Assembly (NCBI RefSeq): GCF_031326345.1
Contig: NZ_CP133671.1
Span: forward strand, 1,426,001-1,490,000
Length of the DNA: 64,000 nt
Source: Aureispira sp. CCB-E
GTDB lineage: Bacteria; Bacteroidota; Bacteroidia; Chitinophagales; Saprospiraceae
Direction of reading: 5' to 3'
Part shown: in pieces, positions 1-64,000 of the stretch
Layout: each line of letters starts with the position of its first letter
How positions within the stretch are numbered: position 1 is the first letter of the stretch
Notes under the pieces: generated by a model
Told to the model about the DNA's origin: nothing
Databases searched by the model: none
The model's input: only the letters and a program-made list of their open reading frames with translations
Position numbers and translations under genes: made by a program

Positions 1-374
1 GAATGATGGTTGACATGCGCTGCCCACAACAGGCGCACTTGATGAGAAAAACGATGATGCCAGTAAAAGGTAAAGTCATCTAAAAAGAATAACAAGACCC
101 AACCTAAAAGGGTATAACTTAGTGCTTCATTGAATAAGCCATAATTGACATAAATAAAATTAAAGAGAAAAAATGCGGCTGACTTAGTTAAAATATCAAT
201 AACAACAGAGCCAACCCCCATCGAAATACTAGCTGCCGAATCTTTTAGTTGATAATTGTCAGAACGTTCTCGGTAATTCAAATAAACTTCTGCTCCTATG
301 AATAGAGCAAAAAATGGAATGGCATAGGCAACGGGGTTTTTGAAATTTAAGATGGTTTGAATGGACTCCCACAT
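1..374 (-). CDS. Sterol desaturase / fatty acid hydroxylase family membrane protein (partial)
   Basis: N-terminal 124 residues of a gene that runs off the left edge, starting at an ATG complementary to 372-374. The protein opens MWESIQTILNF and shows hydrophobic segments (PFFALFIGAEVYL, LGWVLLFFLDDFTFYW). The sequence FYWHHRFSHQVRLLWAAHVNHH matches the first histidine clusters (HxxxH and HxxHH) of the fatty-acid hydroxylase superfamily, which bind a di-iron centre and hydroxylate or desaturate lipids or sterols at the membrane. The substrate cannot be told, and the C-terminal histidine cluster lies outside the window. Family assignment is solid; specific reaction unknown. Confidence 0.85.
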   Translation of the reverse strand, partial: MWESIQTILNFKNPVAYAIPFFALFIGAEVYLNYRERSDNYQLKDSAASISMGVGSVVIDILTKSAAFFLFNFIYVNYGLFNEALSYTLLGWVLLFFLDDFTFYWHHRFSHQVRLLWAAHVNHH

Positions 375-619
375 GATTTTTGGTAAATGTATTTGTAAGT
401 AGACTATTTTTATATAAATCGAGATGGTATGCAAGATAAGGCTAAAATGTCGTTTAATAGATACACTTTTGCTTAAAAATGCAATAGAACTAGTATATTA
501 GACATTATTATGAAATAGAGCATAATCCTTTTTTGGATAAAAGTATATGTTTTTTGAATATTTATATAGAAAAACTCCCCAAATTACAAACATCGTATTT
601 TAGTGTAAAAAAAATTATC

Positions 620-1750
620 ATGTTGTTATCCTTGAGTTTGTTATGTGCCTGTGTGGCACTTCCTTTTTGTTTGCGTGGGCAAGAGGGGAATATTAGTGAC
701 TTGTCTTGGGAGGAGTTGACAGAAGCAGTAGATAATTACCATACAAAGCGTATGTATGCAGCATCTTTGCCCTATGCTTTGGAAATGATGAACTTGGCAA
801 AAGAGCGTTATCATAGAAAGGAATCGGTGTATGGGTTGGTGTTGACCAAAACCGCAAGAGCAAGCGCAGCAGCAGGAGATTGGAGTTTGACTCAGAAAAT
901 TAGACAAGAACTAGTTGATGTAGCAGCGACAATTTATGGCAAACAATCGTTGACTTATGCTTCCACTTTGTCGCATTTGGCAGATGCCGAGATGCAACTT
1001 GGAAACTATGAGCAAACTGAAAAGTTATGTTGGGAAGTTAAAAACATTAAAATAAAGAATCCACTTAATCAGCGTTATTATTCTATTCAAGATTTTAATC
1101 GATCGATTGATGCGATCAAAGATAGAGATCGACAAAGAAATGCGTATCGTATTTATTTGGATGTGAAAATTATTTTAGTACGTAGCTTAATCACGCTAGC
1201 TTCTACATATAAAGCCATTGGAGCTCAACAAGCTTATGATTTGACAAACGAGGTTGCTTTAAGAGAAACGTCTAAAACGGTGCAATATGTTTTGAATAGT
1301 TCTGGTGGTGTTATCTCTGATAAAATTGTTACGGATATGTATAGTTTGTTTAGTGTTTTTGAAGATTTTGAAAACTATAAAAAAGGTGAACAGCTGTACT
1401 TGGCAACAATGGATTTGACTAGAGGAACCGATTTGTATCTTCCTCTAGCTTATAATTTGGCTTCTATCTATGTTCGAATAGGAGAATACACAGGTGCTAA
1501 ATTAATTTATACCAAACTCTTACAAAATGCAGAACAAATACACGGTACAGAGAGTCTCGCATTTTCGGACGCATTGGCTGATCTAGCTGCTTTTTATATG
1601 TTGATAGAGGATAGTTCAGAAGCTGCCAAGTTATATTTGAAAGCAAAAGGTATTGTTCAACGATTGGAAGGAAGAGACAGCGACCGTTACCAAAAACTGA
1701 ATAAGGAACTCAAAAACGTTTATAAAGTGACACAACAACGAGATGAGTAA
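620..1750 (+). CDS. Secreted tetratricopeptide-repeat protein
   Basis: About 376 residues. I take the ATG at 620, which gives an N-terminal hydrophobic signal (MLLSLSLLCACVALPF, ending near CLRGQ); the open frame also runs back to a TTG at 533, which would bury that signal 29 residues inside. The mature part is helical with TPR-like spacing (for example ALEMMNLAKERYHRKESVYGLVLTKTARASAAAGDW, given here as its repeat-bearing region near residues 45-90, and LASIYVRIGEYTGAKLIYTKLL nearer the C-terminus), the pattern of kinesin-light-chain type TPRs that mediate protein contacts. Its stop overlaps the start of the next gene by 8 nt, so the two are probably translationally coupled. No enzymatic motif is seen; the partner protein is unknown. 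Confidence 0.7.
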   Translation: MLLSLSLLCACVALPFCLRGQEGNISDLSWEELTEAVDNYHTKRMYAASLPYALEMMNLAKERYHRKESVYGLVLTKTARASAAAGDWSLTQKIRQELVDVAATIYGKQSLTYASTLSHLADAEMQLGNYEQTEKLCWEVKNIKIKNPLNQRYYSIQDFNRSIDAIKDRDRQRNAYRIYLDVKIILVRSLITLASTYKAIGAQQAYDLTNEVALRETSKTVQYVLNSSGGVISDKIVTDMYSLFSVFEDFENYKKGEQLYLATMDLTRGTDLYLPLAYNLASIYVRIGEYTGAKLIYTKLLQNAEQIHGTESLAFSDALADLAAFYMLIEDSSEAAKLYLKAKGIVQRLEGRDSDRYQKLNKELKNVYKVTQQRDE

Positions 1751-2426
1751 GTGCTTTGTCATAGGATTAATTCTTTGCCCTATGTTGTTGCTAGGACAAA
1801 TACCAGCAACTGAGGAAGCTTTTGGTAAAGCTTGCGCCTGTTTTGATGCGATTGACTTTTTACAAATAGACAAAGAATACCTTTCTACCAAAGCAGATAG
1901 CTGTATAGAAGAAGCCTTATATACCAACTTGACAGGTGTTTTAAAGGAGAATAATACGAGTTTGGAGGATAGTGGAGGAATGTTAAAGGTGGCGCAAAAA
2001 ATGCATCAATACCTACTCAAAAACTGTACAGGCTTTCGAAAATTTGCCAAGCAAATGGGAAAAGAGCAAATCAAGGAAATAAAACAAGAACAGCATTCTA
2101 ATATTGGACTTCTCTATGATTTTAATACCAATCAACAGTTTCCTATCATTACTATTTTGACAGAAGATAACGAAACTTTAGAATTTATCTGGTTTCGAGA
2201 ATTTGATGGCTCTACTCGTTTTATGAATGGTATCAAACCTTATAAAAACACAGTGGTAGAGATCGTTTGGAAAGATATAGAATTGTACGATGTGGTGACT
2301 CAAAAATATCCTTTTTATAAAGAAATTGTTTTGATTGAAGAATTAAATGCAATTAGCAACAAAGAAAGAAAAGCGTGGGTGAAGGCTTATGAAAAAAGAG
2401 AGAAAGAAAAGAGAAAAAAGCGGTAG
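1743..2426 (+). CDS. Secreted protein of unknown function
   Basis: 227 residues with a signal peptide (MSKCFVIGLILCPMLLLGQ). The start ATG overlaps the stop of the TPR gene (ATGAGTAA), suggesting coupled expression. The mature region begins with a conserved-looking Cys pattern (ACACFDAID, DSCIEEAL, NCTGFRKF) and ends in a very basic Lys/Arg/Glu tail. I do not recognise a named domain. The Cys pattern resembles other small secreted Bacteroidota proteins of unknown role, but that is an impression only. No terminator is evident downstream. Confidence 0.7.
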   Translation: MSKCFVIGLILCPMLLLGQIPATEEAFGKACACFDAIDFLQIDKEYLSTKADSCIEEALYTNLTGVLKENNTSLEDSGGMLKVAQKMHQYLLKNCTGFRKFAKQMGKEQIKEIKQEQHSNIGLLYDFNTNQQFPIITILTEDNETLEFIWFREFDGSTRFMNGIKPYKNTVVEIVWKDIELYDVVTQKYPFYKEIVLIEELNAISNKERKAWVKAYEKREKEKRKKR

Positions 2427-2855
2427 GTGCTTTAGAAAAAAATTGTGCTGTGATAAATTTAGAATCGAACTGCAATAAAGAATAAAGAAGGGTTCAAGAG
2501 TACAAAATCGAGAAATTTAGTCTGCTTTATGTTTTCTACATAAGCCAAAAAAGCATAACTTCACGCCAAAGCCAATAAAATGAGGGTTTTGACCTCTTTT
2601 GCAGGCTAATAACCTGCTAAATATTACTTCATAAGTTTACATGGGCAGGGTTTCTTGTAGCAACAAGCAATATAGTTAAACTGCCATTCACTGAAATTGG
2701 TGTGCGTACTAAAAAAGTAAGCAGTCAACGTAGTTTTTAGCAGGTAGGAAATTAGTACAAAACTATTTTTAATATAAGACTAAATGTCAACGTTTTAGGG
2801 GCGCAACCCCAACTGCAATCCTTTTAATTGTTGGCTGGTTTAAAAAAGTTTAATA
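2427..2855. other. Intergenic region, no gene seen
   Basis: 429 bases without a convincing reading frame. Short inverted repeats occur (GCAGG/CCTGC near 2602-2618; a GGGG-CGCAA-CCCC hairpin near 2800-2812), none followed by a T-tract. It presumably holds the promoter of the receptor gene at 2856, but I could not find a convincing TAnnTTTG box. Confidence 0.4.
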
Positions 2856-5246
2856 ATGAAGTTACAATTTAATGTATTGTTGGTAGTCCTATTTTTGCTG
2901 CTAAGTCAATTGGCAACAGCGCAAAAAGGTGGTATCCGTGGAACCGTATTGGATAAAGGAACAGGAGAACCTCTAATTGGAGCTGTAATCTACTTAGATG
3001 GTACTACTTACGCTTCATCGACTACCATTGATGGGGATTATAATATTACCGGAGTTCCTGTTGGGGATTACATTTTGAAAGGAACATTTTTAGGCTATGA
3101 TTCTATAGCCATAGAAGTATCTATTGGTTCTAAAATGGTGAACCAAAACCTTTTGATGGAAGAGGTGAGTACCGATGTAATTGATATAGTACAAGTAGAT
3201 GCCGACAAAACAGCACGACAAAATGATGTGGCTGTTTCTTTGGTTCGAATCACTCCTAAAGAAATTAACCGTATTCCAGCTGCTGGGGGAGAAGCCGATT
3301 TTGCTCAATATTTACAAGTTTTGCCTGGTATTGTTTCGACAGGAGATCAAGGAGGGCAGTTGTATATACGTGGTGGTGCTCCTGTGCAAAATAGAATTTT
3401 GCTAGATGGAATGACATTGTTTAATGCGTTTCACTCTATCGGGTTTTTCTCTGTTTTTGAAACAGATATTATTCGTAGTGCAGATGTTTATACGGGAGGT
3501 TTTAGTGCCAAATATGGAGGTCGTTCGTCTGCAGTAGTTGATATTAAAACACGAGAAGGGAATAAAACTCGCTTTGCAGGGATGTTGAATGTCAATCCAT
3601 TTGTTGCCAAGGGGATTTTTGAAGGACCTATTGTCAAGTTGAGCGAAGAGACAGGTTCTAGTATTTCGTTTCTAATGACGGTAAAACATTCTTACTTAAG
3701 AGAAACATCGCCTTTCTTATATAGTTATGCGAACGAAGGAGGTGTACTGCCGTACAATTTTACGGATGGACATGCCAAGATTTCTTTTAATACCAACAAT
3801 GGTAGCCGAGTCAATGTTTTTGGTTTTTATCATTCTGATAATGTGCGTTTTGATGGTTTGGCAGCTTATGACTGGGATGCAGCAGGTGGAGGTGTCGATT
3901 TTAGAATTGTGCCAGGTGGAGCTCAATTGGCTTTGAATGGAACTATTGCATATTCTATTTATGGATCGGAGTTTAATGAATTGGGAGCAACTAGTAAAGT
4001 ACGTCGAAGTGATGTTGGTAGCTTTAACGCAAACTTAAATGTAAGTTATTACTTGCCTAAATCAAGAGTGTTTAACTTTGGAGTAGAAATTAATAGTTTG
4101 TCGACTTCTTTTGAGTATTCATTGGGAAATAATACTGCTATAACACAAGGCGACAAAAATGCTCCTCAAACAAATATCGAAGCGGCTGTCTATGGTCATT
4201 TTCAAGGACGATTTGGTCCTGTGGTCATCGAACCAAGTGTGCGTATGCAGGCTTATGCTTCGCTAGGAGAAGTTAAAATTGAGCCTAGACTTGGTCTAAA
4301 ATGGAATATTACCGACTATCTGCGTTTCAAAGCGGCAGGAGGATTTTATACTCAAAACTTAATTTCTTCTGTAGATGAGCGCGATGTAGTCAATCTTTTT
4401 GTAGGTTTCTTGGGAGCACCAGATGATAACGTATACCGCTTGAGTGTGACCGAAAATGGTGACAGGGTATATGAAAAAATGAAAAGTCGTTTGCAGACCT
4501 CTATTCATGCTATAGCTGGTTTTGAATTGGATTTAGGTAAGTACTTGACTTTGAATTTAGAACCTTATTATAAATACTTTCCTCAAATTGTTTCTTTGAA
4601 TAGAAATAGAGCTGCTGGAGATATTGGCAAGAACTTTTTGGCTGAAACAGGAGATGCTTACGGAATTGACTTTTCTGGAACTTACGACAAGGATCAACTG
4701 TACTTGTACGCTTCTTACTCACTGGGTTATGTGACTAGAAATGACGGGGTACAATCTTTCTTTGCCCATTTTGATCGCCGTCACAATGTGAACTTTGTTG
4801 GAGCATATCAGTTTAGAATTGGCAAGAAAAAACCTGCATCAGATGATGATAAAATTCAAAAACGCACGGAGTATCCTTTTGAAATAGGCATTCGTTGGAA
4901 TTTAGGATCAGGATTTCCTTTTACTAGAACACAGGGTTTTTATGCTAATCAGTCTTTTATAGATGGGATAGGTACCAATTATTTGACAGATAATACTAAC
5001 CCTAACACCACTTTAGGAGTTGTTTATGAAGAAGAAATCAATCAAGGTAGATTACCATTTTACCACCGATTGGATATTTCTATCAAATATACTTTGGATT
5101 TAATCAAGCATATGAAATTGACATTGGGAGTAAGTGTTACCAATGTTTACAATAGAGAAAATATATTCTACTTTGATCGCATTGAGTACAAGAGAATCAA
5201 CCAACTTCCTATTATGCCAGCCTTAAATATTAACTTGAAATTTTAA
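2856..5246 (+). CDS. TonB-dependent receptor with carboxypeptidase-like N-terminal domain
   Basis: 796 residues. Signal peptide (MKLQFNVLLVVLFLLLSQLATAQ), then a CarboxypepD_reg-like beta-sandwich at about 25-105 (IRGTVLDKGTGEPLIGAVIYLDG), a plug domain at about 125-230 (QLYIRGGAPVQNRILLDGM, YGGRSSAVVDIKTREG), and a 22-strand-type barrel ending in INLKF with the typical terminal aromatic residue. Such outer-membrane receptors import a scarce substrate using TonB-ExbBD energy. No SusD-like lipoprotein gene is adjacent, so a polysaccharide-utilisation locus is not indicated; the ligand is unknown. A strong terminator follows at 5281. Confidence 0.9.
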   Translation: MKLQFNVLLVVLFLLLSQLATAQKGGIRGTVLDKGTGEPLIGAVIYLDGTTYASSTTIDGDYNITGVPVGDYILKGTFLGYDSIAIEVSIGSKMVNQNLLMEEVSTDVIDIVQVDADKTARQNDVAVSLVRITPKEINRIPAAGGEADFAQYLQVLPGIVSTGDQGGQLYIRGGAPVQNRILLDGMTLFNAFHSIGFFSVFETDIIRSADVYTGGFSAKYGGRSSAVVDIKTREGNKTRFAGMLNVNPFVAKGIFEGPIVKLSEETGSSISFLMTVKHSYLRETSPFLYSYANEGGVLPYNFTDGHAKISFNTNNGSRVNVFGFYHSDNVRFDGLAAYDWDAAGGGVDFRIVPGGAQLALNGTIAYSIYGSEFNELGATSKVRRSDVGSFNANLNVSYYLPKSRVFNFGVEINSLSTSFEYSLGNNTAITQGDKNAPQTNIEAAVYGHFQGRFGPVVIEPSVRMQAYASLGEVKIEPRLGLKWNITDYLRFKAAGGFYTQNLISSVDERDVVNLFVGFLGAPDDNVYRLSVTENGDRVYEKMKSRLQTSIHAIAGFELDLGKYLTLNLEPYYKYFPQIVSLNRNRAAGDIGKNFLAETGDAYGIDFSGTYDKDQLYLYASYSLGYVTRNDGVQSFFAHFDRRHNVNFVGAYQFRIGKKKPASDDDKIQKRTEYPFEIGIRWNLGSGFPFTRTQGFYANQSFIDGIGTNYLTDNTNPNTTLGVVYEEEINQGRLPFYHRLDISIKYTLDLIKHMKLTLGVSVTNVYNRENIFYFDRIEYKRINQLPIMPALNINLKF

Positions 5247-5280
5247 AATTAAGTTGATTTGAAAAGCTAAAAAATATGAA

Positions 5281-5318
5281 AAAAAAGCTAGTGATTTGGG
5301 TCGCTAGCTTTTTTTTTG
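5281..5318 (+). terminator. Intrinsic terminator after the 2856 receptor gene
   Basis: Stem AAAAGCTAGTGA paired with TCGCTAGCTTTT (one G-U wobble), loop TTTGGG, followed by a run of T. It lies 34 bases after the receptor stop codon. Confidence 0.85.
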
Positions 5319-5542
5319 AACAACTTTTTTAACAAAAACAAGAATAAGTACCGATTTATAAAGAAAATCTTAGTTTTTACTTAGATTAATCGTAAGTTTT
5401 ATGGATATTTCAATTTCAACAGATATTTTTGCAATTATATGACATTTGTAAACCCAAATACAATTAAGTAAATTTAAAAAATACCCTTGTTCTAATACAA
5501 TTATATTCGCCACCAAATTATCTAATAATAAAAACTGTTAAA

Positions 5543-7207
5543 ATGAAGAAGTTATTTTTAGGCTGTTTCCTAATACTTTGTTGTGCTAACTTTTCTTTTG
5601 GTCAAGAGGAAGCCATCAAAGATAGTATGGAAGTATTTTTTAAATTAGACAAGGCTAACTTGTTAAAAGAAAGTACAGAAGCCATTACAGCTGCTTTTGA
5701 GAAAAATAAAGAAAGAATATTAAAGGTTCGTGTAGCTGGACATACTTGTGACTTGGGGTCTGATAATTATAATATGGGACTTTCTGAGAGACGTGCTAAT
5801 TCAGCATTCGAATATGTAAAGACACTAGGGGATGCTTACCAAGAAAAAACAGAATTGTTTTTCTATGGTGAAAAAGAACAAAAATATGATGATAGAGAGC
5901 AAAACCGTCGTGTATTCGTTCTTTTTTATTTGGAAGATGATGATAGAGATACTTTAATCAAAAACGATTGTGCAGAAGTTTTTATTGAAAAAGGAACGTA
6001 CAAACCTACAAAAACTAAAAAATCTAGTTTCGAGTTGAAGTACTTCGATAACACTAAAGTGCTAAAAACAAACAATATCTCTATTGAAGATACAGAAGGG
6101 CGCAAATTATACTTCAATTCTGTTGTACACTTCAAAGCAACTTTTGAAGGCGCTGAATTGGCTGCTAAAAAAGCAGTAAAAATTAAATTACCATTGGTGA
6201 ACGAGCCTAAAGAAGGATATACTTTCTACGAAGGTGTAGATCAAGGTGGTAAAATCGTATGGAAAAACACTGGCAAACCTTGTCAAGTAACAGATGGTGC
6301 AGATTGCAAAACTTATGACTTTGACTGGATGAATAGTGGTTACTGTGCTTGTGCTACTCAAAGAGAGTGTGAAGAAGATTGTAATGGTGATGCTTTTTCT
6401 GGTGTAGACAGACCTGACTTGACAGCTGCTAACATTCGTTATAGTGCTGAACAAACTGTTGCTGAGTTTGAAGATGGTACGTACGCTAGCTTAGATGGTG
6501 TTACTGTTATTGATGATAATAACAAAGAAGAAGATTTGGATGTTTGTGAGCAATTTGAGTATGGTATCGCAACAAGCGATTGGTTCCCAAACAAACATAA
6601 AATGAAAGATTTGAAAAATATTATTATCAAATCTGAAACAGCACCAGGTAGCAAAACAACTCGTTTGTATTTGAAAAAAGAATCTTTAAAAGATTTGAAC
6701 CAGCCTGTTATCTTAGTTGGAGATAGACATACAAAAGGGTATGCTAAATATGCAGATAATATTGTTGCTCCAACTCCTTGTTTAGGTTCTGTTAACTGTG
6801 AGTATGTTGTTTACGATGTTCCTTCTACTGGAGTTTACAAAGTTGGAGATTGGAATTCTGGCGCAGGCAAACCTAAAAAAGAAGATAAGTGGATCTTAAA
6901 AGTTCGTTTGTTGAAAGAGTCTGTTGTATTTATTGGAAATAAGAAAACAGGTGAGGTTTATAAAGCTAAGAATGCTGAGCGTAAAGGAAAAACTAGACCT
7001 AAAGAGTATGTAATTTATGACACAGACAATGTAGGTGATTTGGTTGTTTATGTTCAAAACTCAACAAAACCAAAATTCAAATTATACCAAGAAGCTGCTG
7101 TTTCTGAATTGAAATATAAAAAAGCAGCCAATATGTATGTTATGAGAAGAGTGAAGTTCAACAAAGTTCAGGACTTTAGTGAGGCTCAGTTTACAAAATG
7201 TAAATAA
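5543..7207 (+). CDS. OmpA-domain outer-membrane/cell-wall protein with large C-terminal region
   Basis: 554 residues. Signal peptide (MKKLFLGCFLILCCANFSFGQ), then an OmpA C-terminal-like peptidoglycan-binding domain at about 28-135: VFFKLDKANLLKES resembles the first strand and helix, and AGHTCDLGSDNYNMGLSERR the GHTD..G....N..LS..RA core, although the usual Asp after GHT is a Cys here. The remaining 400 residues, with Cys-rich segments (CACATQRECEEDCNGD), are not recognised. The OmpA domain being N-terminal, not C-terminal, is unusual. A terminator at 7232 closes this monocistronic unit. Confidence 0.8.
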   Translation: MKKLFLGCFLILCCANFSFGQEEAIKDSMEVFFKLDKANLLKESTEAITAAFEKNKERILKVRVAGHTCDLGSDNYNMGLSERRANSAFEYVKTLGDAYQEKTELFFYGEKEQKYDDREQNRRVFVLFYLEDDDRDTLIKNDCAEVFIEKGTYKPTKTKKSSFELKYFDNTKVLKTNNISIEDTEGRKLYFNSVVHFKATFEGAELAAKKAVKIKLPLVNEPKEGYTFYEGVDQGGKIVWKNTGKPCQVTDGADCKTYDFDWMNSGYCACATQRECEEDCNGDAFSGVDRPDLTAANIRYSAEQTVAEFEDGTYASLDGVTVIDDNNKEEDLDVCEQFEYGIATSDWFPNKHKMKDLKNIIIKSETAPGSKTTRLYLKKESLKDLNQPVILVGDRHTKGYAKYADNIVAPTPCLGSVNCEYVVYDVPSTGVYKVGDWNSGAGKPKKEDKWILKVRLLKESVVFIGNKKTGEVYKAKNAERKGKTRPKEYVIYDTDNVGDLVVYVQNSTKPKFKLYQEAAVSELKYKKAANMYVMRRVKFNKVQDFSEAQFTKCK

Positions 7208-7231
7208 TAATCCATACAGTTCATATTTTTT

Positions 7232-7270
7232 AAATCCCCATCCGATATTTTTGGATGGGGATTTTTATTT
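7232..7270 (+). terminator. Intrinsic terminator after the OmpA-domain gene
   Basis: Perfect 12-bp stem AAATCCCCATCC / GGATGGGGATTT with an eight-base loop and a following TTTATTT tract. Confidence 0.88.
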
Positions 7271-7323
7271 CAATGGTAAGAATGGTCACGAATAACTTAG
7301 GTAACTATTGTAGTAATTATGTT

Positions 7324-10281
7324 TTACTCTGCTTTTTTACAACAACCATGTCGCTTATCATAAGCTGCTTTGTTTGCTTTTAGATTATCAGCATCATAAC
7401 CAACCTTAGTAATTGCCTTTTTTATTTTTTGAAGGTTAATCTTCTGCTCAATGAATTGGACGGTTACAGTATGTTTCTCTTCATCAGCAGATACATTCTT
7501 TACGCCATCGAAGGCAAATAAAGCCTCACTAATTTTAATGGTACACATACCACATTGATTAGAACTTTGAATAACGGCAGTTGTTAAGGTATAATTAGTT
7601 TTACCATCTCTATGCCCTCCATCTTGTTGACAACAACCAGGCAAATTATCGTGTGCTTGAGGATTTGCTTTTACATGGTCGGCATCGTAACCTGCTTCTG
7701 AAATTATATTTCGAATATCAGAGACCTCAACTTGATTAGGGTGATAAATAACGGTTAAAATTTGTGTTTCTATATCTAAACTAACTTGATCGATACCAGC
7801 TAGATTAAATAATGCTTTTTGCATAATTTCTTCACATGAGCCACACTGAGATGACGTTTTAATCGCTATTCGTTGCTGATTTTCGTCTAATATCCAATCC
7901 TCTTTAGTCGGTATTGTATTTTCTGAAATAGTAGGTATACTAGAGCATGAATTGACAGGAGCAAAGCGTTCTTTTCCTTCAAAAGTATACTTGACACCAG
8001 CATACACTTGGGCACCAAAGACAGGAGCAAAAACAGATGTAGCATCAAATTTAGCATAGCTGTTGGTCGTAGATGTTCCAAAGGGATCTTGATAACCCAA
8101 AATTGGTTGTTCTTGTGTATAATTGGTTAGGTTTTCACCTCCAATATAAATTTCCCAGCCTCCTTTGAAAAACTTAGAAATATGAGCATTTAAACGAACA
8201 TACGCGGGGCTATATTCTTGAAAACGGTAGGCAGGCAAGTTATCACCATAAGGAGGGTGTAAATGTGGCAAACGTTGTGAACCAATAATATTTAGGGTCA
8301 CGTTAAATTCCCAATCTTTTTTGGGAGTGGTATAGTTTAAATGAATAAGCCCTCGGTGTTGTGGCATCAAAGGCATTTGATGTAGTACAGTGCCATAAGT
8401 CATTCTAACGTCGTTAAATTTATAGGCTACTCTAGCTTCTAAGCCTTTTATTATATCTTGGGTATAACTAATCAGAATACTGTTGGCAAAAGATTTTCCG
8501 TTCAAATTGTAGAATTGTATGCGAGTATAAGTAGGATCAGAATCTAAATCTACAATCAATTGATTTTCAAAGTCTGTTCTGTAAAGGTCAACATTTAAGC
8601 TACCTTCTAATTTGGGACTTATCTTGAGGTTCCAAGCAAAATTCACACCGTAATTCCAAGCAACTTCTGGTAGGATGGTTTCCAAGACAGAAAACTCCTT
8701 ATAACTCGGCATGAACTTTAAGTTTTCAATCAATAAGTTCGTTGTGCGAACTCCTCGTCCTGCCGAAGCGCGAATGACCATATCATCTGAGAAATTATAC
8801 TTAAGATTCAAGCGAGGAGAAGGATAAAACTTGGTATACTGTTGTGTGTGTATTAAATCAGAACGAACTCCTAAGATTAAACCAAATTGAGTGCCTTTCT
8901 CTTCATTAAATTTTTTGGTAAAATCATATTCTGCATAAAGAGCTGCAAGGTGCTCTGTTCGATCGTTATTAATATCAACAAATTGCTCTTTGAAATCAAT
9001 CAAATCATAATTCAAACCAGTGCTTAAATTGTGTAATCCAGTGTTGCCCAAATTGGTCTGGAAAACAAAATTAGCATACAAGCGTTTTTGTAAACCAGTA
9101 TATTTTTTACTTCCAAAATAAGAGTTGTGTTGATGTATGTTGGCATCGTAAACAACAGCAATACTTTGTTTGGGATTATCAAAACCAAAGTAGCCGAGTT
9201 TTCCAAATACTCCAAGACGGCGAATTTCACTATTGACTTGATACAAACGAGTAGCAGGTTGGTCAAATACTTTTTGAAAACTACTTTGAGTTTGACCACC
9301 AACGCGACTATCTAGAATACCTTGAAAGTTGATTTCAAAATGCAAAGATTCGGGTTTATAAACCCATCTAGAGATGATGTTAACTTGCTTTTTTTGTGGA
9401 ATATCAAGGAATGAATCTTTGTTATAATCAATTTCAGTTCCATAATAATTGCCATGCATGAGCAAACCTGTACTCCAATTTTTGGTAATTCTATAATTGA
9501 ACTGAGCATTTAATTCTACCCGTCCCGTATAATTAGCAAATAGATTTAGAAACAAAAGCGGTGCTTTGTAAGGTTTAATGAGTTCTGTATTAATTTGACC
9601 TGTGATGCCCTGCACGCCATTACGGACCGAACTAGCTCCTTTGGAAATTTGAATGGCTTCAATGAATGTTCCTGGGATGTACTCTAAACCATAAGCGCGA
9701 CCAAGACGGTTGAACGAGGGGCGGTTTTCGATAAGCATTTGTGTGTAAGTACCCCGAAGCCCTAGCATCTCAATTTCTTTGGCACCTGTAATAGCATCGC
9801 TAAAATTGACATTGACAGTAGCATTGTTTTCAAAACTTTCCGAAAGGTTACAGCAAGCTGCTCGACGCAATTCGCCTGCTCCAATGGTTTCTAAATTAAT
9901 GGGGTCTAAGGTAGAGGTAAAACTACTTCGTTCTTTGGCTTCGACAACAATATTTTCAAGAGTTGTATTATCTTCAACAACGAGTTTTAGGCGTTCTTCG
10001 CTTGGAAGAATCTCTACTTGAACGGTTTCGTAACCGACATAATTAATTTCTAAAATATGCGAATTGGTACTATCTAACCTAGGAATATCAAACCAACCAT
10101 CTATATCTGTAACACCACCAATAGTGGTATTAACCCAGTTTACTGTTGCGCCAATAAGAGGCTCATCGGCTTTGTTAACCACCATTCCTGAGAAGCGCAT
10201 AGGGTCTTCTTGAGCAGAAGCAGTGTGATGAGAAATAAATGCAAAGAATGTTATCCAGCATGATAATAATAAGTAGTGCAT
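7324..10281 (-). CDS. TonB-dependent receptor fused to two C-terminal heavy-metal-associated (HMA) domains
   Basis: 985 residues. Signal peptide (MHYLLLSCWITFFAFISHHTASAQ), CarboxypepD_reg-like domain at about 30-115, plug with IEMLGLRGTYTQMLIENRPS, and a barrel that appears to close at YAGVKYTFEGK near residue 770. Beyond the barrel are two HMA-like beta-alpha-beta-beta-alpha-beta domains, with CGSC at 813-816 and CGMC at 910-913, each ending in GYDAD then a GCC pair (883-884, 980-981). HMA CxxC sites bind Cu(I) or similar soft metals. Extra domains after the last strand would sit in the periplasm. Its upstream neighbour on the same strand is a Cys-rich HYC_CC_PP-type protein, which supports a copper role. 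Metal identity is inferred from the families. Confidence 0.9.
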   Translation of the reverse strand: MHYLLLSCWITFFAFISHHTASAQEDPMRFSGMVVNKADEPLIGATVNWVNTTIGGVTDIDGWFDIPRLDSTNSHILEINYVGYETVQVEILPSEERLKLVVEDNTTLENIVVEAKERSSFTSTLDPINLETIGAGELRRAACCNLSESFENNATVNVNFSDAITGAKEIEMLGLRGTYTQMLIENRPSFNRLGRAYGLEYIPGTFIEAIQISKGASSVRNGVQGITGQINTELIKPYKAPLLFLNLFANYTGRVELNAQFNYRITKNWSTGLLMHGNYYGTEIDYNKDSFLDIPQKKQVNIISRWVYKPESLHFEINFQGILDSRVGGQTQSSFQKVFDQPATRLYQVNSEIRRLGVFGKLGYFGFDNPKQSIAVVYDANIHQHNSYFGSKKYTGLQKRLYANFVFQTNLGNTGLHNLSTGLNYDLIDFKEQFVDINNDRTEHLAALYAEYDFTKKFNEEKGTQFGLILGVRSDLIHTQQYTKFYPSPRLNLKYNFSDDMVIRASAGRGVRTTNLLIENLKFMPSYKEFSVLETILPEVAWNYGVNFAWNLKISPKLEGSLNVDLYRTDFENQLIVDLDSDPTYTRIQFYNLNGKSFANSILISYTQDIIKGLEARVAYKFNDVRMTYGTVLHQMPLMPQHRGLIHLNYTTPKKDWEFNVTLNIIGSQRLPHLHPPYGDNLPAYRFQEYSPAYVRLNAHISKFFKGGWEIYIGGENLTNYTQEQPILGYQDPFGTSTTNSYAKFDATSVFAPVFGAQVYAGVKYTFEGKERFAPVNSCSSIPTISENTIPTKEDWILDENQQRIAIKTSSQCGSCEEIMQKALFNLAGIDQVSLDIETQILTVIYHPNQVEVSDIRNIISEAGYDADHVKANPQAHDNLPGCCQQDGGHRDGKTNYTLTTAVIQSSNQCGMCTIKISEALFAFDGVKNVSADEEKHTVTVQFIEQKINLQKIKKAITKVGYDADNLKANKAAYDKRHGCCKKAE

Positions 10282-10428
10282 GATGTTGCTAAATTGAATT
10301 TAGGCTAAACTACTGGATTCTTGAAAATAGTACGCCTAAGTTGATCTAACTCCTTGATAAAAAATATTTTCTGATAAAAGAATAGAGGAGTGTAGATGTG
10401 GTTAATAATATATTAATAACGTGGGATG

Positions 10429-10452
10429 GCTATAAAAAAAGTTTTTTATAGC
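10429..10452 (-). terminator. Terminator-like hairpin between the Cys-rich gene and the HMA receptor gene
   Basis: Inverted repeat GCTATAAAAAA / TTTTTTATAGC with a two-base centre, 20 bases after the stop of the Cys-rich gene on the minus strand. It could be a weak or leaky terminator or processing hairpin between two co-oriented genes. A/T-rich, so function is tentative. Confidence 0.5.
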
Positions 10453-10471
10453 AAGAATTGTTAATATATCT

Positions 10472-10957
10472 CTAGCAACGATAGACTTGAAACCAATTTA
10501 AGATTGATTCTTTAAATCGGGGAGGTGCTTTATTAGATGTATTGCTACAAGCAACATTTTGAGGAAGTAAAAGTGGTTCTGTATATGGAAGTACCTTACT
10601 AGGTACCCAAAATGTGTGAACAAAACTTGTGGTAGGTAGTGGTATTTCTTTTACAAGCTCTAAATTAATATTTGCTTTTGCATATTTAAAAGAAGAAGAA
10701 CAACACTCTTTTTCTGCCATTATAGTAGGCGAGTCAAAATTATCTTGCTGAATAGTTTTAGAGTTTGTGCAACAATTTTTCTTGGCAGCAGCTAGTTTTT
10801 CTTTGCAACACTCTAAATTCATTTTAGAAGCTAGAATAGCTAGATATTGGACTCCCGTACAATTACATAACATAATATTTAGCCCAATTCCAGTCGTTGA
10901 AATTAGAACTAAAAAAGCCAATGAGAAGGCTGTTATTTTATGTTTTGTCGTTGTCAT
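10472..10957 (-). CDS. HYC_CC_PP-type Cys-rich secreted/membrane protein
   Basis: 161 residues from the ATG complementary to 10955-10957 (MTTTKHKITAFSLAFLVLIS); the open frame reaches further to a TTG at 10993, giving an unlikely extension. After one hydrophobic segment come Cys motifs NIMLCNCTG, ECCKEK, NCCTNS, ECCSSS and a late APPRF. This CC...PP pattern is that of the Bacteroidota HYC_CC_PP family, whose members are commonly encoded beside TonB receptors and metal genes. The many Cys pairs suggest soft-metal binding. It lies 190 bases upstream of, and co-oriented with, the HMA-receptor gene. Biochemical role is unproven. Confidence 0.75.
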   Translation of the reverse strand: MTTTKHKITAFSLAFLVLISTTGIGLNIMLCNCTGVQYLAILASKMNLECCKEKLAAAKKNCCTNSKTIQQDNFDSPTIMAEKECCSSSFKYAKANINLELVKEIPLPTTSFVHTFWVPSKVLPYTEPLLLPQNVACSNTSNKAPPRFKESILNWFQVYRC

Positions 10958-11105
10958 ACAAACAAATATAGTAGAAAAAAATCCTAGAAGCAAATTTTAA
11001 CTTTGTTTAACGGTATTCGTCTGCTTTAAAATCGCATTAGATGACTTGGTAAGCGCTGTGTAGTTGATAATCAGTATTGTGTCTTTGGTTGCATTGAGTT
11101 TTAAC

Positions 11106-11133
11106 AATAGTTAGCTACGCTGCTACTACGTGG
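11106..11133 (+). repeat. Dispersed palindromic repeat, copy A
   Basis: Contains TAGTTAGCTACGCTGCTACT at 11108-11127, shared with copies near 41847, 49099, 60911 and (reverse) 21515. It lies in the 281-base gap between the Cys-rich gene and the esterase gene. Confidence 0.65.
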
Positions 11134-11274
11134 TCACTGCGTTCATCAATTAGCACTAAAAATAAGTCTATTTTTTAGCTATATTTTTTTCTGCCCACTT
11201 ACTTATTTTGTTAATAAGCTAGTATTTGCAAAATTAAAGAGGTCAGTAATTTAATTATCATTAGTTTATAGGAA

Positions 11275-12297
11275 TTATCTAGAAACGGTATTTAACCAGT
11301 TAATTAGAACCGTATCTTGTCCCAAATTTGCTTCGGAATTATAATACCAAGCAGCTCCTAATTCAATATGAGTAGCTGTTTCATACGTCTTGAATTGTAA
11401 CATATTGGGGACGGTATGGTTCAGTTTTTTACAAAACTCTTCTACCGCTTTATAAGCAACCAAACCGTCTTTTTTGCCATGTAAACATAAAAAAGGAAAG
11501 GTATCTTGTGGGCTGATCCAATGAAGAGGATTGGCTAATTGGTAAGATGGGCTATCAATGGGACCGGTATAATCTAGTAAGGTATAGGTTTGCTCCATAG
11601 CAGCTGTATTAAGTGCTCCAACAATACTGAAAACGCCCTTTAAAATAGATCGATCTAGGTCTATTGCTGACCATCTATTTTCGTCATAAGCGAATAAACT
11701 AGCCAAATTGCCTCCAGCAGAGGTGCCGCCTAGTATAATTTTAGGTTGTTCAACCCCTTGTTGTTTTACAAAATTTAAGGCATGTCGTACAGCATGGTTA
11801 ACGTCTGCTTGCAGGTCTTTGTAGCCAAACGCTGGAGTTAAGCGATAAGCAGGAAAAACTAAACTATATCCTTCTTGTTGCAATAGGTGTGCTAAATACC
11901 GATGTTGATCTGGACTACCCAAGCACCACCCCCCGCCATGAAAGTAGATAATGATTGTATTTTTTTTTGGACTAGTCTCTAAACCAGGATAGTAATGGTA
12001 GTATTGCTTAGGATGTTGACCATAGGCTATCTTTTGTTTGGAATGCCCATCTTTGAAGGAACCATGATCTAGTATCCACAAATGACGGGGCAAGTGTACG
12101 GCTTCTTGATATTTAGAACCTTTAGGTAAAACCCATTGTAGGATAAGACCGACCCAAAGAGAAGCAGTCCAGAGTACCCACAGCAATTTGAGCAGCTTTA
12201 TAAACTTGTTTTGTGCTGGCGCTGATCGAATAATTTTATAACTCCCAATGCCAGTAAAAAAAAGAAGGGCATAAAAAACAAAATCAAAAAGCACCAT
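11275..12297 (-). CDS. Alpha/beta hydrolase, HSL/esterase type, membrane-anchored
   Basis: 340 residues. Two hydrophobic N-terminal segments (about 1-18 and 36-57) suggest a membrane anchor. The catalytic domain shows the oxyanion motif HGGGW at 120-124 and the nucleophile elbow GGTSAGG with Ser193, both typical of the hormone-sensitive-lipase family; an Asp in LHGKKDGLV and a His in ATHIELG probably complete the triad. It is expected to hydrolyse short acyl esters. The start is 43 bases downstream of the NlpC/P60 lipoprotein stop on the same strand, so they may be co-transcribed. Confidence 0.85.
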   Translation of the reverse strand: MVLFDFVFYALLFFTGIGSYKIIRSAPAQNKFIKLLKLLWVLWTASLWVGLILQWVLPKGSKYQEAVHLPRHLWILDHGSFKDGHSKQKIAYGQHPKQYYHYYPGLETSPKKNTIIIYFHGGGWCLGSPDQHRYLAHLLQQEGYSLVFPAYRLTPAFGYKDLQADVNHAVRHALNFVKQQGVEQPKIILGGTSAGGNLASLFAYDENRWSAIDLDRSILKGVFSIVGALNTAAMEQTYTLLDYTGPIDSPSYQLANPLHWISPQDTFPFLCLHGKKDGLVAYKAVEEFCKKLNHTVPNMLQFKTYETATHIELGAAWYYNSEANLGQDTVLINWLNTVSR

Positions 12298-12340
12298 GAT
12301 ACAGTTGTTAGTAGTAAAGAAAGTTAGATAGCTATTGAGT

Positions 12341-12868
12341 TTATGATTTCCCTTTTAAAGGCAATACATTTTTAGCAAACAACAGTTTGGGCTTCCAGTA
12401 TTTAGAATCGGTGACACTATCAATAACAATACCTCGTTTGCTACTACTGTGAATCATATAAAGTCCATCGGCATTATTCTTATAGACAATACCTACATGC
12501 TGTATTTTCCCATTTCGACCGTTGCGTCCAAAAAACAACAAATCACCAGGTTTAGCTTTAGTAATGGCAATTTCAGTTCCTTGTTTGGATTGACTAGTAG
12601 AACTACTAGATAGTTTGATATTGTGTTTTGCACAGACAAAAGAAGTAAAGCCAGAACAGTCAAATCCTCTAGGATCTTTGCCCGCATATTTGTATTTAAC
12701 CCCTTTATATTTCTCAGCATCTTTAATTAAACTCTCTCTTAATGCCGTTTCAGCAGAAACTTTTTTGCTATTAGAACTTGTAGAAGCAGAACGAGTAGAT
12801 TGACAAGAATTAACCAAAGCTAAGGCTAAAACTAAAAAAATAGACAAATTGATGATTGATTTTTGCAT
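12341..12868 (-). CDS. NlpC/P60 family peptidoglycan endopeptidase lipoprotein
   Basis: 175 residues from the ATG complementary to 12866-12868, chosen because it gives a clean lipoprotein signal (MQKSIINLSIFLVLALALVNSC, lipid Cys22); a longer open frame adds 17 residues without a better signal. The NlpC/P60 domain spans about 45-165 with catalytic Cys71 in RGFDCSGFTSF, His124 in IQHVGIVY and a third polar residue near His140. It should cleave stem-peptide bonds (gamma-D-Glu-dibasic type) in the periplasm. Hairpins at 12983 and 13144 lie upstream. Confidence 0.88.
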   Translation of the reverse strand: MQKSIINLSIFLVLALALVNSCQSTRSASTSSNSKKVSAETALRESLIKDAEKYKGVKYKYAGKDPRGFDCSGFTSFVCAKHNIKLSSSSTSQSKQGTEIAITKAKPGDLLFFGRNGRNGKIQHVGIVYKNNADGLYMIHSSSKRGIVIDSVTDSKYWKPKLLFAKNVLPLKGKS

Positions 12869-12982
12869 AGATATTTTTTTTATGCCTAATTGGCACGGTT
12901 GTAGCTGTTTAAAAAGCAAGTTTTTATTAGGTTAGTTAAAAGGGTTATTACACAATGCAAAACAATATTTTGTGTTGTTACA

Positions 12983-13020
12983 GAAAGCGATTCGGTATTG
13001 CCTCTCCGAATCGCTTTTCT
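12983..13020. terminator. Hairpin with 11-bp GC-rich stem
   Basis: AAGCGATTCGG / CCGAATCGCTT around a ten-base loop, followed on the plus strand by TTCTTA. It sits upstream of the NlpC/P60 start; no gene obviously ends here, so it may mark a small untranslated transcript. Between it and 13144 a plus-strand TAACTTTG (13080-13087) resembles a -7 box, but no gene follows. Confidence 0.5.
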
Positions 13021-13143
13021 TATGTCTATAAGCATTGTTTTAGTCTGTATGGAGTGATGATACAATCCTCTAACGTTGTTAACTTTGCAACTATTATGCT
13101 AAAATAAGTTAAGATATTCTTATTGTGATAAGTTTATAGAACA

Positions 13144-13178
13144 AAAAAAGGAATTGACATCTTGCCAATTCCTTTTTT
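13144..13178 (-). terminator. Intrinsic terminator after the barrel-protein gene
   Basis: 13-bp stem AAAAAAGGAATTG / CAATTCCTTTTTT, loop nine bases, T-tract on either strand. It lies 25 bases beyond the stop codon at 13203. Confidence 0.85.
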
Positions 13179-13202
13179 ATTTGTTGTAAGTTATAAATAT
13201 TG

Positions 13203-14171
13203 TTACCAAACAGGGCAACCATAGCGTCTACCTCCACCTAAGTTATCTGTATCTATGTAGAAGCTAAAGCGGATAGTTACGGTGTAGTAAGCATCATTAT
13301 CTTTTGGATCTCCTCTTTGCTCGCCTGGAGCTGTTACAATGCTGTTAATACCATTCGGGTCAATTTCACCAGAACGACGAGCCAATGCTTTGGCTAAGCT
13401 AGCAGTTGTAGGATCTAAGTTTTGGTCAAATATACGATCATCTGTCACATAATCTCCAGAAACATCGTCAATGTAATCCGTAAATGTCATACGATGATTG
13501 ATTTCTAAAGCGGCAGACCAAGTGTCGTTATAAGACCATTTTACACCAAAACCCATTGGAATATTTATTTGTACCAAATCATAAGGTGCACGTCCATCTA
13601 CAATACCTTGTCCTTCTGTGCTTAGAGGTTTTAATTCTACCCAAGTCCCGTTGTATAGTGCTTCAGGATTAAATGCAAAAATTCCTACCCCAATAAAACC
13701 ATAAGGAGAAATAACGCTGTAGTTTTTATAGCCGCCACTTAACTCAAAGTTGTATGGAATGACTTCTGCAGCAATACTTGCTTCAAATACATGTGTTCTA
13801 AAGTTCAAGTTACGATAGTAACGGAACCATGCATCATCTACATTATCTCTTGAGCTAGTTGCAGAAAAACCAACACCAGCTAGTTTGTCATCGCCGTGAA
13901 ATTGCAAATAGCTGAGATCTAATCGAGCTGCAAAATGACCACCTATATTATATCGTCCAAAAATCCCGAAAGTAGGTCTGACCGATTGAATATCTGTATC
14001 TATAATAAAACCTTTTCCAATACCTGGTTGACCTCCTAAATCTCCCAAAAACTGTGAAGTTCCTGCTTGTATTCCAACTTCTAGAGGGTATGCTGGTTGG
14101 TAGCCGTTTTGAGAAAAACCAGCCGTTGCTCCAAGCATAACTAAACACCATAAAATAAAAGTTCTTTGCAT
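13203..14171 (-). CDS. Outer-membrane beta-barrel protein (DUF6089-like)
   Basis: 322 residues with signal peptide (MQRTFILWCLVMLGATAGFSQ). The N-terminal stretch LEVGIQAGTSQFLGDLGG followed by RPTFGIFGRYNIGGHFAARLDLSYLQ resembles the DUF6089 outer-membrane barrels of Bacteroidota (E.G...G...GDL..., RP..G...RYN). Strands alternate polar and hydrophobic residues up to YYTVTIRFSFYID near the end. The function is unknown; a structural or porin-like role is likely. The gene is monocistronic, with its own terminator and a long 5' gap. Confidence 0.7.
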   Translation of the reverse strand: MQRTFILWCLVMLGATAGFSQNGYQPAYPLEVGIQAGTSQFLGDLGGQPGIGKGFIIDTDIQSVRPTFGIFGRYNIGGHFAARLDLSYLQFHGDDKLAGVGFSATSSRDNVDDAWFRYYRNLNFRTHVFEASIAAEVIPYNFELSGGYKNYSVISPYGFIGVGIFAFNPEALYNGTWVELKPLSTEGQGIVDGRAPYDLVQINIPMGFGVKWSYNDTWSAALEINHRMTFTDYIDDVSGDYVTDDRIFDQNLDPTTASLAKALARRSGEIDPNGINSIVTAPGEQRGDPKDNDAYYTVTIRFSFYIDTDNLGGGRRYGCPVW

Positions 14172-14889
14172 CTTGTAATCTTGGTATAATGTTAAGTAAA
14201 TAGCTTCCCGTTTGAGGGATGGGGATTAAAAAATATACTACCTAAACGCTATCAAACAGATAAATAGTATCTTAGTATTCGATTTTTTCTTTTTTTTTTC
14301 AAAAAGCTTAAAATCACTTCATTTCTTTTGATGAGAAAAGTAAATGCTCATTCTTGGTGACTAAAGGTATAAACTTTTTTCTAGATTACAAATGTATTGA
14401 TTTAGTTCCTCTTTTAACAGTTCTTTCACGATAATTTTAATAAAAGTAGGCAGATTTATTTTTGCGTTCTACAGCTACTAAATGGTGCCTAATTTTTATG
14501 TAAGTGCTTCGTACTTGATAGTCAATAATATATGTTCTTAAAAAACGATTATTTTAGAGCTTGATAATCAGATTGGTGTAGCTTATGTATTTCTAGAATA
14601 TGCTTCTATATCGTTTTAGTTGGGTACTAAAAGAGCCAAAAATAGAATTGTAGGCTAACAGAAATAAAGGTTTTTTAACTAAAAAAAGAGCCTGCTTAGG
14701 CATTTTAAGCATGTTCAATAGTCCAATGTACTCGGTTAGCGCATCTATATTTATTGTTGTATTTAGGTGATAAAACGGGGAAGAAGTGGGAGAGCGTCAA
14801 CTATTTTTAAAAAATTGTTAGTCCTAAAAGAAAATATTCTTACATTTGCAGTATGTTTATTTAGACAAAATAAAAACTAAGAAGAAAAA
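14172..14889. other. Long divergent intergenic region
   Basis: 718 bases between the divergent barrel-protein and FecA-like receptor genes. No convincing coding frame. A/T-rich throughout; one small stem TGCTTA/TAAGCA lies near 14692-14712. The last 75 bases hold the probable receptor promoter. Confidence 0.5.
14815..14848 (+). promoter_or_regulatory. Possible Bacteroidota-type promoter for the FecA-like receptor
   Basis: TACATTTG at 14841-14848 fits the TAnnTTTG -7 box. A TTG at 14815-14817 is the nearest -33 candidate, with a spacer of 23, slightly longer than the usual 19-21. Confidence 0.4.
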
Positions 14890-17346
14890 ATGCGGTTATC
14901 CTGGGGTATTATCTGTTTCTTTTGCTGTATCAGTCATCTGTACAGTCAATATAGCATCAGTGGACAGATAAAAAATAATCAATCCAAAGCCATCTCAGAT
15001 GCATTCATTCTATTAAGCCCAATGGATAAAATGGCAACCTCCAATGCCAAAGGAAGTTACCACTTCTATCAGCTTGAAAGTGGTTCTTATACCTTAACTA
15101 TTAATGCAGATGGTTTTCAACAAAAGACAGTCCCAATTAAAATTGAAAATCAGAACGTTGTTTTAAATCTTGTATTGGATTCTTTGACCGTAACTTTTGA
15201 TAAAGAAGTAGTGGTAGATGGAGAGGAGTATCATCTTAATCCTGCAATTCAAGGCGTCACTTTATTAAGTGCTAAAACAATCAATGTCATAGACCTCAAA
15301 AAAGTATTGGCCAATCAAGCCAATAATAATGCTAGGGAATTATTTAAGACTGTTCCTGGCTTGAATATTTGGGAAAATGATAATTCTGGAATTCAGTTAA
15401 ATATAGGAGGAAGAGGTCTAAATCCCAATCGAACAACCAACTTCAATACGCGCCAAAATGGATATGACATTAGTGCGGATGCCTTGGGATATCCAGAAAC
15501 TTATTACACACCGCCTGCACAGGCCTTACAACGGATAGAAGTTTTAAGAGGTGCCGCTTCTTTGCAGTTTGGAACTCAGTTTGGCGGTATGCTAAACTTT
15601 GTAATGAAGCAAGGACCTAAAGACAAAGCTTTTGAATTTGTTACAGAGAACACTTATGGAGGCTTTAACTTTTTTAATACGTTTAATAGCATAGGTGGAA
15701 CAGTTGCCAAAAAACAATTAAATTATTACGCTTTTTATCAATACAAGCGTGGTGATGGTTGGCGACCTAATGCAAATTTTGAGGTACACAATGGTTACGC
15801 TCAATTGGAGTATAAACCTAACAAAAAACTAAGTATTCGTGCAGAGCAGACAATTATGCAATATTTGGCACATCAGCCTGGAGGATTAACCGATACGGAG
15901 TTTGCTCAAAATGCCCGCCAATCGAAGCGAGAACGCAACTGGTTTCGAGTAAATTGGAACTTGAGCGCATTGACATTGAATTATAAGTTTTCTTCATTGA
16001 CACAGTTGAATGTACGAAATTTTGCCTTGTTTGCCAGTCGCCAATCATTGGGTAATTTGCAAGCCATTAATCGTCCAGATTATGGCGAAGCAAGGGATTT
16101 AATCAAAGGACATTACATGAATTTTGGGAATGAAACGAGGTTGGTGCATCGCTATAAACTCCTAAGCAATGTTTCAGCATTGGTGACAGGTGTTCGAATT
16201 TATAAAGGATATACTACACAACAACAAGGATTGTCTAACAATCATACGACAGGAACACTAAGCGATTTTACTTTTTCTGCTGCGCCTAAAGGCATTCTTA
16301 AATCAGATTATGCTTTCCCTAGTTTTAATTTTGCTGCTTTTGCTGAAAATTATTTTGCAATAACAGAGAAGTTTAGTGTGACACCGGGAGTGCGTTTTGA
16401 GTATATTCATACCGAAGCAGATGGTTATTATCAAGATTTGGTCGTAGTTCCTAGTAGTACAGGATGGGATACAATTCGAAATGAAGCGATAGATGAGTAT
16501 AGAAGTAATTCTAGATCTATTTTCTTAGCGGGGGTAGGAGTGAGTTACAAGTTGAGTAAGAATATAGAGGTGTATGGAAATTTTTCACAAAACTATCGAG
16601 GAATTAATTTCAACGATATGCGTATTTCCAATCCAAACCAAGAAGTAGATCCCAATCTCAAAGACGAATACGGGTTTAATGCTGATATCGGATTTAGAGG
16701 AAGCTATAAAGGGCTGTTTAATTTTAATGCTACTATATTTTATTTGGGGTACAATCGTAGAATAGGAAACATTCAAAGTGAACGTCCTAACAAAGACAAT
16801 CCATTGATTATCGAACCATATACGTTGCGTACAAATGTGGGAAATGCTAGAGTTATTGGAACCGAATTTTTTGTAGAAGCTGATTTTTGGAAGTTGTTTA
16901 GCAAACAAAAAAAGACACCATTTAGTTTGAATGTATTTGCTAACTTCTCGATTCTTGACGGTCGTTATACACAAACAGATAATAGTTTTGCATCTGGAAA
17001 ACAGCTGGAATTTGTAGCACCAATTATTTTAAGAACAGGAGTTAGTTTGGGATACAAAACGTTCAAATTGTCTTATCAATATTCTTATACATCCAAGCAT
17101 TATTCAGATGCCACCAATGCCGAATGGGTGCCTAATGCAGTTGTGGGAGTTATTCCTAGTTATGGCGTGATGGATATTTCGGCAAGTTATCAATGGAAAT
17201 GGTTTACGTTGCAGGCAGGAATTAATAATCTAACGAATGAAGTTTATTTTACTAGAAGAGCGGCAAGTTATCCAGGACCAGGAATTTTGCCTGCGGATGG
17301 TCTAAGCTTTTACGTTACGCTGAGGTTTACCTTAGGTGTTCAATAA
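14890..17346 (+). CDS. TonB-dependent receptor, FecA-like (probable iron-chelate receptor)
   Basis: 818 residues. Signal peptide (MRLSWGIICFFCCISHLYSQ), short CarboxypepD_reg-like domain at about 22-95, plug at about 145-245 with LNIGGRGLNPNRTTNFNTRQ and GYDISADALGYPETYYTPP, a sequence typical of FecA-type ferric-chelate receptors, then RIEVLRGAASLQFGTQFGG and a barrel ending in LRFTLGVQ. It should import a ferric chelate in a TonB-dependent manner; the actual ligand is not visible. The stop is 9 bases from the convergent small lipoprotein gene. Confidence 0.88.
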   Translation: MRLSWGIICFFCCISHLYSQYSISGQIKNNQSKAISDAFILLSPMDKMATSNAKGSYHFYQLESGSYTLTINADGFQQKTVPIKIENQNVVLNLVLDSLTVTFDKEVVVDGEEYHLNPAIQGVTLLSAKTINVIDLKKVLANQANNNARELFKTVPGLNIWENDNSGIQLNIGGRGLNPNRTTNFNTRQNGYDISADALGYPETYYTPPAQALQRIEVLRGAASLQFGTQFGGMLNFVMKQGPKDKAFEFVTENTYGGFNFFNTFNSIGGTVAKKQLNYYAFYQYKRGDGWRPNANFEVHNGYAQLEYKPNKKLSIRAEQTIMQYLAHQPGGLTDTEFAQNARQSKRERNWFRVNWNLSALTLNYKFSSLTQLNVRNFALFASRQSLGNLQAINRPDYGEARDLIKGHYMNFGNETRLVHRYKLLSNVSALVTGVRIYKGYTTQQQGLSNNHTTGTLSDFTFSAAPKGILKSDYAFPSFNFAAFAENYFAITEKFSVTPGVRFEYIHTEADGYYQDLVVVPSSTGWDTIRNEAIDEYRSNSRSIFLAGVGVSYKLSKNIEVYGNFSQNYRGINFNDMRISNPNQEVDPNLKDEYGFNADIGFRGSYKGLFNFNATIFYLGYNRRIGNIQSERPNKDNPLIIEPYTLRTNVGNARVIGTEFFVEADFWKLFSKQKKTPFSLNVFANFSILDGRYTQTDNSFASGKQLEFVAPIILRTGVSLGYKTFKLSYQYSYTSKHYSDATNAEWVPNAVVGVIPSYGVMDISASYQWKWFTLQAGINNLTNEVYFTRRAASYPGPGILPADGLSFYVTLRFTLGVQ

Positions 17347-17355
17347 CTTTGTAAG

Positions 17356-17754
17356 TTATTCCTTTGCTTTCATAGAATATATTGGGCTTCCAAAATTCGT
17401 AATATCTTGGATTTTTAGTTCGTTATTATCCAATGTTAGAATTGAAAAACTATAAGCCCCAAAACCTGCTGTTATAGATAAGCCTTCTACTGTTGCAGGA
17501 GCAAAAGGACTTGTTTGGCTACCCTCAAACTCCCATCGACCATCTGATTCAGCGCCATTAGAGTAGCTGAAAAATAAGCGGTTATCGTGAAATGTTAATT
17601 CATCTCCAACATTAGCAAAATTAGAAAAACCCGAAGAAATTTCGGTAACGACCCATGTTTGTGCAGAAATTAGATGAATTTTGGCTGCTTTTTCACAGCT
17701 AGTATTCAGAAGTAGAAGGAAAATAGAAGCAACAAACAAAATAGGCTGTTTCAT
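17356..17754 (-). CDS. Small lipoprotein of unknown function
   Basis: 132 residues with a lipoprotein signal (MKQPILFVASIFLLLLNTSC, lipid Cys20). The remainder has short beta-rich segments (TWVVTEISSGFSNFANVGDELTFHDNRLFF, summarised here as a lipocalin-like start at about 32-60; GRWEFEG; YSFSILTLDNNELKIQD) resembling small lipocalin-like Bacteroidota lipoproteins that begin with a TW-V-motif. Convergent with the FecA-like receptor gene. Function unknown. Confidence 0.7.
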   Translation of the reverse strand: MKQPILFVASIFLLLLNTSCEKAAKIHLISAQTWVVTEISSGFSNFANVGDELTFHDNRLFFSYSNGAESDGRWEFEGSQTSPFAPATVEGLSITAGFGAYSFSILTLDNNELKIQDITNFGSPIYSMKAKE

Positions 17755-17845
17755 AATGTAGAAATTTGAAAAAATGTGAATGTGAGATAATAGGGTCTAT
17801 TGTTGTTGAGCAGATATTATGAATCGGCTTTTTAGAATAAAACAA

Positions 17846-17915
17846 ACCACAGTGGTCTATTTTTATACACAATAAGTGCATCCTTTTTTAGGAAGTCAAA
17901 ATAGACGACTGTGGT
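17846..17915 (-). repeat. Long inverted repeat downstream of the RlpA-like gene
   Basis: Arms 17846-17863 (ACCACAGTGGTCTATTTT) and 17898-17915 are complementary over 18 bases with one mismatch, separated by 34 bases. It begins 14 bases past the RlpA-like stop on the minus strand and probably acts as a terminator or 3'-end stabiliser, though the following T-run (TTTGTTTT) is imperfect. Confidence 0.6.
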
Positions 17916-17928
17916 AAGGTGGAGTTAT

Positions 17929-18753
17929 TTATTTTTTAGCTGCCAATGCTTCGATATTGACAACAAAGGCATCTTTTAAGTTGTATTTCTTCTTGAGGTT
18001 TTCACAATAACTATCGGCCTCTTCTCTTGTATTCATAGGGCCTAAGATAATTTTGTAATATGGTTTGCCATTTAATTTATCTACAAAAACAGTTGCTCCT
18101 TTGAACCAGTTTTTTTGGAATACAGCCAATTGTTGTACAACAGATTGATAATCACTGTATCCAGCTACTTGTACCCCAAAACCTTTAGGTTGTAATTTTA
18201 GCACCTGCATTTTGTACAAACCACCAGTTTCCATTTCTTTGGCTTCAACAATCAAATTGTCTTTTTTAGGTTCTTTTTGAGTTGTACTTGCCTTTTTCTT
18301 TTCAGCAGGTTTTGCAGTTGCTTTTGTTGTGTTCTGAACAGGTTTTGCAACAGGTTTCTCATTAGTAGATTTAGCTGCTACAGTAGGTTTGTTATCAGGA
18401 CCACTAATAACCGTAATTTCTACAGGAGCTACGTTAACTTTTACCAAATCAATTTGTTGGGCTGCTTTTTTAGAGATTTCAATGACACGACCTTTGATGT
18501 AAGGACCTCGATCATTGATAACAACATTGACAGATTTTCCATTGGCAGGATTTTTAACTTTTACTTTGGTACCAAAAGGAAGTGTTTTGTGAGCTGCTGT
18601 GAGTTGATTTTTATCGTACTTTTCTCCACTAGCTGTTTTACGACCATGAAAACTATCATCGTAATAACTAGCAAGTCCTTTCTCAACAGGAGTTGCTGTG
18701 GCTACTTGAATGGTTAAGATAACTAAAGCGAAAATTTGAACAAGTAATTTCAT
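17929..18753 (-). CDS. rlpA: RlpA-like lytic transglycosylase with SPOR domain
   Basis: 274 residues. Signal peptide (MKLLVQIFALVILTIQVATA), then an RlpA-type double-psi beta-barrel at about 26-115: GLASYYDDSFHGRKTASGEKYD, LTAAHKTLPFGTKVKV and VVINDRGPYIKGRVIEISK are near-textbook RlpA motifs. A Lys/Ala/Thr-rich linker at about 120-185 leads to a SPOR domain at about 195-270 (FGVQVAGYSDYQSVVQQL, KIILGPMNTREEAD), which binds denuded glycan strands at division sites. The family cleaves naked peptidoglycan at the septum. Single gene, no obvious operon partner. Confidence 0.9.
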   Translation of the reverse strand: MKLLVQIFALVILTIQVATATPVEKGLASYYDDSFHGRKTASGEKYDKNQLTAAHKTLPFGTKVKVKNPANGKSVNVVINDRGPYIKGRVIEISKKAAQQIDLVKVNVAPVEITVISGPDNKPTVAAKSTNEKPVAKPVQNTTKATAKPAEKKKASTTQKEPKKDNLIVEAKEMETGGLYKMQVLKLQPKGFGVQVAGYSDYQSVVQQLAVFQKNWFKGATVFVDKLNGKPYYKIILGPMNTREEADSYCENLKKKYNLKDAFVVNIEALAAKK

Positions 18754-19242
18754 TGTGTCTTTTTTAGAATGGGTTTTACCACATTAAACAATAAATAGAT
18801 AATAGTTTGGTTTCAAATAAATCTATAGTAAGCCGTCATGGAAGAAAGTAATCAAACCAATCGCAATTTTGTTCGATGTCTTTTTCTATTGGCTTACTTA
18901 AATTTTAAAATTTGCTCTTATGAAAACCAACAAACTTTATGGAATGATACGGAACTTTAAAAATTGAGTCCATCCAAAGAGTCAAGAATAGGTTTCTAAG
19001 GTAATAAATAGAACATTGAAAACGAAAAAAAGATTTAAAAATGTATCAAGCTTTTCTGCCTTTTTCTTTGTTTGTAGATTTGTGAATTCTGGTTGAACTA
19101 TTAAAACAAGCGAATTTTGTTGGCGAATCTACTTCATTTAGAATGCAGTGCATATAAAATTAAAATATGATGAAAAGAATAAAAATACCCTAAAATATAT
19201 TGAAAAAAAGTACTATCTTAGATGGTTTTAAAACTTGATCTT
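18754..19242. other. Intergenic region, no gene seen
   Basis: About 490 A/T-rich bases between the divergent RlpA-like and T9SS-sorted genes. No reading frame, strong hairpin or clear promoter box could be supported. Confidence 0.4.
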
Positions 19243-20388
19243 ATGAGAATTCTCTATATTATTTTTATTTTATTTACATTTCAATTAATAGCTTGTAGCC
19301 AAACAGTTCGGATGATAAGCACCTTACCAAACAGTTTGGCAGAAAACTCTGGAATGCTTGTAAGTAATGAAAATGCTATTTGGCTTCATAATGATAGTGG
19401 CGACTCGGCTAAATTGTATTTAATAGATACCTTCGGGACCGTACAAAGAACAATTCTCGTTCAGAATGTCTCTAATATTGATTGGGAAGACATTACGTAC
19501 GACAACCAAGGTCGGGTTTATATTGGAGATTTTGGTAATAATAACAACAGTCGTCAAGATTTAAAAGTATACCGAATTCCACATCCTGACTCCATTATAG
19601 GACATACTGTTGTCGCCGAAATAATCGAATATTATTATCCAGAACAAACGGCTTTCCCTCCTGCCAATAGTGAAAAAAAATACGATACAGAGGCTGTTGT
19701 TTATTTTCAAGATTCTCTTTATTTTTTTACAAAAGATCGTACTTCTCCGCATCAAGGCTATACTTGGTTGTACCAAATTCCTGCGGACACAGGAAGCCAT
19801 GCGGCTGTATTGCTAGACAGTTTTCAGACCAATCAAATTAGCTATATATTTGAAGTGACAGGAGCAGCGATGTCTCCCAACCAAGAGCAACTCGCTTTGT
19901 TAGGGGCGAACAGAATTTGGTGGTTTACAGATTTTTCTGGCAATCGATTTTTTGATGGGATGGTACAAACAATTTCCTTGAATAGTACCTCTCAAAAAGA
20001 AGCATTAGATTTTGTGGACAACCAGCGTTTATACTTTAGTAATGAATCTAGTATATTAGGAGCAGCCCAATTGGGAGAATTAAACTTAACTAGTCTTGTT
20101 ACAGGAACTAAACAGCAGTTGCCACCTACACTAAGTCACGTGGTTGTGTATCCTAACCCAACAGATACACAGTTTAATGTCGAATTTGAATTGCAAGTAC
20201 CTCAGAAAGTAGCATGTCAGTTATTAGATGCTAAGGGAGGTATTGTTCGGCGTTTTGCTTCCCAATTATTGAGTGTTGGAAAACAAAGTATAGCAATTGA
20301 AACAGACCAATTGTTGAATGGAGTTTATTTTTTGCGAATCAAGTGCGAGCAGCAGCATTACTACAAACGAGTTGTTATTGCTCGTTAG
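19243..20388 (+). CDS. Secreted beta-propeller-like protein with T9SS C-terminal sorting domain
   Basis: 381 residues from the ATG at 19243 (MRILYIIFILFTFQLIACSQ); an in-frame ATG at 19222 adds seven residues. The N-terminal 290 residues look propeller-like, with IDWEDITYDNQGRVYIGDFG followed by NNNNSRQDLKVYRI. The C-terminus from about 300 is a type A T9SS sorting domain: VVVYPNPTDTQFNVEFE, a central LLDAKGGIVRR and LLNGVYFLRIKCEQQ before a basic end. Such proteins are moved across the outer membrane by the type IX system. The signal ends in a lipobox-like LIACS, which is unusual together with a T9SS tail. Substrate unknown. Confidence 0.82.
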   Translation: MRILYIIFILFTFQLIACSQTVRMISTLPNSLAENSGMLVSNENAIWLHNDSGDSAKLYLIDTFGTVQRTILVQNVSNIDWEDITYDNQGRVYIGDFGNNNNSRQDLKVYRIPHPDSIIGHTVVAEIIEYYYPEQTAFPPANSEKKYDTEAVVYFQDSLYFFTKDRTSPHQGYTWLYQIPADTGSHAAVLLDSFQTNQISYIFEVTGAAMSPNQEQLALLGANRIWWFTDFSGNRFFDGMVQTISLNSTSQKEALDFVDNQRLYFSNESSILGAAQLGELNLTSLVTGTKQQLPPTLSHVVVYPNPTDTQFNVEFELQVPQKVACQLLDAKGGIVRRFASQLLSVGKQSIAIETDQLLNGVYFLRIKCEQQHYYKRVVIAR

Positions 20389-20394
20389 CAATTA

Positions 20395-20913
20395 CTAAGC
20401 AGTTCCTTGATCTTGTTTGATTTTATATAAAAGCCCCCAAACTAAGAAAATACTTAGCGCAATTAAAATAGGAATCATCCTATTGATATAGTTGGTTTGA
20501 GTAGCGACGCAGTTAATATCCAACAAGATAATATCTCCTTTGCTGATAAAGCAAATCAAAGAAGGATTGGAACGTTCTGTACTTATTTTTATAACATCTC
20601 CTTCTTGAACAACTTGATGGAACGTATCCAACTTTAGACATGGAGCATAATCAGCCTTGATAATAAATTCCTGTGCCGATTCTAATAGCTTAAGACGATA
20701 AGAATAGCCCAAGTCTTTATACATTTTATTCTTTTTTAAAGACTTAAATTGTACCTCCCTTATATTCGATTGATCGATGGATAGCTTGTCATAACGAATA
20801 GAGGCAAAGACAAAAAACAAAAAAATAGCTCCTAAAAGAACTTTATTGTATATGGGAAGAGATTTAAATCTTGGTATCCAATTGGAAGTACTTTTGGGAG
20901 CTTCTTTCATCAT
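20395..20913 (-). CDS. Membrane protein with two transmembrane segments, unknown function
   Basis: 172 residues. Hydrophobic segments at about 24-42 (YNKVLLGAIFLFFVFASI) and 145-164 (RMIPILIALSIFLVWGLLY) flank a roughly 100-residue domain with two or three Cys. Not recognised. It converges with the T9SS-sorted gene (6-base gap) and lies 26 bases downstream of the cupin gene on the same strand, so the two may form an operon. Confidence 0.65.
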   Translation of the reverse strand: MMKEAPKSTSNWIPRFKSLPIYNKVLLGAIFLFFVFASIRYDKLSIDQSNIREVQFKSLKKNKMYKDLGYSYRLKLLESAQEFIIKADYAPCLKLDTFHQVVQEGDVIKISTERSNPSLICFISKGDIILLDINCVATQTNYINRMIPILIALSIFLVWGLLYKIKQDQGTA

Positions 20914-20939
20914 GCTTAGTAAATTATTGTTAGCAAAAT

Positions 20940-21446
20940 TTAATCGTATTCACCTTCAAATTCAGGAATATCATCTTTTTTCTTTTTAGGCTTCTTCTTT
21001 TTCTTTGTTTTGGTGTCATCAACTGTTGTTGGAGTATTGGTAGGTGTTTCTTCGATGAAGATACGATCTTGTCCCAAAAATTGGGGCGACTGAACAGAAA
21101 GTACTTTTAAGGGTTTGGCGCTGGTGGTAATAACAGCGTGGGCTGTATTGGGGGGAACAATAATATGATCGCCTTTTTTAATATCAAAATAATCTCCTCC
21201 CAAATACATTCGCCCCGTTCCATCTAAGACCGTAATTACTTCGGTATGATACTGATGTACATGTTTGCGTACGGCTTGTTTGACAAAAATCATGAATACA
21301 GAGGTGTTGTCATCGCTATGCAAAGGGATTGTCATAACGTTTGTATACTCCTCTTTGGGGCGCATTGAATTAGCATCCTGAGTCAAAATTTGAGCAGAGA
21401 GAATTTGAGTACTCAATAATAGTAAGAATAAAAGTAGAGTGTGCAT
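20940..21446 (-). CDS. Secreted cupin-domain protein with Lys-rich tail
   Basis: 168 residues. Signal peptide (MHTLLLFLLLLSTQILSAQ), then a single cupin domain at about 40-125 with both metal-binding motifs: KHVHQYHTEVITVLDGTGRM (cupin motif 1, His/His/Glu) and PPNTAHAV (motif 2 His). The last 35 residues are a charged tail of KKKKKPKKKKDD type. Cupins of this class are often metal-dependent isomerases or dioxygenases or simply ligand binders; the substrate is unknown. The tail may bind polyanions in the envelope (inference). Confidence 0.8.
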   Translation of the reverse strand: MHTLLLFLLLLSTQILSAQILTQDANSMRPKEEYTNVMTIPLHSDDNTSVFMIFVKQAVRKHVHQYHTEVITVLDGTGRMYLGGDYFDIKKGDHIIVPPNTAHAVITTSAKPLKVLSVQSPQFLGQDRIFIEETPTNTPTTVDDTKTKKKKKPKKKKDDIPEFEGEYD

Positions 21447-21803
21447 AGTTGATTCTTTGTTTGTGGTTTGTTTTCAAAACGGTTCGATATGTTGGTATAA
21501 AATAATCCCTAAAACAATAGTTCGTTAAAGCAGTATACTAGCAACGAAGCTAGGTTAATATGAACCTGCTTTTTTATTTTTTTTGTTAAAAAAGCAAAAA
21601 ATCACCGAACTACTACTAAACATAACACAAAGTCTTTTGTAAAAAAGTCCTACCTTGTCAAAGAAGTAATTGTCAGGTATATTAACTTGGTCATATCACA
21701 CAATACTTCGTGGTTGATACGAAGTAATGATAGTAGACAAATGAAAGATTAGTAGATTACTAAGGTAAAGTAAATCTAAGAAAAATTAACATTTTTTAAC
21801 AAT
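21447..21803. other. Intergenic region with repeat and A/T hairpin
   Basis: 357 bases between divergent genes. It holds a reverse copy of the dispersed repeat (21515-21551) and an A/T hairpin TGCTTTTTTA / TTAAAAAAGCA at 21567-21596. No coding frame is convincing. Confidence 0.5.
21515..21551 (-). repeat. Dispersed palindromic repeat, reverse copy
   Basis: Read on the minus strand it gives AGCTTCGTTGCTAGTATACT followed by GCTTTAACGAACTATTG, matching the copy at 60919-60955 at most positions. Confidence 0.6.
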
Positions 21804-23753
21804 ATGGAACTAACATCATTAGATTGGGGGATAATAATTGGCTTTTTGGTCTTAATCCTGAGTGTCGGAATCTCTTATACTCGGCAGGCATCGAAGGACA
21901 TGGAGAGTTTCTTTTTGGGGGGACGAAACATGCATTGGTTGCTAGCTGGAATATCAATGGTGGCAACTACATTTGCGGCAGATACCCCTTTGGCTGTAGC
22001 CGAAATTGTTAGTGGAAGTGGCATTGCGGGGAATTGGTTGTGGTGGAACTTTTTGGCAGGAGGGATGTTGACAACCTTCTTTTTTGCAAGGTTATGGCAG
22101 CGATCAGGTGTCTTGACAGAAGTAGAACTTATAGAATTGCGTTATGCGGGCAAGCCTGCACAGTTTCTAAGAGCTTTTAAAGCCGTGTACTTAGGCGTAT
22201 TGATGAATGTGATTGTTATTGCATGGGTGAATGTCGCTTTACAATCTCTGCTCGTCGTTTTCTTTGATCTATCAGAAACAGTTGCATTATTGTACACAGG
22301 AGTAGCGATGGTTTTGGCAGCAACTTATGCGTCTTTCTCAGGATTAATAGGGGTGGCAGTAACCGATGCAATTCAATTTGTAGTTGCTATGATTGGCTGC
22401 GTTGCGTTGGCATATTTTGTTTTGAATGCGCCCGAAATTGGTGGCATTGCAGGTTTAAAAGAACAACTAGAATTTCAAAACCCCAATATTCTAAATTTTT
22501 TGCCGTCTATTGGTAATGCAGGAGGAACAGGGACAACTCTAGGATTGACAGTAGTTGGATTTTTAGCCTATGCAGGATGTCAATGGTGGGCTTGTTGGTA
22601 TCCAGGCGCTGAACCAGGTGGTGGTGGATATATCGCTCAACGGATGATGAGTACCCGTTCAGATAAAGATGCGGTTTATGCAACCTTATTTTTTCAAGTA
22701 GCGCACTATTGTATTCGACCTTGGGCTTGGATTATTGTTGGATTGGCAGCTGTAATTTTGTATCCAGATTTAGCGGCAGGGGATGAAAAGTTAGGTTACG
22801 TTTATGCCATGCGAGATTTCTTACCTTCGGGTTGGAGAGGTTTGTTGTTGGTTGCTTTTTTGGCTGCCTATATGAGTACCATTTCAACACAGCTTAATTG
22901 GGGGGCAGGCTATTTGGTGAATGATGTGTACAAACGATTTTGGATGAAAGATGGGGAGGCACAGCACTATGTCTTCGTTTCTAGAATAAGTACCGTCATT
23001 CTAATGATTTTAGGCTTGCTAATTAGTACACGAGTGCAGTCTATTTCTGGAGCATGGGGATTTATTATTCAAGCTGGTGCAGGTTTAGGACTTGTCCTTA
23101 TTTTGCGTTGGTATTGGTGGCGTATCAATGTTTGGTCAGAGATTTCAGCAACCATAGCACCATTTTTCTTTACAGGATTGATTTGGTGGTACGAATACCA
23201 ATATGCTACTACCGTTGAGTTGCCGATTGCATTAATAACAACAACGTTATTTACAACTTGTGTTTGGTTGTTGGTCACTTTTTTGACCAAGCCCGAACCA
23301 GCAAGTATTTTGGTTCCTTTCTGGCAAAAAGTACATGGTGTTAAAGATGGTAATTATAAAGTGAATTCTGGGGCGTTTGCAAAGAATTTAAAATATTTAG
23401 CTGCTTGTTGGCTATCGGCTATTGTGATGACTTATAGTATCTTATTCTTAACAGGAAAATTACTCTTACAAGAATATGGAACTGGATTTTCGTTGCTCCT
23501 ATTAGCTATGTTGAGTTTGTATTTTTTGAACTATTTTATGGAAAAAGCAGGTTTGTTTGGTCAAAACGAAGCTCCTTTAGCTTTGGATAGCGTTTTAGAT
23601 AGTGGTGAAAATTTACCTATAAAGACAACAGCTGATCAAGAAGAAGATAGTGCTATTGATCATTTAGATGAATCAGCCGTATCCAAGAAAGACAATAAAA
23701 AACCACCAACCAATCAAAACGATGACTTTCCTGATATGGAAGATTTTAATTAA
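21804..23753 (+). CDS. Sodium:solute symporter (SSS family)
   Basis: 649 residues, about 13-14 predicted membrane segments beginning with LDWGIIIGFLVLILSVGISY. Diagnostic SSS features include SKDMESFFLGGRNMHWLLAG, MVATTFAADTPLAVAEI (first discontinuous helix) and AAYMSTISTQLNWGAGYLVND in the Na+-binding helix region. It should couple Na+ entry to solute uptake; solute unknown. The final 60 residues are hydrophilic and acidic (EEDSAIDHLDES, ending DDFPDMEDFN), an extension beyond the usual transporter core. The gene is preceded by a long gap and followed by an unrelated secreted protein. Confidence 0.92.
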   Translation: MELTSLDWGIIIGFLVLILSVGISYTRQASKDMESFFLGGRNMHWLLAGISMVATTFAADTPLAVAEIVSGSGIAGNWLWWNFLAGGMLTTFFFARLWQRSGVLTEVELIELRYAGKPAQFLRAFKAVYLGVLMNVIVIAWVNVALQSLLVVFFDLSETVALLYTGVAMVLAATYASFSGLIGVAVTDAIQFVVAMIGCVALAYFVLNAPEIGGIAGLKEQLEFQNPNILNFLPSIGNAGGTGTTLGLTVVGFLAYAGCQWWACWYPGAEPGGGGYIAQRMMSTRSDKDAVYATLFFQVAHYCIRPWAWIIVGLAAVILYPDLAAGDEKLGYVYAMRDFLPSGWRGLLLVAFLAAYMSTISTQLNWGAGYLVNDVYKRFWMKDGEAQHYVFVSRISTVILMILGLLISTRVQSISGAWGFIIQAGAGLGLVLILRWYWWRINVWSEISATIAPFFFTGLIWWYEYQYATTVELPIALITTTLFTTCVWLLVTFLTKPEPASILVPFWQKVHGVKDGNYKVNSGAFAKNLKYLAACWLSAIVMTYSILFLTGKLLLQEYGTGFSLLLLAMLSLYFLNYFMEKAGLFGQNEAPLALDSVLDSGENLPIKTTADQEEDSAIDHLDESAVSKKDNKKPPTNQNDDFPDMEDFN

Positions 23754-23944
23754 GGGTAATATGCTTTCTATTGTAGCATGATTGGACTTTGAAATAGGTT
23801 GAAAGTTGATGATTAATAGGAAATTGCATTGATAGAGTGATAACATTTGTAAAAAAATAGTATTATATTAATATAATAACGATTCTTTACTTCGTGGGGT
23901 TGTCAGCTAATCCACAAAGTATTATTACTTATAATTACTATATC

Positions 23945-24925
23945 ATGAAATTACTGTCAATGCTAGTGCTAGTTGCCTTGCTTTCATTTACTCTCAAGGC
24001 TCAAATTAAAAGAGATTATCACCAAAATGCTCGTTTAAAATACCAAGTAGAAACTACGAATGGCTGTCTAAATGGTAAGTATACGTGTTGGTATCCCAAT
24101 GGCCAGAAAAAGGCAGAAGGTCAATTCCTAAATAATCAACGCGTAGGCGATTGGAAGGTTTGGGGAGCTTCGGGTGTTTTGAAAGTTCATAGAAAATATC
24201 AAAATCATTTTCAGTTTGAAACGTTGGTTTATCAAGATGATAATGGGGTGGCGTTATCGACTCCTGAAAGGTCAATTTATCTGTTAAACAAAAATAAAGC
24301 TGGCTATATTGAGTATCCTGCAACTCAATTGGATAATGTTTATTGGGAAAAACGTATTTGGCGACAACTTTCAGACAATAAAACGAATTCTGTTCTATTG
24401 GGAGGGCAAAGTCATCATTTACTGTTTAATCAACTTGCTTCTGCTAAAGACATTCCAATCTACAAAACAGACTCAGACGACTTTCAAGAGTTGTTTTCTG
24501 AAACAGAACGAACAGCAATCTTTCAACAAAATAAGGTGCAAATTATTGGATATAAAATTAAAGAAGTGCAATTCTTTGAATTGACTAGAGGCATATCCGA
24601 AAGCCGAATATTAGGGATTTGTCCAATTATAAAATCTAAAAAAGAGGAAGAAGGAAAGCCTTTGTGTTGGTTGAAGTATGAGGATATCCGCCCTTTGTTG
24701 GCTCAATTGACGGCTCATTCAACGTCAAATTCAATGGTAGAGAATTTAGATGATTGGTTGCATTTTAGATGTTTTCAGAGTATCATTGAGAAAGAGACAA
24801 ATGCGTATGATCGGGCGCTTGCAGAATATACATCGGGAGATGCTCTAAAAAAAGAACAAGAACGCATAGAGATGGCTTTAATTGATCGAGAGCATGATTT
24901 CTGGATGGTGCAAGAGTTGAAATAA
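23945..24925 (+). CDS. MORN/YwqK-like repeat domain fused to a GldN/PorN-like domain
   Basis: 326 residues from the ATG at 23945, which gives a signal peptide (MKLLSMLVLVALLSFTLKAQ); the frame extends 17 codons upstream without a better start. Residues about 40-90 contain MORN-type repeats (NGKYTCWYPNGQKKAEGQF, RVGDWKVWGASGVLK). Residues about 131-320 resemble the gliding/T9SS protein GldN (PorN): VYWEKRIWRQL, KIKEVQFFELTRGISESRIL, GICPII, KPLCWLKYEDIRPLLA, SIIEKETNAYDRALAEYTSG, DREHDFW. Canonical GldN is a periplasmic ring component encoded after gldM; here it stands alone and carries the repeats. Assignment is from remembered family pattern; role in T9SS or gliding is inference. Confidence 0.72.
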   Translation: MKLLSMLVLVALLSFTLKAQIKRDYHQNARLKYQVETTNGCLNGKYTCWYPNGQKKAEGQFLNNQRVGDWKVWGASGVLKVHRKYQNHFQFETLVYQDDNGVALSTPERSIYLLNKNKAGYIEYPATQLDNVYWEKRIWRQLSDNKTNSVLLGGQSHHLLFNQLASAKDIPIYKTDSDDFQELFSETERTAIFQQNKVQIIGYKIKEVQFFELTRGISESRILGICPIIKSKKEEEGKPLCWLKYEDIRPLLAQLTAHSTSNSMVENLDDWLHFRCFQSIIEKETNAYDRALAEYTSGDALKKEQERIEMALIDREHDFWMVQELK

Positions 24926-24969
24926 ATGAATAAGAATCAATAATTAGGTGTTAAAATTATTGAAAAAAT

Positions 24970-25020
24970 AAGTCAAAAGCTAGTCCTATTGGTGAACCAA
25001 TGGCGACTAGCTTTTGACTT
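24970..25020. terminator. Bidirectional terminator between convergent genes
   Basis: Long hairpin: AAGTCAAAAGCTAGTC pairs with GACTAGCTTTTGACTT, with an inner ATTGGT/ACCAAT helix. It separates the GldN-like gene from the convergent receptor gene ending at 25049. Confidence 0.85.
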
Positions 25021-25048
25021 TAACAGTATGTGGAGAGATTAATTTCCT

Positions 25049-27364
25049 TTATCGTTTGACAGGAGACCATTTCCAACGCAAACCAAGATAAAATTCTCGA
25101 CCGTGAATCGGAGAATAAGCATAAGCTGTATCAAAATAATCGCTAAAACCAGGATTGGTATTGGGATCATTATAACCTACTAAAGGTGAAATTTCTTGTC
25201 GATAATCAAATAAATTTTGCACACCAACATAAATACTCAAATTCAATTTAGGAAAATCTTTAGTAATTTGAATGTTGTGCATTGAGAACGGTTTAGAAGT
25301 AGTTGGGCGAGCAACGGCAACGGGCGTACCATTGGGATCTAAGTCAAATACTTCAGGCAATTGCATAGGTCCCGTTAATTTTCCTGTGTAAGCAAAATTT
25401 AATTGCCATGGTTTGTAGGTATAATTAAGAACCAAAGAACCACTGTACAAAGGAGAGTATTCTAATGCTCCAGTCGTTTTGTTGCCTTGTTCATCAATAT
25501 CGGTCTGATCCGCCCACTGCATATTATACGATAAACTGATAGCCAAGGGAAATCGGAATTGTTGGCTATAATTGATGCTAAACCCTCTCGTTTGTGCAAA
25601 ACCATCTAGATTTTTGTAAATAATTTTCTTTGGATTGCTATAATCAGGAAAAATGGCATTGGTAAAGTAAGTGTAAAAACCATCAACATTAATCGTTCCT
25701 TGGCTAGAACCCATCGCAAAGACATAGTTAAAATTCAAAGAACCATTGTAAGAACGTTCGGGTTGTATTTGCTCTGTAATTTCGACTTGGCGACTCCCTG
25801 TGATAAAGGCATGATCTTCTGTAAATAAATTGACAATTCTAAAACCTGTCCCAAAGTTTAGGCGAAAAGTCGTCCACGTGTCTGGTTTGTATTTGAGATT
25901 AAATCGAGGGGCGGGGATAGCGCCATGATCTTGGAAATAGTCTAGTCGACAACCGTATAAGACCGCCACTTTTTTAGAAATATCCCAAGCGTCTTGAATA
26001 AATATCCCTGGAATAAATTGATGACTAGGAATGTTCCCCGCAACACTATCTACCGTTGCTAAGGTATTATCATCATAATACTGATAACGCAAGTTTAGAC
26101 CAGCCGTAATGCCGTGCCCTTTGATGTATTTGTTCCAATTAAAATTTGTATAACCAACATATTGCGTTGCATTATAATAATCAGAACCATAATAGCTATC
26201 TTGGTAGTGGCCCGAAAAAGAATAATCTAATTTAAAATACTCTTGAGTTGGCAAATCATAGGTTCCTAATATTTCCCAACGTTGTGTGAAAATACTCTCA
26301 CCATAGATGATATCATCGCCTCTTAAATCAATATAATTTCTACCCTTTACATATTCTTCAACGCCATTTCTTCTATCTTCATAATAATAACGAGCAAAAA
26401 GAGAGAAGCGACGATTTTTAGGGCGCTTCATATTTAATTTGGCAAAGGCAGAGACTCTATCTAGATTGATTAAATCACCAAAGCCATCACCATTATCATC
26501 GTGATTGGTACCAACATAAGCATGACTGACGCCAACCATACCATTAAATTTTCCGAATGTTCCAGCTAAAGATAAGTTGTTAAACGACTCTAGATGAGAT
26601 GTTCCCATAATGTCTAATGAAATCAACGGTTCTTGGCTAGGATCTTTTGTAATCACATTAATAGCACCAGCAACTGCTTCCGAACCAAAAATAGTAGAAC
26701 TAGGTCCTTTGGTAATCTCTATGCGCTCAATCATCGTTGTTGGCAGACCGTTCAAAGCATAAATAGAGGCTAAATTACCATACATAGGAGTACCATCAAT
26801 CAGTACTGCTGTATATTGACCTGGCAGTCCATTAATGCTAATTGTATTGGTAAAACAAACACCGCAAGCTACTTCTTCTTGTACCCCACTAACAAGCGAA
26901 ATGGCTTCAATTAGATTGGTTGGAGCTGTGATTTTTTCTAAGGCACTTGGATCAACGACATATTTGGTAGCAACCGTAGGGGCAATTTTAGTCGGATTGA
27001 ATAGGTTGGCTCCTTTATGAGTAATAACTACTTCGTCAATAACTCCAGAGGTTGGTGTTAGCCGAATAATTCCTAAATCAACTTCATTCTCCTCTATTTT
27101 TATAGAGGTACGATAGCTTGCAAAACCAACATAAGAAGTTTGCAAGGTATAGTTGCCTTGAGGAACATTAGAAAGCTCAAAAAAACCATCTATGTCTGTT
27201 GTTGCCCCCAAGTTAGTAACAACACTATCTTGCAATAAAATAACATTGGCAGCAATAACTGCTTCATTATCTGAATTCACGATTCTACCTTTTAGGAGAC
27301 TTTTTTGAGCATTGGTTGATAGTGCAATCAGTAAAAAAATGAAAGTAAATAGTCTTATTTCCAT
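25049..27364 (-). CDS. TonB-dependent receptor with CGVC-containing plug, probably metal-regulated
   Basis: 771 residues. Signal peptide (MEIRLFTFIFLLIALSTNAQ), CarboxypepD_reg-like domain at about 22-105, plug at about 130-240 with ACGVCFTNTISINGLPGQYT, VLIDGTPMYGNLAS and RIEITKGPSSTIFGSEAVAG, and a barrel to FYLGLRWKW. The CxxC in the plug is uncommon and could bind a metal or form a disulfide. Two palindromic sites in its 5' region resemble DtxR-family metalloregulator boxes, so uptake of a metal or metal chelate is a reasonable inference. Ligand not established. Confidence 0.88.
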   Translation of the reverse strand: MEIRLFTFIFLLIALSTNAQKSLLKGRIVNSDNEAVIAANVILLQDSVVTNLGATTDIDGFFELSNVPQGNYTLQTSYVGFASYRTSIKIEENEVDLGIIRLTPTSGVIDEVVITHKGANLFNPTKIAPTVATKYVVDPSALEKITAPTNLIEAISLVSGVQEEVACGVCFTNTISINGLPGQYTAVLIDGTPMYGNLASIYALNGLPTTMIERIEITKGPSSTIFGSEAVAGAINVITKDPSQEPLISLDIMGTSHLESFNNLSLAGTFGKFNGMVGVSHAYVGTNHDDNGDGFGDLINLDRVSAFAKLNMKRPKNRRFSLFARYYYEDRRNGVEEYVKGRNYIDLRGDDIIYGESIFTQRWEILGTYDLPTQEYFKLDYSFSGHYQDSYYGSDYYNATQYVGYTNFNWNKYIKGHGITAGLNLRYQYYDDNTLATVDSVAGNIPSHQFIPGIFIQDAWDISKKVAVLYGCRLDYFQDHGAIPAPRFNLKYKPDTWTTFRLNFGTGFRIVNLFTEDHAFITGSRQVEITEQIQPERSYNGSLNFNYVFAMGSSQGTINVDGFYTYFTNAIFPDYSNPKKIIYKNLDGFAQTRGFSINYSQQFRFPLAISLSYNMQWADQTDIDEQGNKTTGALEYSPLYSGSLVLNYTYKPWQLNFAYTGKLTGPMQLPEVFDLDPNGTPVAVARPTTSKPFSMHNIQITKDFPKLNLSIYVGVQNLFDYRQEISPLVGYNDPNTNPGFSDYFDTAYAYSPIHGREFYLGLRWKWSPVKR

Positions 27365-27379
27365 AGAATTATAACAGTG

Positions 27380-27391
27380 TAGACTAGTCTA
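27380..27391 (-). promoter_or_regulatory. Palindromic operator-like site 1 (TAGACTAGTCTA)
   Basis: Perfect 12-bp palindrome 16 bases upstream of the receptor start. It shares the TTAGnn-nnCTAA layout with site 2 and resembles DtxR/MntR-type boxes, hence probably a metalloregulator operator. Confidence 0.55.
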
Positions 27392-27436
27392 AAAATATAA
27401 TTTGCATGACAAATGTATATTATAAAGGTTGTAATA

Positions 27437-27470
27437 AAAAATATTTTTAGATTAATCTAAAAATATTTTT
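27437..27470 (-). promoter_or_regulatory. 34-bp perfect palindrome (operator-like site 2)
   Basis: Arms of 17 bases centred between 27453 and 27454, core TTTAGATTAATCTAAA, 73 bases upstream of the receptor start. Too perfect for A/T-rich background alone and similar to site 1, so a repressor or metalloregulator operator is likely. Confidence 0.6.
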
Positions 27471-27604
27471 AAGTGTAGCTATTTGTTTCTAGCGAAAGGT
27501 TATTGTTATAATATTATTATCTTAGTACATTAGGACAACTTCTAAAGGAGGGCTTGAAACCAAGTAGTTGAAGAAAATTACAAATGATATAAAACGCATA
27601 ATAG

Positions 27605-28150
27605 ATGAATTTTTGCAATAATTGCGGGCATAGCCCATTGGAGTACAAACAGCCAGAAGGAGATAACCGAGTGAGGTATATTTGTTCTAACTGTAAGGTA
27701 GTTCATTATCAAAATCCTAAAATTGTTTGTGGTTGTTTGGTGTTTTATGAAGGCAAAATTTTGTTGGGAAAACGAGGAATTGAACCAAGAATGGGGAAGT
27801 GGAACTTTCCAGCAGGATTTATGGAGAATCACGAAACGGTCAAAGAAGGTGCTGCGAGAGAAGTGTGGGAAGAAGTGCGGGCAAAGGTAGAAATAGAGCG
27901 TTTGCATACCGTCTATAATATTTTGCATGTCAATCAGGTCTATTTTTTGTTTTTGGCAAAGTTGACTGAGCCCATTTTTGGTGCCGCAGAAGAAACTTCG
28001 GACGTACGTCTATTTGCAATGGATGAAATCCCTTGGGACGATTTGGCTTTTCATTCCAATGTATTTGCATTGGAGCAATATATAAAAGATCCTAGCTATA
28101 AAGGAGTGCATCATGGCGATAATCGTGCATATATGAACGATATTAAGTAA
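27605..28150 (+). CDS. NUDIX hydrolase with N-terminal zinc ribbon
   Basis: 181 residues. N-terminal C4 zinc ribbon (FCNNCG ... YICSNCKVVHYQNP), then a NUDIX domain with the box GFMENHETVKEGAAREVWEE at about 76-96, which binds Mg2+ and hydrolyses nucleoside diphosphates linked to another moiety. The architecture is like NudC/ADP-ribose pyrophosphatase-type proteins; substrate not determined. Divergent from the receptor gene, so the palindromic sites at 27380-27470 could affect both. Start ATG at 27605. Confidence 0.88.
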   Translation: MNFCNNCGHSPLEYKQPEGDNRVRYICSNCKVVHYQNPKIVCGCLVFYEGKILLGKRGIEPRMGKWNFPAGFMENHETVKEGAAREVWEEVRAKVEIERLHTVYNILHVNQVYFLFLAKLTEPIFGAAEETSDVRLFAMDEIPWDDLAFHSNVFALEQYIKDPSYKGVHHGDNRAYMNDIK

Positions 28151-28232
28151 TAAAGAAGAAGTAGCCTTTAGGCCCTTTTATAAATAAGCAATCGTCCAGA
28201 AAAAAATACTTAATTGTTAAAAAAAGCTCTTT

Positions 28233-29384
28233 ATGGATTGTCAAAAACATCTTTTTAGTTTAGATACTGAAATACATTACCTAAACTGTGCTGCCAAATC
28301 CCCTTTGTTGAAAGAGGCAGAAAAAGCCGCAATTCGAGCATTGGTTCGAGAGCGAAATCCAATGCAAATTTCTGTCAACGATTTTTTTGATGAAGTGGAT
28401 GCAGTGCGATCAGCTTTTGGAAAGCTTGTTAATTGTTCTACTACTAATGTTGCCTTAATTCCATCCAGTTCTTATGGTTTTAGTAGTGTAATGAATAATG
28501 TATTACCCAAAAAGAAAGGGACGGCAATTATTGTAGAAGAAGAATTCCCTAGCGGGTATTTTGCTGCACAACGCTGGTGCTCAACACACCAAAATGAATT
28601 GATTGTAGTGCGCCCTAATCCCAACTTAACAACTTTAGGAGAAGATTGGAACACAAAAATACTAGAAGCCATTGATGAGAATACAAGCGTAGTTTTGATT
28701 TCGGCAATTCAATGGATGACAGGATTAAAATACGACTTAATGGCTATTGGAGAGCGGTGTGCTGCTGTTGGGGCTTATTTTATTGTAGATGGAAGCCAAG
28801 CAGTAGGGGCTTTGCCCATGGATGTCGAACAGTTAAAGATAGATGCGTTGATTTGTGCTGGGTACAAATGGTTGTTCGGTTCCTACTCGTTAGGAATTGC
28901 TTATATTGGCGAGAAATTCAAAGCGGGAATACCCATAGAAGAGTCGTGGATGAATCGAACCAATGCGCGTGATTTTAGTAGATTAACACAATATGATTCT
29001 AATTATGGTCCTCAATCAACTCGTTACAATGTAGGTGAAACTAGCAACTTTATTCTAATGCCAATTCTCAAAACGGGCTTAGAACAGATTAATACTTGGG
29101 AGGTGTCTAATATACAAGCTTATGCCCAAAAACTAATTCAACCGCTACGTGACTATTTTAATAATATCGGAGGTATTATGGAAGCCGAGCCTTATTTTTC
29201 TAATCATCTATTTGCACTACCATTACTCGATAGAATTGATGCGGAGCAATTGAACAGACAACTCGCCAAGCATAATATTGTTTTGTCAAATCGAGGAAAT
29301 TATTTTAGAGTGTCTGTTAATGTTTTTAATGATGAAAGTGATATTCAGCAATTATTAGAAGCGATTGAAGCCACGCTTAGATGA
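28233..29384 (+). CDS. Aminotransferase class V-fold PLP-dependent enzyme
   Basis: 383 residues. Class V fold with SSSYGFSSVMNNVL (cofactor-phosphate region), IVDGSQAVGALPMD (Asp and Gln contacting PLP) and CAGYKWLFGSYSLG, whose Lys212 should form the Schiff base. Related enzymes are cysteine desulfurases, selenocysteine lyases, kynureninases and isopenicillin-epimerase-like proteins; the motif set does not single one out, and no catalytic Cys loop of IscS/SufS type is evident. It follows the NUDIX gene by 82 bases on the same strand. Confidence 0.85.
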   Translation: MDCQKHLFSLDTEIHYLNCAAKSPLLKEAEKAAIRALVRERNPMQISVNDFFDEVDAVRSAFGKLVNCSTTNVALIPSSSYGFSSVMNNVLPKKKGTAIIVEEEFPSGYFAAQRWCSTHQNELIVVRPNPNLTTLGEDWNTKILEAIDENTSVVLISAIQWMTGLKYDLMAIGERCAAVGAYFIVDGSQAVGALPMDVEQLKIDALICAGYKWLFGSYSLGIAYIGEKFKAGIPIEESWMNRTNARDFSRLTQYDSNYGPQSTRYNVGETSNFILMPILKTGLEQINTWEVSNIQAYAQKLIQPLRDYFNNIGGIMEAEPYFSNHLFALPLLDRIDAEQLNRQLAKHNIVLSNRGNYFRVSVNVFNDESDIQQLLEAIEATLR

Positions 29385-29489
29385 CAACAAAGTAAGTTCC
29401 TAGCTGCCTATTGATGTTAATGACAAGTAGGGAATTTTACTGGTATCCTTTTTGTATTTTGGGAGTTATCAATGTACCAAAACGTAATT

Positions 29490-30326
29490 ATGAAAATTGT
29501 ATTTTTTATTATAATTATTATACAAACTAGTTTACACGCACAAGAGGATTATACCTTTAATAGCTTGTACCGAAGTTTGGAAGAAGGACAATCATTTTAT
29601 GTTTTAAAGCCTTCTAGAGTTCATGCGGCTCCTTTTGCAACAGCTGCTGTTCTTGGAACACTATCTACAGGTGCGGTCATTCAGGTAGAAGAACGAATGG
29701 ATGAGATGGTTAAAATAAATGGATTTAGAACCAATTGGTACCGTATTGTTTTTGACCACAATGGTCGGTTGGAAGAAGGGTATCTATGGGGAGGAAGTAT
29801 TGCTGTTGGGGCATTTGTGGCAAAGGACAACTCTAACACACTATTTTTGTATGGTATTGATCACATAGGAATTGTGAATAGAGGGAACTATACAGAAGAA
29901 AGTATACATTTGATCTTATACGCTTTAGATAATTATCAAGTAAAAGATAGTATTGTATTTGAAGCAATGGGCACACTATATACTCAAACACAAGGGAAGG
30001 CTTTGGGAAATAAAGGAATAAAAACCATTAAAGAAGTAATTGAAGTGGCATTTAGTGATGGGTATTGTGGAGGTGTAGCGGCAACTGTTACCATCTTTTG
30101 GGATGGAAATTCTTTGTTTTATATTAGTTTGCTAAGCAACGGTTTTAGTAACGAAACATTTTCCAATCGATTTTATATCTATCCAGATGAGCAGGCGTTA
30201 CCAACGCAAACAATTATTCTTAGAAATGAGGCAGGAACCTTTGATGTTGACAGGCGTCCAGTTTATACTCGCCAAGTAGACAAACAATATATTTGGACCA
30301 AGAATAAGCTAACCGTTATCCCTTGA
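29490..30326 (+). CDS. Secreted SH3-domain protein
   Basis: 278 residues from the ATG at 29490 (signal peptide MKIVFFIIIIIQTSLHAQ); a start at 29472 adds six residues. A bacterial SH3 domain lies at about 32-100 (FYVLKPSRVHAAPFATAAVL, TGAVIQVEERMDE, WYRIVFDHNG, EEGYLWGGS). The remaining 170 residues form an unrecognised domain with a GYCGGVAATVTIFWDG segment. SH3b domains commonly bind cell-wall peptides. Function otherwise unknown. Confidence 0.75.
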   Translation: MKIVFFIIIIIQTSLHAQEDYTFNSLYRSLEEGQSFYVLKPSRVHAAPFATAAVLGTLSTGAVIQVEERMDEMVKINGFRTNWYRIVFDHNGRLEEGYLWGGSIAVGAFVAKDNSNTLFLYGIDHIGIVNRGNYTEESIHLILYALDNYQVKDSIVFEAMGTLYTQTQGKALGNKGIKTIKEVIEVAFSDGYCGGVAATVTIFWDGNSLFYISLLSNGFSNETFSNRFYIYPDEQALPTQTIILRNEAGTFDVDRRPVYTRQVDKQYIWTKNKLTVIP

Positions 30327-32047
<1,721 letters not shown>

Positions 32048-32089
32048 AATAATTTGTACGCTTGTCAAACATTGATTTAGAAATAAGAA

Positions 32090-32132
32090 ACAAAAGTCTC
32101 TGCTCCTTAAAAAGTAGAGACTTTTGTATTTT
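32090..32132 (+). terminator. Intrinsic terminator of gdhA
   Basis: Stem ACAAAAGTCTCTGCT / AGTAGAGACTTTTGT (one G-U pair) with an eight-base loop and T-rich tail. Confidence 0.87.
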
Positions 32133-32358
32133 ACACCTTAGGTAGCGCGTAGAATGCTTTATTGAACATCGATAATTTATTCTTGATCTTTATCAAAAAA
32201 ATTTAAAACCTTACTTTTGTTCTTGTATTTACGTATTATAAATAAATTGGATGCAGATGGTATGCGTTGAAAAAAGCTGGAGATATAAAACTTCTTTTGC
32301 TCAATCTTTAAAACCAATGCGTTGTATAAATTTAGATTTAAACTTTCAATAAAAATCA

Positions 32359-32667
32359 ATGAAAAAAATAGCAATATTAGTATTTACCTTTTTAGCCCTT
32401 TCATTTAGTAGTTGTGATGATGGTGCTTCTTCAATTATTACAGGGCAAATCATAGGAAAAGATGTCGCTGCCTGTTCTTGCTGTGGTGGTTATCTAATTC
32501 TTATTAATAATTTTACGTATCGTTTTTTTGATGCAGATTTACCAGCAGGAACAACGTTTTTGAACAATGCAACATTCCCAATTACAGTAGAATTAGAGTT
32601 TGAAAACCAAAGTAATTTGTGCAATAATATTGATCGTATTAGCATTAGCCGAATTGTAGAAAAATAG
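32359..32667 (+). CDS. Small Cys-containing lipoprotein
   Basis: 102 residues with lipoprotein signal MKKIAILVFTFLALSFSSC (lipid Cys19). The mature part contains VAACSCCGGYLI at about 38-49 and one later Cys. The arrangement is like many short Bacteroidota lipoproteins of unknown role; the CSCC cluster could bind a metal. The 311-base gap before it contains only the gdhA terminator. No partner gene is evident. Confidence 0.7.
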   Translation: MKKIAILVFTFLALSFSSCDDGASSIITGQIIGKDVAACSCCGGYLILINNFTYRFFDADLPAGTTFLNNATFPITVELEFENQSNLCNNIDRISISRIVEK

Positions 32668-32788
32668 TTGCTTTATAACCTTTGTTAGACCTTTTTACTG
32701 CTTTTTTCTTTTGTTATTAAGCACAAACTTAACGAAAGGATAAGATGAAGGTTTCCATAATCTATCATTGGAGAGGCAATATTTCTAT

Positions 32789-33580
32789 CTATTGTTCAAT
32801 TTTTTGATAAGAATTTAAAATTCCTTTGATTAGAGAAGAACTAAACCCTCGATGCTCCATTTCGTTTAATCCCGAAATGGTACAACCCTTGGGCGTGGTT
32901 ACTTTGTCAATTTCCTCTTCAGGGTGTTTTCCGCCTTTCAAGAGTAGTTCTGCTGCACCTTTAACCGTTTGTTCTGCAATTGTGCTTGCTGTGATGGCAT
33001 CAAAGCCAATTTCAATACCTCCTTGCATCATGGCACGAATAAAACGAAACACAAACGCAATTCCACAAGCACCTAGTACTGTAGCAGCCTCCATGAGTTC
33101 TTCTTGGATAGCAACCGAAACACCTAGGAGGTTGAACAAATCAGCAATCAAAGTATCTTGTTCTTTGGTAGCGTATTGCGAACAAAAACAAGTAATGGAT
33201 TCTTGAATCTCAATCGCAGTATTCGGCATTGCTCTAAAAGTTGGAATTTCAAATCCTATGGTTTTAATCATTGTTTGAATGGTAATTCCTGTTGCAACAG
33301 AAACTAAAATATGTTTCTGAGGATTTAAAGCTGGTCGGATTTCTTGTAATACTTCAGCAACTTTGTAGGGTTTGACAGCAATAATGATAATATCTGCTTG
33401 TTGAACGGCTGCTGTATTGTCTTTCCCAACTTGAATACCTTCGGCTTTTAGATGCGCCAACCGTTCTACTTTATTTCGGGTAATAAAAATATTGCTTGGA
33501 GCATACTGCTTGCTTTTGTACAAACCTTGTGCGATGGCACTTCCTAGATTTCCTCCTCCTAAAATGGCTATTTTTTGCAT
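32789..33580 (-). CDS. proC: Pyrroline-5-carboxylate reductase
   Basis: 263 residues. N-terminal Rossmann motif AILGGGNLGSAIAQGL at 5-20, IIIAVKPYKVAEVL, SVATGIT, FRAMPNTAIEIQESIT and the C-terminal signature TTPKGCTISGLNEME (family: TSPGGTT..G...LE). Catalyses the NAD(P)H-dependent last step of proline synthesis in the cytoplasm. Length matches the family. It is a single gene here, divergent from the SRPBCC gene. Confidence 0.95.
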   Translation of the reverse strand: MQKIAILGGGNLGSAIAQGLYKSKQYAPSNIFITRNKVERLAHLKAEGIQVGKDNTAAVQQADIIIIAVKPYKVAEVLQEIRPALNPQKHILVSVATGITIQTMIKTIGFEIPTFRAMPNTAIEIQESITCFCSQYATKEQDTLIADLFNLLGVSVAIQEELMEAATVLGACGIAFVFRFIRAMMQGGIEIGFDAITASTIAEQTVKGAAELLLKGGKHPEEEIDKVTTPKGCTISGLNEMEHRGFSSSLIKGILNSYQKIEQ

Positions 33581-33785
33581 TGTGTTAAGAATTTAATACT
33601 TAGCCTACTGTGTACTAAGCTATTTTATACTATTTTATAATGATAATAAGGTCAGTTTGCAATAAAGAAAAAAATAATAGAAAAATGATCAGAAGAGTAA
33701 CAAAAAATAAGTTTTTGTCAATTGACAATGATATATTACAATTTAGAATTGATCGTGCCACTTTATCATAAAAAATAACTTGCCT

Positions 33786-34238
33786 ATGCCTAAGCACTTA
33801 ATTGAGTCCAAAATAATCATCAATGCTCCGATACAAAGCGTTTGGAAAGTGCTTTCTAATTTTGATAATTACCATCAATGGAATCCTTTTACGCCTAAAA
33901 TTGATATACAAAATACAATAGGTAGTACCGTAGGCTTACACGTTCGGTTGAATCCTAAGTCAGCTAAAACTATTTTGCAAAAAGAGACCCTTCTGGCATG
34001 GGAAGAAGGACAACGTTTAGAATGGGGAATACAAAACTCATGGTTCGTACAAACCATAAGAATACAACGTTTAACAGCAATAGATGCGCAAACGACAGAG
34101 TATTATACTTCCGATGCTTTTAAAGGTCCTTTAACAGGGTTGATTCTATTATTATATCGGCAAAAAATTCAAATTGGATTTGACGATGTTTGTATGGGAT
34201 TAAAAAAAGAAACAGAAGGTTTACAAGGCAAAGCCTAG
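33786..34238 (+). CDS. SRPBCC (START-like) domain protein
   Basis: 150 residues from the ATG at 33786; a TTG two codons earlier is less likely. The sequence APIQSVWKVLSNFDNYHQWNPF is the hallmark start of the SRPBCC/polyketide-cyclase fold, and the protein keeps the alternating strand pattern up to a long C-terminal helix. These proteins bind hydrophobic ligands in a deep cavity. It overlaps by 18 bases the 3' end of the convergent SDR gene, whose operon also suggests lipid-like substrates, though co-function is inference. Confidence 0.82.
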   Translation: MPKHLIESKIIINAPIQSVWKVLSNFDNYHQWNPFTPKIDIQNTIGSTVGLHVRLNPKSAKTILQKETLLAWEEGQRLEWGIQNSWFVQTIRIQRLTAIDAQTTEYYTSDAFKGPLTGLILLLYRQKIQIGFDDVCMGLKKETEGLQGKA

Positions 34239-35210
34239 TTCTGCCAGCAGTTGTTCTGATGCCTTCCAGACTTCCCGACCATTTTCGGCGTCATAAGCAG
34301 GATCTGCCATCATTTTGTCTTGCATCATATGCAGATATAAATTAGTTTTGCCTTCCATTTTAGGACTGCAAGCAAAGTACACAGCTGGGCGAGAGGCTTG
34401 AACAGGTGTTTGGAAAAAAGCTTTAAAAACCAACCATAAGATGGGTTTTAATAGAGTAGGGGAGTGTCGAGAAATATTGCTATGTACTGCTCCTGGGCAA
34501 AGTGTAAAAATAGATAAGTCGTCGCCATTGTTGGCATATCTGCGATTAAGTTCTACAATAAAAATATTCAGAATTAATTTATAATAACCATAGAACTTGA
34601 CCACTTTGGCGGCACTGTAAGGAATCGGTTTCCCAAACGTTTTATAATCAATAGGGACATCAACTCGATGCGATTCTGAAGAAACAAAAATTAACCTTGG
34701 ACGAGGCGTGTTTTGAGGGCGTATAATTTCATGTTTTAGGAGCAGATTAACAAAATAAAATGTAGATAAGTAATTCACAGCAAACATCAAATCCAAGCCA
34801 TTGGCTGCGACCTTGCTTCCAGCTGAAACCATTCCAGCATTACAAACCAAGATGTCAATCGTTATGGCTTGTGCTTTGAGTCTTAAAACCAAATCTTGAA
34901 TGGATTGTAGGTCAGATAGCTCTACAAATTCCATATGGACATTTTTATGCCCGCTTAACTGTTGGATTTCTTTTCCTTTTTCAGGAATCCCACTGCGAAC
35001 AGCCATAATAATGTGACCACCTCGTTGAGCTAATTTGGTGGCAATGGCAAATCCTAATCCTGTATTTGAACCTGTAACTAAAACTGTTTTGCCATCAATT
35101 CGATCGTTTTCGGCAAGTATTTTATCTGTTTTTGGAGGAAATAAAGCTTCTTTTATCCCTGTAATAGTTGCTTTGAAGGTGCTGTCAAATTTTTGATTAT
35201 TCGAACTCAT
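34221..35210 (-). CDS. Short-chain dehydrogenase/reductase (retinol-dehydrogenase-like)
   Basis: 329 residues. NAD(P)-binding motif TGSNTGLG at 46-53, NAGM at 124-127, Ser in FVSSES near 177-178 and the catalytic pair Tyr198-x3-Lys202 (YSAAK). The long C-terminal region and the overall layout resemble WWOX/retinol-dehydrogenase-type SDRs that act on lipids or sterols. Third gene of an apparent operon (DUF1214, sulfotransferase, SDR) with gaps of 2 and 9 bases. Substrate unknown. Confidence 0.88.
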   Translation of the reverse strand: MSSNNQKFDSTFKATITGIKEALFPPKTDKILAENDRIDGKTVLVTGSNTGLGFAIATKLAQRGGHIIMAVRSGIPEKGKEIQQLSGHKNVHMEFVELSDLQSIQDLVLRLKAQAITIDILVCNAGMVSAGSKVAANGLDLMFAVNYLSTFYFVNLLLKHEIIRPQNTPRPRLIFVSSESHRVDVPIDYKTFGKPIPYSAAKVVKFYGYYKLILNIFIVELNRRYANNGDDLSIFTLCPGAVHSNISRHSPTLLKPILWLVFKAFFQTPVQASRPAVYFACSPKMEGKTNLYLHMMQDKMMADPAYDAENGREVWKASEQLLAELGFAL

Positions 35211-35219
35211 AGTACAAAT

Positions 35220-36425
35220 TTAGTTGGTTATTAGTTGAGGATGTGCGTTTAGATAGAAAGAGAAATCTTGTTCGATGGAGTGATGGGTGAGTCCAAAGTC
35301 AGCCATCTTATATTGATGCTTGCCATACTTGTTTTTCTTGTTGCGAAGCATGGCCTTTTGGAGTTCCGCTTTTATTCTATCATTCCAAGGGCGTCCAATT
35401 TGTTGGTAGATGGTTTGAATACAGGCAATCGGATTGTTAATTAGATCTGCATAGTATAGATCAATGATCTTTAAATTGGGATGTTTTTTGCGAATTGCCA
35501 TTGTGTGTTTTAACATGCCAATATTCTTACTTACCCAGTGTTGCGCAACAGCAATTGGGTCAACCGCTTTGCTAAAGATTTTTCGACTATGGTATACCAT
35601 GCTACAAAAAGAAGGAATGCACTCTTTAGGATGGCGATGGGTGTGTATGATAACCGCATTGGGAAATTTTTTTGCCACCACATCCATGTATTCTAAATGT
35701 TGAGGGGTTTTGAGAATCCAAGTTTTAGGAGCTTTTTGCCACTCCAACACCTTCAACATTTTAATCATCCAATCGTAGGCAATACCATGATCTTGATGGG
35801 CAACCCATTGGCTAAAACTAGGAACATTTAAGGTCGCTTCAGGAATTGCACTCAACAAAGTCATGTCATTGAGCAAAATTTCTTCTTCGGGGCTATCAAA
35901 TTCTACTGGGTGAATACTAAAGAAAATAGGAGACATATAGTGCAATGCCTTTTGGCTCGTTAAGGCTTGCTGAATGCGCTTCTTCTCCTCGTTCTTTCCT
36001 TTTAGAGGAATTGGATTGAGCGCCTCCCAAGATAATAAGGCTCGATTGTCACTATCAGCAGCTAGAAGACGCTGCAAAAAAGTGGTGCCCGTGCGCTGCA
36101 AACCTGCAATAATGATTGGCGGGTTTAGTTGCGTATCTAAAATTTCGGGCTGTTCTTTGAAGAGCTGAATGGCTCTCAAACGATTTTTTAAGACGCCTTT
36201 TAAACGCTCTTTGTTGGCAAAAGCTCCAAAAGGGTGCAACTGAGCTTCAGTATTAATAGCATGACAGAGCTTTTGTAAACGATCTTGATAATCACTAGCG
36301 CCAAAATCTGTTAGTCCAACACTTTTTTGTGCAGCAAGAATTAACTTTTGAGCATCAATTGTTGTATTGGAGAAGAAACGATTGTAAGCACGGATTAAAA
36401 AAGGATAGGAAGAATGTAAGCTCAT
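35220..36425 (-). CDS. Sulfotransferase family protein
   Basis: 401 residues. PAPS 5'-phosphosulfate loop AGLQRTGTTFLQRLL around residues 107-121 and the 3'-phosphate motif region HTHRHPKECIPSFCSMVY mark the sulfotransferase fold, closest to the bacterial Sulfotransfer_3-type enzymes. It would move sulfate from PAPS to a hydroxyl on a small molecule or lipid. Placed between DUF1214 and SDR genes with almost no spacing, so the three proteins probably act in one pathway. The acceptor is not known. Confidence 0.88.
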   Translation of the reverse strand: MSLHSSYPFLIRAYNRFFSNTTIDAQKLILAAQKSVGLTDFGASDYQDRLQKLCHAINTEAQLHPFGAFANKERLKGVLKNRLRAIQLFKEQPEILDTQLNPPIIIAGLQRTGTTFLQRLLAADSDNRALLSWEALNPIPLKGKNEEKKRIQQALTSQKALHYMSPIFFSIHPVEFDSPEEEILLNDMTLLSAIPEATLNVPSFSQWVAHQDHGIAYDWMIKMLKVLEWQKAPKTWILKTPQHLEYMDVVAKKFPNAVIIHTHRHPKECIPSFCSMVYHSRKIFSKAVDPIAVAQHWVSKNIGMLKHTMAIRKKHPNLKIIDLYYADLINNPIACIQTIYQQIGRPWNDRIKAELQKAMLRNKKNKYGKHQYKMADFGLTHHSIEQDFSFYLNAHPQLITN

Positions 36426-36427
36426 TT

Positions 36428-37612
36428 TTATTGAATTATATTAGCAATATCCGTAAATTGAATGACCTCGATGTTGGGCTGAGGGTTGCTTTCGGCATAA
36501 GCCCAACGAAGCAACATGGTGCCTTCGTTATGATGAACAGTATCAATCCAGTTGGGATGCGGAGGCTTTTGATGCGCAACAAATATTTTAACACTGCCAT
36601 CCGGTTCAACATGGGCGGTATGCCTGTTGATATGGATATTAAAGTAACGATAATCTAAGGATTCCATCCAATAGTTGTTCAATTGAAAGTTCCAGTATTT
36701 GCATTTAGGAGGCGTAAAGTGGATATAAAGAGCTTCGTGGTCTGCTAATTTCCAATAACTATGATAATACCAAATATTATCATCACCTCCAGCTGCATTT
36801 GAGACCTCTGGTGGGAATAAGGGAAGTTGATTAGGGTGTTTGGTAAAACCTGTTGCCCATTTTGAGAATAAAAAAGAAGCGCCAGCAACAAAAGTTCCAG
36901 CCATATTTAAGCCATTATAAACCAATTCAGGGCTCAACGGGAGTGGCTTTTCGGAGCCGCCAATACATTCAATCTGAACGGCTGCTGCTACTTCGTTCTG
37001 GGTGTCCATAAATGTTTGGCGAAGCATTAATAAAGTAGTTTCAGCTTCGATTTTTAGCCAATTTTTTCCCTTTTTTTCTTTGGTCACAAAAATTTCGAAC
37101 GAGCCATCTTCTTCAAAATACATTTCACCATCTTCTAAAACGCCACAAGGGGATAATCCACCTGTACTTCCATAACTCCCATTTTGAGTAAAAAAGCCCA
37201 TATAAAAAACAGAATTGCGATTGCCCCAAATGCGATATTCATAGGCACCACTAATTTGGGCATTAGAATAATGATTGTCAGGATTATCGGCTCCTAACTT
37301 TACTGTTTCATGAACCATTCTTTTGAAGCTTGGGAATTGTGGATCAGCGTGTTCGATAAAGGCATCCAAGCCAGCCCTTGTCAGCCTAGTGAGATAGCGA
37401 ATTCCTTCTGCCTGTTGAAAAGGATCTAAAGGAGCGTTTCCATAGAGCAAAGATGTACCAGCAGTCTTTAAGGTATCGCAGAAATCTTCCCAAGCTTTAC
37501 CCGTAACAATTTGCTGATGAATGACATCTTGTTCTGTCTTACCCAATACTTTGTTTTTTAGGTTTTTTACTTTTTTATAGGTATTGGCAATTCCAAAAAT
37601 TAGTTTTTTCAT
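36428..37612 (-). CDS. DUF1214-domain protein
   Basis: 394 residues. The C-terminal part (about 260-385) with WYYHSYWKLADHEALYIHF, YWNFQLNNYWMESLDYR and HINRHTAHVEPDGSVKIFVA matches the DUF1214 pattern (YW..QL...W). The N-terminus is basic and cytoplasmic-looking, without a signal peptide. Enzymatic role of DUF1214 is not established. It is the first gene of the operon with the sulfotransferase and SDR (2-base gap), a combination I recall from actinobacterial and proteobacterial loci for lipid or steroid modification. Confidence 0.78.
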   Translation of the reverse strand: MKKLIFGIANTYKKVKNLKNKVLGKTEQDVIHQQIVTGKAWEDFCDTLKTAGTSLLYGNAPLDPFQQAEGIRYLTRLTRAGLDAFIEHADPQFPSFKRMVHETVKLGADNPDNHYSNAQISGAYEYRIWGNRNSVFYMGFFTQNGSYGSTGGLSPCGVLEDGEMYFEEDGSFEIFVTKEKKGKNWLKIEAETTLLMLRQTFMDTQNEVAAAVQIECIGGSEKPLPLSPELVYNGLNMAGTFVAGASFLFSKWATGFTKHPNQLPLFPPEVSNAAGGDDNIWYYHSYWKLADHEALYIHFTPPKCKYWNFQLNNYWMESLDYRYFNIHINRHTAHVEPDGSVKIFVAHQKPPHPNWIDTVHHNEGTMLLRWAYAESNPQPNIEVIQFTDIANIIQ

Positions 37613-37764
37613 ATGATTTTAATTGAAGGACACTTTATTTTGTGGGAATAATGTAGTGGCGCGATCTCACGACCGTAGGGAGTAACAACGTAAACTAAGC
37701 AAAGCGATCTCACAAAGTGAGTCGTATTAGTTTAATTGTATCTATTTTGACCACTTATGTGTGA

Positions 37765-37803
37765 TCTAAAAAAAGAAAGCCACTCCTAGATTAGGAATGG
37801 CTT
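37765..37803 (-). terminator. Intrinsic terminator of mdh
   Basis: Stem AAGCCA-x-TCCTA / TAGGA-x-TGGCTT with one mismatch, followed on the minus strand by TTTCTTTTTTT, 31 bases beyond the mdh stop. Confidence 0.8.
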
Positions 37804-37833
37804 GGTATATATTTTTAGAGAAGAAATCGAGTA

Positions 37834-38763
37834 TTATAATTCAAGATTTCCATTGTTAGTTTTAACGGCTTCAGCAGAAGCAGCCAAGTGTTCTTTTTCG
37901 GCATCATTTAATTCAATTTCAACAATTTTTTCGATACCATCTTTTCCTAAAACAACAGGAACACCAATACAAAGGTCAGATAAACCATACTCGCCCTCTA
38001 ATAAAGCAGAACAAGGGTAAATTTTCTTTTGATCGCATAGGATCGCTTGCACCAAACCAGATACAGCAGCACCAGGAGCATACCAAGCAGAAGTTCCTAA
38101 TAATTTAGTTAGTGTTGCACCTCCAACTTTGGTATCTTCTTTTACTTGATTCAAGCGATCTTCTGAAATAAATTCCGAAACAGGAACAGAGTTGCGTGTT
38201 GCCAAACGAGTCAATGGCACCATACCTTTGTCAGAGTGACCACCAATAACCATTCCATCAACATCAGAAATAGGAGCACCCAATGCTTCTGCTAAACGAT
38301 ACTTGAAACGAGCAGAGTCTAATGCTCCTCCCATACCAATAATTCTATTCTTTGGCAAGCCAGTTGTTTTATGAACTAAATAAGTCATTGTGTCCATAGG
38401 ATTAGAGACAACAATGATAATGGTATTTGGAGAATGCTCTACTAAGCTCGCAGATACAGATTTAACGATACTTGCATTGATTCCCAATAATTCGTCACGA
38501 GACATTCCTGGTTTACGAGCAATACCAGAAGTAATCACACAAACATCAGAACCTGCAGTTTTGGCATAATCATTTGTAACACCAGTAACTTTGGTGTCAA
38601 AACCATTCAAAGAAGCTGTTTGCATTAAATCCATTGCTTTTCCTTCAGCAAATCCTTCTTTGATATCAAGTAATACAACTTCTGCCGCAAAGTTTTTAAT
38701 AGCGATGTACTCCGCACAACTAGCACCTACAGCACCAGCACCAATAACCGTTACTTTTCTCAT
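37834..38763 (-). CDS. mdh: Malate dehydrogenase
   Basis: 309 residues. NAD-binding GAGAVG at 8-13 with Asp33 after the second strand, substrate-binding Arg83 (IARKPGMSR), Arg89 and Arg152, and catalytic His176 in MVIGGHSDKG. The Arg in IARKPG (not Gln) fits malate, not lactate, specificity. The LDH-like, tetrameric-type MDH is usual in Bacteroidota. It reversibly oxidises malate to oxaloacetate in the TCA cycle. Single gene with its own terminator. Confidence 0.95.
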   Translation of the reverse strand: MRKVTVIGAGAVGASCAEYIAIKNFAAEVVLLDIKEGFAEGKAMDLMQTASLNGFDTKVTGVTNDYAKTAGSDVCVITSGIARKPGMSRDELLGINASIVKSVSASLVEHSPNTIIIVVSNPMDTMTYLVHKTTGLPKNRIIGMGGALDSARFKYRLAEALGAPISDVDGMVIGGHSDKGMVPLTRLATRNSVPVSEFISEDRLNQVKEDTKVGGATLTKLLGTSAWYAPGAAVSGLVQAILCDQKKIYPCSALLEGEYGLSDLCIGVPVVLGKDGIEKIVEIELNDAEKEHLAASAEAVKTNNGNLEL

Positions 38764-39468
38764 GTCTAAATTTTGTTTTTCTATAAGATTAATTAGATAA
38801 TCATTTTAATTCACTTGATGGACTTAATTTGTTGTTAATTAGTGGTTTAAGTCCTTGTGTTTGTGAATTGCAATCTATACTTTGTGTAAAAAGAAGGAAT
38901 ATGCAAAAAAAAACTGATTTATCCTTGTTCTTGCCACATAAATGTAAAAAAAAAGAGATTACAAGTTCTTTTTGTTTTAGATGTTTTTAAGTGTTAAAAA
39001 AAAAACTTATAATTGACTTATCACATTATACTCATCCAACCAAACAGTTATAATTACTTTGTGTTTTATTGTTGATGTCAATAACCCCAACTATGTACAC
39101 TGACTATAAAACACATTATAAAAATCTATTATTAGAAGCCTTCTCTAAAGACTTCGATTTTGATAGATAAATCCAAAGAATAATTTGTTTTAATTGACAG
39201 TTACTTGATAGAATCAATTGCTTCTGTCATACTATATTCAATTCTGTAAAATTTTCGTGCTAAAAATTGCTATACCCAAAAGTTTTTGCTTTTTTTGAGG
39301 TTGATAAAGAGTAATGATTAAGTTGGTTTCATTGCTTTTGCGACCTTCAAAATTCATTATGTTGGTATTGTAAGAGGTTATAATATCTATAAACAAATGA
39401 GTTTAGGAAGGAGCAATCAAACGTATTGGTTATATATTTATTAATTCATTTTAACTCAATCCAAGGTT
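38764..39468. other. Long divergent intergenic region
   Basis: 705 bases between mdh and the M43 protease gene. Apart from one short open frame (39093-39170) I see no coding sequence. A plus-strand TATACTTTGTG near 38877 is an imperfect -7 box; no strong terminator is present. Confidence 0.4.
39093..39170 (+). CDS. Possible 25-residue peptide, unknown
   Basis: Short open frame encoding MYTDYKTHYKNLLLEAFSKD and then FDFDR before TAA. Its composition looks protein-like, with charged and aromatic residues uncommon in the surrounding A/T noise, and a TTACTTTGTG sequence lies just upstream. It could be the start of a decayed gene or a small protein. Weak evidence. Confidence 0.22.
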   Translation: MYTDYKTHYKNLLLEAFSKDFDFDR

Positions 39469-41739
39469 ATGGTTCGTTGTTTATTATATGTAATAGGAGT
39501 GATCTTGTTATTCGGAATACAAAGTTCTGATGTACAAGCTCAAATCCAAACTACTACTCACAATCATGCGCAATGTGGCGTAGGTCTAATTGAAGGTCAA
39601 GCCATCAAAAATCGTATGCTTGATAATAGAAGGAATAAGGTTCAATTACTAGAAAAATTTGAAAGAGGACGTGGAAACGACAGTACGGTATATGTTCCTA
39701 TTCAATTTCATATTGTTAACAAAAGTGATGGAACAGGAGGAGAGAGCAATCAAGATATTTTCGACAATTTATGTCGTTTAAATCAAGATTATGCAGGTAT
39801 TAATGTTGAATTTTACCTAGCAGGTCCAACCCGCGTTATCAATCAAGATTTGCTATATACCAATAGCTTTGATAACGGAATGGCAAATTATTTCATGGGA
39901 TTATACCGTGTACCTGGTGTGGTTAATGTTTTCGTTGGTAACGAAATTGTAAATGGTCAATCAGGTGGTACAACATTAGGATATTATACTAATGGTTTAG
40001 ATATTGTTTATGCTATTCAAAGTGCTGTAAGAGGTACGGGTACCACTCTAACGCATGAGTTGGGGCACTTCTTTGGTTTGCCACACACCTTCTTTGGGTG
40101 GGAAAACAAAAACTATGGAGGTGTAATGGCAAATACAACAGGTCGTACACCAACTATCGTAACGTACAACAATCAACCTTATGATGTAGAGTTGATTGCT
40201 CGTAAAAATTCAGATGTACCAGAGAACTGTCAAGCAGCAGCAGATGGATTCTGTGATACAGATGCAAACTACTTGTTTGGTTTCTTTGGGTCACTTTACA
40301 ACAATGGTTGTGAATATGCAGCTACCGCAATAGACCCTAGAGGATGGTTGTTCCGTCCAGAAGTTATCAATTCAACACCAAGTCGTTTCAAAATCCTAGA
40401 AGATGAAACGGCATTTGATGAATTGTGGTTGAAAAATAACTCTACAAAAGATAAAATCTATCCTAAAACATTGATTGTTGTAGAAGCAGAGTATACATTG
40501 GGTGGTACAACGACTATGATGTGGCAAGATACAATTGGTGATTCAGATACGACAGATATTTACTGTAACACAAATTCGGATGATAATATTATTGGTACAG
40601 GAGTATTGGACGTTAAAAAAGGTTTTATTAACCTAAACAATCACCGTTTAGACGTAAACGTTACGGCTCCTTCTGCACCAAGTTTATCTTTTGCAGCGGC
40701 TCCTGCTGAGTATACCATTACTCCAGCAACTGGCAACCACAGAACAGACATGGATAGTTTGAGAGTGATGAATACAAGTACAACGGTAACGGTTAATGCA
40801 GGAACAAATGTTATTGCTACGGATATTTTCTACAATGGTGGAACACAAGTATCTTCAAGCGATAGAACATACTCTTTGCCAGTTGCTTTGGCTCCAGGAG
40901 AAGCTTATACGTTCTCTCCAGTAGATTTGAGAGTAGATGCTATGCAACTAGCAGGTGTTACTTTTGGTATCAATACATATGCACCTCACAGAGATACATC
41001 TGGAACTACCTCTGAAAATGTGATGAGTTATTACGACGATAACTGTGCTACTCAGTTTTCTGTAGAACAAGGAGACGCAATGAAGATGGATATTGCATCT
41101 AGAGGGTTTGCAACACTTTATGCTAAACCATCTAACATTGTTATTACAGATACAGCTGTTGTATTGCATCCTGTAGATAACTCAATTGCTCCTCAACCAT
41201 TAGTACATTTCGCATGGAATCCTGTTAATGGAGCGACAATGTATCACGTATTCATTTACGAAATTAATGCGATTGGTGCACCTTTGTTGGGTGGTCAACA
41301 ATTTGATGTAGTTGTTAATGGTACTGACTATTGGCAAACACTTACAGCAAATAGCCGTTTTGAGTGGGTGGTTACGCCTATGAATGCAACTACTTTCTGT
41401 GATCGTGGTATTGCTTCTAAAAAAGCAAAATTCCGAGTATTTAATTGGAACGTGGGAGTTGATAATGTAGAAGCTGAAATTCACTCTTCTAAGATTTATC
41501 CAAACCCATCTAACACTCGTCAAGATGTTATTTTGGAAGTAGAGTCGAAAGTAGCAGGAGATGCGCAAATTACAATCTTTAACGGTATTGGTCAAGAAGT
41601 AATGCCTACTCAAGCGATTAGCTTGATACCTGGTAATAACATTCAAAAATTGACAACTTCTACTTTGGCAGCAGGTTTGTACGTTATCAATGTTAAGACG
41701 CTTAATGGTACTACTAGTCACAAATTGTTGATCAAATAG
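39469..41739 (+). CDS. Secreted M43-type zinc metalloprotease with T9SS sorting domain
   Basis: 756 residues. Signal peptide (MVRCLLYVIGVILLFGIQSSDVQAQ), propeptide-like segment, then a zincin domain with HELGHFFGLPH at 196-206 (three Zn ligands and catalytic Glu197), typical of the pappalysin-like M43 family, and the Met-turn NVMSYY at Met519. About 310 residues separate the two, far more than usual, so a domain of roughly 230 residues is inserted after the DGFCDTDANY segment. A fibronectin-like region (about 565-670) precedes a type A T9SS sorting domain (KIYPNPSNTRQDVILEVE ... LAAGLYVINVKT). Secreted, probably cell-surface or released. Confidence 0.88.
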   Translation: MVRCLLYVIGVILLFGIQSSDVQAQIQTTTHNHAQCGVGLIEGQAIKNRMLDNRRNKVQLLEKFERGRGNDSTVYVPIQFHIVNKSDGTGGESNQDIFDNLCRLNQDYAGINVEFYLAGPTRVINQDLLYTNSFDNGMANYFMGLYRVPGVVNVFVGNEIVNGQSGGTTLGYYTNGLDIVYAIQSAVRGTGTTLTHELGHFFGLPHTFFGWENKNYGGVMANTTGRTPTIVTYNNQPYDVELIARKNSDVPENCQAAADGFCDTDANYLFGFFGSLYNNGCEYAATAIDPRGWLFRPEVINSTPSRFKILEDETAFDELWLKNNSTKDKIYPKTLIVVEAEYTLGGTTTMMWQDTIGDSDTTDIYCNTNSDDNIIGTGVLDVKKGFINLNNHRLDVNVTAPSAPSLSFAAAPAEYTITPATGNHRTDMDSLRVMNTSTTVTVNAGTNVIATDIFYNGGTQVSSSDRTYSLPVALAPGEAYTFSPVDLRVDAMQLAGVTFGINTYAPHRDTSGTTSENVMSYYDDNCATQFSVEQGDAMKMDIASRGFATLYAKPSNIVITDTAVVLHPVDNSIAPQPLVHFAWNPVNGATMYHVFIYEINAIGAPLLGGQQFDVVVNGTDYWQTLTANSRFEWVVTPMNATTFCDRGIASKKAKFRVFNWNVGVDNVEAEIHSSKIYPNPSNTRQDVILEVESKVAGDAQITIFNGIGQEVMPTQAISLIPGNNIQKLTTSTLAAGLYVINVKTLNGTTSHKLLIK

Positions 41740-41780
41740 TACTTTGAAAAATAAAAGATAGATCTTTTATCTTAAACTAT

Positions 41781-41815
41781 AAGAGGCAACCTTATCAATA
41801 AGGTTGCCTCTTTTT
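41781..41815 (+). terminator. Intrinsic terminator of the M43 protease gene
   Basis: Near-perfect 14-bp stem AGAGGCAACCTTAT / ATAAGGTTGCCTCT followed by TTTTT. Confidence 0.92.
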
Positions 41816-41846
41816 AGGTTTAATAAGAGACGGGTTCTTTGTATTC

Positions 41847-41873
41847 AATAGTTAGCTACGTTGCTACTATGTA
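41847..41873 (+). repeat. Dispersed palindromic repeat, copy B
   Basis: AATAGTTAGCTACGTTGCTA followed by CTATGTA, one substitution from copy A over the shared core; located between the protease terminator and the nucleotidyltransferase genes. Confidence 0.62.
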
Positions 41874-41901
41874 TTATGATTACTTATACTCTCTCAAAAC
41901 A

Positions 41902-42978
41902 TTAAGAACAACTATAGGCATGGTAAAATGCTTTTCGAATCGTTACCAGTATTTTTTCTATCTGTATTTTATCTGGTTTTGAAGGAAGTGTAGAATGTTG
42001 ATACAGTTGCTCAATTTTTTTGACTTTCACTTCTGCCTTTTTCATCAATACTTCATATTCAAAAGTACCCTTTCGGATTTCTAGTAGCTCAGCTCGATTG
42101 GGACGATGTACTTGAATTTCACCAGTAGATAAAATTTCTTCTGCCATGTCCAACAGCCGAAACGTGTGCATAATATTTTTAGCATCATAATTTTTCCCAT
42201 GCGCAATAGTATTGGCATAGCGACTATCATTGCGGTTGTTGACCCATTCCCAATACTGCTTATAGTCTTTACAATATTTTTTATAACCATCCTTGTTAAA
42301 ATAAAGAACAGCTAATTGTCGTACCTCTTTAGGAATACTACTCAAAAGAATGGTATCAACCGTTTTAGGTTTGATAATGCCTTGAAAATTATATTGATTA
42401 TCAAAGTCGTAATATAAGCCATAAAGGTCTTTCATATGAGGAATATTGACCAATCCACAACGTTCTTGTATCAAACTGTGTTCGTTTAACCAATCTTGCA
42501 CTCCAATAGCACCTTGTTTGTATTGTACATAACAAAAATCCAAAACCCCTTTTCGTTGCTTTTCCATTGGATTCATGATCTTTTTGTTCAATCCCCTTGC
42601 TTTTTTGATTTGAGACATCGCATAACCTGCAAATGTATCCTTACATTGTTTGGATAGAAAAAGAGCTGCATCCAATTGCTTGAATAAGGGGTGTTCGTAT
42701 AAAATGCAATCCTTTGGAGTGTTTAGCAGTTCTAAAATATTGGGATTGTTCTTGTATAATAATTCCACAAAGCGTCCTAGCTCATAATAAACTTGATCAT
42801 TATTACGATCATTTACTTGAGGGATATAGTTCAAACCATAAAAAATATCTTGAGGGAGGACAAAGACTCCTTTTATATCTGTATCGGAAGTAGGCAAGGA
42901 TAAACCATAAGCCTTGCTGCCACTAATAGCTTCAAATAGAAGTAAATTTTGTGTTTTAAGGTCATTGATTGTCAACAT
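41902..42978 (-). CDS. RlaP/YcgL-type nucleotidyltransferase, larger paralogue
   Basis: 358 residues. The N-terminal motif ISGSKAYGLSLPTSDTDIKG (Gly20-Ser21, Asp32, Asp34) is the GS-x(10)-DxD signature of polymerase-beta-type nucleotidyltransferases, in the form seen in the PF10127 (RlaP) family. The rest is helical and Lys-rich. Members are predicted to transfer nucleotides to RNA or protein; RlaP is named for association with RNA ligases, but no ligase is in this window. The start overlaps the end of the next nucleotidyltransferase gene by 17 bases. Confidence 0.82.
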   Translation of the reverse strand: MLTINDLKTQNLLLFEAISGSKAYGLSLPTSDTDIKGVFVLPQDIFYGLNYIPQVNDRNNDQVYYELGRFVELLYKNNPNILELLNTPKDCILYEHPLFKQLDAALFLSKQCKDTFAGYAMSQIKKARGLNKKIMNPMEKQRKGVLDFCYVQYKQGAIGVQDWLNEHSLIQERCGLVNIPHMKDLYGLYYDFDNQYNFQGIIKPKTVDTILLSSIPKEVRQLAVLYFNKDGYKKYCKDYKQYWEWVNNRNDSRYANTIAHGKNYDAKNIMHTFRLLDMAEEILSTGEIQVHRPNRAELLEIRKGTFEYEVLMKKAEVKVKKIEQLYQHSTLPSKPDKIQIEKILVTIRKAFYHAYSCS

Positions 42979-43741
42979 AGGATAACTGAATAAATGCTCT
43001 AAATAAATGATTTAAAGGAGTACTAACAGCTTGCTCTGCGGATAAATCCTTAGCAAGAATAGCACATGCTGTCAACTGTTTTTGTATAAACGTTTGAATA
43101 ATAGGAACAGGTTCTGTTAGATCCCCTTCCAAAGCAGCTACTTTTTTACGAACTAATGTTTGAATCGCTGCATACAATGCTTCTTCTGATTTCAATTGTT
43201 CTAACAAGAGAGCAAACTCCATTGGAGGCACTGTTTTTTTATGACAAATCCAGTAGGCAGCTAGAAGTGGTCGCAAGACATAGAAGTATTTCTTAATGTC
43301 CATCAATCCATCAACCAAGCCTTTTTTAGAAGAATTTTTTGCTAAGCCCAAGTAATGAAAAGCCATAGAACGTGGCTTGAAGTAAGTATTGGTCAATTGC
43401 CATAATTCGGATCTAAAATTATAAGGATCTAGATATACGATAGGAGACTGCAACCATTCAAAAGGACTCGCATTAGACCCTCTAAATAAGCGAAGTGTTT
43501 TGCGCAATTCCCACCCCGTTAAATCTAGTTCGTGCTCGTCAATGGCAAAATCCAGCATATCTTTTGATTCATCTATAGAAAGGTACCAATCTTGAGAATG
43601 AACGTATATGAAACGGACATCCCAATCACTATTTGGCGAAGCAAATCCCCAAGCTCTGCTACCTGATTCACAAGCGTATAATATCGTGATGTTATGAATC
43701 GTTTCTAGTTCTTTTAAACGTTTTAGGATTAAATCTTTCAT
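42962..43741 (-). CDS. RlaP/YcgL-type nucleotidyltransferase, smaller paralogue
   Basis: 259 residues. ESGSRAWGFASPNSDWDVRF at 25-44 carries the catalytic Gly-Ser and the Asp39/Asp41 pair; a third acidic position is probably in ELDLTGWELRK. It is homologous to, but clearly diverged from, the downstream gene, with which it overlaps 17 bases, so the two are made together and may form a heteromer. Substrate unknown. The region upstream (43742-44156) leads to the divergent cysteine-attenuator leader. Confidence 0.84.
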   Translation of the reverse strand: MKDLILKRLKELETIHNITILYACESGSRAWGFASPNSDWDVRFIYVHSQDWYLSIDESKDMLDFAIDEHELDLTGWELRKTLRLFRGSNASPFEWLQSPIVYLDPYNFRSELWQLTNTYFKPRSMAFHYLGLAKNSSKKGLVDGLMDIKKYFYVLRPLLAAYWICHKKTVPPMEFALLLEQLKSEEALYAAIQTLVRKKVAALEGDLTEPVPIIQTFIQKQLTACAILAKDLSAEQAVSTPLNHLFRAFIQLSYVDNQ

Positions 43742-44082
43742 AAGTTTTTTTAGTTTTTAGCATACATTATTTTCCTGAATGATTGCAGAATAGTAATGCT
43801 GATGAATGGTTTATGTAACTTATAAACGTAAGGTATAGTTCCAGTACCTGAATAGTTTTGTTTGTTGAAACGATGTAGAAATAGCAGATAATAGCACAGT
43901 ACTACTAGCTAAGTTTGTCAAGTAATGAAACTTTATCAGTTGATTATCGATACTTGGAATTTTTAAGTGTTTTAGGTGTATAATATTGGTAGTTAGGTTT
44001 TTATGGTTTTTAAAAAAGGAGTGTTGTACGGAACAATTACCCAATTTATGGATTATTTTGAATAAAAAAATAACTCCAAAAC

Positions 44083-44113
44083 TTGCATTTTTAATTTTTA
44101 ATGTACAGCTTTG
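44083..44113 (+). promoter_or_regulatory. Candidate promoter of the sulfate-reduction operon leader
   Basis: TTG at 44083-44085 and TACAGCTTTG ending at 44113, an approximate TTG / TAnnTTTG pair with 18 bases between and two extra bases in the -7 box. It would start transcripts about 40 bases before the first leader peptide. Confidence 0.35.
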
Positions 44114-44156
44114 TATTATCAAACCGACTAAAATGGTTTTTAATTAAAAGACAAAC

Positions 44157-44222
44157 ATGAAAATTATCATTACATATTCAATCAATACTTGTTGTTGTTC
44201 TTGTCAGAAAAAACTCTGGTAG
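44157..44222 (+). CDS. Cysteine leader peptide 1
   Basis: 21-codon frame ATG to TAG encoding a peptide with the segment NTCCCSCQKKLW: three adjacent TGT codons, one Ser, and a fourth TGT (44190-44204). It is followed 48 bases later by an intrinsic terminator (44271-44308) and lies upstream of the sulfite-reductase operon. Four Cys in five codons in so short a frame, ahead of a cysteine-synthesis operon, is the signature of an amino-acid attenuator leader. Too short for standard ORF calling. Function inferred from architecture. Confidence 0.8.
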   Translation: MKIIITYSINTCCCSCQKKLW

Positions 44223-44282
44223 GAATGCGTTATCTTATATGTAATCATAATTAAATAAAATATAACCAAGAACCTTCTAGAG
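44214..44282 (+). promoter_or_regulatory. Predicted antiterminator pairing of attenuator 1
   Basis: CTCTGGTAGG (44214-44223, covering the leader stop codon) can pair with CCTTCTAGAG (44273-44282): nine pairs including one G-U, with one U-U mismatch. The second segment is the 5' arm of terminator 1, so the two structures exclude each other. A ribosome stalled on the Cys codons leaves 44214-44223 free; one that reaches the stop codon covers it. Confidence 0.6.
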
Positions 44283-44308
44283 ATACTAATTTCTAGAAGG
44301 TTTTTTTA
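44271..44308 (+). terminator. Attenuator terminator 1
   Basis: Perfect 11-bp stem AACCTTCTAGA / TCTAGAAGGTT, ten-base loop, seven T at 44301-44307. It lies after leader peptide 1 and before leader peptide 2, with no full-length gene ending here. Confidence 0.88.
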
Positions 44309-44370
44309 TTCTGTATCTATAAAATCCACGAAACGTTAAGAAATTGAGTGGAGTCAATCAATATCAATTT

Positions 44371-44472
44371 ATGTCTATTTATACTCTATATAACTGTTGT
44401 ACCTGCTGTTGTTGTTGCTTCAAGATAATTTCTTGTAAGTGGATGTGCACGTTATGGATAAACCTATATTGA
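44371..44472 (+). CDS. Cysteine leader peptide 2
   Basis: 33-codon frame ATG to TGA. Codons 9-16 read NCCTCCCCCF together with their neighbours: seven Cys within eight positions (44395-44418), with further Cys at 22 and 26, using both TGT and TGC. A terminator follows at 44502. It repeats the arrangement of leader 1, 63 bases beyond terminator 1, and directly precedes the sulfite-reductase gene. The peptide itself probably has no function beyond ribosome sensing of Cys-tRNA (inference). Confidence 0.82.
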   Translation: MSIYTLYNCCTCCCCCFKIISCKWMCTLWINLY

Positions 44473-44519
44473 TAGACAAATAATAGTATTCATTTAATGC
44501 AAAAGCCCTTTCAGGAAAT
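44428..44519 (+). promoter_or_regulatory. Predicted antiterminator pairing of attenuator 2
   Basis: ATTTCTTGTAAGTG (44428-44441), immediately after the Cys run, can pair with CCCTTTCAGGAAAT (44506-44519): 12 of 14 positions pair, including one G-U. The latter is the 5' arm of terminator 2. The position just downstream of the Cys codons fits classical ribosome-stalling attenuation. Confidence 0.6.
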
Positions 44520-44547
44520 ATTACTTCCTGAAAGGGCTTTCTCTTTT
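44502..44547 (+). terminator. Attenuator terminator 2
   Basis: Perfect 16-bp stem AAAGCCCTTTCAGGAA / TTCCTGAAAGGGCTTT, seven-base loop, then CTCTTTT. It sits 37 bases before the sulfite reductase start, so any transcript of that gene starting upstream must read through it. Confidence 0.9.
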
Positions 44548-44583
44548 ATTTCTTAACTGTGGATCACTAAAAACTTATATGTC

Positions 44584-46713
44584 ATGGCAACTAAATTAAA
44601 CTTAGAAGGTATTCAACCTGCTGATCAAAAAGACATTACTGAATTAAAACAAAAGATAACAGATGTTCAATTGGGACGGATTGATGAGGAACGTTTTAAA
44701 CATTATAGACTAACAAGAGGGGTATATGGACAACGTCAGTTGGGGGTGCAAATGTTTAGGACAAAAATTCCGTTTGGTCGTTTGACAACAGAGCAGTTGG
44801 ATGCTTTGGCAGATGCTTCAGAACGATATAGTACGGGAAATTTACATTTGACGACGCGTCAAAATATACAGTTGCATTATGTGAAGCTCAAGGATACACC
44901 TGCTTTATGGGCTGACTTATCTAGAGTTGGAGTGACTGCAATGGGGGCTTGTGGCAATACGATTCGAAATATTACGGCTTCTGCAAAAGCGGGTATTCAC
45001 CCTGACGAACTGTTTGATGTGTCTCCTTATGTACATGCTTTGTTTGAGTATTTTTTGAGAAATCCTATTGCGCAAGAAATGGGACGAAAAATCAAAATAG
45101 CCTTTTCTGCTACCAATGAAGATTCCGCTTTTGCTTACTTCCATGATTTTGGATTTATACCTCGAATTAAAAATGGAGAACGAGGCTTTAAGGTATTGTT
45201 AGGAGGAGGCTTGGGGGCACAAGCGATGATAGCACCAACTGTTTATGAATTTTTGCCGACGTATAAAGTCATTCCATTTGTAGAAGCTTCGATTCGAGTT
45301 TTTGATCGTTATGGAGAACGAGAAAAAAGAATGAAAGCTCGATTGAAATTTTTATTAAAAAAATATACAATCGCTGAGTTTTTAGAATTGGTAGAGCAAG
45401 AAACCCGTGCTTTAGCCAATGCTTCCATAGAAATTGAGGATAGTAATAATTGGCAACCAACGCCACCCGCTACGTTGGCAGAAGAAACTTCTATTAGCAT
45501 TCAAAATCCTACTGCCTATCAATTATGGCGCTTAACAAATGTTTTTGAACAAAAGCAAAAGGGGTATCATGGCGTACAACTGAAAATTCGACTCGGCAAC
45601 TTAAGTGCATCTTTGGCTCGACAATTAAGTGGAATTGTTCGAAAGTATGCTGCTAATGAATTGCGTTTGACGATTAATCAAGGAATTCTACTAAAATACA
45701 TTCCAACAGATTCTTTGCCTGCGATTTACAATGCCTTAGATGCTTTAGGCTTGGCAAACCCTGGCTTTGGTTCAATTGTAGACGTTACGGCTTGTCCTGG
45801 TACAGACACGTGTAATTTAGCGGTTAGTAATAGTACTGCTTTGGCGAATCAGTTAGAGCAAGTATTGTTAGAGAATTATGCGTATTGGATTGGAGATAAG
45901 GAGGTGAACATCAAAATTAGTGGTTGTATGAATGCATGTGGACAACATATGGCTGCTAATATTGGCTTTCATGGTAGTTCTATCAAAGTTGGAAAACAGG
46001 TGCTGCCTGCCATGCAAATTGTTTTAGGGGGTGGGGTAGATGAAACGGGTAAGGGGTTTATTGCAGAGAAAATTATTAAAATTCCAACGAAGAGGACTCC
46101 AATTGCCTTGACTTGGCTGCTAGATGATTATGAAGAAAAAGAACTTGGAGGAGAGCGTTTTAATGATTATGTCCAACGTCAAGGAAAAATGTATTTCTAC
46201 AACTTGCTGAAAGAACTAACAACAAAGGATGATCTACATTCTAGTGATTTTTGGGACTGGGGACAAGAGACGATTTATAAAAAAGAAATTGGAGTTGGTG
46301 AGTGTGCAGGAGTCGCATTTGATATGGTAACTACGATTTTGAACGATGCCAAAGAAAAAGTTGAATTAGGCCGCCAAGCATTAGAAGAAGAGTTGTTTGG
46401 AGACAGTGTTTATCTGAGTTATGGAGCTTTTGTGGTTGCTGCCAAAGCCATTTTATTGGGTGTTGATGTGAAGTGCAATACGCACATTGGGATTATCAAG
46501 GATTTTGATCAGCACTTGGTTGATACAGGTCTTTTTGATTTGGAGGTGCCTTTTGCAGAGTTGGTTTTGCAAATCAATCAGAACCAGCCAGAACCAGCCT
46601 TTGCGGAGCAATATTGGCAACAAGCAGCTGCCTTTTTAGAACAAGTATTTGCTTATAGAGAAGCACGTTTGGATGGAAATAAAGAAGTTATTAATGCCCA
46701 TTATAACGCCTAA
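44584..46713 (+). CDS. Siroheme sulfite (nitrite/sulfite) reductase with C-terminal extension
   Basis: 709 residues. Two ferredoxin-like half domains and two siroheme/[4Fe-4S] domains; the cluster and siroheme ligands are Cys404, Cys410 (ACPGTDTCN), Cys448 and Cys452 (SGCMNACGQH). STGNLHLTTRQNIQLH near 80-95 is the substrate-side motif. The final 150 residues, after LTWLLDDYEEKELGG, are additional helices resembling the HEPN-like tail seen on other Bacteroidota sulfite reductases. It reduces sulfite to sulfide for cysteine synthesis; neighbours make siroheme and reduce PAPS/APS, which favours sulfite over nitrite. First gene of the attenuator-controlled operon. Confidence 0.92.
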   Translation: MATKLNLEGIQPADQKDITELKQKITDVQLGRIDEERFKHYRLTRGVYGQRQLGVQMFRTKIPFGRLTTEQLDALADASERYSTGNLHLTTRQNIQLHYVKLKDTPALWADLSRVGVTAMGACGNTIRNITASAKAGIHPDELFDVSPYVHALFEYFLRNPIAQEMGRKIKIAFSATNEDSAFAYFHDFGFIPRIKNGERGFKVLLGGGLGAQAMIAPTVYEFLPTYKVIPFVEASIRVFDRYGEREKRMKARLKFLLKKYTIAEFLELVEQETRALANASIEIEDSNNWQPTPPATLAEETSISIQNPTAYQLWRLTNVFEQKQKGYHGVQLKIRLGNLSASLARQLSGIVRKYAANELRLTINQGILLKYIPTDSLPAIYNALDALGLANPGFGSIVDVTACPGTDTCNLAVSNSTALANQLEQVLLENYAYWIGDKEVNIKISGCMNACGQHMAANIGFHGSSIKVGKQVLPAMQIVLGGGVDETGKGFIAEKIIKIPTKRTPIALTWLLDDYEEKELGGERFNDYVQRQGKMYFYNLLKELTTKDDLHSSDFWDWGQETIYKKEIGVGECAGVAFDMVTTILNDAKEKVELGRQALEEELFGDSVYLSYGAFVVAAKAILLGVDVKCNTHIGIIKDFDQHLVDTGLFDLEVPFAELVLQINQNQPEPAFAEQYWQQAAAFLEQVFAYREARLDGNKEVINAHYNA

Positions 46714-46741
46714 AATCATCATCTATAAAATATAAAAGACA

Positions 46742-47506
46742 ATGAAAAAACAACCAAAGATAACGTTAATGGGCGCAGGTCCAGGAAGTGCAGACTTGAT
46801 CACAATTAGAGGGCTAAGAGCCTTGAGAACAGCGGATGTCATTTTGTACGATGCTTTGGCAAATCCAGAACTGTTGCAGAATGTATCTGAGAATACACTA
46901 AAAATTAATGTAGGGAAACGAGCAAATAAACATCGCTTTAGCCAATCAGAGATCAATTTAATGACGGTAAGTTATGCCTTTTCACACGGACACGTGGTGC
47001 GATTGAAAGGAGGAGATCCTTTTATATTTGGAAGAGCATACGAAGAGTTGCAATATGCGACTTCTTTTAATATAGAGACAACTATTGTACCTGGTGTGTC
47101 GAGTAGTACTGCGTTGGTAGGTTTGCAAGAAGTACCTTTGACACATAGGAATTATAGTCAAGGATTTTGGGTATTGACAGGAACAACCAAGCATGGTGTA
47201 TTGCCCAAAGATTTTTATTTGGCAGCGCAATCAAATTCAACTCTGGTTATCCTAATGGGGCTTCGAAAATTGGCTGAAATAACAAGGGTTTTGCACCGCT
47301 ACGGAAAAGGAAATACACCCGTCATGGTGATTCAAAATGGCTCCTTACCCAATGAGCGTGTTGTATTGGGGACAGTAGATACAATTGTTGATATTGTAGA
47401 AAAAGAAGGGATTCAAACGCCTGCTGTTATTGTCGTTGGGCAAGTGGTTGCTTTACATCCCGACTTAGTGAAAAGTTATGCTATTACAGTCAATTCAAAA
47501 AATTAA
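46742..47506 (+). CDS. cobA: Uroporphyrinogen-III C-methyltransferase
   Basis: 254 residues. SUMT motifs: LMGAGPGSADLITIRGLRAL at 9-28, LKGGDPFIFGRAYEE, VPGVSSSTALVG, and the late PVMVIQNGSLPNERVVLGT. Uses SAM to methylate uroporphyrinogen III at C2 and C7, giving precorrin-2, the precursor of siroheme. It is 28 bases downstream of the sulfite reductase gene and 5 bases before the next siroheme gene, matching a dedicated siroheme supply for the reductase. Confidence 0.95.
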   Translation: MKKQPKITLMGAGPGSADLITIRGLRALRTADVILYDALANPELLQNVSENTLKINVGKRANKHRFSQSEINLMTVSYAFSHGHVVRLKGGDPFIFGRAYEELQYATSFNIETTIVPGVSSSTALVGLQEVPLTHRNYSQGFWVLTGTTKHGVLPKDFYLAAQSNSTLVILMGLRKLAEITRVLHRYGKGNTPVMVIQNGSLPNERVVLGTVDTIVDIVEKEGIQTPAVIVVGQVVALHPDLVKSYAITVNSKN

Positions 47507-47511
47507 AGAGT

Positions 47512-48093
47512 ATGAATACATTATATCCTGTTTTTCTAAAAGTTAATCAATTGCCTATCTTAATTGTTGGTGGTGGGCATGTAGGTTATGAAAAAATTAG
47601 TTTGATTCTAAAAAATAGCCCCGACGCAAGAATTATTTTGGTCGCTATAGAAATTTCTAAAAAAATTCGTTCGCTGCTGGTGGGGCGAGAACATCAAGTA
47701 ACCTTAATAGAACGACCTTTTCAATTGTATGATTTGGAAAAGAAAAGTTTGGTCATTGTAGCAACCAACAATCGTTCGTTGAATAAATATATTTGGAGTG
47801 AAGCCAAGTCAAGAGGTACTATTGTTAATGTTGCCGATACACCTTTGTTGTGTGACTTTTATTTGGGGTCTGTTGTTACCAAAGGAGATTTAAAAATAGC
47901 TATTTCTACCAATGGGAAATCTCCAACTTTTGCCAAAAGGTTGAGGCAGTTGCTCGAGAATATATTGCCAGAAGAAATTGAGGGACTTTTGGAGAATATG
48001 TATGATTTTAGACAAACATTGGGAGTTGATTTTGAACGAAAAGTTAAAATTTTAAATGCTTTGACAGAAAGCTTATTGGATAAATCTGCTTAG
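47512..48093 (+). CDS. Precorrin-2 dehydrogenase / siroheme synthase (CysG N-terminal type)
   Basis: 193 residues. The NAD-binding motif LPILIVGGGHVGYEKISLIL at 14-33, VIVATNNRSLNKYIWSEAKS and VADTPLLCDFYLGSVVTKGDLKIAISTNGKSP match the CysG N-terminal/Met8p family, which oxidises precorrin-2 to sirohydrochlorin and may insert iron. It completes siroheme synthesis with the upstream CobA. Length fits stand-alone members. Gene symbol left open because such proteins are named variously (sirC, met8, cysG N-terminal). Confidence 0.92.
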   Translation: MNTLYPVFLKVNQLPILIVGGGHVGYEKISLILKNSPDARIILVAIEISKKIRSLLVGREHQVTLIERPFQLYDLEKKSLVIVATNNRSLNKYIWSEAKSRGTIVNVADTPLLCDFYLGSVVTKGDLKIAISTNGKSPTFAKRLRQLLENILPEEIEGLLENMYDFRQTLGVDFERKVKILNALTESLLDKSA

Positions 48094-48148
48094 TAAGTAA
48101 TCATTCAAAAAAATATACTTATAAGCTTCAAAATGATACTTACTGATC

Positions 48149-48415
48149 ATGAAAAAAGAACAAAAACGAAGAAGCCTTGTCAAAGCATTGACCTATAGAG
48201 TCGGGGCAACAATTGCTACGTTTTCCATTACATTGGCATTTACTGGCAATATTAAATTAGCAAGCACAATAGGTTTTTTAGATGGAATTGTAAAATTTCT
48301 ATTGTTTTATATCAATGAACGAATTTGGATTAGAACCAATTGGGGCTATCACACCAATCACCCTTCAATTTTATCAGATTATGAAAACCAAGAAGCCTTT
48401 TCCAAACTCAAATAG
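48149..48415 (+). CDS. DUF2061 membrane protein
   Basis: 88 residues with two hydrophobic segments (ATIATFSITLAFTG, IGFLDGIVKFLLFYINERIW), starting KRRSLVKALTYRVGATI, the usual DUF2061 opening. Frequently encoded next to cysH and sulfate-assimilation genes in Bacteroidota, but its function is not established. Its last 35 bases overlap the cysH start region, so translational coupling is likely. Confidence 0.88.
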   Translation: MKKEQKRRSLVKALTYRVGATIATFSITLAFTGNIKLASTIGFLDGIVKFLLFYINERIWIRTNWGYHTNHPSILSDYENQEAFSKLK

Positions 48416-49085
48416 TCCTATTGATGATAAGGATATCGCAAGCCTAAACGAGCAGTTTAAACCATTGCCTCCTATAGAGCGCATCAAACTTTTGTACCAT
48501 CTATTTGATGTGAAATCTATCTTATATACCTCTTCTTTTGGGACAAAGTCAGCCTTGTTGCTTTATTGGATTAGTAATCTTCAAGCTGCACAGAAAATTC
48601 ATTTTCTGGATACTGGATACCATTTTGAGGAAACGCTAAGATACAAAGATGCATTGGTTCAGTCTTTAAATTTGGAAGTCGTTCATTTGAAACCAGAAAC
48701 AACAGCCCATCAGGCAACTTTAGAGGCTGAAATGTGGAAGAATAATACTAGTAAGTGTTGTTATATTAATAAAGTAGTGCCACTAGAATTGGTGAAGTTA
48801 GATTATGATATTTGGATTTCAGGTCTGATGGCTTATCAAACTCCTTTTAGAAGAAACTTAGAGGTATTTGAGAAAAAGGATAATATCTTGAAATTTTATC
48901 CATTAATAGATCTTTCAGAATCAGATTTTAACACAGCCTACCAAGCAACGAATTTGCCCCCTCATCCATTAGAGGTATTAGGGTATCATTCAATAGGATG
49001 TTTGCATTGCACGCAAAGAGGCAAGGGGCGTAGTGGTCGTTGGAGTAGAAGCTCAAAAACAGAGTGCGGTCTGCATTTTAACTAA
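48381..49085 (+). CDS. cysH: Phosphoadenylyl/adenylyl-sulfate reductase
   Basis: 234 residues from the ATG at 48381 (MKTKKPFPNS); an in-frame ATG at 48315 would overlap DUF2061 by 101 bases and add no conserved sequence. SSFGTKSALLLYWI is the PP-loop-type nucleotide region; Cys126-Cys127, Cys207 and Cys210 are the [4Fe-4S] ligands of APS-reductase-type enzymes, and Cys229 in the C-terminal ECGLH is catalytic. It releases sulfite from APS/PAPS using thioredoxin. The Fe-S Cys set suggests APS as substrate. No sulfate adenylyltransferase genes (cysD/cysN) are in the window. Last gene of the operon. Confidence 0.93.
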   Translation: MKTKKPFPNSNSPIDDKDIASLNEQFKPLPPIERIKLLYHLFDVKSILYTSSFGTKSALLLYWISNLQAAQKIHFLDTGYHFEETLRYKDALVQSLNLEVVHLKPETTAHQATLEAEMWKNNTSKCCYINKVVPLELVKLDYDIWISGLMAYQTPFRRNLEVFEKKDNILKFYPLIDLSESDFNTAYQATNLPPHPLEVLGYHSIGCLHCTQRGKGRSGRWSRSSKTECGLHFN

Positions 49086-49098
49086 AATATCTTATTGT

Positions 49099-49141
49099 AG
49101 TAGTTAGCTACGCTGCTACTGCATAGTTTTAACGAACTATT
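49099..49141 (+). repeat. Dispersed palindromic repeat, copy C
   Basis: AGTAGTTAGCTACGCTGCTA then CTGCATAGTTTTAACGAACT and ATT. Its ends (TAGTT / AACTA) are inverted. It lies 14 bases after cysH and before the insertion sequence. Confidence 0.66.
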
Positions 49142-49239
49142 ATTATCGAAAATGAATAGAATAATAGAGTCAGTCTGCTAAAAGATTATCAAAGAAGCAA
49201 TCAGTTTTAGGGGTAAAGCTGACGGTTATTGAAACATGA

Positions 49240-49275
49240 GTCATCCCGAATTTTTCGGCGATGACTTTTTTTTTG
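49240..49275 (+). terminator. Terminator hairpin at the IS left end
   Basis: GTCATC-CCGAA pairs with TTCGG-CGATGAC (one bulged G), followed by nine T. It would block outside transcripts, including those of the cysH operon, from entering the transposase gene. Confidence 0.75.
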
Positions 49276-49329
49276 GAAAAAAGATAGGAATCTACTAGAT
49301 TTAATTACCACAAAAAATTAGAGATTCCT

Positions 49330-50694
49330 ATGTATTATAATAAACTACAAGATACAGAAAATATCAATAAAGAGAATGGAGCAGGATGGACAATTTTACA
49401 TCGCTCACATCAATACTTGTCTAAATTACTCTTAAAACTAGATGAAGATTTAGATAAACGTTTGGTGCGTACATTTTATAATGTATTTATAGCAGTTTTA
49501 ATGTCAAGAAATCGTTCAGATGCCTTGCTATTGACCGAGTTAGGCGCCTTAGTTCTTGGTCCTAAAAAAGCTAAAGCAGGAGTAAAACGTGTGAGTAATT
49601 TATTTCGCAGTAAGAAATGGGATTACCAAATAATAGATCAACATTTAGAAGAAGAGTTTGTTGCTAGATTGGAAGATAAGCAAGAATTAGGAAAAAGTTG
49701 GTTGATGCTCTGGGATGATAGTGTACTAGAAAAGCCCGAAAGTTGGTTTAGTGAAGGGCTAAGCCCAGTACACAGTAAGAAGAGTCAACGGTTAACACGA
49801 ATAAAACCAGGTTATTATGATAAGCATAAACGTATTTGTGTTCCTGGATTTGAGTGGTCGGGTGCAGTTTTAACCTCCTTGCATGCGAAGGAAGTTCCTC
49901 AAATATCTAAAATGCGTTGGTTTGCCACAAGAGGTAAACATAAAGAGGAAAGTTCGGAGATATTTTATCGGATGTTTAATGCTCTAAATAAACGTGTAGC
50001 ATCTACACAAGCGGATGTGCTTCATGTCTTTGATAGAGGTTATGCCAATGGTGTTTTTGTAGAACGTATGCTCAACTTTAAAGCAAAGTTTCTAGTTCGT
50101 TGGAAAAAGCTTAATAATTTGATTGATGAAAATGGAGTGAAGAAAAATACCTATCGTCTTTCTCTGGGACAAAAAGCTAAGGATCATCGCCTAATATGGG
50201 ATAATATTCGGAAAGAAACGAGAAGCGTCAAAATACTCTACCGAAAAGTAGCTCATCCATGGTTTCCCCAAACAGATTTATACCTCGTTATTGTTCGTGA
50301 TAAACGCAAAGGCACTTCTCCTATGTACTTGCTAACCAATGAAGTAATTGACACTTGTGGCAAAGCATGGGAAATGTTCTATTCTTATATGAAACGATGG
50401 GATATTGAACAGGTTTTTAGATATGGAAAATCAGAGTTGGGTATGGAGTCTCCTAGGCTTTGGTTCTTTGAAAATCGTCTTAAAATGTTGATGTTAGTTA
50501 CTTTGGTAATGGATTTTTTGTTTCGGATGTTGAGGAACTTTAGAGCAACTATGACTACTATCATTAATATTTGGTGTCCTAGAACAGGAAATCGGCACCG
50601 AAAGACTTCGATGCCGATTTACAGACTTAGAAAAGCCATCCATTTTATCTTAACATTTTTATTTTGTCAATGTGCTTTAGAAAATTCGGGATGA
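49330..50694 (+). CDS. IS4-family DDE transposase
   Basis: 454 residues, apparently intact. The RNase-H-like catalytic core has Asp129/Asp130 (MLWDDSVLEK), Asp235 (HVFDRGYANG) and the IS4 signature Y-(2)-R-(3)-E-(6)-K at Tyr353, Arg356, Glu360 and Lys367 (YMKRWDIEQVFRYGK). N-terminal helical region about 20-110 is probably the DNA-binding part. Reading frame spans almost the whole element, the stop lying inside the right inverted repeat. Likely still active. Confidence 0.94.
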   Translation: MYYNKLQDTENINKENGAGWTILHRSHQYLSKLLLKLDEDLDKRLVRTFYNVFIAVLMSRNRSDALLLTELGALVLGPKKAKAGVKRVSNLFRSKKWDYQIIDQHLEEEFVARLEDKQELGKSWLMLWDDSVLEKPESWFSEGLSPVHSKKSQRLTRIKPGYYDKHKRICVPGFEWSGAVLTSLHAKEVPQISKMRWFATRGKHKEESSEIFYRMFNALNKRVASTQADVLHVFDRGYANGVFVERMLNFKAKFLVRWKKLNNLIDENGVKKNTYRLSLGQKAKDHRLIWDNIRKETRSVKILYRKVAHPWFPQTDLYLVIVRDKRKGTSPMYLLTNEVIDTCGKAWEMFYSYMKRWDIEQVFRYGKSELGMESPRLWFFENRLKMLMLVTLVMDFLFRMLRNFRATMTTIINIWCPRTGNRHRKTSMPIYRLRKAIHFILTFLFCQCALENSG

Positions 50695-50745
50695 CTCATG
50701 AGTTTTTATGCATCAATCATTTTTATTTCGAATAAATTCAAAATG

Positions 50746-50777
50746 TTTGGTAAAAAACAGCTTTATTATTATCTTTG
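50746..50777 (+). promoter_or_regulatory. Bacteroidota-type promoter of rpsA
   Basis: TTTG at 50746-50749 and TATCTTTG at 50770-50777 separated by 20 bases fit the sigma-ABfr consensus (TTTG, 19-21 bases, TAnnTTTG). It lies 46 bases outside the insertion sequence and leaves an approximately 85-base leader before rpsA. Confidence 0.75.
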
Positions 50778-50869
50778 CACTCGCTTTTTAAGCTCTTATA
50801 CAAGTGTTTGAGCCTCAAAAGCTGATCGAAAAATTATTTCTTAACCTTTTAAAAACAAGTTTTTTCTAA

Positions 50870-52786
50870 ATGGAGAATCTTGAAAACGAAAACAACGAAG
50901 AAAAAGTTGTTGAAAACAATCCAACAGTAGAATCAACTGTTGAAGAAACTGTAGAAACTAACGAAGAAGTGGTAGTAGAAGATACTAATCACGATGATTT
51001 TGACTGGGATAAAGGTCCTAAAGGAGTATTGAACTACGAGGACAATGTGATTGCAGAATATGAGGAGTTGTATGAAAATACGTTGAGTTCTATCAAAGAA
51101 TTTGAAATCGTTGCTGGTAAAGTTGTATTTATTACAGCTAGTGATGTTGTTTTGGATTTGAATTGTAAGTCAGACGGGTTGGTATCTCGTACAGAATTCC
51201 GTGACATGCCTGATTTGGCTGTCGGTGATGTAGTAGAGGTATACGTAGAAACTCAAGAAGACAAACGTGGACAATTAGTTCTTTCTCGTCGTAAAGCTAA
51301 ATTGTTGAATGCTTGGGCTAATATTGTTTCTTCTTTCGAAGAAGGAAAAGTAGTGACAGGTACTGTAATTAGCAAAACGAAAGGAGGTCTTATTGTTGAC
51401 ATCGATGGATTGGAAACATTCCTTCCTGGATCTCAAATTGATATTCGTCCAATTATTGACTACGATGCATATGTTGGTAAAACAATGGAGTTCAAAGTAG
51501 TTAAAATTAACGAATCTATCAAAAACGCTGTTGTATCTCACAAAGCACTTATCGAAAGTGACTTGGAAGAGCAACGTCAAGCAATTATCTCTAAATTGGA
51601 GAAAGGACAAGTATTGGAAGGTACGGTTAAAAACCTTACTGACTTTGGTGCTTTCTTGGATTTGGGTGGTGTTGACGGTTTGTTGTACATTACGGATATT
51701 TCTTGGGGACGTATCAAGCACCCAAGTGACGTATTGGAGAATGGTCAAAAACTAAACGTAGTAGTATTAGACTTTAATGATGATAAAAAACGTATCTCTT
51801 TGGGTCTTAAACAACTACAACCTCATCCATGGGATGTATTGGCAGAAAGCGTTGAGCCTGGTTCTATCGTAAAAGGTAAAATTGTTAACATCGAGGATTA
51901 TGGTGCTTTCTTGGAAGTTACTCCTGGTGTTGAAGGTCTTATCCACGTTTCTGAAGTATCTTGGAGCAGTCAACCAATCAACTCTCGCGAATTCTTTAAA
52001 GAAGGAGACGAATACGAAGCAAAAGTGGTTACTATCGACCGCGAAGACCGCAAAATGTCTTTGAGTTTGAGAAAACTACAAGAAGATCCTTGGACAAACA
52101 TCGAAGAGAAGTATCCTAAAGGTTCTCAGCACAAAGGAGAAGTTAAAAACTTGACTCCGTATGGTGTATTCATCGAGTTAGAAGAGGGAATTGGTGGAAT
52201 GATTCACATTTCTGATCTTTCTTGGACAAAACGTTTTGCACACCCTGCTGAGTTTACAAAAGTAGGTGCTGAAATGGACGTTATTATTCTTGAAATCGAC
52301 AAAGATAGCCGTAAATTATCTTTGGGACACAAACAATTAGAAGAGAATCCATGGGATACTTTTGCTGATGTGTTCCCAGAAGGTTCTACACATGAAGCTA
52401 CTATTTTGCGTCGTGACGATAGAGGTGCAATCGTATTGTTGCCTTATGGTTTAGAAGCTTTCGCTCCTATCCGTCATATCAAGAAAGAAGATGGAACATT
52501 GGCTGAGGTAGACGAGCAATTGCCATTCAAAGTAATTGAGTTTAACCGTGATGATAAGCGTATCTTAGTTTCTCACTCTCGTTATTACTCTGATGCTAAG
52601 CGTAGTGCAGAGCAAGCAGAAAAAGACGCTGCTAAAGCAGAAAAACAAGCTGCTAAACAAGCTGTGAAGCAAGTAAATTCTAATACAGAGAAAAGTACTT
52701 TTGGTGACTTAAGCGCATTCTCTGAATTGAAAGAGCAGTTGAAGAACGAAGAAAATGATTCTACTGAAAACAAAGATGGCGAATAA
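50870..52786 (+). CDS. rpsA: 30S ribosomal protein S1
   Basis: 638 residues. An acidic N-terminal extension (Glu/Val/Asn-rich, about 1-60) precedes six S1 OB-fold domains at about 76-140, 158-228, 245-316, 328-402, 413-488 and 500-567; typical repeats are GTVKNLTDFGAFLDLGGVDG and GKIVNIEDYGAFLEVTPGVE. An Ala/Lys-rich C-terminal tail follows. S1 binds mRNA leaders and promotes translation initiation, though in Bacteroidota Shine-Dalgarno use is limited. Codon choice is the regular, highly expressed type. Terminated at 52811. Confidence 0.96.
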   Translation: MENLENENNEEKVVENNPTVESTVEETVETNEEVVVEDTNHDDFDWDKGPKGVLNYEDNVIAEYEELYENTLSSIKEFEIVAGKVVFITASDVVLDLNCKSDGLVSRTEFRDMPDLAVGDVVEVYVETQEDKRGQLVLSRRKAKLLNAWANIVSSFEEGKVVTGTVISKTKGGLIVDIDGLETFLPGSQIDIRPIIDYDAYVGKTMEFKVVKINESIKNAVVSHKALIESDLEEQRQAIISKLEKGQVLEGTVKNLTDFGAFLDLGGVDGLLYITDISWGRIKHPSDVLENGQKLNVVVLDFNDDKKRISLGLKQLQPHPWDVLAESVEPGSIVKGKIVNIEDYGAFLEVTPGVEGLIHVSEVSWSSQPINSREFFKEGDEYEAKVVTIDREDRKMSLSLRKLQEDPWTNIEEKYPKGSQHKGEVKNLTPYGVFIELEEGIGGMIHISDLSWTKRFAHPAEFTKVGAEMDVIILEIDKDSRKLSLGHKQLEENPWDTFADVFPEGSTHEATILRRDDRGAIVLLPYGLEAFAPIRHIKKEDGTLAEVDEQLPFKVIEFNRDDKRILVSHSRYYSDAKRSAEQAEKDAAKAEKQAAKQAVKQVNSNTEKSTFGDLSAFSELKEQLKNEENDSTENKDGE

Positions 52787-52810
52787 GCAATCGATTGTTT
52801 TGAATAATAC

Positions 52811-52848
52811 AAACGGATGTACACTTGTTGTGCATCCGTTTTCTTTTT
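52811..52848 (+). terminator. Intrinsic terminator of rpsA
   Basis: Stem AAACGGATGTACA / TGTGCATCCGTTT with one G-U pair, a CTTGT loop region, then TTCTTTTT. Confidence 0.9.
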
Positions 52849-53097
52849 ATAACTAGGTCTATTCTGTACATGGAATTGAGAAAGAATGTTCTATTTATAA
52901 AATCGCTTCTTCTAATGAGGAAAAAAACGGAACTGCGAAAAACAAGAACCATCTTATCAATAACCCAATGTATGGTGAACTTAGGTAATAAATACAAAGA
53001 ACACAACTAAGCTTATTAGAAGAGATAACATACGGCAGATTAAACCTGCTGATCATTTGTCGAAAGAGCCATAGAAATTGGACTGAGTTTAGGCAAT
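52849..53097. other. Intergenic region between convergent genes
   Basis: About 250 bases between the rpsA terminator and the terminator of the PorE-like gene. A 61-codon open frame on the plus strand shows no protein-like composition and is not called. Nothing else is seen. Confidence 0.4.
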
Positions 53098-53136
53098 AAA
53101 AAAATGCAGACTAAAATAAAGTAGCCTGCATTTTTT
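53098..53136 (-). terminator. Intrinsic terminator of the PorE-like gene
   Basis: Stem AAAAAATGCAG / CTGCATTTTTT with a 16-base loop and seven T on the minus strand, 18 bases beyond the stop codon. Confidence 0.83.
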
Positions 53137-53153
53137 GTGGTGTTTATGTTCAA

Positions 53154-54434
53154 TTAAGCACCAATTGTTTTTTTATACTTTACGGTTTTTTCCTTTTTGT
53201 CCTTTCCTCTATCGGTAGAGAACGAACCTTTTCCTCGCCCTGTTTTTTTGAAATGAAAATCATTTCCTGTAGAATTGATGGGGTTTTCCAAATGCTGTGC
53301 TTGGTTTTCTAGCCAACGCTTTTTCTCACCAGTCATTTTATAAACATCTAAGCCTCCGTAACCTGATGGTTTTTCAGAACTAAAGTATAGCTCTCCCGCA
53401 TTTTGATAATAAAAAGGAGTGATCTCATCTCCTTGACCATTTATACGAGTCCCTAAGTTGTATGACATTGTAAAGGCACCATCGGTTGTTTTTATGGCAT
53501 ACCAAATATCATAGCCGCCTTGGCTACCTGGGAGGGTAGAGGCAAAGTATAGAATTTCTTGTCCTTGTTCTGTGACACCAATGGTTGGGTGTTTACTAGA
53601 ATAGCCAACACGATTAACACTAGGACCGAGTTTTTGAATGTTTTCAATCTCACCAGTAGCCGTCATTTTACCAGAAAAAATACTGTATTCAGCTTTTCCC
53701 ATTTCTTGTTGTGCAAAATAAACAGTTTCTCCATCTGGAGCAATGTGAGGCGAAGCGGAATTAAATATAGGATTGCCTACTGATCCTTGCAACGTTTCGA
53801 TTGTATTGTCAGGATAAACCTTTTTTAAACAAGTTCCTTTAGAAGTTTGGCACTCGATTAAGCCAATTTTGTATTTACTAGCCTGTGTCAATGCTCGATA
53901 TATGGTTCCTTCTTCAGCACTTTCATCTGTTAAATCATCTAAGAACCAAGCAGATGTATTTTCTTTTTCTTTTAAAACCTTTTGACATGTTTTGAGGTGC
54001 GTTTGAGCCAACTTTACATAATCGTTGTTGGCATCGTGTTGATTCGCATTTAAGTAGGACTGAAAATGTTGGGTAGCCAAAACGTATTGCCCTGTATATT
54101 TTAAGGCAGAGGCATATTCATAATGAATAAGTGGGTAGCGTTTGGCTTTAGGGAGCAAAGGACCTAGTACATCTTGTGTCGTTTGATAATCCTTGGCAGC
54201 TAAAGCGGTTTTTCCCAAGCGATAAAGTTCTTCTTGGGACATTTTTTTCTTCATTTCGCTGAGTGCTTTGTAATAATAATAAGCATCTTCATAGACCGCT
54301 TCTCCATATAGTTTTTCAGCTTCAGCAATAACTACTTTAATTGGTTGTTGTTTTATTTCTGATATATCAGGTGTTGTTGCATATAAAGCAACGACCTGTA
54401 ACATTAGAACTGTAAATAGTGTTAAGAATTTCAT
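53154..54434 (-). CDS. TPR plus PD40/WD40-like propeller protein (PorE-like, without OmpA domain)
   Basis: 426 residues. Signal peptide (MKFLTLFTVLMLQVVALYA), TPR-type helices at about 30-160 (EDAYYYYKALSEMKKKMSQE, HYEYASALKYTGQYVLATQH), then PD40-type propeller segments (SASPHIAPDGETVYFAQQEM, GGYDIWYAIKTTDGAF, GELYFSSEKPSGYGGLDVYK). This order matches the N-terminal two thirds of the T9SS periplasmic protein PorE, but the CRD-like and OmpA domains are missing and the end is a basic Lys/Gly tail. A T9SS-linked or envelope scaffold role is possible. Downstream of the LUD gene by 30 bases, same strand. Confidence 0.78.
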   Translation of the reverse strand: MKFLTLFTVLMLQVVALYATTPDISEIKQQPIKVVIAEAEKLYGEAVYEDAYYYYKALSEMKKKMSQEELYRLGKTALAAKDYQTTQDVLGPLLPKAKRYPLIHYEYASALKYTGQYVLATQHFQSYLNANQHDANNDYVKLAQTHLKTCQKVLKEKENTSAWFLDDLTDESAEEGTIYRALTQASKYKIGLIECQTSKGTCLKKVYPDNTIETLQGSVGNPIFNSASPHIAPDGETVYFAQQEMGKAEYSIFSGKMTATGEIENIQKLGPSVNRVGYSSKHPTIGVTEQGQEILYFASTLPGSQGGYDIWYAIKTTDGAFTMSYNLGTRINGQGDEITPFYYQNAGELYFSSEKPSGYGGLDVYKMTGEKKRWLENQAQHLENPINSTGNDFHFKKTGRGKGSFSTDRGKDKKEKTVKYKKTIGA

Positions 54435-54464
54435 TGAATAGATGATTGAAGAGGGGGTGAGTGA

Positions 54465-55097
54465 TCAAATTTCTAAAAAGAAAACGTAAAGTTCTTTAGG
54501 ACCATGAGCTCCATTAACAAGCGTTTTCTCAATATCTGCAGTACGGCTATTGGTTGAGGTAAAACAAAGCATAGAAGGCCAATGGTCTTCGCGAGCCGTT
54601 TGTAGATTTAGAACTTCTTTTAAGTTATAAATAACCTGATTAGATGTTGCTATAACAATATGAACTGGTGGAACAATAGATAGGCTGCGTCCAGAGGCAG
54701 CATTACTACTTAATAAGATAGAACCAGTTCGAGCGATTAATGCTTCGCAAGTAGTGAGGCTTGCATCTGCATGTATTAAGGACTCTTTTTGTGTTTGATA
54801 AGAAAAATTTTGTTGGTTTAGTAGTTGTTGCAATTCCTTTTCCCAACAATATACCTTTGTCCATTTTTTTTGCTGAGTTAGCAAATGGAGGTTTGTTATC
54901 AACTCTTTTTGAGATTCACAAAAAACAAATTTGCCACCATTATTTTGAAAATTTTGAGCAAATAGGACATCCAAAGCCTCTGTTGGTTTAGGATAAATAG
55001 ATATCGTTTCCTTTTCCAAATTAGGGTAAGGAAGTGTTGGAGTGTGGTTTTTTATATTTTTTAATCGACCTAATATGTTGTCTTTTGCTGTCTGCAC
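54465..55097 (-). CDS. LUD-domain (LutC/YkgG-like) protein
   Basis: 210 residues. The LUD domain covers most of the protein; LTTCEALIARTGSILLSSNA and AASGRSLSIVPPVHIVIA are the conserved central motifs, and a Thr/Ser-Asn-Ser-Arg-Thr-Ala-Asp-Ile-Glu-like segment (TSTNSRTADIEKTLVNGAHGP) closes it, here cited as positions about 180-200. LutC-type proteins take part in lactate utilisation with LutAB, which are absent here; in Bacteroidota a LUD gene regularly follows rsfS and ftsH, as it does in this window. Confidence 0.85.
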   Translation of the reverse strand: MQTAKDNILGRLKNIKNHTPTLPYPNLEKETISIYPKPTEALDVLFAQNFQNNGGKFVFCESQKELITNLHLLTQQKKWTKVYCWEKELQQLLNQQNFSYQTQKESLIHADASLTTCEALIARTGSILLSSNAASGRSLSIVPPVHIVIATSNQVIYNLKEVLNLQTAREDHWPSMLCFTSTNSRTADIEKTLVNGAHGPKELYVFFLEI

Positions 55098-55183
55098 AAA
55101 AATAGGATTGTTTTAAGAAATTCAATAGAATAGATAACTGCACAAGATAAGTATTTTTAAAATTTAAAGCAGTAGTTTAACAT

Positions 55184-55218
55184 AAAAAAAGCTCGAACTG
55201 CTTTAGTTCGAGCTTTTT
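55184..55218 (-). terminator. Intrinsic terminator of ftsH
   Basis: Perfect 13-bp stem AAAAGCTCGAACT / AGTTCGAGCTTTT around a short loop, with a T-run on either strand; 22 bases beyond the ftsH stop on the minus strand. It separates ftsH from the LUD gene. Confidence 0.9.
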
Positions 55219-55239
55219 AGGTTTGATATTGTATCTATT

Positions 55240-57249
55240 TTAGTGAATTTCTGGCTGATCGTCTGGGTCTAACAATGTATCAACACCATTATTTTCTCCA
55301 GCAGCCTTTTCACCGTTTTTTTCATCTGGAACATCATCATAAATTCGTTTTCCAATCAGATGTTCTACATCAGCTCTTAACAAGACTTCTTTGTTTAACA
55401 ATTCATTAGCCAATAATTCTAATTCTTTGCGCTTTTCTTTCAACAATTGAAGTGCTCTTGCATATTGCTCATCAATGATTTTGCGAATTTCTTGATCAAT
55501 CAATTGAGCCGTAGCTTCTGAATAGGGTTTGGCAAATTGGTTGTTTTTCATCATTTCATAATAAGAAACATTGCCTACTTTGCTATTCATACCATAAATC
55601 ATGACTAAGTTATAGGCATGTTGCGTAACACGGTCTAAGTCATTTTGTGCACCAGTAGATACCTGTCCAAAGATAATGTCCTCCGCAGCACGTCCAGCCA
55701 ATAGACCACAGATTTGATCTAGTAGATGTTGTTGAGGGACAATATGCTTTTCTTTTGGCAAGTATTGAGCATAACCCAATGCCGTCAATCCACGAGGAAC
55801 GATGGTTACTTTTACCAAAGGATGTGCGTGCTCCAAGAACCAGCCACTAATAGCATGCCCAGCTTCATGATAGGCAATTACTCTCTTTTCTTCTGGAGAG
55901 ATTAGCTTGTTTTTCTTTTCCAAACCACCAATAACACGATCAATAGCTTTGTTGAAATCTTCCATATCTACCTCTGACTTATCGTGTCTAGCGGCGATTA
56001 AGGCAGCTTCATTACAAATATTAGAAATCTCAGCCCCTGCAAAACCAGGTGTTTGCATCGCCAACGTTTTGGCATCAACATTATCACTGATTTTGATAGG
56101 TTTTAGATGTACTTTGAAAATTTGCTCCCGACCAACTAAGTCTGGTTTACCAATTCCAATTTGGCGGTCAAATCGACCAGGACGCAACAAGGCTGTATCT
56201 AAAATATCAGGGCGGTTGGTTGCAGCAACAAGAATAACCCCTTTATCGGTGCTAAAACCATCCATTTCTACCAACAATTGGTTCAAAGTATTTTCACGCT
56301 CGTCATTTCCTTGCATCGAATTTCTTCCTCTTGCACGACCAATAGCATCAATCTCATCAATAAAGATGATACAAGGTGCTTTTTCTCTAGCTTGGCGGAA
56401 CAAGTCACGAACTCTTGATGCTCCTACTCCCACAAACATTTCAACGAAGTCAGAACCAGAAATACTAAAGAAAGGAACATCTGCTTCTCCTGCTACTGCT
56501 TTTGCCAATAATGTTTTACCCGTACCTGGAGGGCCTACTAACAAAACCCCTTTTGGAATTTTACCCCCTAAGACAGTATATTTTTTAGGATTGCGCAAGA
56601 AGTCAACCACTTCCATGACCTCTTCTTTGGCTTCGTCCAAACCAGCAACATCTTTAAAGGTTACATTTACCTTTGTATCTTTGTCAAATAGAGTGGCTTT
56701 AGAGCGACCAATATTAAATATTTGACCACCAGCGCCACCACCACCGCCACCAACGCGGCGCATGAAGAAGACCCAAATTCCAATGAGCAAAATAAAAGGA
56801 AATAGCCACATAATAATCCCAGCTAATGTACCTTTAGTTTCGGTACCAAAGGTTATTTCTTCCGCATTAGGATTAGCTGCCAAATATTCTTTTTGTACCT
56901 CTTTTACTTCTTTCATAAAGGTCTCAACAACGATAACCGTATGTTTGTAGTGAGGACCAGGATTGGCGGTACCAATCGTAGATTTGGATACTTTTTCGTA
57001 TGCTTCATTCGATAGTTTTTCCTTGTCGATGTAAATGTCTGCATACTTACTCTGTTCTCCCGTACTTACAATGACAATCTTATCAACATCCCCCTTTTTT
57101 ATGAGTTTTGTCAATTCCGTCATTGATATATCAGGAGTAGAACCTGTAAGGTTGAATAAGTTAAGCGAAATTAGAATCACCGCAATGATGGCATAAAACC
57201 AATAAGCATTAAATTTTGGTTTGTTGCCAGGTGAATTTTTTTGTTCCAT
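55240..57249 (-). CDS. ftsH: ATP-dependent zinc metalloprotease FtsH
   Basis: 669 residues. Two membrane segments (about 16-35 and 141-163) enclose a periplasmic domain. The AAA+ module has Walker A GPPGTGKT at 239-246, Walker B CIIFIDEIDA at 293-302 and the second region of homology around ATNRPDILDTALLRPGRFDR. The protease domain has the zinc motif HEAGH at 461-465 with Glu462 catalytic. FtsH degrades misfolded and short-lived membrane proteins. Adjacent to rsfS, a conserved pairing; Gly-rich stretch GGGGGGAGG (167-175) links membrane and AAA regions. Confidence 0.97.
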   Translation of the reverse strand: MEQKNSPGNKPKFNAYWFYAIIAVILISLNLFNLTGSTPDISMTELTKLIKKGDVDKIVIVSTGEQSKYADIYIDKEKLSNEAYEKVSKSTIGTANPGPHYKHTVIVVETFMKEVKEVQKEYLAANPNAEEITFGTETKGTLAGIIMWLFPFILLIGIWVFFMRRVGGGGGGAGGQIFNIGRSKATLFDKDTKVNVTFKDVAGLDEAKEEVMEVVDFLRNPKKYTVLGGKIPKGVLLVGPPGTGKTLLAKAVAGEADVPFFSISGSDFVEMFVGVGASRVRDLFRQAREKAPCIIFIDEIDAIGRARGRNSMQGNDERENTLNQLLVEMDGFSTDKGVILVAATNRPDILDTALLRPGRFDRQIGIGKPDLVGREQIFKVHLKPIKISDNVDAKTLAMQTPGFAGAEISNICNEAALIAARHDKSEVDMEDFNKAIDRVIGGLEKKNKLISPEEKRVIAYHEAGHAISGWFLEHAHPLVKVTIVPRGLTALGYAQYLPKEKHIVPQQHLLDQICGLLAGRAAEDIIFGQVSTGAQNDLDRVTQHAYNLVMIYGMNSKVGNVSYYEMMKNNQFAKPYSEATAQLIDQEIRKIIDEQYARALQLLKEKRKELELLANELLNKEVLLRADVEHLIGKRIYDDVPDEKNGEKAAGENNGVDTLLDPDDQPEIH

Positions 57250-57392
57250 ATTTATTGATATCTATAATTGTTTCTGTTTAGTCTTATCCTTTTAAACTAA
57301 AAAGAAAATAAAAAGTTGCATTAAGAATGTCAGAAAAGCGCAACATTGAGTTAAGAAAAAATTAATGTTCGCACAAATATTTCCCTGTCATT

Positions 57393-57782
57393 TTAATCTT
57401 GATTATCGTATTTAGTTACTTTAGCATCACTCCACAAGTCATCTAAGTTATAAAAAGCTCTTTTTTCACTTGAAAAAACATGTATAACTACCGAAAAATA
57501 ATCTAGTAACATCCAATTGGCTTCTTGTCCTTCTGAGTGATCAGGTCGAATTCCAAATTCTTCATAAACTCGTCGCTCAATGTTTTTGATGATACCTAAA
57601 ATTTGTGTTTTTGAATTTCCATTGCAAAGAATGAAAAAATCACTACTAGCTTCTTCTAATTCACGCATATCAAACAAAGCAATTTCTTTCCCTTTGTTAT
57701 CTTGAATAGCATCAATAATAAGAGTTGTCAAAGCACGAGTATCTTGTGCATCTTGTTGGAAGGCAATATTTTTGTTGCTCAA
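57393..57782 (-). CDS. rsfS: Ribosomal silencing factor RsfS
   Basis: 129 residues. The RsfS/Iojap fold is shown by LTTLIIDAIQDNKGKEIALF, SSDFFILCNGNSKTQI, RPDHSEGQEANWMLLDYF and VVIHVFSSEKRAFYNLDDLW. Binds L14 on the 50S subunit and blocks subunit joining in starvation. There is no ATG between the upstream stop and the conserved region, so the TTG at 57780-57782 (MSNKNIAF) is the likely start. Divergent from birA; 143 bases upstream of ftsH. Confidence 0.93.
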   Translation of the reverse strand: MSNKNIAFQQDAQDTRALTTLIIDAIQDNKGKEIALFDMRELEEASSDFFILCNGNSKTQILGIIKNIERRVYEEFGIRPDHSEGQEANWMLLDYFSVVIHVFSSEKRAFYNLDDLWSDAKVTKYDNQD

Positions 57783-57984
57783 TACAGTAAGAGTTTTACT
57801 ACGCAGTACACTGTTTTATAGTCAGTAGAGTACTTTTCAGTTGCGTTATGATAAATAATAGTTTTTTGGTTTCTTTATAAACTTTAATAGTAACTTGAAA
57901 TAAAATTATATTTTTGAAAAAATCTGAACAAACAGATTCTAAAATTTATTGGGTAAAAATAACGAAAAAAAATTGGTCTTAGGC

Positions 57985-58758
57985 ATGAAACCTGTATCTT
58001 CTAACAGCCTTTTCATTGGAAAAGTTGCAAATTATCTTGCAAGTGTAGATTCTACCAATATTTTTGCTAATACTCTACTGGCAAAAAGCACTCCAATCGA
58101 AGGAACTGTCATTTATACCGATAACCAGTATGCAGGAAGAGGACAGATTGGCAGTAAATGGGAAAGTGCCAAAGGTGAGAATATCACCTTGTCGGTTATT
58201 TTGTATCCAAAATTTTTGCCCATCCAATCCCAATTTAAGCTAAACCAAGTTGTTGCGCTTGCCGTCTATGATTTGCTCAAAAATTATATTGTTCCTCTTG
58301 ATGAATTGTCTGTCAAATGGCCCAACGATATTTATATCAATGACAAAAAAATAGGAGGGATATTAATAGAAAATAAACTAAAAGGGCATGTATTGGCAAG
58401 TACAATAATTGGTGTGGGGTTAAATATCAATCAAACGTATTTTTCGCCAGAGTTACCCAATCCTACTTCTTTGTTCTTAGAAACAAACATTCGTCAAGAT
58501 ACTTATCAACTGATAGGTCTATTCTGTGAATATTTAGAACAACGCTATTTGCAATTAAAAGCAGAACAGCACGATCTTTTAAATCAAGATTATTTGCAAA
58601 CATTGTACGCTTATCAAGAATGGCGTACTTATCAAGATGCTAAAACAAAGGCTACTTTTCAAGGAAAAATCGTAGGCATATCTCCCGAAGGTCGACTACA
58701 AATCCAAACAAATCAGCAGATTGTGGCGTATTCTTTTAAAGAAGTTGTTTTTATGTAA
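57985..58758 (+). CDS. birA: Biotin--[acetyl-CoA-carboxylase] ligase
   Basis: 257 residues from the ATG at 57985 (MKPVSSNSLFIG); a TTG at 57949 would add 12 residues. The catalytic domain has SVDSTNIFANTLLAKSTP, the biotin/AMP-binding GRGQIGSKWESAKGENITLS and KWPNDIYINDKKIGGILIEN. No N-terminal helix-turn-helix, so it is a monofunctional (class I) ligase and not a repressor. It attaches biotin to the carboxylase carrier protein. The divergent arrangement with rsfS-ftsH is common in Bacteroidota. Confidence 0.94.
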   Translation: MKPVSSNSLFIGKVANYLASVDSTNIFANTLLAKSTPIEGTVIYTDNQYAGRGQIGSKWESAKGENITLSVILYPKFLPIQSQFKLNQVVALAVYDLLKNYIVPLDELSVKWPNDIYINDKKIGGILIENKLKGHVLASTIIGVGLNINQTYFSPELPNPTSLFLETNIRQDTYQLIGLFCEYLEQRYLQLKAEQHDLLNQDYLQTLYAYQEWRTYQDAKTKATFQGKIVGISPEGRLQIQTNQQIVAYSFKEVVFM

Positions 58759-58766
58759 TAAATCTA

Positions 58767-59969
58767 CTAATGTTCGGATTTATTTTGACTACTATTATCT
58801 ATGGCAATGCTATCGATAGCGGTAGGAGTTGCTTCTAATGTAATCGGAAGAATACTTCCTTCTTCTAAAGAAAATTCTACTGGTGATTCTGGAAAATCTT
58901 CTAACGACAAATCAATGAGTTGTTTCCAAGCTTGTTGCGCCTCGTCATATACAGGAATCCCTTCTCCCAATTGTTTGGTTGGAATAACTTTTCCACCAAG
59001 AAACTTTCCTTCTTTATTGACTTGTATATGTAAAATTGGACCAACACCCTTGGGACCTTTTAAGCTAAATTTTTCGTAGGTACAAAAATTACCCATACTG
59101 TAAGTTATAAAACGATTTTTGTACACTTCCACTGCACGAGTTACATGGGGACCGTGTCCTAGTAAAATATCTGCTCCTGCATCAATGCAACCATGAGCAA
59201 ATTTATAGACATTACCACGATTGTAACCCAAGAAAATCTCATCTTTGCGAGGCGTATGTATGGCACCAGCACCTTCCGCCCCAGCATGAAAAGAAACAAT
59301 GACAATGTCACAAAGACTATCTAGCATCTGCACAATTTCAGCCGCTTCTTTGTACTTTTTCATACTAAAACACCCACTGTTAGGTGCTGTAGCCAAAAAT
59401 CCATATTTGATGCTGTCTTTTTCAAAAATAGTGTACGGTTTGTTTTCGGAACCTGCATAAAAAAGACCAGATGTGTCTAAGACTGCTGCACTAGCTTTTC
59501 TCCCACCTGCACCAAAGTCATTAGCATGATTATTGGCAATACTAACAACATCAAAGCCTGCTTTTTTTAGATGGTTGGTATAGTGGGCTGGCATTCGGAA
59601 GGTATAACAATATTGTGGTTGATTACAAGATTTAGCAACACCGCCACGCCCAATAACTCCTTCTAAATTTCCAAATGTTAGATCAAAAGGTTCCAAATAT
59701 TGTTGAACATCCTTAAATAAGGTGGCGCCATCTTTGGGAGGGAGGGTTCTAGTGTTGGGATAATCTGTTCCCATCATAATATCACCAACCGCAGCAATCG
59801 TAATAGTGTCTTCTTTTGGGATGAGAACAGTATCGACACTTTCTAACTGAAGGGGTTGAGGTTCTTGATCGATTGGAGTTTCTGCAATTTCACTTCCCAA
59901 AGAACAGCTAATTGTATAAACAATAAGTAAAGCAAAAGCAAGTAAACGAAGCATGTATGTTTTTTTCAT
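58767..59969 (-). CDS. CapA-family metallophosphatase-like lipoprotein
   Basis: 400 residues from the ATG complementary to 59967-59969, giving lipoprotein signal MKKTYMLRLLAFALLIVYTISC (Cys22); the frame reaches seven codons further. The CapA (PGA_cap) domain at about 55-330 shows ITIAAVGDIMMGTDYPNT, LTFGNLEGVIGRGG, VSIANNHANDFGAGG, IVIVSFHAGAEG and LLGHGPHVTRAVEVYKNRFI, i.e. the calcineurin-like metal-binding pattern. Related proteins are linked to poly-gamma-glutamate capsule synthesis, but no capB/capC partners are present; the role here is open. Confidence 0.88.
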   Translation of the reverse strand: MKKTYMLRLLAFALLIVYTISCSLGSEIAETPIDQEPQPLQLESVDTVLIPKEDTITIAAVGDIMMGTDYPNTRTLPPKDGATLFKDVQQYLEPFDLTFGNLEGVIGRGGVAKSCNQPQYCYTFRMPAHYTNHLKKAGFDVVSIANNHANDFGAGGRKASAAVLDTSGLFYAGSENKPYTIFEKDSIKYGFLATAPNSGCFSMKKYKEAAEIVQMLDSLCDIVIVSFHAGAEGAGAIHTPRKDEIFLGYNRGNVYKFAHGCIDAGADILLGHGPHVTRAVEVYKNRFITYSMGNFCTYEKFSLKGPKGVGPILHIQVNKEGKFLGGKVIPTKQLGEGIPVYDEAQQAWKQLIDLSLEDFPESPVEFSLEEGSILPITLEATPTAIDSIAIDNSSQNKSEH

Positions 59970-60306
59970 AATAATCAATCTAAACCTCAAAGTGTTATCA
60001 AGTGTTTTGGAGGCACAAAAATAATGATTTTTATACGATCGGCATAGTCTATTGATAATCTTACTACAATTTTTAGTTTAGAATAATCTATTATCATAAA
60101 GTTGATTTGTATCTTAAAGTATAATTGTAGTTGTGTTAAGGTAATTAGTCTGCTGACTATCAATGATGGAAATGTATGTATTGTTGAGGATTGGTTTATA
60201 GTTAGCAAGACATTCCTTTCTAGAAAATTCTACAGAGCATTCTAAAAAGAACAGAACGACTATTTGGTAGCGCAATCTAATTTTTTATACATAAAACACC
60301 CAAACA
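59970..60306. other. Divergent intergenic region
   Basis: 337 A/T-rich bases between the CapA-type and NUDIX genes. No hairpin, repeat or convincing promoter box could be supported. Confidence 0.4.
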
Positions 60307-60705
60307 ATGAAAAACCGAATGAGAGTCACTTGTGGCGTTATAGAGAAATCTGGAAAATACCTTATTGTACAACGAGGAGAAGATACTAGTCATGCTTTGA
60401 AGTGGGAATTTCCTGGCGGAAAAATTGACCCTGGAGAGACAGAAGCAGAATGTATGGCACGAGAGTTAAAAGAAGAATTGGACATAGAGGTGATGGTAAA
60501 AGAGCAGTTGGTATCTATAGAAAGAGAGGAAACCAATATGATTATTGAGCTGATTCCTTTTCGATGCACGATTGTAGGAGGAGAAATTACATTGTTAGAA
60601 CATCTTCAGTTGGCATGGATTGATATTCGAGAACCTATCGAGTACGATTTGTGTATTGGCGATTATGGAATTGTAGATCAACTAAAAGCACAAATAAGTA
60701 TCTAA
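60307..60705 (+). CDS. MutT-like NUDIX (deoxy)nucleoside triphosphate pyrophosphohydrolase
   Basis: 132 residues. The NUDIX box GGKIDPGETEAECMARELKE at about 41-60 continues EELDI. The preceding KSGKYLIVQRGEDTSHALKW and the short overall length are typical of MutT/NudG proteins, which hydrolyse oxidised or non-canonical NTPs such as 8-oxo-dGTP to monophosphates. Which substrate cannot be told. Monocistronic; no terminator found in the 414 bases that follow. Confidence 0.9.
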   Translation: MKNRMRVTCGVIEKSGKYLIVQRGEDTSHALKWEFPGGKIDPGETEAECMARELKEELDIEVMVKEQLVSIEREETNMIIELIPFRCTIVGGEITLLEHLQLAWIDIREPIEYDLCIGDYGIVDQLKAQISI

Positions 60706-60910
60706 ATTGGAATAGCACAGTCTAGCAAAAAATGTTAGCATACTATTAATTTAATTATGCTATAAGCTTCCAATAATTTGCTAAATTTGAAACGTCTACT
60801 CTTTGTAGAGTTAGATTGTATTATGAAACATTTCACAAAGAAAGTTTGTTATTCTTTATTCTTATAAAAAAGCTTTTTTATGAAGAGTTATGTAATTTGA
60901 AAATAGTAGT

Positions 60911-60957
60911 TTGTTGATAAGCTTCGCTGCTACTGCGTGGTTTCAACGAACTATTGT
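60911..60957 (+). repeat. Dispersed palindromic repeat, copy D
   Basis: AAGCTTCGCTGCTACTGCGT continuing GGTTTCAACGAACTATTGTT. It shares the CGCTGCTACTGC core and ACGAACTATT end with copy C. Confidence 0.64.
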
Positions 60958-61084
60958 TGAAAAGGAAATAACAATTATTGCAATAATAAATAATAAGTAA
61001 ATTTAAAACATAATTTGTCGATTTGCCTAATTTGATTCTAAAATGAACCCCAAATATCGCTGCAAATTTTTGACAACTTATTTT

Positions 61085-61092
61085 TACCTTTG
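61085..61092 (+). promoter_or_regulatory. -7 box of trxB promoter (TACCTTTG)
   Basis: Matches TAnnTTTG exactly and sits 28 bases before the trxB start; the upstream -33 element is poor. Confidence 0.45.
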
Positions 61093-61119
61093 CTAAAATC
61101 AAAAATCAAATAATAAAAA

Positions 61120-62061
61120 ATGGCTAGAAAAGAGACGTGCGTCATCATTGGGTCAGGACCTGCTGGATATACAGCAGCAATTTACGCAGCTAGAGCAAAT
61201 ATGAAACCTGTTTTGTTTACAGGAAGTGAACCTGGAGGACAATTAATGATTACCAACGATGTAGAAAATTTTCCTGGTTACCCCAAAGGCATCATGGGCC
61301 CAGAAATGATGGAGGATTTGAAGCAACAAGCAATGCGTTTTGATACAGAGGTGAATGTTGGCGTTATGATAGAAAAAGTGGATTTCTCAGGTCCCGTACA
61401 CAAACTTTGGACTGATGGTGGTGAAGAAATTCATGCAGATTCTGTTATTATTGCGACAGGGGCTTCTGCTAGGTACTTGGGCTTGGAGTCTGAGAAAAAA
61501 TATATGAATAAAGGGGTTTCTGCTTGTGCCGTTTGTGATGGTTTTTTCTATAAAGGAAAAGAAGTTTGTATCGTAGGTGGTGGAGATAGTGCTTGTGAAG
61601 AAGCAAGTTATTTGTCTAAGTTATGCCCAAAGGTACACATGTTTGTTCGTAGAGATGAGTTGCGTGCTTCCAAAATTATGCAAGAGCGTGTTCTTAATAA
61701 CGATAAAATTCAAATCTATTGGAATACAGAAGTAGATGAAGTTTTGGGCGATGAGGAAGGTGTAACTGGTGTTCGTGTGGTTAATAATAAAACGAACGAA
61801 AAGCAAGAAATTAGCTTATGGGGATTTTTTGTAGCAATCGGGCACGTGCCGAATACGAAAATTTTTGAAGGTTGGTTAGAAATGGACAATACTGGATATT
61901 TGTTGACCAAAGCAGGTAGTACACATACCAACATAGATGGTGTATTTGCAAGTGGTGATGCTCAAGATAAAGATTATCGTCAAGCAGTGACTGCTGCAGG
62001 AACAGGTTGTATGGCTGCTTTAGATGCAGAGCGTTATTTAGCGGCAAAGGGATTGATATAA
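61120..62061 (+). CDS. trxB: Thioredoxin-disulfide reductase
   Basis: 313 residues. FAD-binding IIGSGPAGYTAAIYAARANM at 9-28, redox-active Cys136 and Cys139 in SACAVCDG, NADPH-binding VCIVGGGDSACEEASYL and the C-terminal FAD motif TNIDGVFASGDAQD. Length fits low-Mr bacterial TrxB. It keeps thioredoxin reduced with NADPH; thioredoxin also serves the CysH enzyme encoded about 12 kb away, although no operon link exists. Confidence 0.96.
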   Translation: MARKETCVIIGSGPAGYTAAIYAARANMKPVLFTGSEPGGQLMITNDVENFPGYPKGIMGPEMMEDLKQQAMRFDTEVNVGVMIEKVDFSGPVHKLWTDGGEEIHADSVIIATGASARYLGLESEKKYMNKGVSACAVCDGFFYKGKEVCIVGGGDSACEEASYLSKLCPKVHMFVRRDELRASKIMQERVLNNDKIQIYWNTEVDEVLGDEEGVTGVRVVNNKTNEKQEISLWGFFVAIGHVPNTKIFEGWLEMDNTGYLLTKAGSTHTNIDGVFASGDAQDKDYRQAVTAAGTGCMAALDAERYLAAKGLI

Positions 62062-62117
62062 TACAACTCGCATAGATTTTATACAAAAAAAAAGAAGCTA
62101 TAGAGAATAGCTATAGA

Positions 62118-62154
62118 GAGGCTTCCAAAATTATTTTTTGGAGGTCTTTTTTTT
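62118..62154 (+). terminator. Probable intrinsic terminator of trxB
   Basis: CTTCCAAAA pairs with TTTTGGAGG (one G-U), followed by TCTTTTTTTT. A second small hairpin (CTATAGAGAATAG) precedes it. Confidence 0.65.
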
Positions 62155-62313
62155 GTTAGGTTGGTTTTAAAACTATGCTTTACAGTTGGTTATGTAGAAG
62201 TAACTGATGAGGAAATTAGCAAGCAATTTATTTTTTGCGTATCATTGTGTCGTAATTAATCAAAATCCCAATGATAACCTTTATCATTATAATCCTCCAA
62301 TGTTTAAATTTCA

Positions 62314-62724
62314 ATGAAAGTCTTTAAATTTAGTTTGTTAGAGTGTTTTAAAGTGCGTAACCAAATTGCAGAAAATATTCTATGGATGCTTTGTTTTGCT
62401 TTATGTAGTACTATTTGTTCATTTTCTACAATCGCATCGGATACAGGTGGAAATAAATTTGCTCAATTTCAAATTGATGATGCATCTTCTGCTGCTGCAT
62501 ACAAAAAAATAGAACATTATATTCGAGCGCAACCAGAAATTTTGAAAGTAAGTATTGACATAGAGACAGGAATTGTATTTTGTTTGTTTGATGGAAATAC
62601 TACTGTAGATGAAACTTCTTTTGCGCATTGGTTAACTCAAAAGCATTATACATTATCGTGTTATCGAGAAGGTGTCATTGGTGTTGACCCTATTCTAACT
62701 AAAGAAGAATTTGAATGTATGTAA
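62314..62724 (+). CDS. Small secreted HMA-fold-like protein without the CxxC motif
   Basis: 136 residues. A hydrophobic signal or anchor lies at about 22-42 (NILWMLCFALCSTICSFSTIA), after a 20-residue N-region; an internal ATG at 62386 would give a shorter signal. The remainder (AAYKKIEHYIRAQPEILKVS, TGIVFCLFDGNTTVDETSFA, HWLTQKHYTL) follows the beta-alpha-beta-beta-alpha-beta rhythm of HMA domains but lacks the metal-binding CxxC. Three Cys occur in other places. Function unknown; fold assignment is an impression. Confidence 0.55.
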   Translation: MKVFKFSLLECFKVRNQIAENILWMLCFALCSTICSFSTIASDTGGNKFAQFQIDDASSAAAYKKIEHYIRAQPEILKVSIDIETGIVFCLFDGNTTVDETSFAHWLTQKHYTLSCYREGVIGVDPILTKEEFECM

Positions 62725-63225
62725 TGTTGTTGGGTGTGTAGTTTAATATGTAATAAATTATTTGTCAGACAATATAGTATGAAATTGTAAAAACATATTA
62801 TAGTTTTATAACATTTTATTTTTTTAAAAAAAAACAAAATAAATGAAACAAATATGAACCTATTTATCGTATAAATAAAAAAACACACTAATAAAGGAGT
62901 TTCATTTTTTACTTCAAAACTTCAATGGGATGAAGTTTTGTTGGCACACAAATTACACAATTACACACACACGTAGCATACAGCCTCTTTTACTGTAACA
63001 AAGTCACTATCTATCTACTTATTAGCCATTAGAGTTTTATACTATTACAAAGTATTTTTGTTTTATACCACCATTCCATTACAAAACAAGAACTACGAAA
63101 TTTTATAGAAATAACATCAAAAACAATTTAGCCGAATTATTGAAACATTAAGGTGTTGAACACAACTTTATTTAAGTAAGCTCCACATCTTTATGTTAAG
63201 AATAAACCAAAATCTCGCTGCAAAT
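62725..63225. other. Gene-poor A/T-rich region
   Basis: About 500 bases without a convincing coding frame on either strand. Only simple A/T-rich inverted sequence is visible (near 62815-62840). Confidence 0.45.
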
Positions 63226-63280
63226 GTATATGACTATAAATGGTCATATACGTCAAAAATTAATCAATTAGAGGTGTGCG

Positions 63281-63351
63281 TTGGGTGACAAATAAACTAC
63301 CTTGGCTATAGTGAAATAGTATATATTTAGGAGTAGTTTATTTGTCCCCAA
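63281..63351. repeat. 71-base imperfect palindrome
   Basis: Arms 63281-63300 and 63333-63351 pair over 19 bases with a single bulged T, enclosing 32 bases. It may be the first large helix of the candidate RNA or a miniature inverted-repeat element. Confidence 0.65.
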
Positions 63352-63745
63352 TACCTACGAGAAAATAATTCATATCCTTGTTTAAGGACATATATCAATA
63401 CACAATAGTTCATTTAGGAGGAGGGATGCAGGGAGAGAGCAAGGGCTGATCTTGGGGAGGATTAGGATAACTTGCTCATTTTCTCATCCCTCAATGAAGC
63501 CATCAGTAGTTTGTTTAACCAATTTTAACCTGTTTAAGCAGACGATTTATATATATTGTTACATCAGTAGTTTGTATTCATCATCCATAGTATTGCACGG
63601 TATCTTTTGAAATAGAACGATACCAGTGACAAACTACTAATTTGAGGAGAGGTTTTTTGTGAAAATCCATAACCAATAAGAGATTTTACCTCCCTCAAGC
63701 AGCAAGAAACAGCTCTATCTGTCAGCTGTTTCAAGATTTCTTTCG

Positions 63746-63780
63746 ACACTCAGGCTTCTCAGTTGCCTGAGTGTTTTTTT
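63746..63780 (+). terminator. Plus-strand intrinsic terminator with no upstream gene
   Basis: Perfect 10-bp stem ACACTCAGGC / GCCTGAGTGT, nine-base loop, then seven T on the plus strand. The minus strand lacks a T-run here, so it does not serve the gene ending at 63779; it implies a plus-strand transcript from the hairpin cluster. Confidence 0.8.
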
Positions 63781-64000
63781 ATAGCCATTCCAAAGTTTCT
63801 GGCACCTGCTGAAATAGGTTATCAAGGACTGTAATGGTTGTTGCTTGTCGTTGCATTTCTCGCCAAACGGTAGGATGTGCTTGATTGATAAGTTGCTGTT
63901 GCAAATTTAAACTGGCATAACTTTTTTGCGCCTCCAACGAAAAGGTTTGAAAATATTTGGAAGGAGTAAATAGTTGATAGAGTTGCTCAAGAGAAGAACA
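63779..64000 (-). CDS. C-terminal 73 residues of an unidentified protein (partial)
   Basis: Open frame entering from the right edge and ending at TAA (63779-63781). The visible end reads CSSLEQLYQLFTPSKYFQTF, then LEAQKSYASLNLQQQLINQA and a final VPETLEWL. Composition (Gln-, Leu-rich, helical, sensible codon use) supports coding. No motif is recognisable; it could be a helical cytoplasmic domain. The start and most of the gene lie outside the window. Confidence 0.6.
   Translation of the reverse strand, partial: CSSLEQLYQLFTPSKYFQTFSLEAQKSYASLNLQQQLINQAHPTVWREMQRQATTITVLDNLFQQVPETLEWL

Follow-up and report, generated by a model that had tools for sequence, protein, structure and literature searches.

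The leader region and the operon

The window, as we call the whole analysed stretch of 64,000 nucleotides of Aureispira sp. CCB-E DNA, carries on its forward strand a gene of the sulfite reductase type, two genes of siroheme synthesis and cysH. Directly ahead of them are two short frames with runs of Cys codons, each followed by a strong intrinsic terminator (Table 1). This arrangement had been read from the letters of the DNA in an original prediction, with which the domain searches agreed; the matches of the gene at 44584 to the NCBIfam sulfite and nitrite reductase equivalogs stay below cut-off, so the 'sulfite' assignment rests on the Pfam domains and the neighbouring genes.

Table 1 Features of the leader region and of the genes behind it (positions in the window)
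Feature	Position	Strand	Details	Basis
Candidate promoter	44083-44113	+	TTG at 44083-44085, spacer of 20 nt, CAGCTTTG at 44106-44113 (7/8 to TAnnTTTG)	
Leader peptide 1	44157-44222	+	MKIIITYSINTCCCSCQKKLW, then stop	read directly from the sequence
Control codons, leader 1	44190-44204	+	TGT TGT TGT TCT TGT (CCCSC)	
1:2 hairpin, unit 1	44197-44226	+	44197-44208 with 44215-44226; sequesters the antiterminator segment	MFE, centroid, ribosome-position model
Antiterminator segment 2, unit 1	44214-44223	+	pairs with 44273-44282, 9/10	pairing test, ribosome-position model
Intrinsic terminator 1	44268-44312	+	stem 44268-44305 (17 pairs), U-rich tail after it	terminator scan, fold
Leader peptide 2	44371-44472	+	MSIYTLYNCCTCCCCCFKIISCKWMCTLWINLY, then stop	read directly from the sequence
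Control codons, leader 2	44395-44418	+	CCTCCCCC	
1:2 hairpin, unit 2	44417-44440	+	44417-44425 with 44431-44440	fold
Antiterminator segment 2, unit 2	44428-44443	+	44428-44439, extends to 44443; about 12 pairs with 44508-44519	pairing test, ribosome-position model
Intrinsic terminator 2	44502-44550	+	stem 44502-44540 (16 pairs), U-rich tail after it	terminator scan, fold
NirA/sulfite-reductase-type gene	44584-46713	+	first in the putatively regulated operon	Pfam NIR_SIR 5.3e-47, NIR_SIR_ferr 1.7e-39
Uroporphyrinogen-III C-methyltransferase (SUMT)	46742-47506	+	siroheme	TIGR01469 above cut-off
CysG N-terminal domain protein	47512-48093	+	siroheme	TIGR01470 above cut-off
CysH, phosphoadenylyl-sulfate reductase	48315-49085	+		NF002537 above cut-off; PF01507

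Both frames were found exactly where they had been predicted, with four of five codons (44190-44198 and 44202-44204) and seven of eight codons of the respective run coding for Cys; they thus share with the leaders of ribosome-mediated transcription attenuators a run of codons for the amino acid of the pathway. An in-frame non-ATG start at 44344 would lengthen the second leader to 42 amino acids, if used. In a same-genus relative the first frame is kept with one 3-nt indel, and the second leader is conserved as well. The terminators lie a few bases from the predicted coordinates and, as in attenuators of this type, between leader and first gene. The terminator scan, which covers loops of 3-10 nt and lets long-loop terminators escape, called three terminator-like sites in 1.5 kb on both strands (0.4 ± 0.7 in shuffled sequences), the third of which (44196-44227) overlaps the 1:2 hairpin of unit 1. 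The pairings of the segments behind the Cys runs with the 5' arms of the terminators, predicted at nine and twelve pairs, are present where they had been placed. The 1:2 hairpins of both units and the late stop of leader 2 come in addition to the original prediction. Unit 1 contains all three classical pairings, 1:2, 2:3 and 3:4, the last being the terminator; in unit 2 the 1:2 hairpin is weaker than 2:3 in the ribosome-position model as long as the 3' arm is not made. Both units fold better than dinucleotide shuffles, with z values of -6.3 (unit 1) and -5.5 (unit 2) and none of 200 shuffles reaching the native value.

The operon is followed by an IS4-like transposase gene (49330-50694; below NCBIfam cut-offs, just above those of Pfam), and upstream of the leaders two adjoining RlaP-domain genes (RNA repair pathway polymerase beta family; 41902-43741, minus strand) point away from them. 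The host genome has 7.39 Mb in two contigs. Among eight genomes searched in the genus, the reductase was present at E ≤ 1e-30 only in this genome and in G003, the two largest. A search for TGY runs in the own genome gave 170 matches, against 56 for a control pattern; in G026, all four matches to five consecutive Cys codons are located in the two leaders. Upstream of hisG in the window's genome (L249) lie a His-rich frame, MFLSNAHTHHIHHLLHCQSSEATVCVHHSTHHNFHS, and behind it a terminator, likely a histidine attenuator as judged from this arrangement. Before cysD of the window's genome no Cys leader was present in the 1.5 kb scanned.

Conservation of leader and terminator

The reductase was present in 14 of 60 relatives, the window's genome counted, and in 95 of 396 Bacteroidia genomes. 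The class sample used comprised 93 loci (90 fetched and three already in hand), with two genomes having a partial or weak reductase match (G123, G298) kept outside it, and a set of named loci was drawn from the best 80 of at least 588 matches, of which 74 were used; the three sets overlap. Dropped before counting were three loci from genomes already represented (L024, L041 and L069, same genomes as L007, L014 and L015), a fragment (L017) and three named loci with less than 200 nt upstream (L030, L073, L086). Two duplicates, L092 and L095 (of L206 and L175), are inside the 700-nt counts and outside the later unit analyses.

The 700 nt upstream of the reductase were scanned with a strict rule demanding four Cys in seven residues, a frame of 8-70 amino acids and a terminator near its stop. 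Among the 14 relatives, counting the window, 10 had such a leader with terminator; so did 13 of the 93 loci of the class sample and 17 of the 74 named loci from the best 80 of at least 588 matches; two strict units were present in five, three and four loci, respectively. The reverse strand yielded none in any of the three sets, nor did ten rounds of shuffling in each. With a loose rule (three Cys in seven) plus terminator the counts rose to 11, 23 and 23 loci, reverse strand and shuffles again giving zero. When the terminator was ignored, strict leaders were found in 10, 18 and 21 loci, and the reverse strand had them in 0, 3 and 0. A strict leader plus terminator was missing from the 700 nt in 80 of the 93 class-sample and 57 of the 74 named loci; in these the operon may start elsewhere or be under other control. 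The original prediction had stated that unconserved Cys runs or alternative pairings in relatives would speak against it; both are conserved.

Coupled change of segment and terminator arm

The sets provided 75 units with at least three Cys in seven residues, those with less than 20 nt between Cys run and terminator being left out. Removal of ten units more than 80% similar to another left 65 units from 50 loci. The segment behind the Cys run paired with its own terminator arm plus loop better than dinucleotide shuffles (p < 0.05) in 42 of the 65 units (Fisher 8e-41), the remaining 23 lying above 0.05. With segments from all the other loci swapped in for comparison, 13 of 65 units reached p < 0.05 (Fisher 2e-15), and a control pairing with the 3' arm did so in 6 of 65 (Fisher 0.13). 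The units share descent, and the Fisher values therefore overstate their independence, which the swap test meets in part. For the window's own two units, p was 0.024 and 0.040 against shuffles and 0.14 each against swaps. An earlier, overlapping set of 41 units, of which four, at L071 and L097, lie a long way upstream of other genes, had given Fisher values of 1.3e-11 (shuffles) and 1.5e-4 (swaps). The segment changes with its own arm, as the original prediction of a ribosome-mediated cysteine attenuator in Bacteroidota had asked of relatives; across the 65 units a conserved antiterminator with coupled change, a mark of this class of attenuators, was observed.

The position of the segment fits a ribosome. 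In 29 of 65 units the last Cys codon and the segment start are 10-15 nt apart, the commonest distance; among the 52 units with at least four Cys in seven, this holds for 25 (arm alone) or 27 (arm plus loop), and about 5 of 52 are expected from the near-flat distribution of shuffles. A ribosome is given a reach of 12-15 nt from the P site in the part of PMC3641672 used here, and the segment start is, by this measure, just past the place where a stalled ribosome would end.

Ribosome positions and the modelled switch

A ribosome-position model was applied in which the ribosome covers, by our choice of footprint, 13 nt upstream and 15 nt downstream of the P site. Before the 3' arm of the terminator is made, the antiterminator of unit 1 has 9.6-9.7 pairs while the ribosome is on one of the first three Cys codons and 8.5 while it is on the fourth, none with the ribosome at the stop codon and 2.0 without a ribosome. 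In the model, unit 1 is a textbook switch: a stalled ribosome frees the segment and a ribosome at the stop covers it. Over the larger set, 46 of 65 units had at least five antiterminator pairs with the ribosome at the first and last Cys and lost more than half of them at the stop, a behaviour seen in 5-16 units in each of eight shuffled sets.

Unit 2 behaves differently. Modelled before the 3' arm, it has 11.2-12.4 antiterminator pairs with the ribosome at the Cys codons, 10.2 at the stop and 12.1 without a ribosome. Its stop codon follows the pairing segment at a distance of 29-44 nt (about 30), too far for a ribosome halted at this stop to cover the segment. The antiterminator thus persists with the ribosome at the stop or absent, and unit 2 is no clean equilibrium switch; the same persistence at the stop is modelled for the second units of L004, L005 and L031. 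A ribosome between Cys run and stop, however, abolishes the pairing (1.9 and 0.9 pairs), and only there does unit 2 show a covered segment in the model. Once the full terminator of either window unit is present, it beats the antiterminator at every ribosome position tested; the switch must therefore be kinetic. Unit 2 probably works in this way, with a ribosome that would have to sit between Cys run and stop as the terminator arm emerges.

The distant stop and the lack of a clean modelled switch at that stop give some room to the view that only unit 1 is a cysteine switch, with unit 2 degenerate or of another kind, e.g., a plain partial terminator or a translation-dependent element. The sequence of unit 2 makes this unlikely. 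It has seven Cys codons in eight. The same-genus relative retains this run, with changes at third positions, has an identical terminator arm and shows two base differences in the segment, which preserve the pairing (dG -12.4 and -15.3). The loss of pairing under a ribosome between run and stop likewise speaks for a functional second unit, and two-unit leaders recur in distant loci.

Two units, probably in series

Between the window and the same-genus relative, frames, pairing segments and terminators are more conserved than the surrounding and intervening sequence. Upstream of leader 1 a candidate promoter was located (Table 1). We take the consensus of the -7 box of Bacteroidetes to be TAnnTTTG; the box of the window is one base off, and the same-genus relative has an exact match at the aligned place. 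Exact boxes within 150 nt before the first leader were present in 14 of 48 loci, against 5.2 expected from shuffles. If each unit had a promoter of its own, the attenuators would act in parallel rather than in series, and an exact -7 box between the units was indeed seen in 1 of 11 loci (0.3 expected). The gap between terminator 1 and leader 2, taken at its longest reading, is just 14-64 nt in the 11 two-unit loci scanned (L174, L180 and L188 were left out), and in the comparison with the same-genus relative it is less conserved than either unit. Separate promoters are hence improbable, and the distribution of boxes and gaps favours one promoter and serial action.

The original prediction had excluded a recent copy since the two leaders differ in sequence. 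Across 15 two-unit loci, a first unit is more similar to other first units than to second units (permutation p 0.0002; L004, L166, L171 and L188 left out); the same holds if only the nine loci from the window's part of the tree are taken (p 0.004) and if all 19 loci are used (p 0.0005). The likeness of first units across loci indicates that the pair is old in part. The effect is modest: mean similarity over 19 loci was 0.245 within a locus, 0.230 between same positions and 0.201 between different positions across loci, and the slightly highest value within the locus makes local copying or a shared make-up possible. The claim is thus modestly favoured, and recent duplication was rejected, if weakly, on the match of first units with first units.

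In a FastTree phylogeny of 175 rows, 19 rows were two-unit loci, one being a repeat listing; at least four rows are such repeats (L174, L176, L180 and L188 of L050, L077, L084 and L094). The two-unit label changes 14 times, at least 12 changes being forced by well-supported branches, so doubling was gained or lost often; leader labels cluster on the tree, and the count takes gains and losses together. Tandem pairs of Cys leaders with terminators were also seen farther from genes, in L097 (664-938) 848 nt before a gene that by eye resembles CysD, and in L071 (421-679) 385 nt before the next gene.

Interpretation of the leader

Two other explanations can be dealt with briefly. Short Cys-rich metal-binding peptides and precursors of modified peptides exist, and the frames might encode such a functional peptide, with terminators merely bounding a small gene. 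This was rejected as very improbable: among terminator-bearing leaders the Cys run recurs and the remaining peptide varies, a peptide gene would have no use for the pairing that the RNA past the run makes, at a preferred and ribosome-sized distance, with the terminator arm, and the frames stand directly upstream of sulfite reductase. Premature terminators with alternative pairing also occur in riboswitches and T-box RNAs; a ligand-binding RNA was rejected as extremely improbable, because a search of the window against Rfam gave no family at gathering score and conservation against the same-genus relative is highest in the blocks formed by frames, pairing segments and terminators.

We therefore regard the region, with high probability, as one leader transcript on which two transcription attenuators, both ribosome-mediated and cysteine-sensing, act in series. 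The frames, terminators and alternative pairings are present, conserved and change in a coupled manner; translation of the frames, stalling on the Cys codons, a single promoter and the multiplication of the units are presumed in this reading. With Cys-tRNA plentiful, the ribosome would pass the Cys run and keep the segment from the 5' arm of the terminator, each terminator would form, and the polymerase would face two stops, expression being the product of two read-through probabilities. With Cys-tRNA scarce, the ribosome would stall on the Cys codons with its leading edge just short of segment 2; the freed segment would capture the terminator arm, and the polymerase would continue into the genes for sulfite reductase, siroheme synthesis and CysH. 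In unit 1 without a ribosome, the 1:2 hairpin would lead to termination by default. Very probably, then, the sulfur-assimilation genes would be under cysteine control and switched on only when cysteine is short.

Other leader forms

Cys leaders of other forms were observed in the same loci sets. One, often with the motif IYIKYEYCCCC or a similar one, occupies the interval from sulfite reductase to SUMT, at 53-84 nt ahead of the SUMT start; no terminator was called for it (L066, L068, L070, L090, L168, L179, L182, L183, L192, L195, L200). In several of them, e.g., L066, L070, L090 and L168, the Cys codons have a complement close to the SUMT start, a stretch of the type AACAACAA, and translation may be the step under control. 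In L090 there is, in addition, a hairpin with a long loop and a T run, beyond the loop range of the terminator scan. In another form, for which no terminator was called, the leader closes with a Cys run that reaches the stop or falls a few residues short of it, and 99-404 nt separate it from the next gene: a ferredoxin-like gene, named by eye, in L026, L027, L028, L029 and L038, a cysH relative in L205, L216 and L247, and sulfite reductase in L043, L051 and L052. These leaders resemble the polycysteine form of Actinobacteria.

In the positions adjoining Cys, the leaders are markedly rich in Met, with 90 of 271 neighbouring residues against 108 of 1648 elsewhere (p 1.5e-30, related leaders counted), and it stands inside the Cys run in 25 of 71 leaders; examples are L167, L204, L233, L237, L239, L241 and others. 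The enrichment suggests a joint sensing of Cys and Met, and some Met before the Cys run may be the true start codon.

Relation to known systems and implications

The class of mechanism is already known. With attenuators of the trp/his type the leader shares control codons for the product of the pathway, the pairings 1:2, 2:3 and 3:4 and a terminator before the first gene, fully so in unit 1; it differs from them in the amino acid, cysteine, in having two complete units, in the stop of unit 2 far downstream of the segment and in its occurrence in Bacteroidota. Polycysteine leaders of Actinobacteria, reportedly treated by Canestrari in 2020, have in common with it a short Cys-run frame before cysteine operons. 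For mycobacterial polycysteine leaders, the sections of PMC1262725 used here describe no conserved terminator hairpins and suggest Rho, and for those of M. smegmatis the portion of PMC13236596 used describes translation attenuation. The leader of the window, in contrast to what these sections describe, has an intrinsic terminator and an antiterminator with each frame, and both terminators are strong. The uORFC-8-2 motif before cysS likewise joins a leader frame containing Cys codons to an intrinsic terminator behind it; as presented in the excerpt of PMC8632094, it differs in having two Cys codons, in preceding cysteinyl-tRNA synthetase and in belonging to a proteobacterial class. In Salmonella, the mgtCBR transcript has two leader frames, which sense ATP and proline, and its attenuators are, in the part of PMC3641672 used here, unlike intrinsic terminators; here both units combine a Cys run with an intrinsic terminator and, judged by codon content, would answer to the same amino acid. 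For Flavobacterium psychrophilum, which belongs to the same phylum, there are hints that leader peptides attenuate amino-acid operons; the elements concerned precede pheA, hisG and others, and the section of that source on 5' cis-regulatory RNA names no cysteine leader (PMC9723704).

Among the matches listed in a search of titles and abstracts of the open literature, none dealt with cysteine leaders in Bacteroidota or with serial attenuators for one amino acid; a comparative study of bacterial attenuation from 2010, cited in PMC4833913, may hold such predictions. As far as the open literature searched shows, cysteine sensing with intrinsic terminators in Bacteroidota, its breadth and the repeated doubling are new. 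A wider reading, which we put forward tentatively at somewhat less than even chances, is that of a phylum-wide leader regulon for sulfur amino acids in Bacteroidota, in which serial cysteine attenuators multiply read-through, mixed Cys/Met runs provide joint sensing in many lineages, and an intra-operon form pairs Cys codons with the start region of the next gene.

The leader offers a mechanism by which cysteine would control assimilatory sulfate reduction in Bacteroidota. Read-through of two attenuators in tandem should square the off state and make for a sharper response, which offers a natural test of why attenuators for the same signal would be doubled in evolution. Since relatives with one unit and with two units both exist, a direct comparison would be possible.
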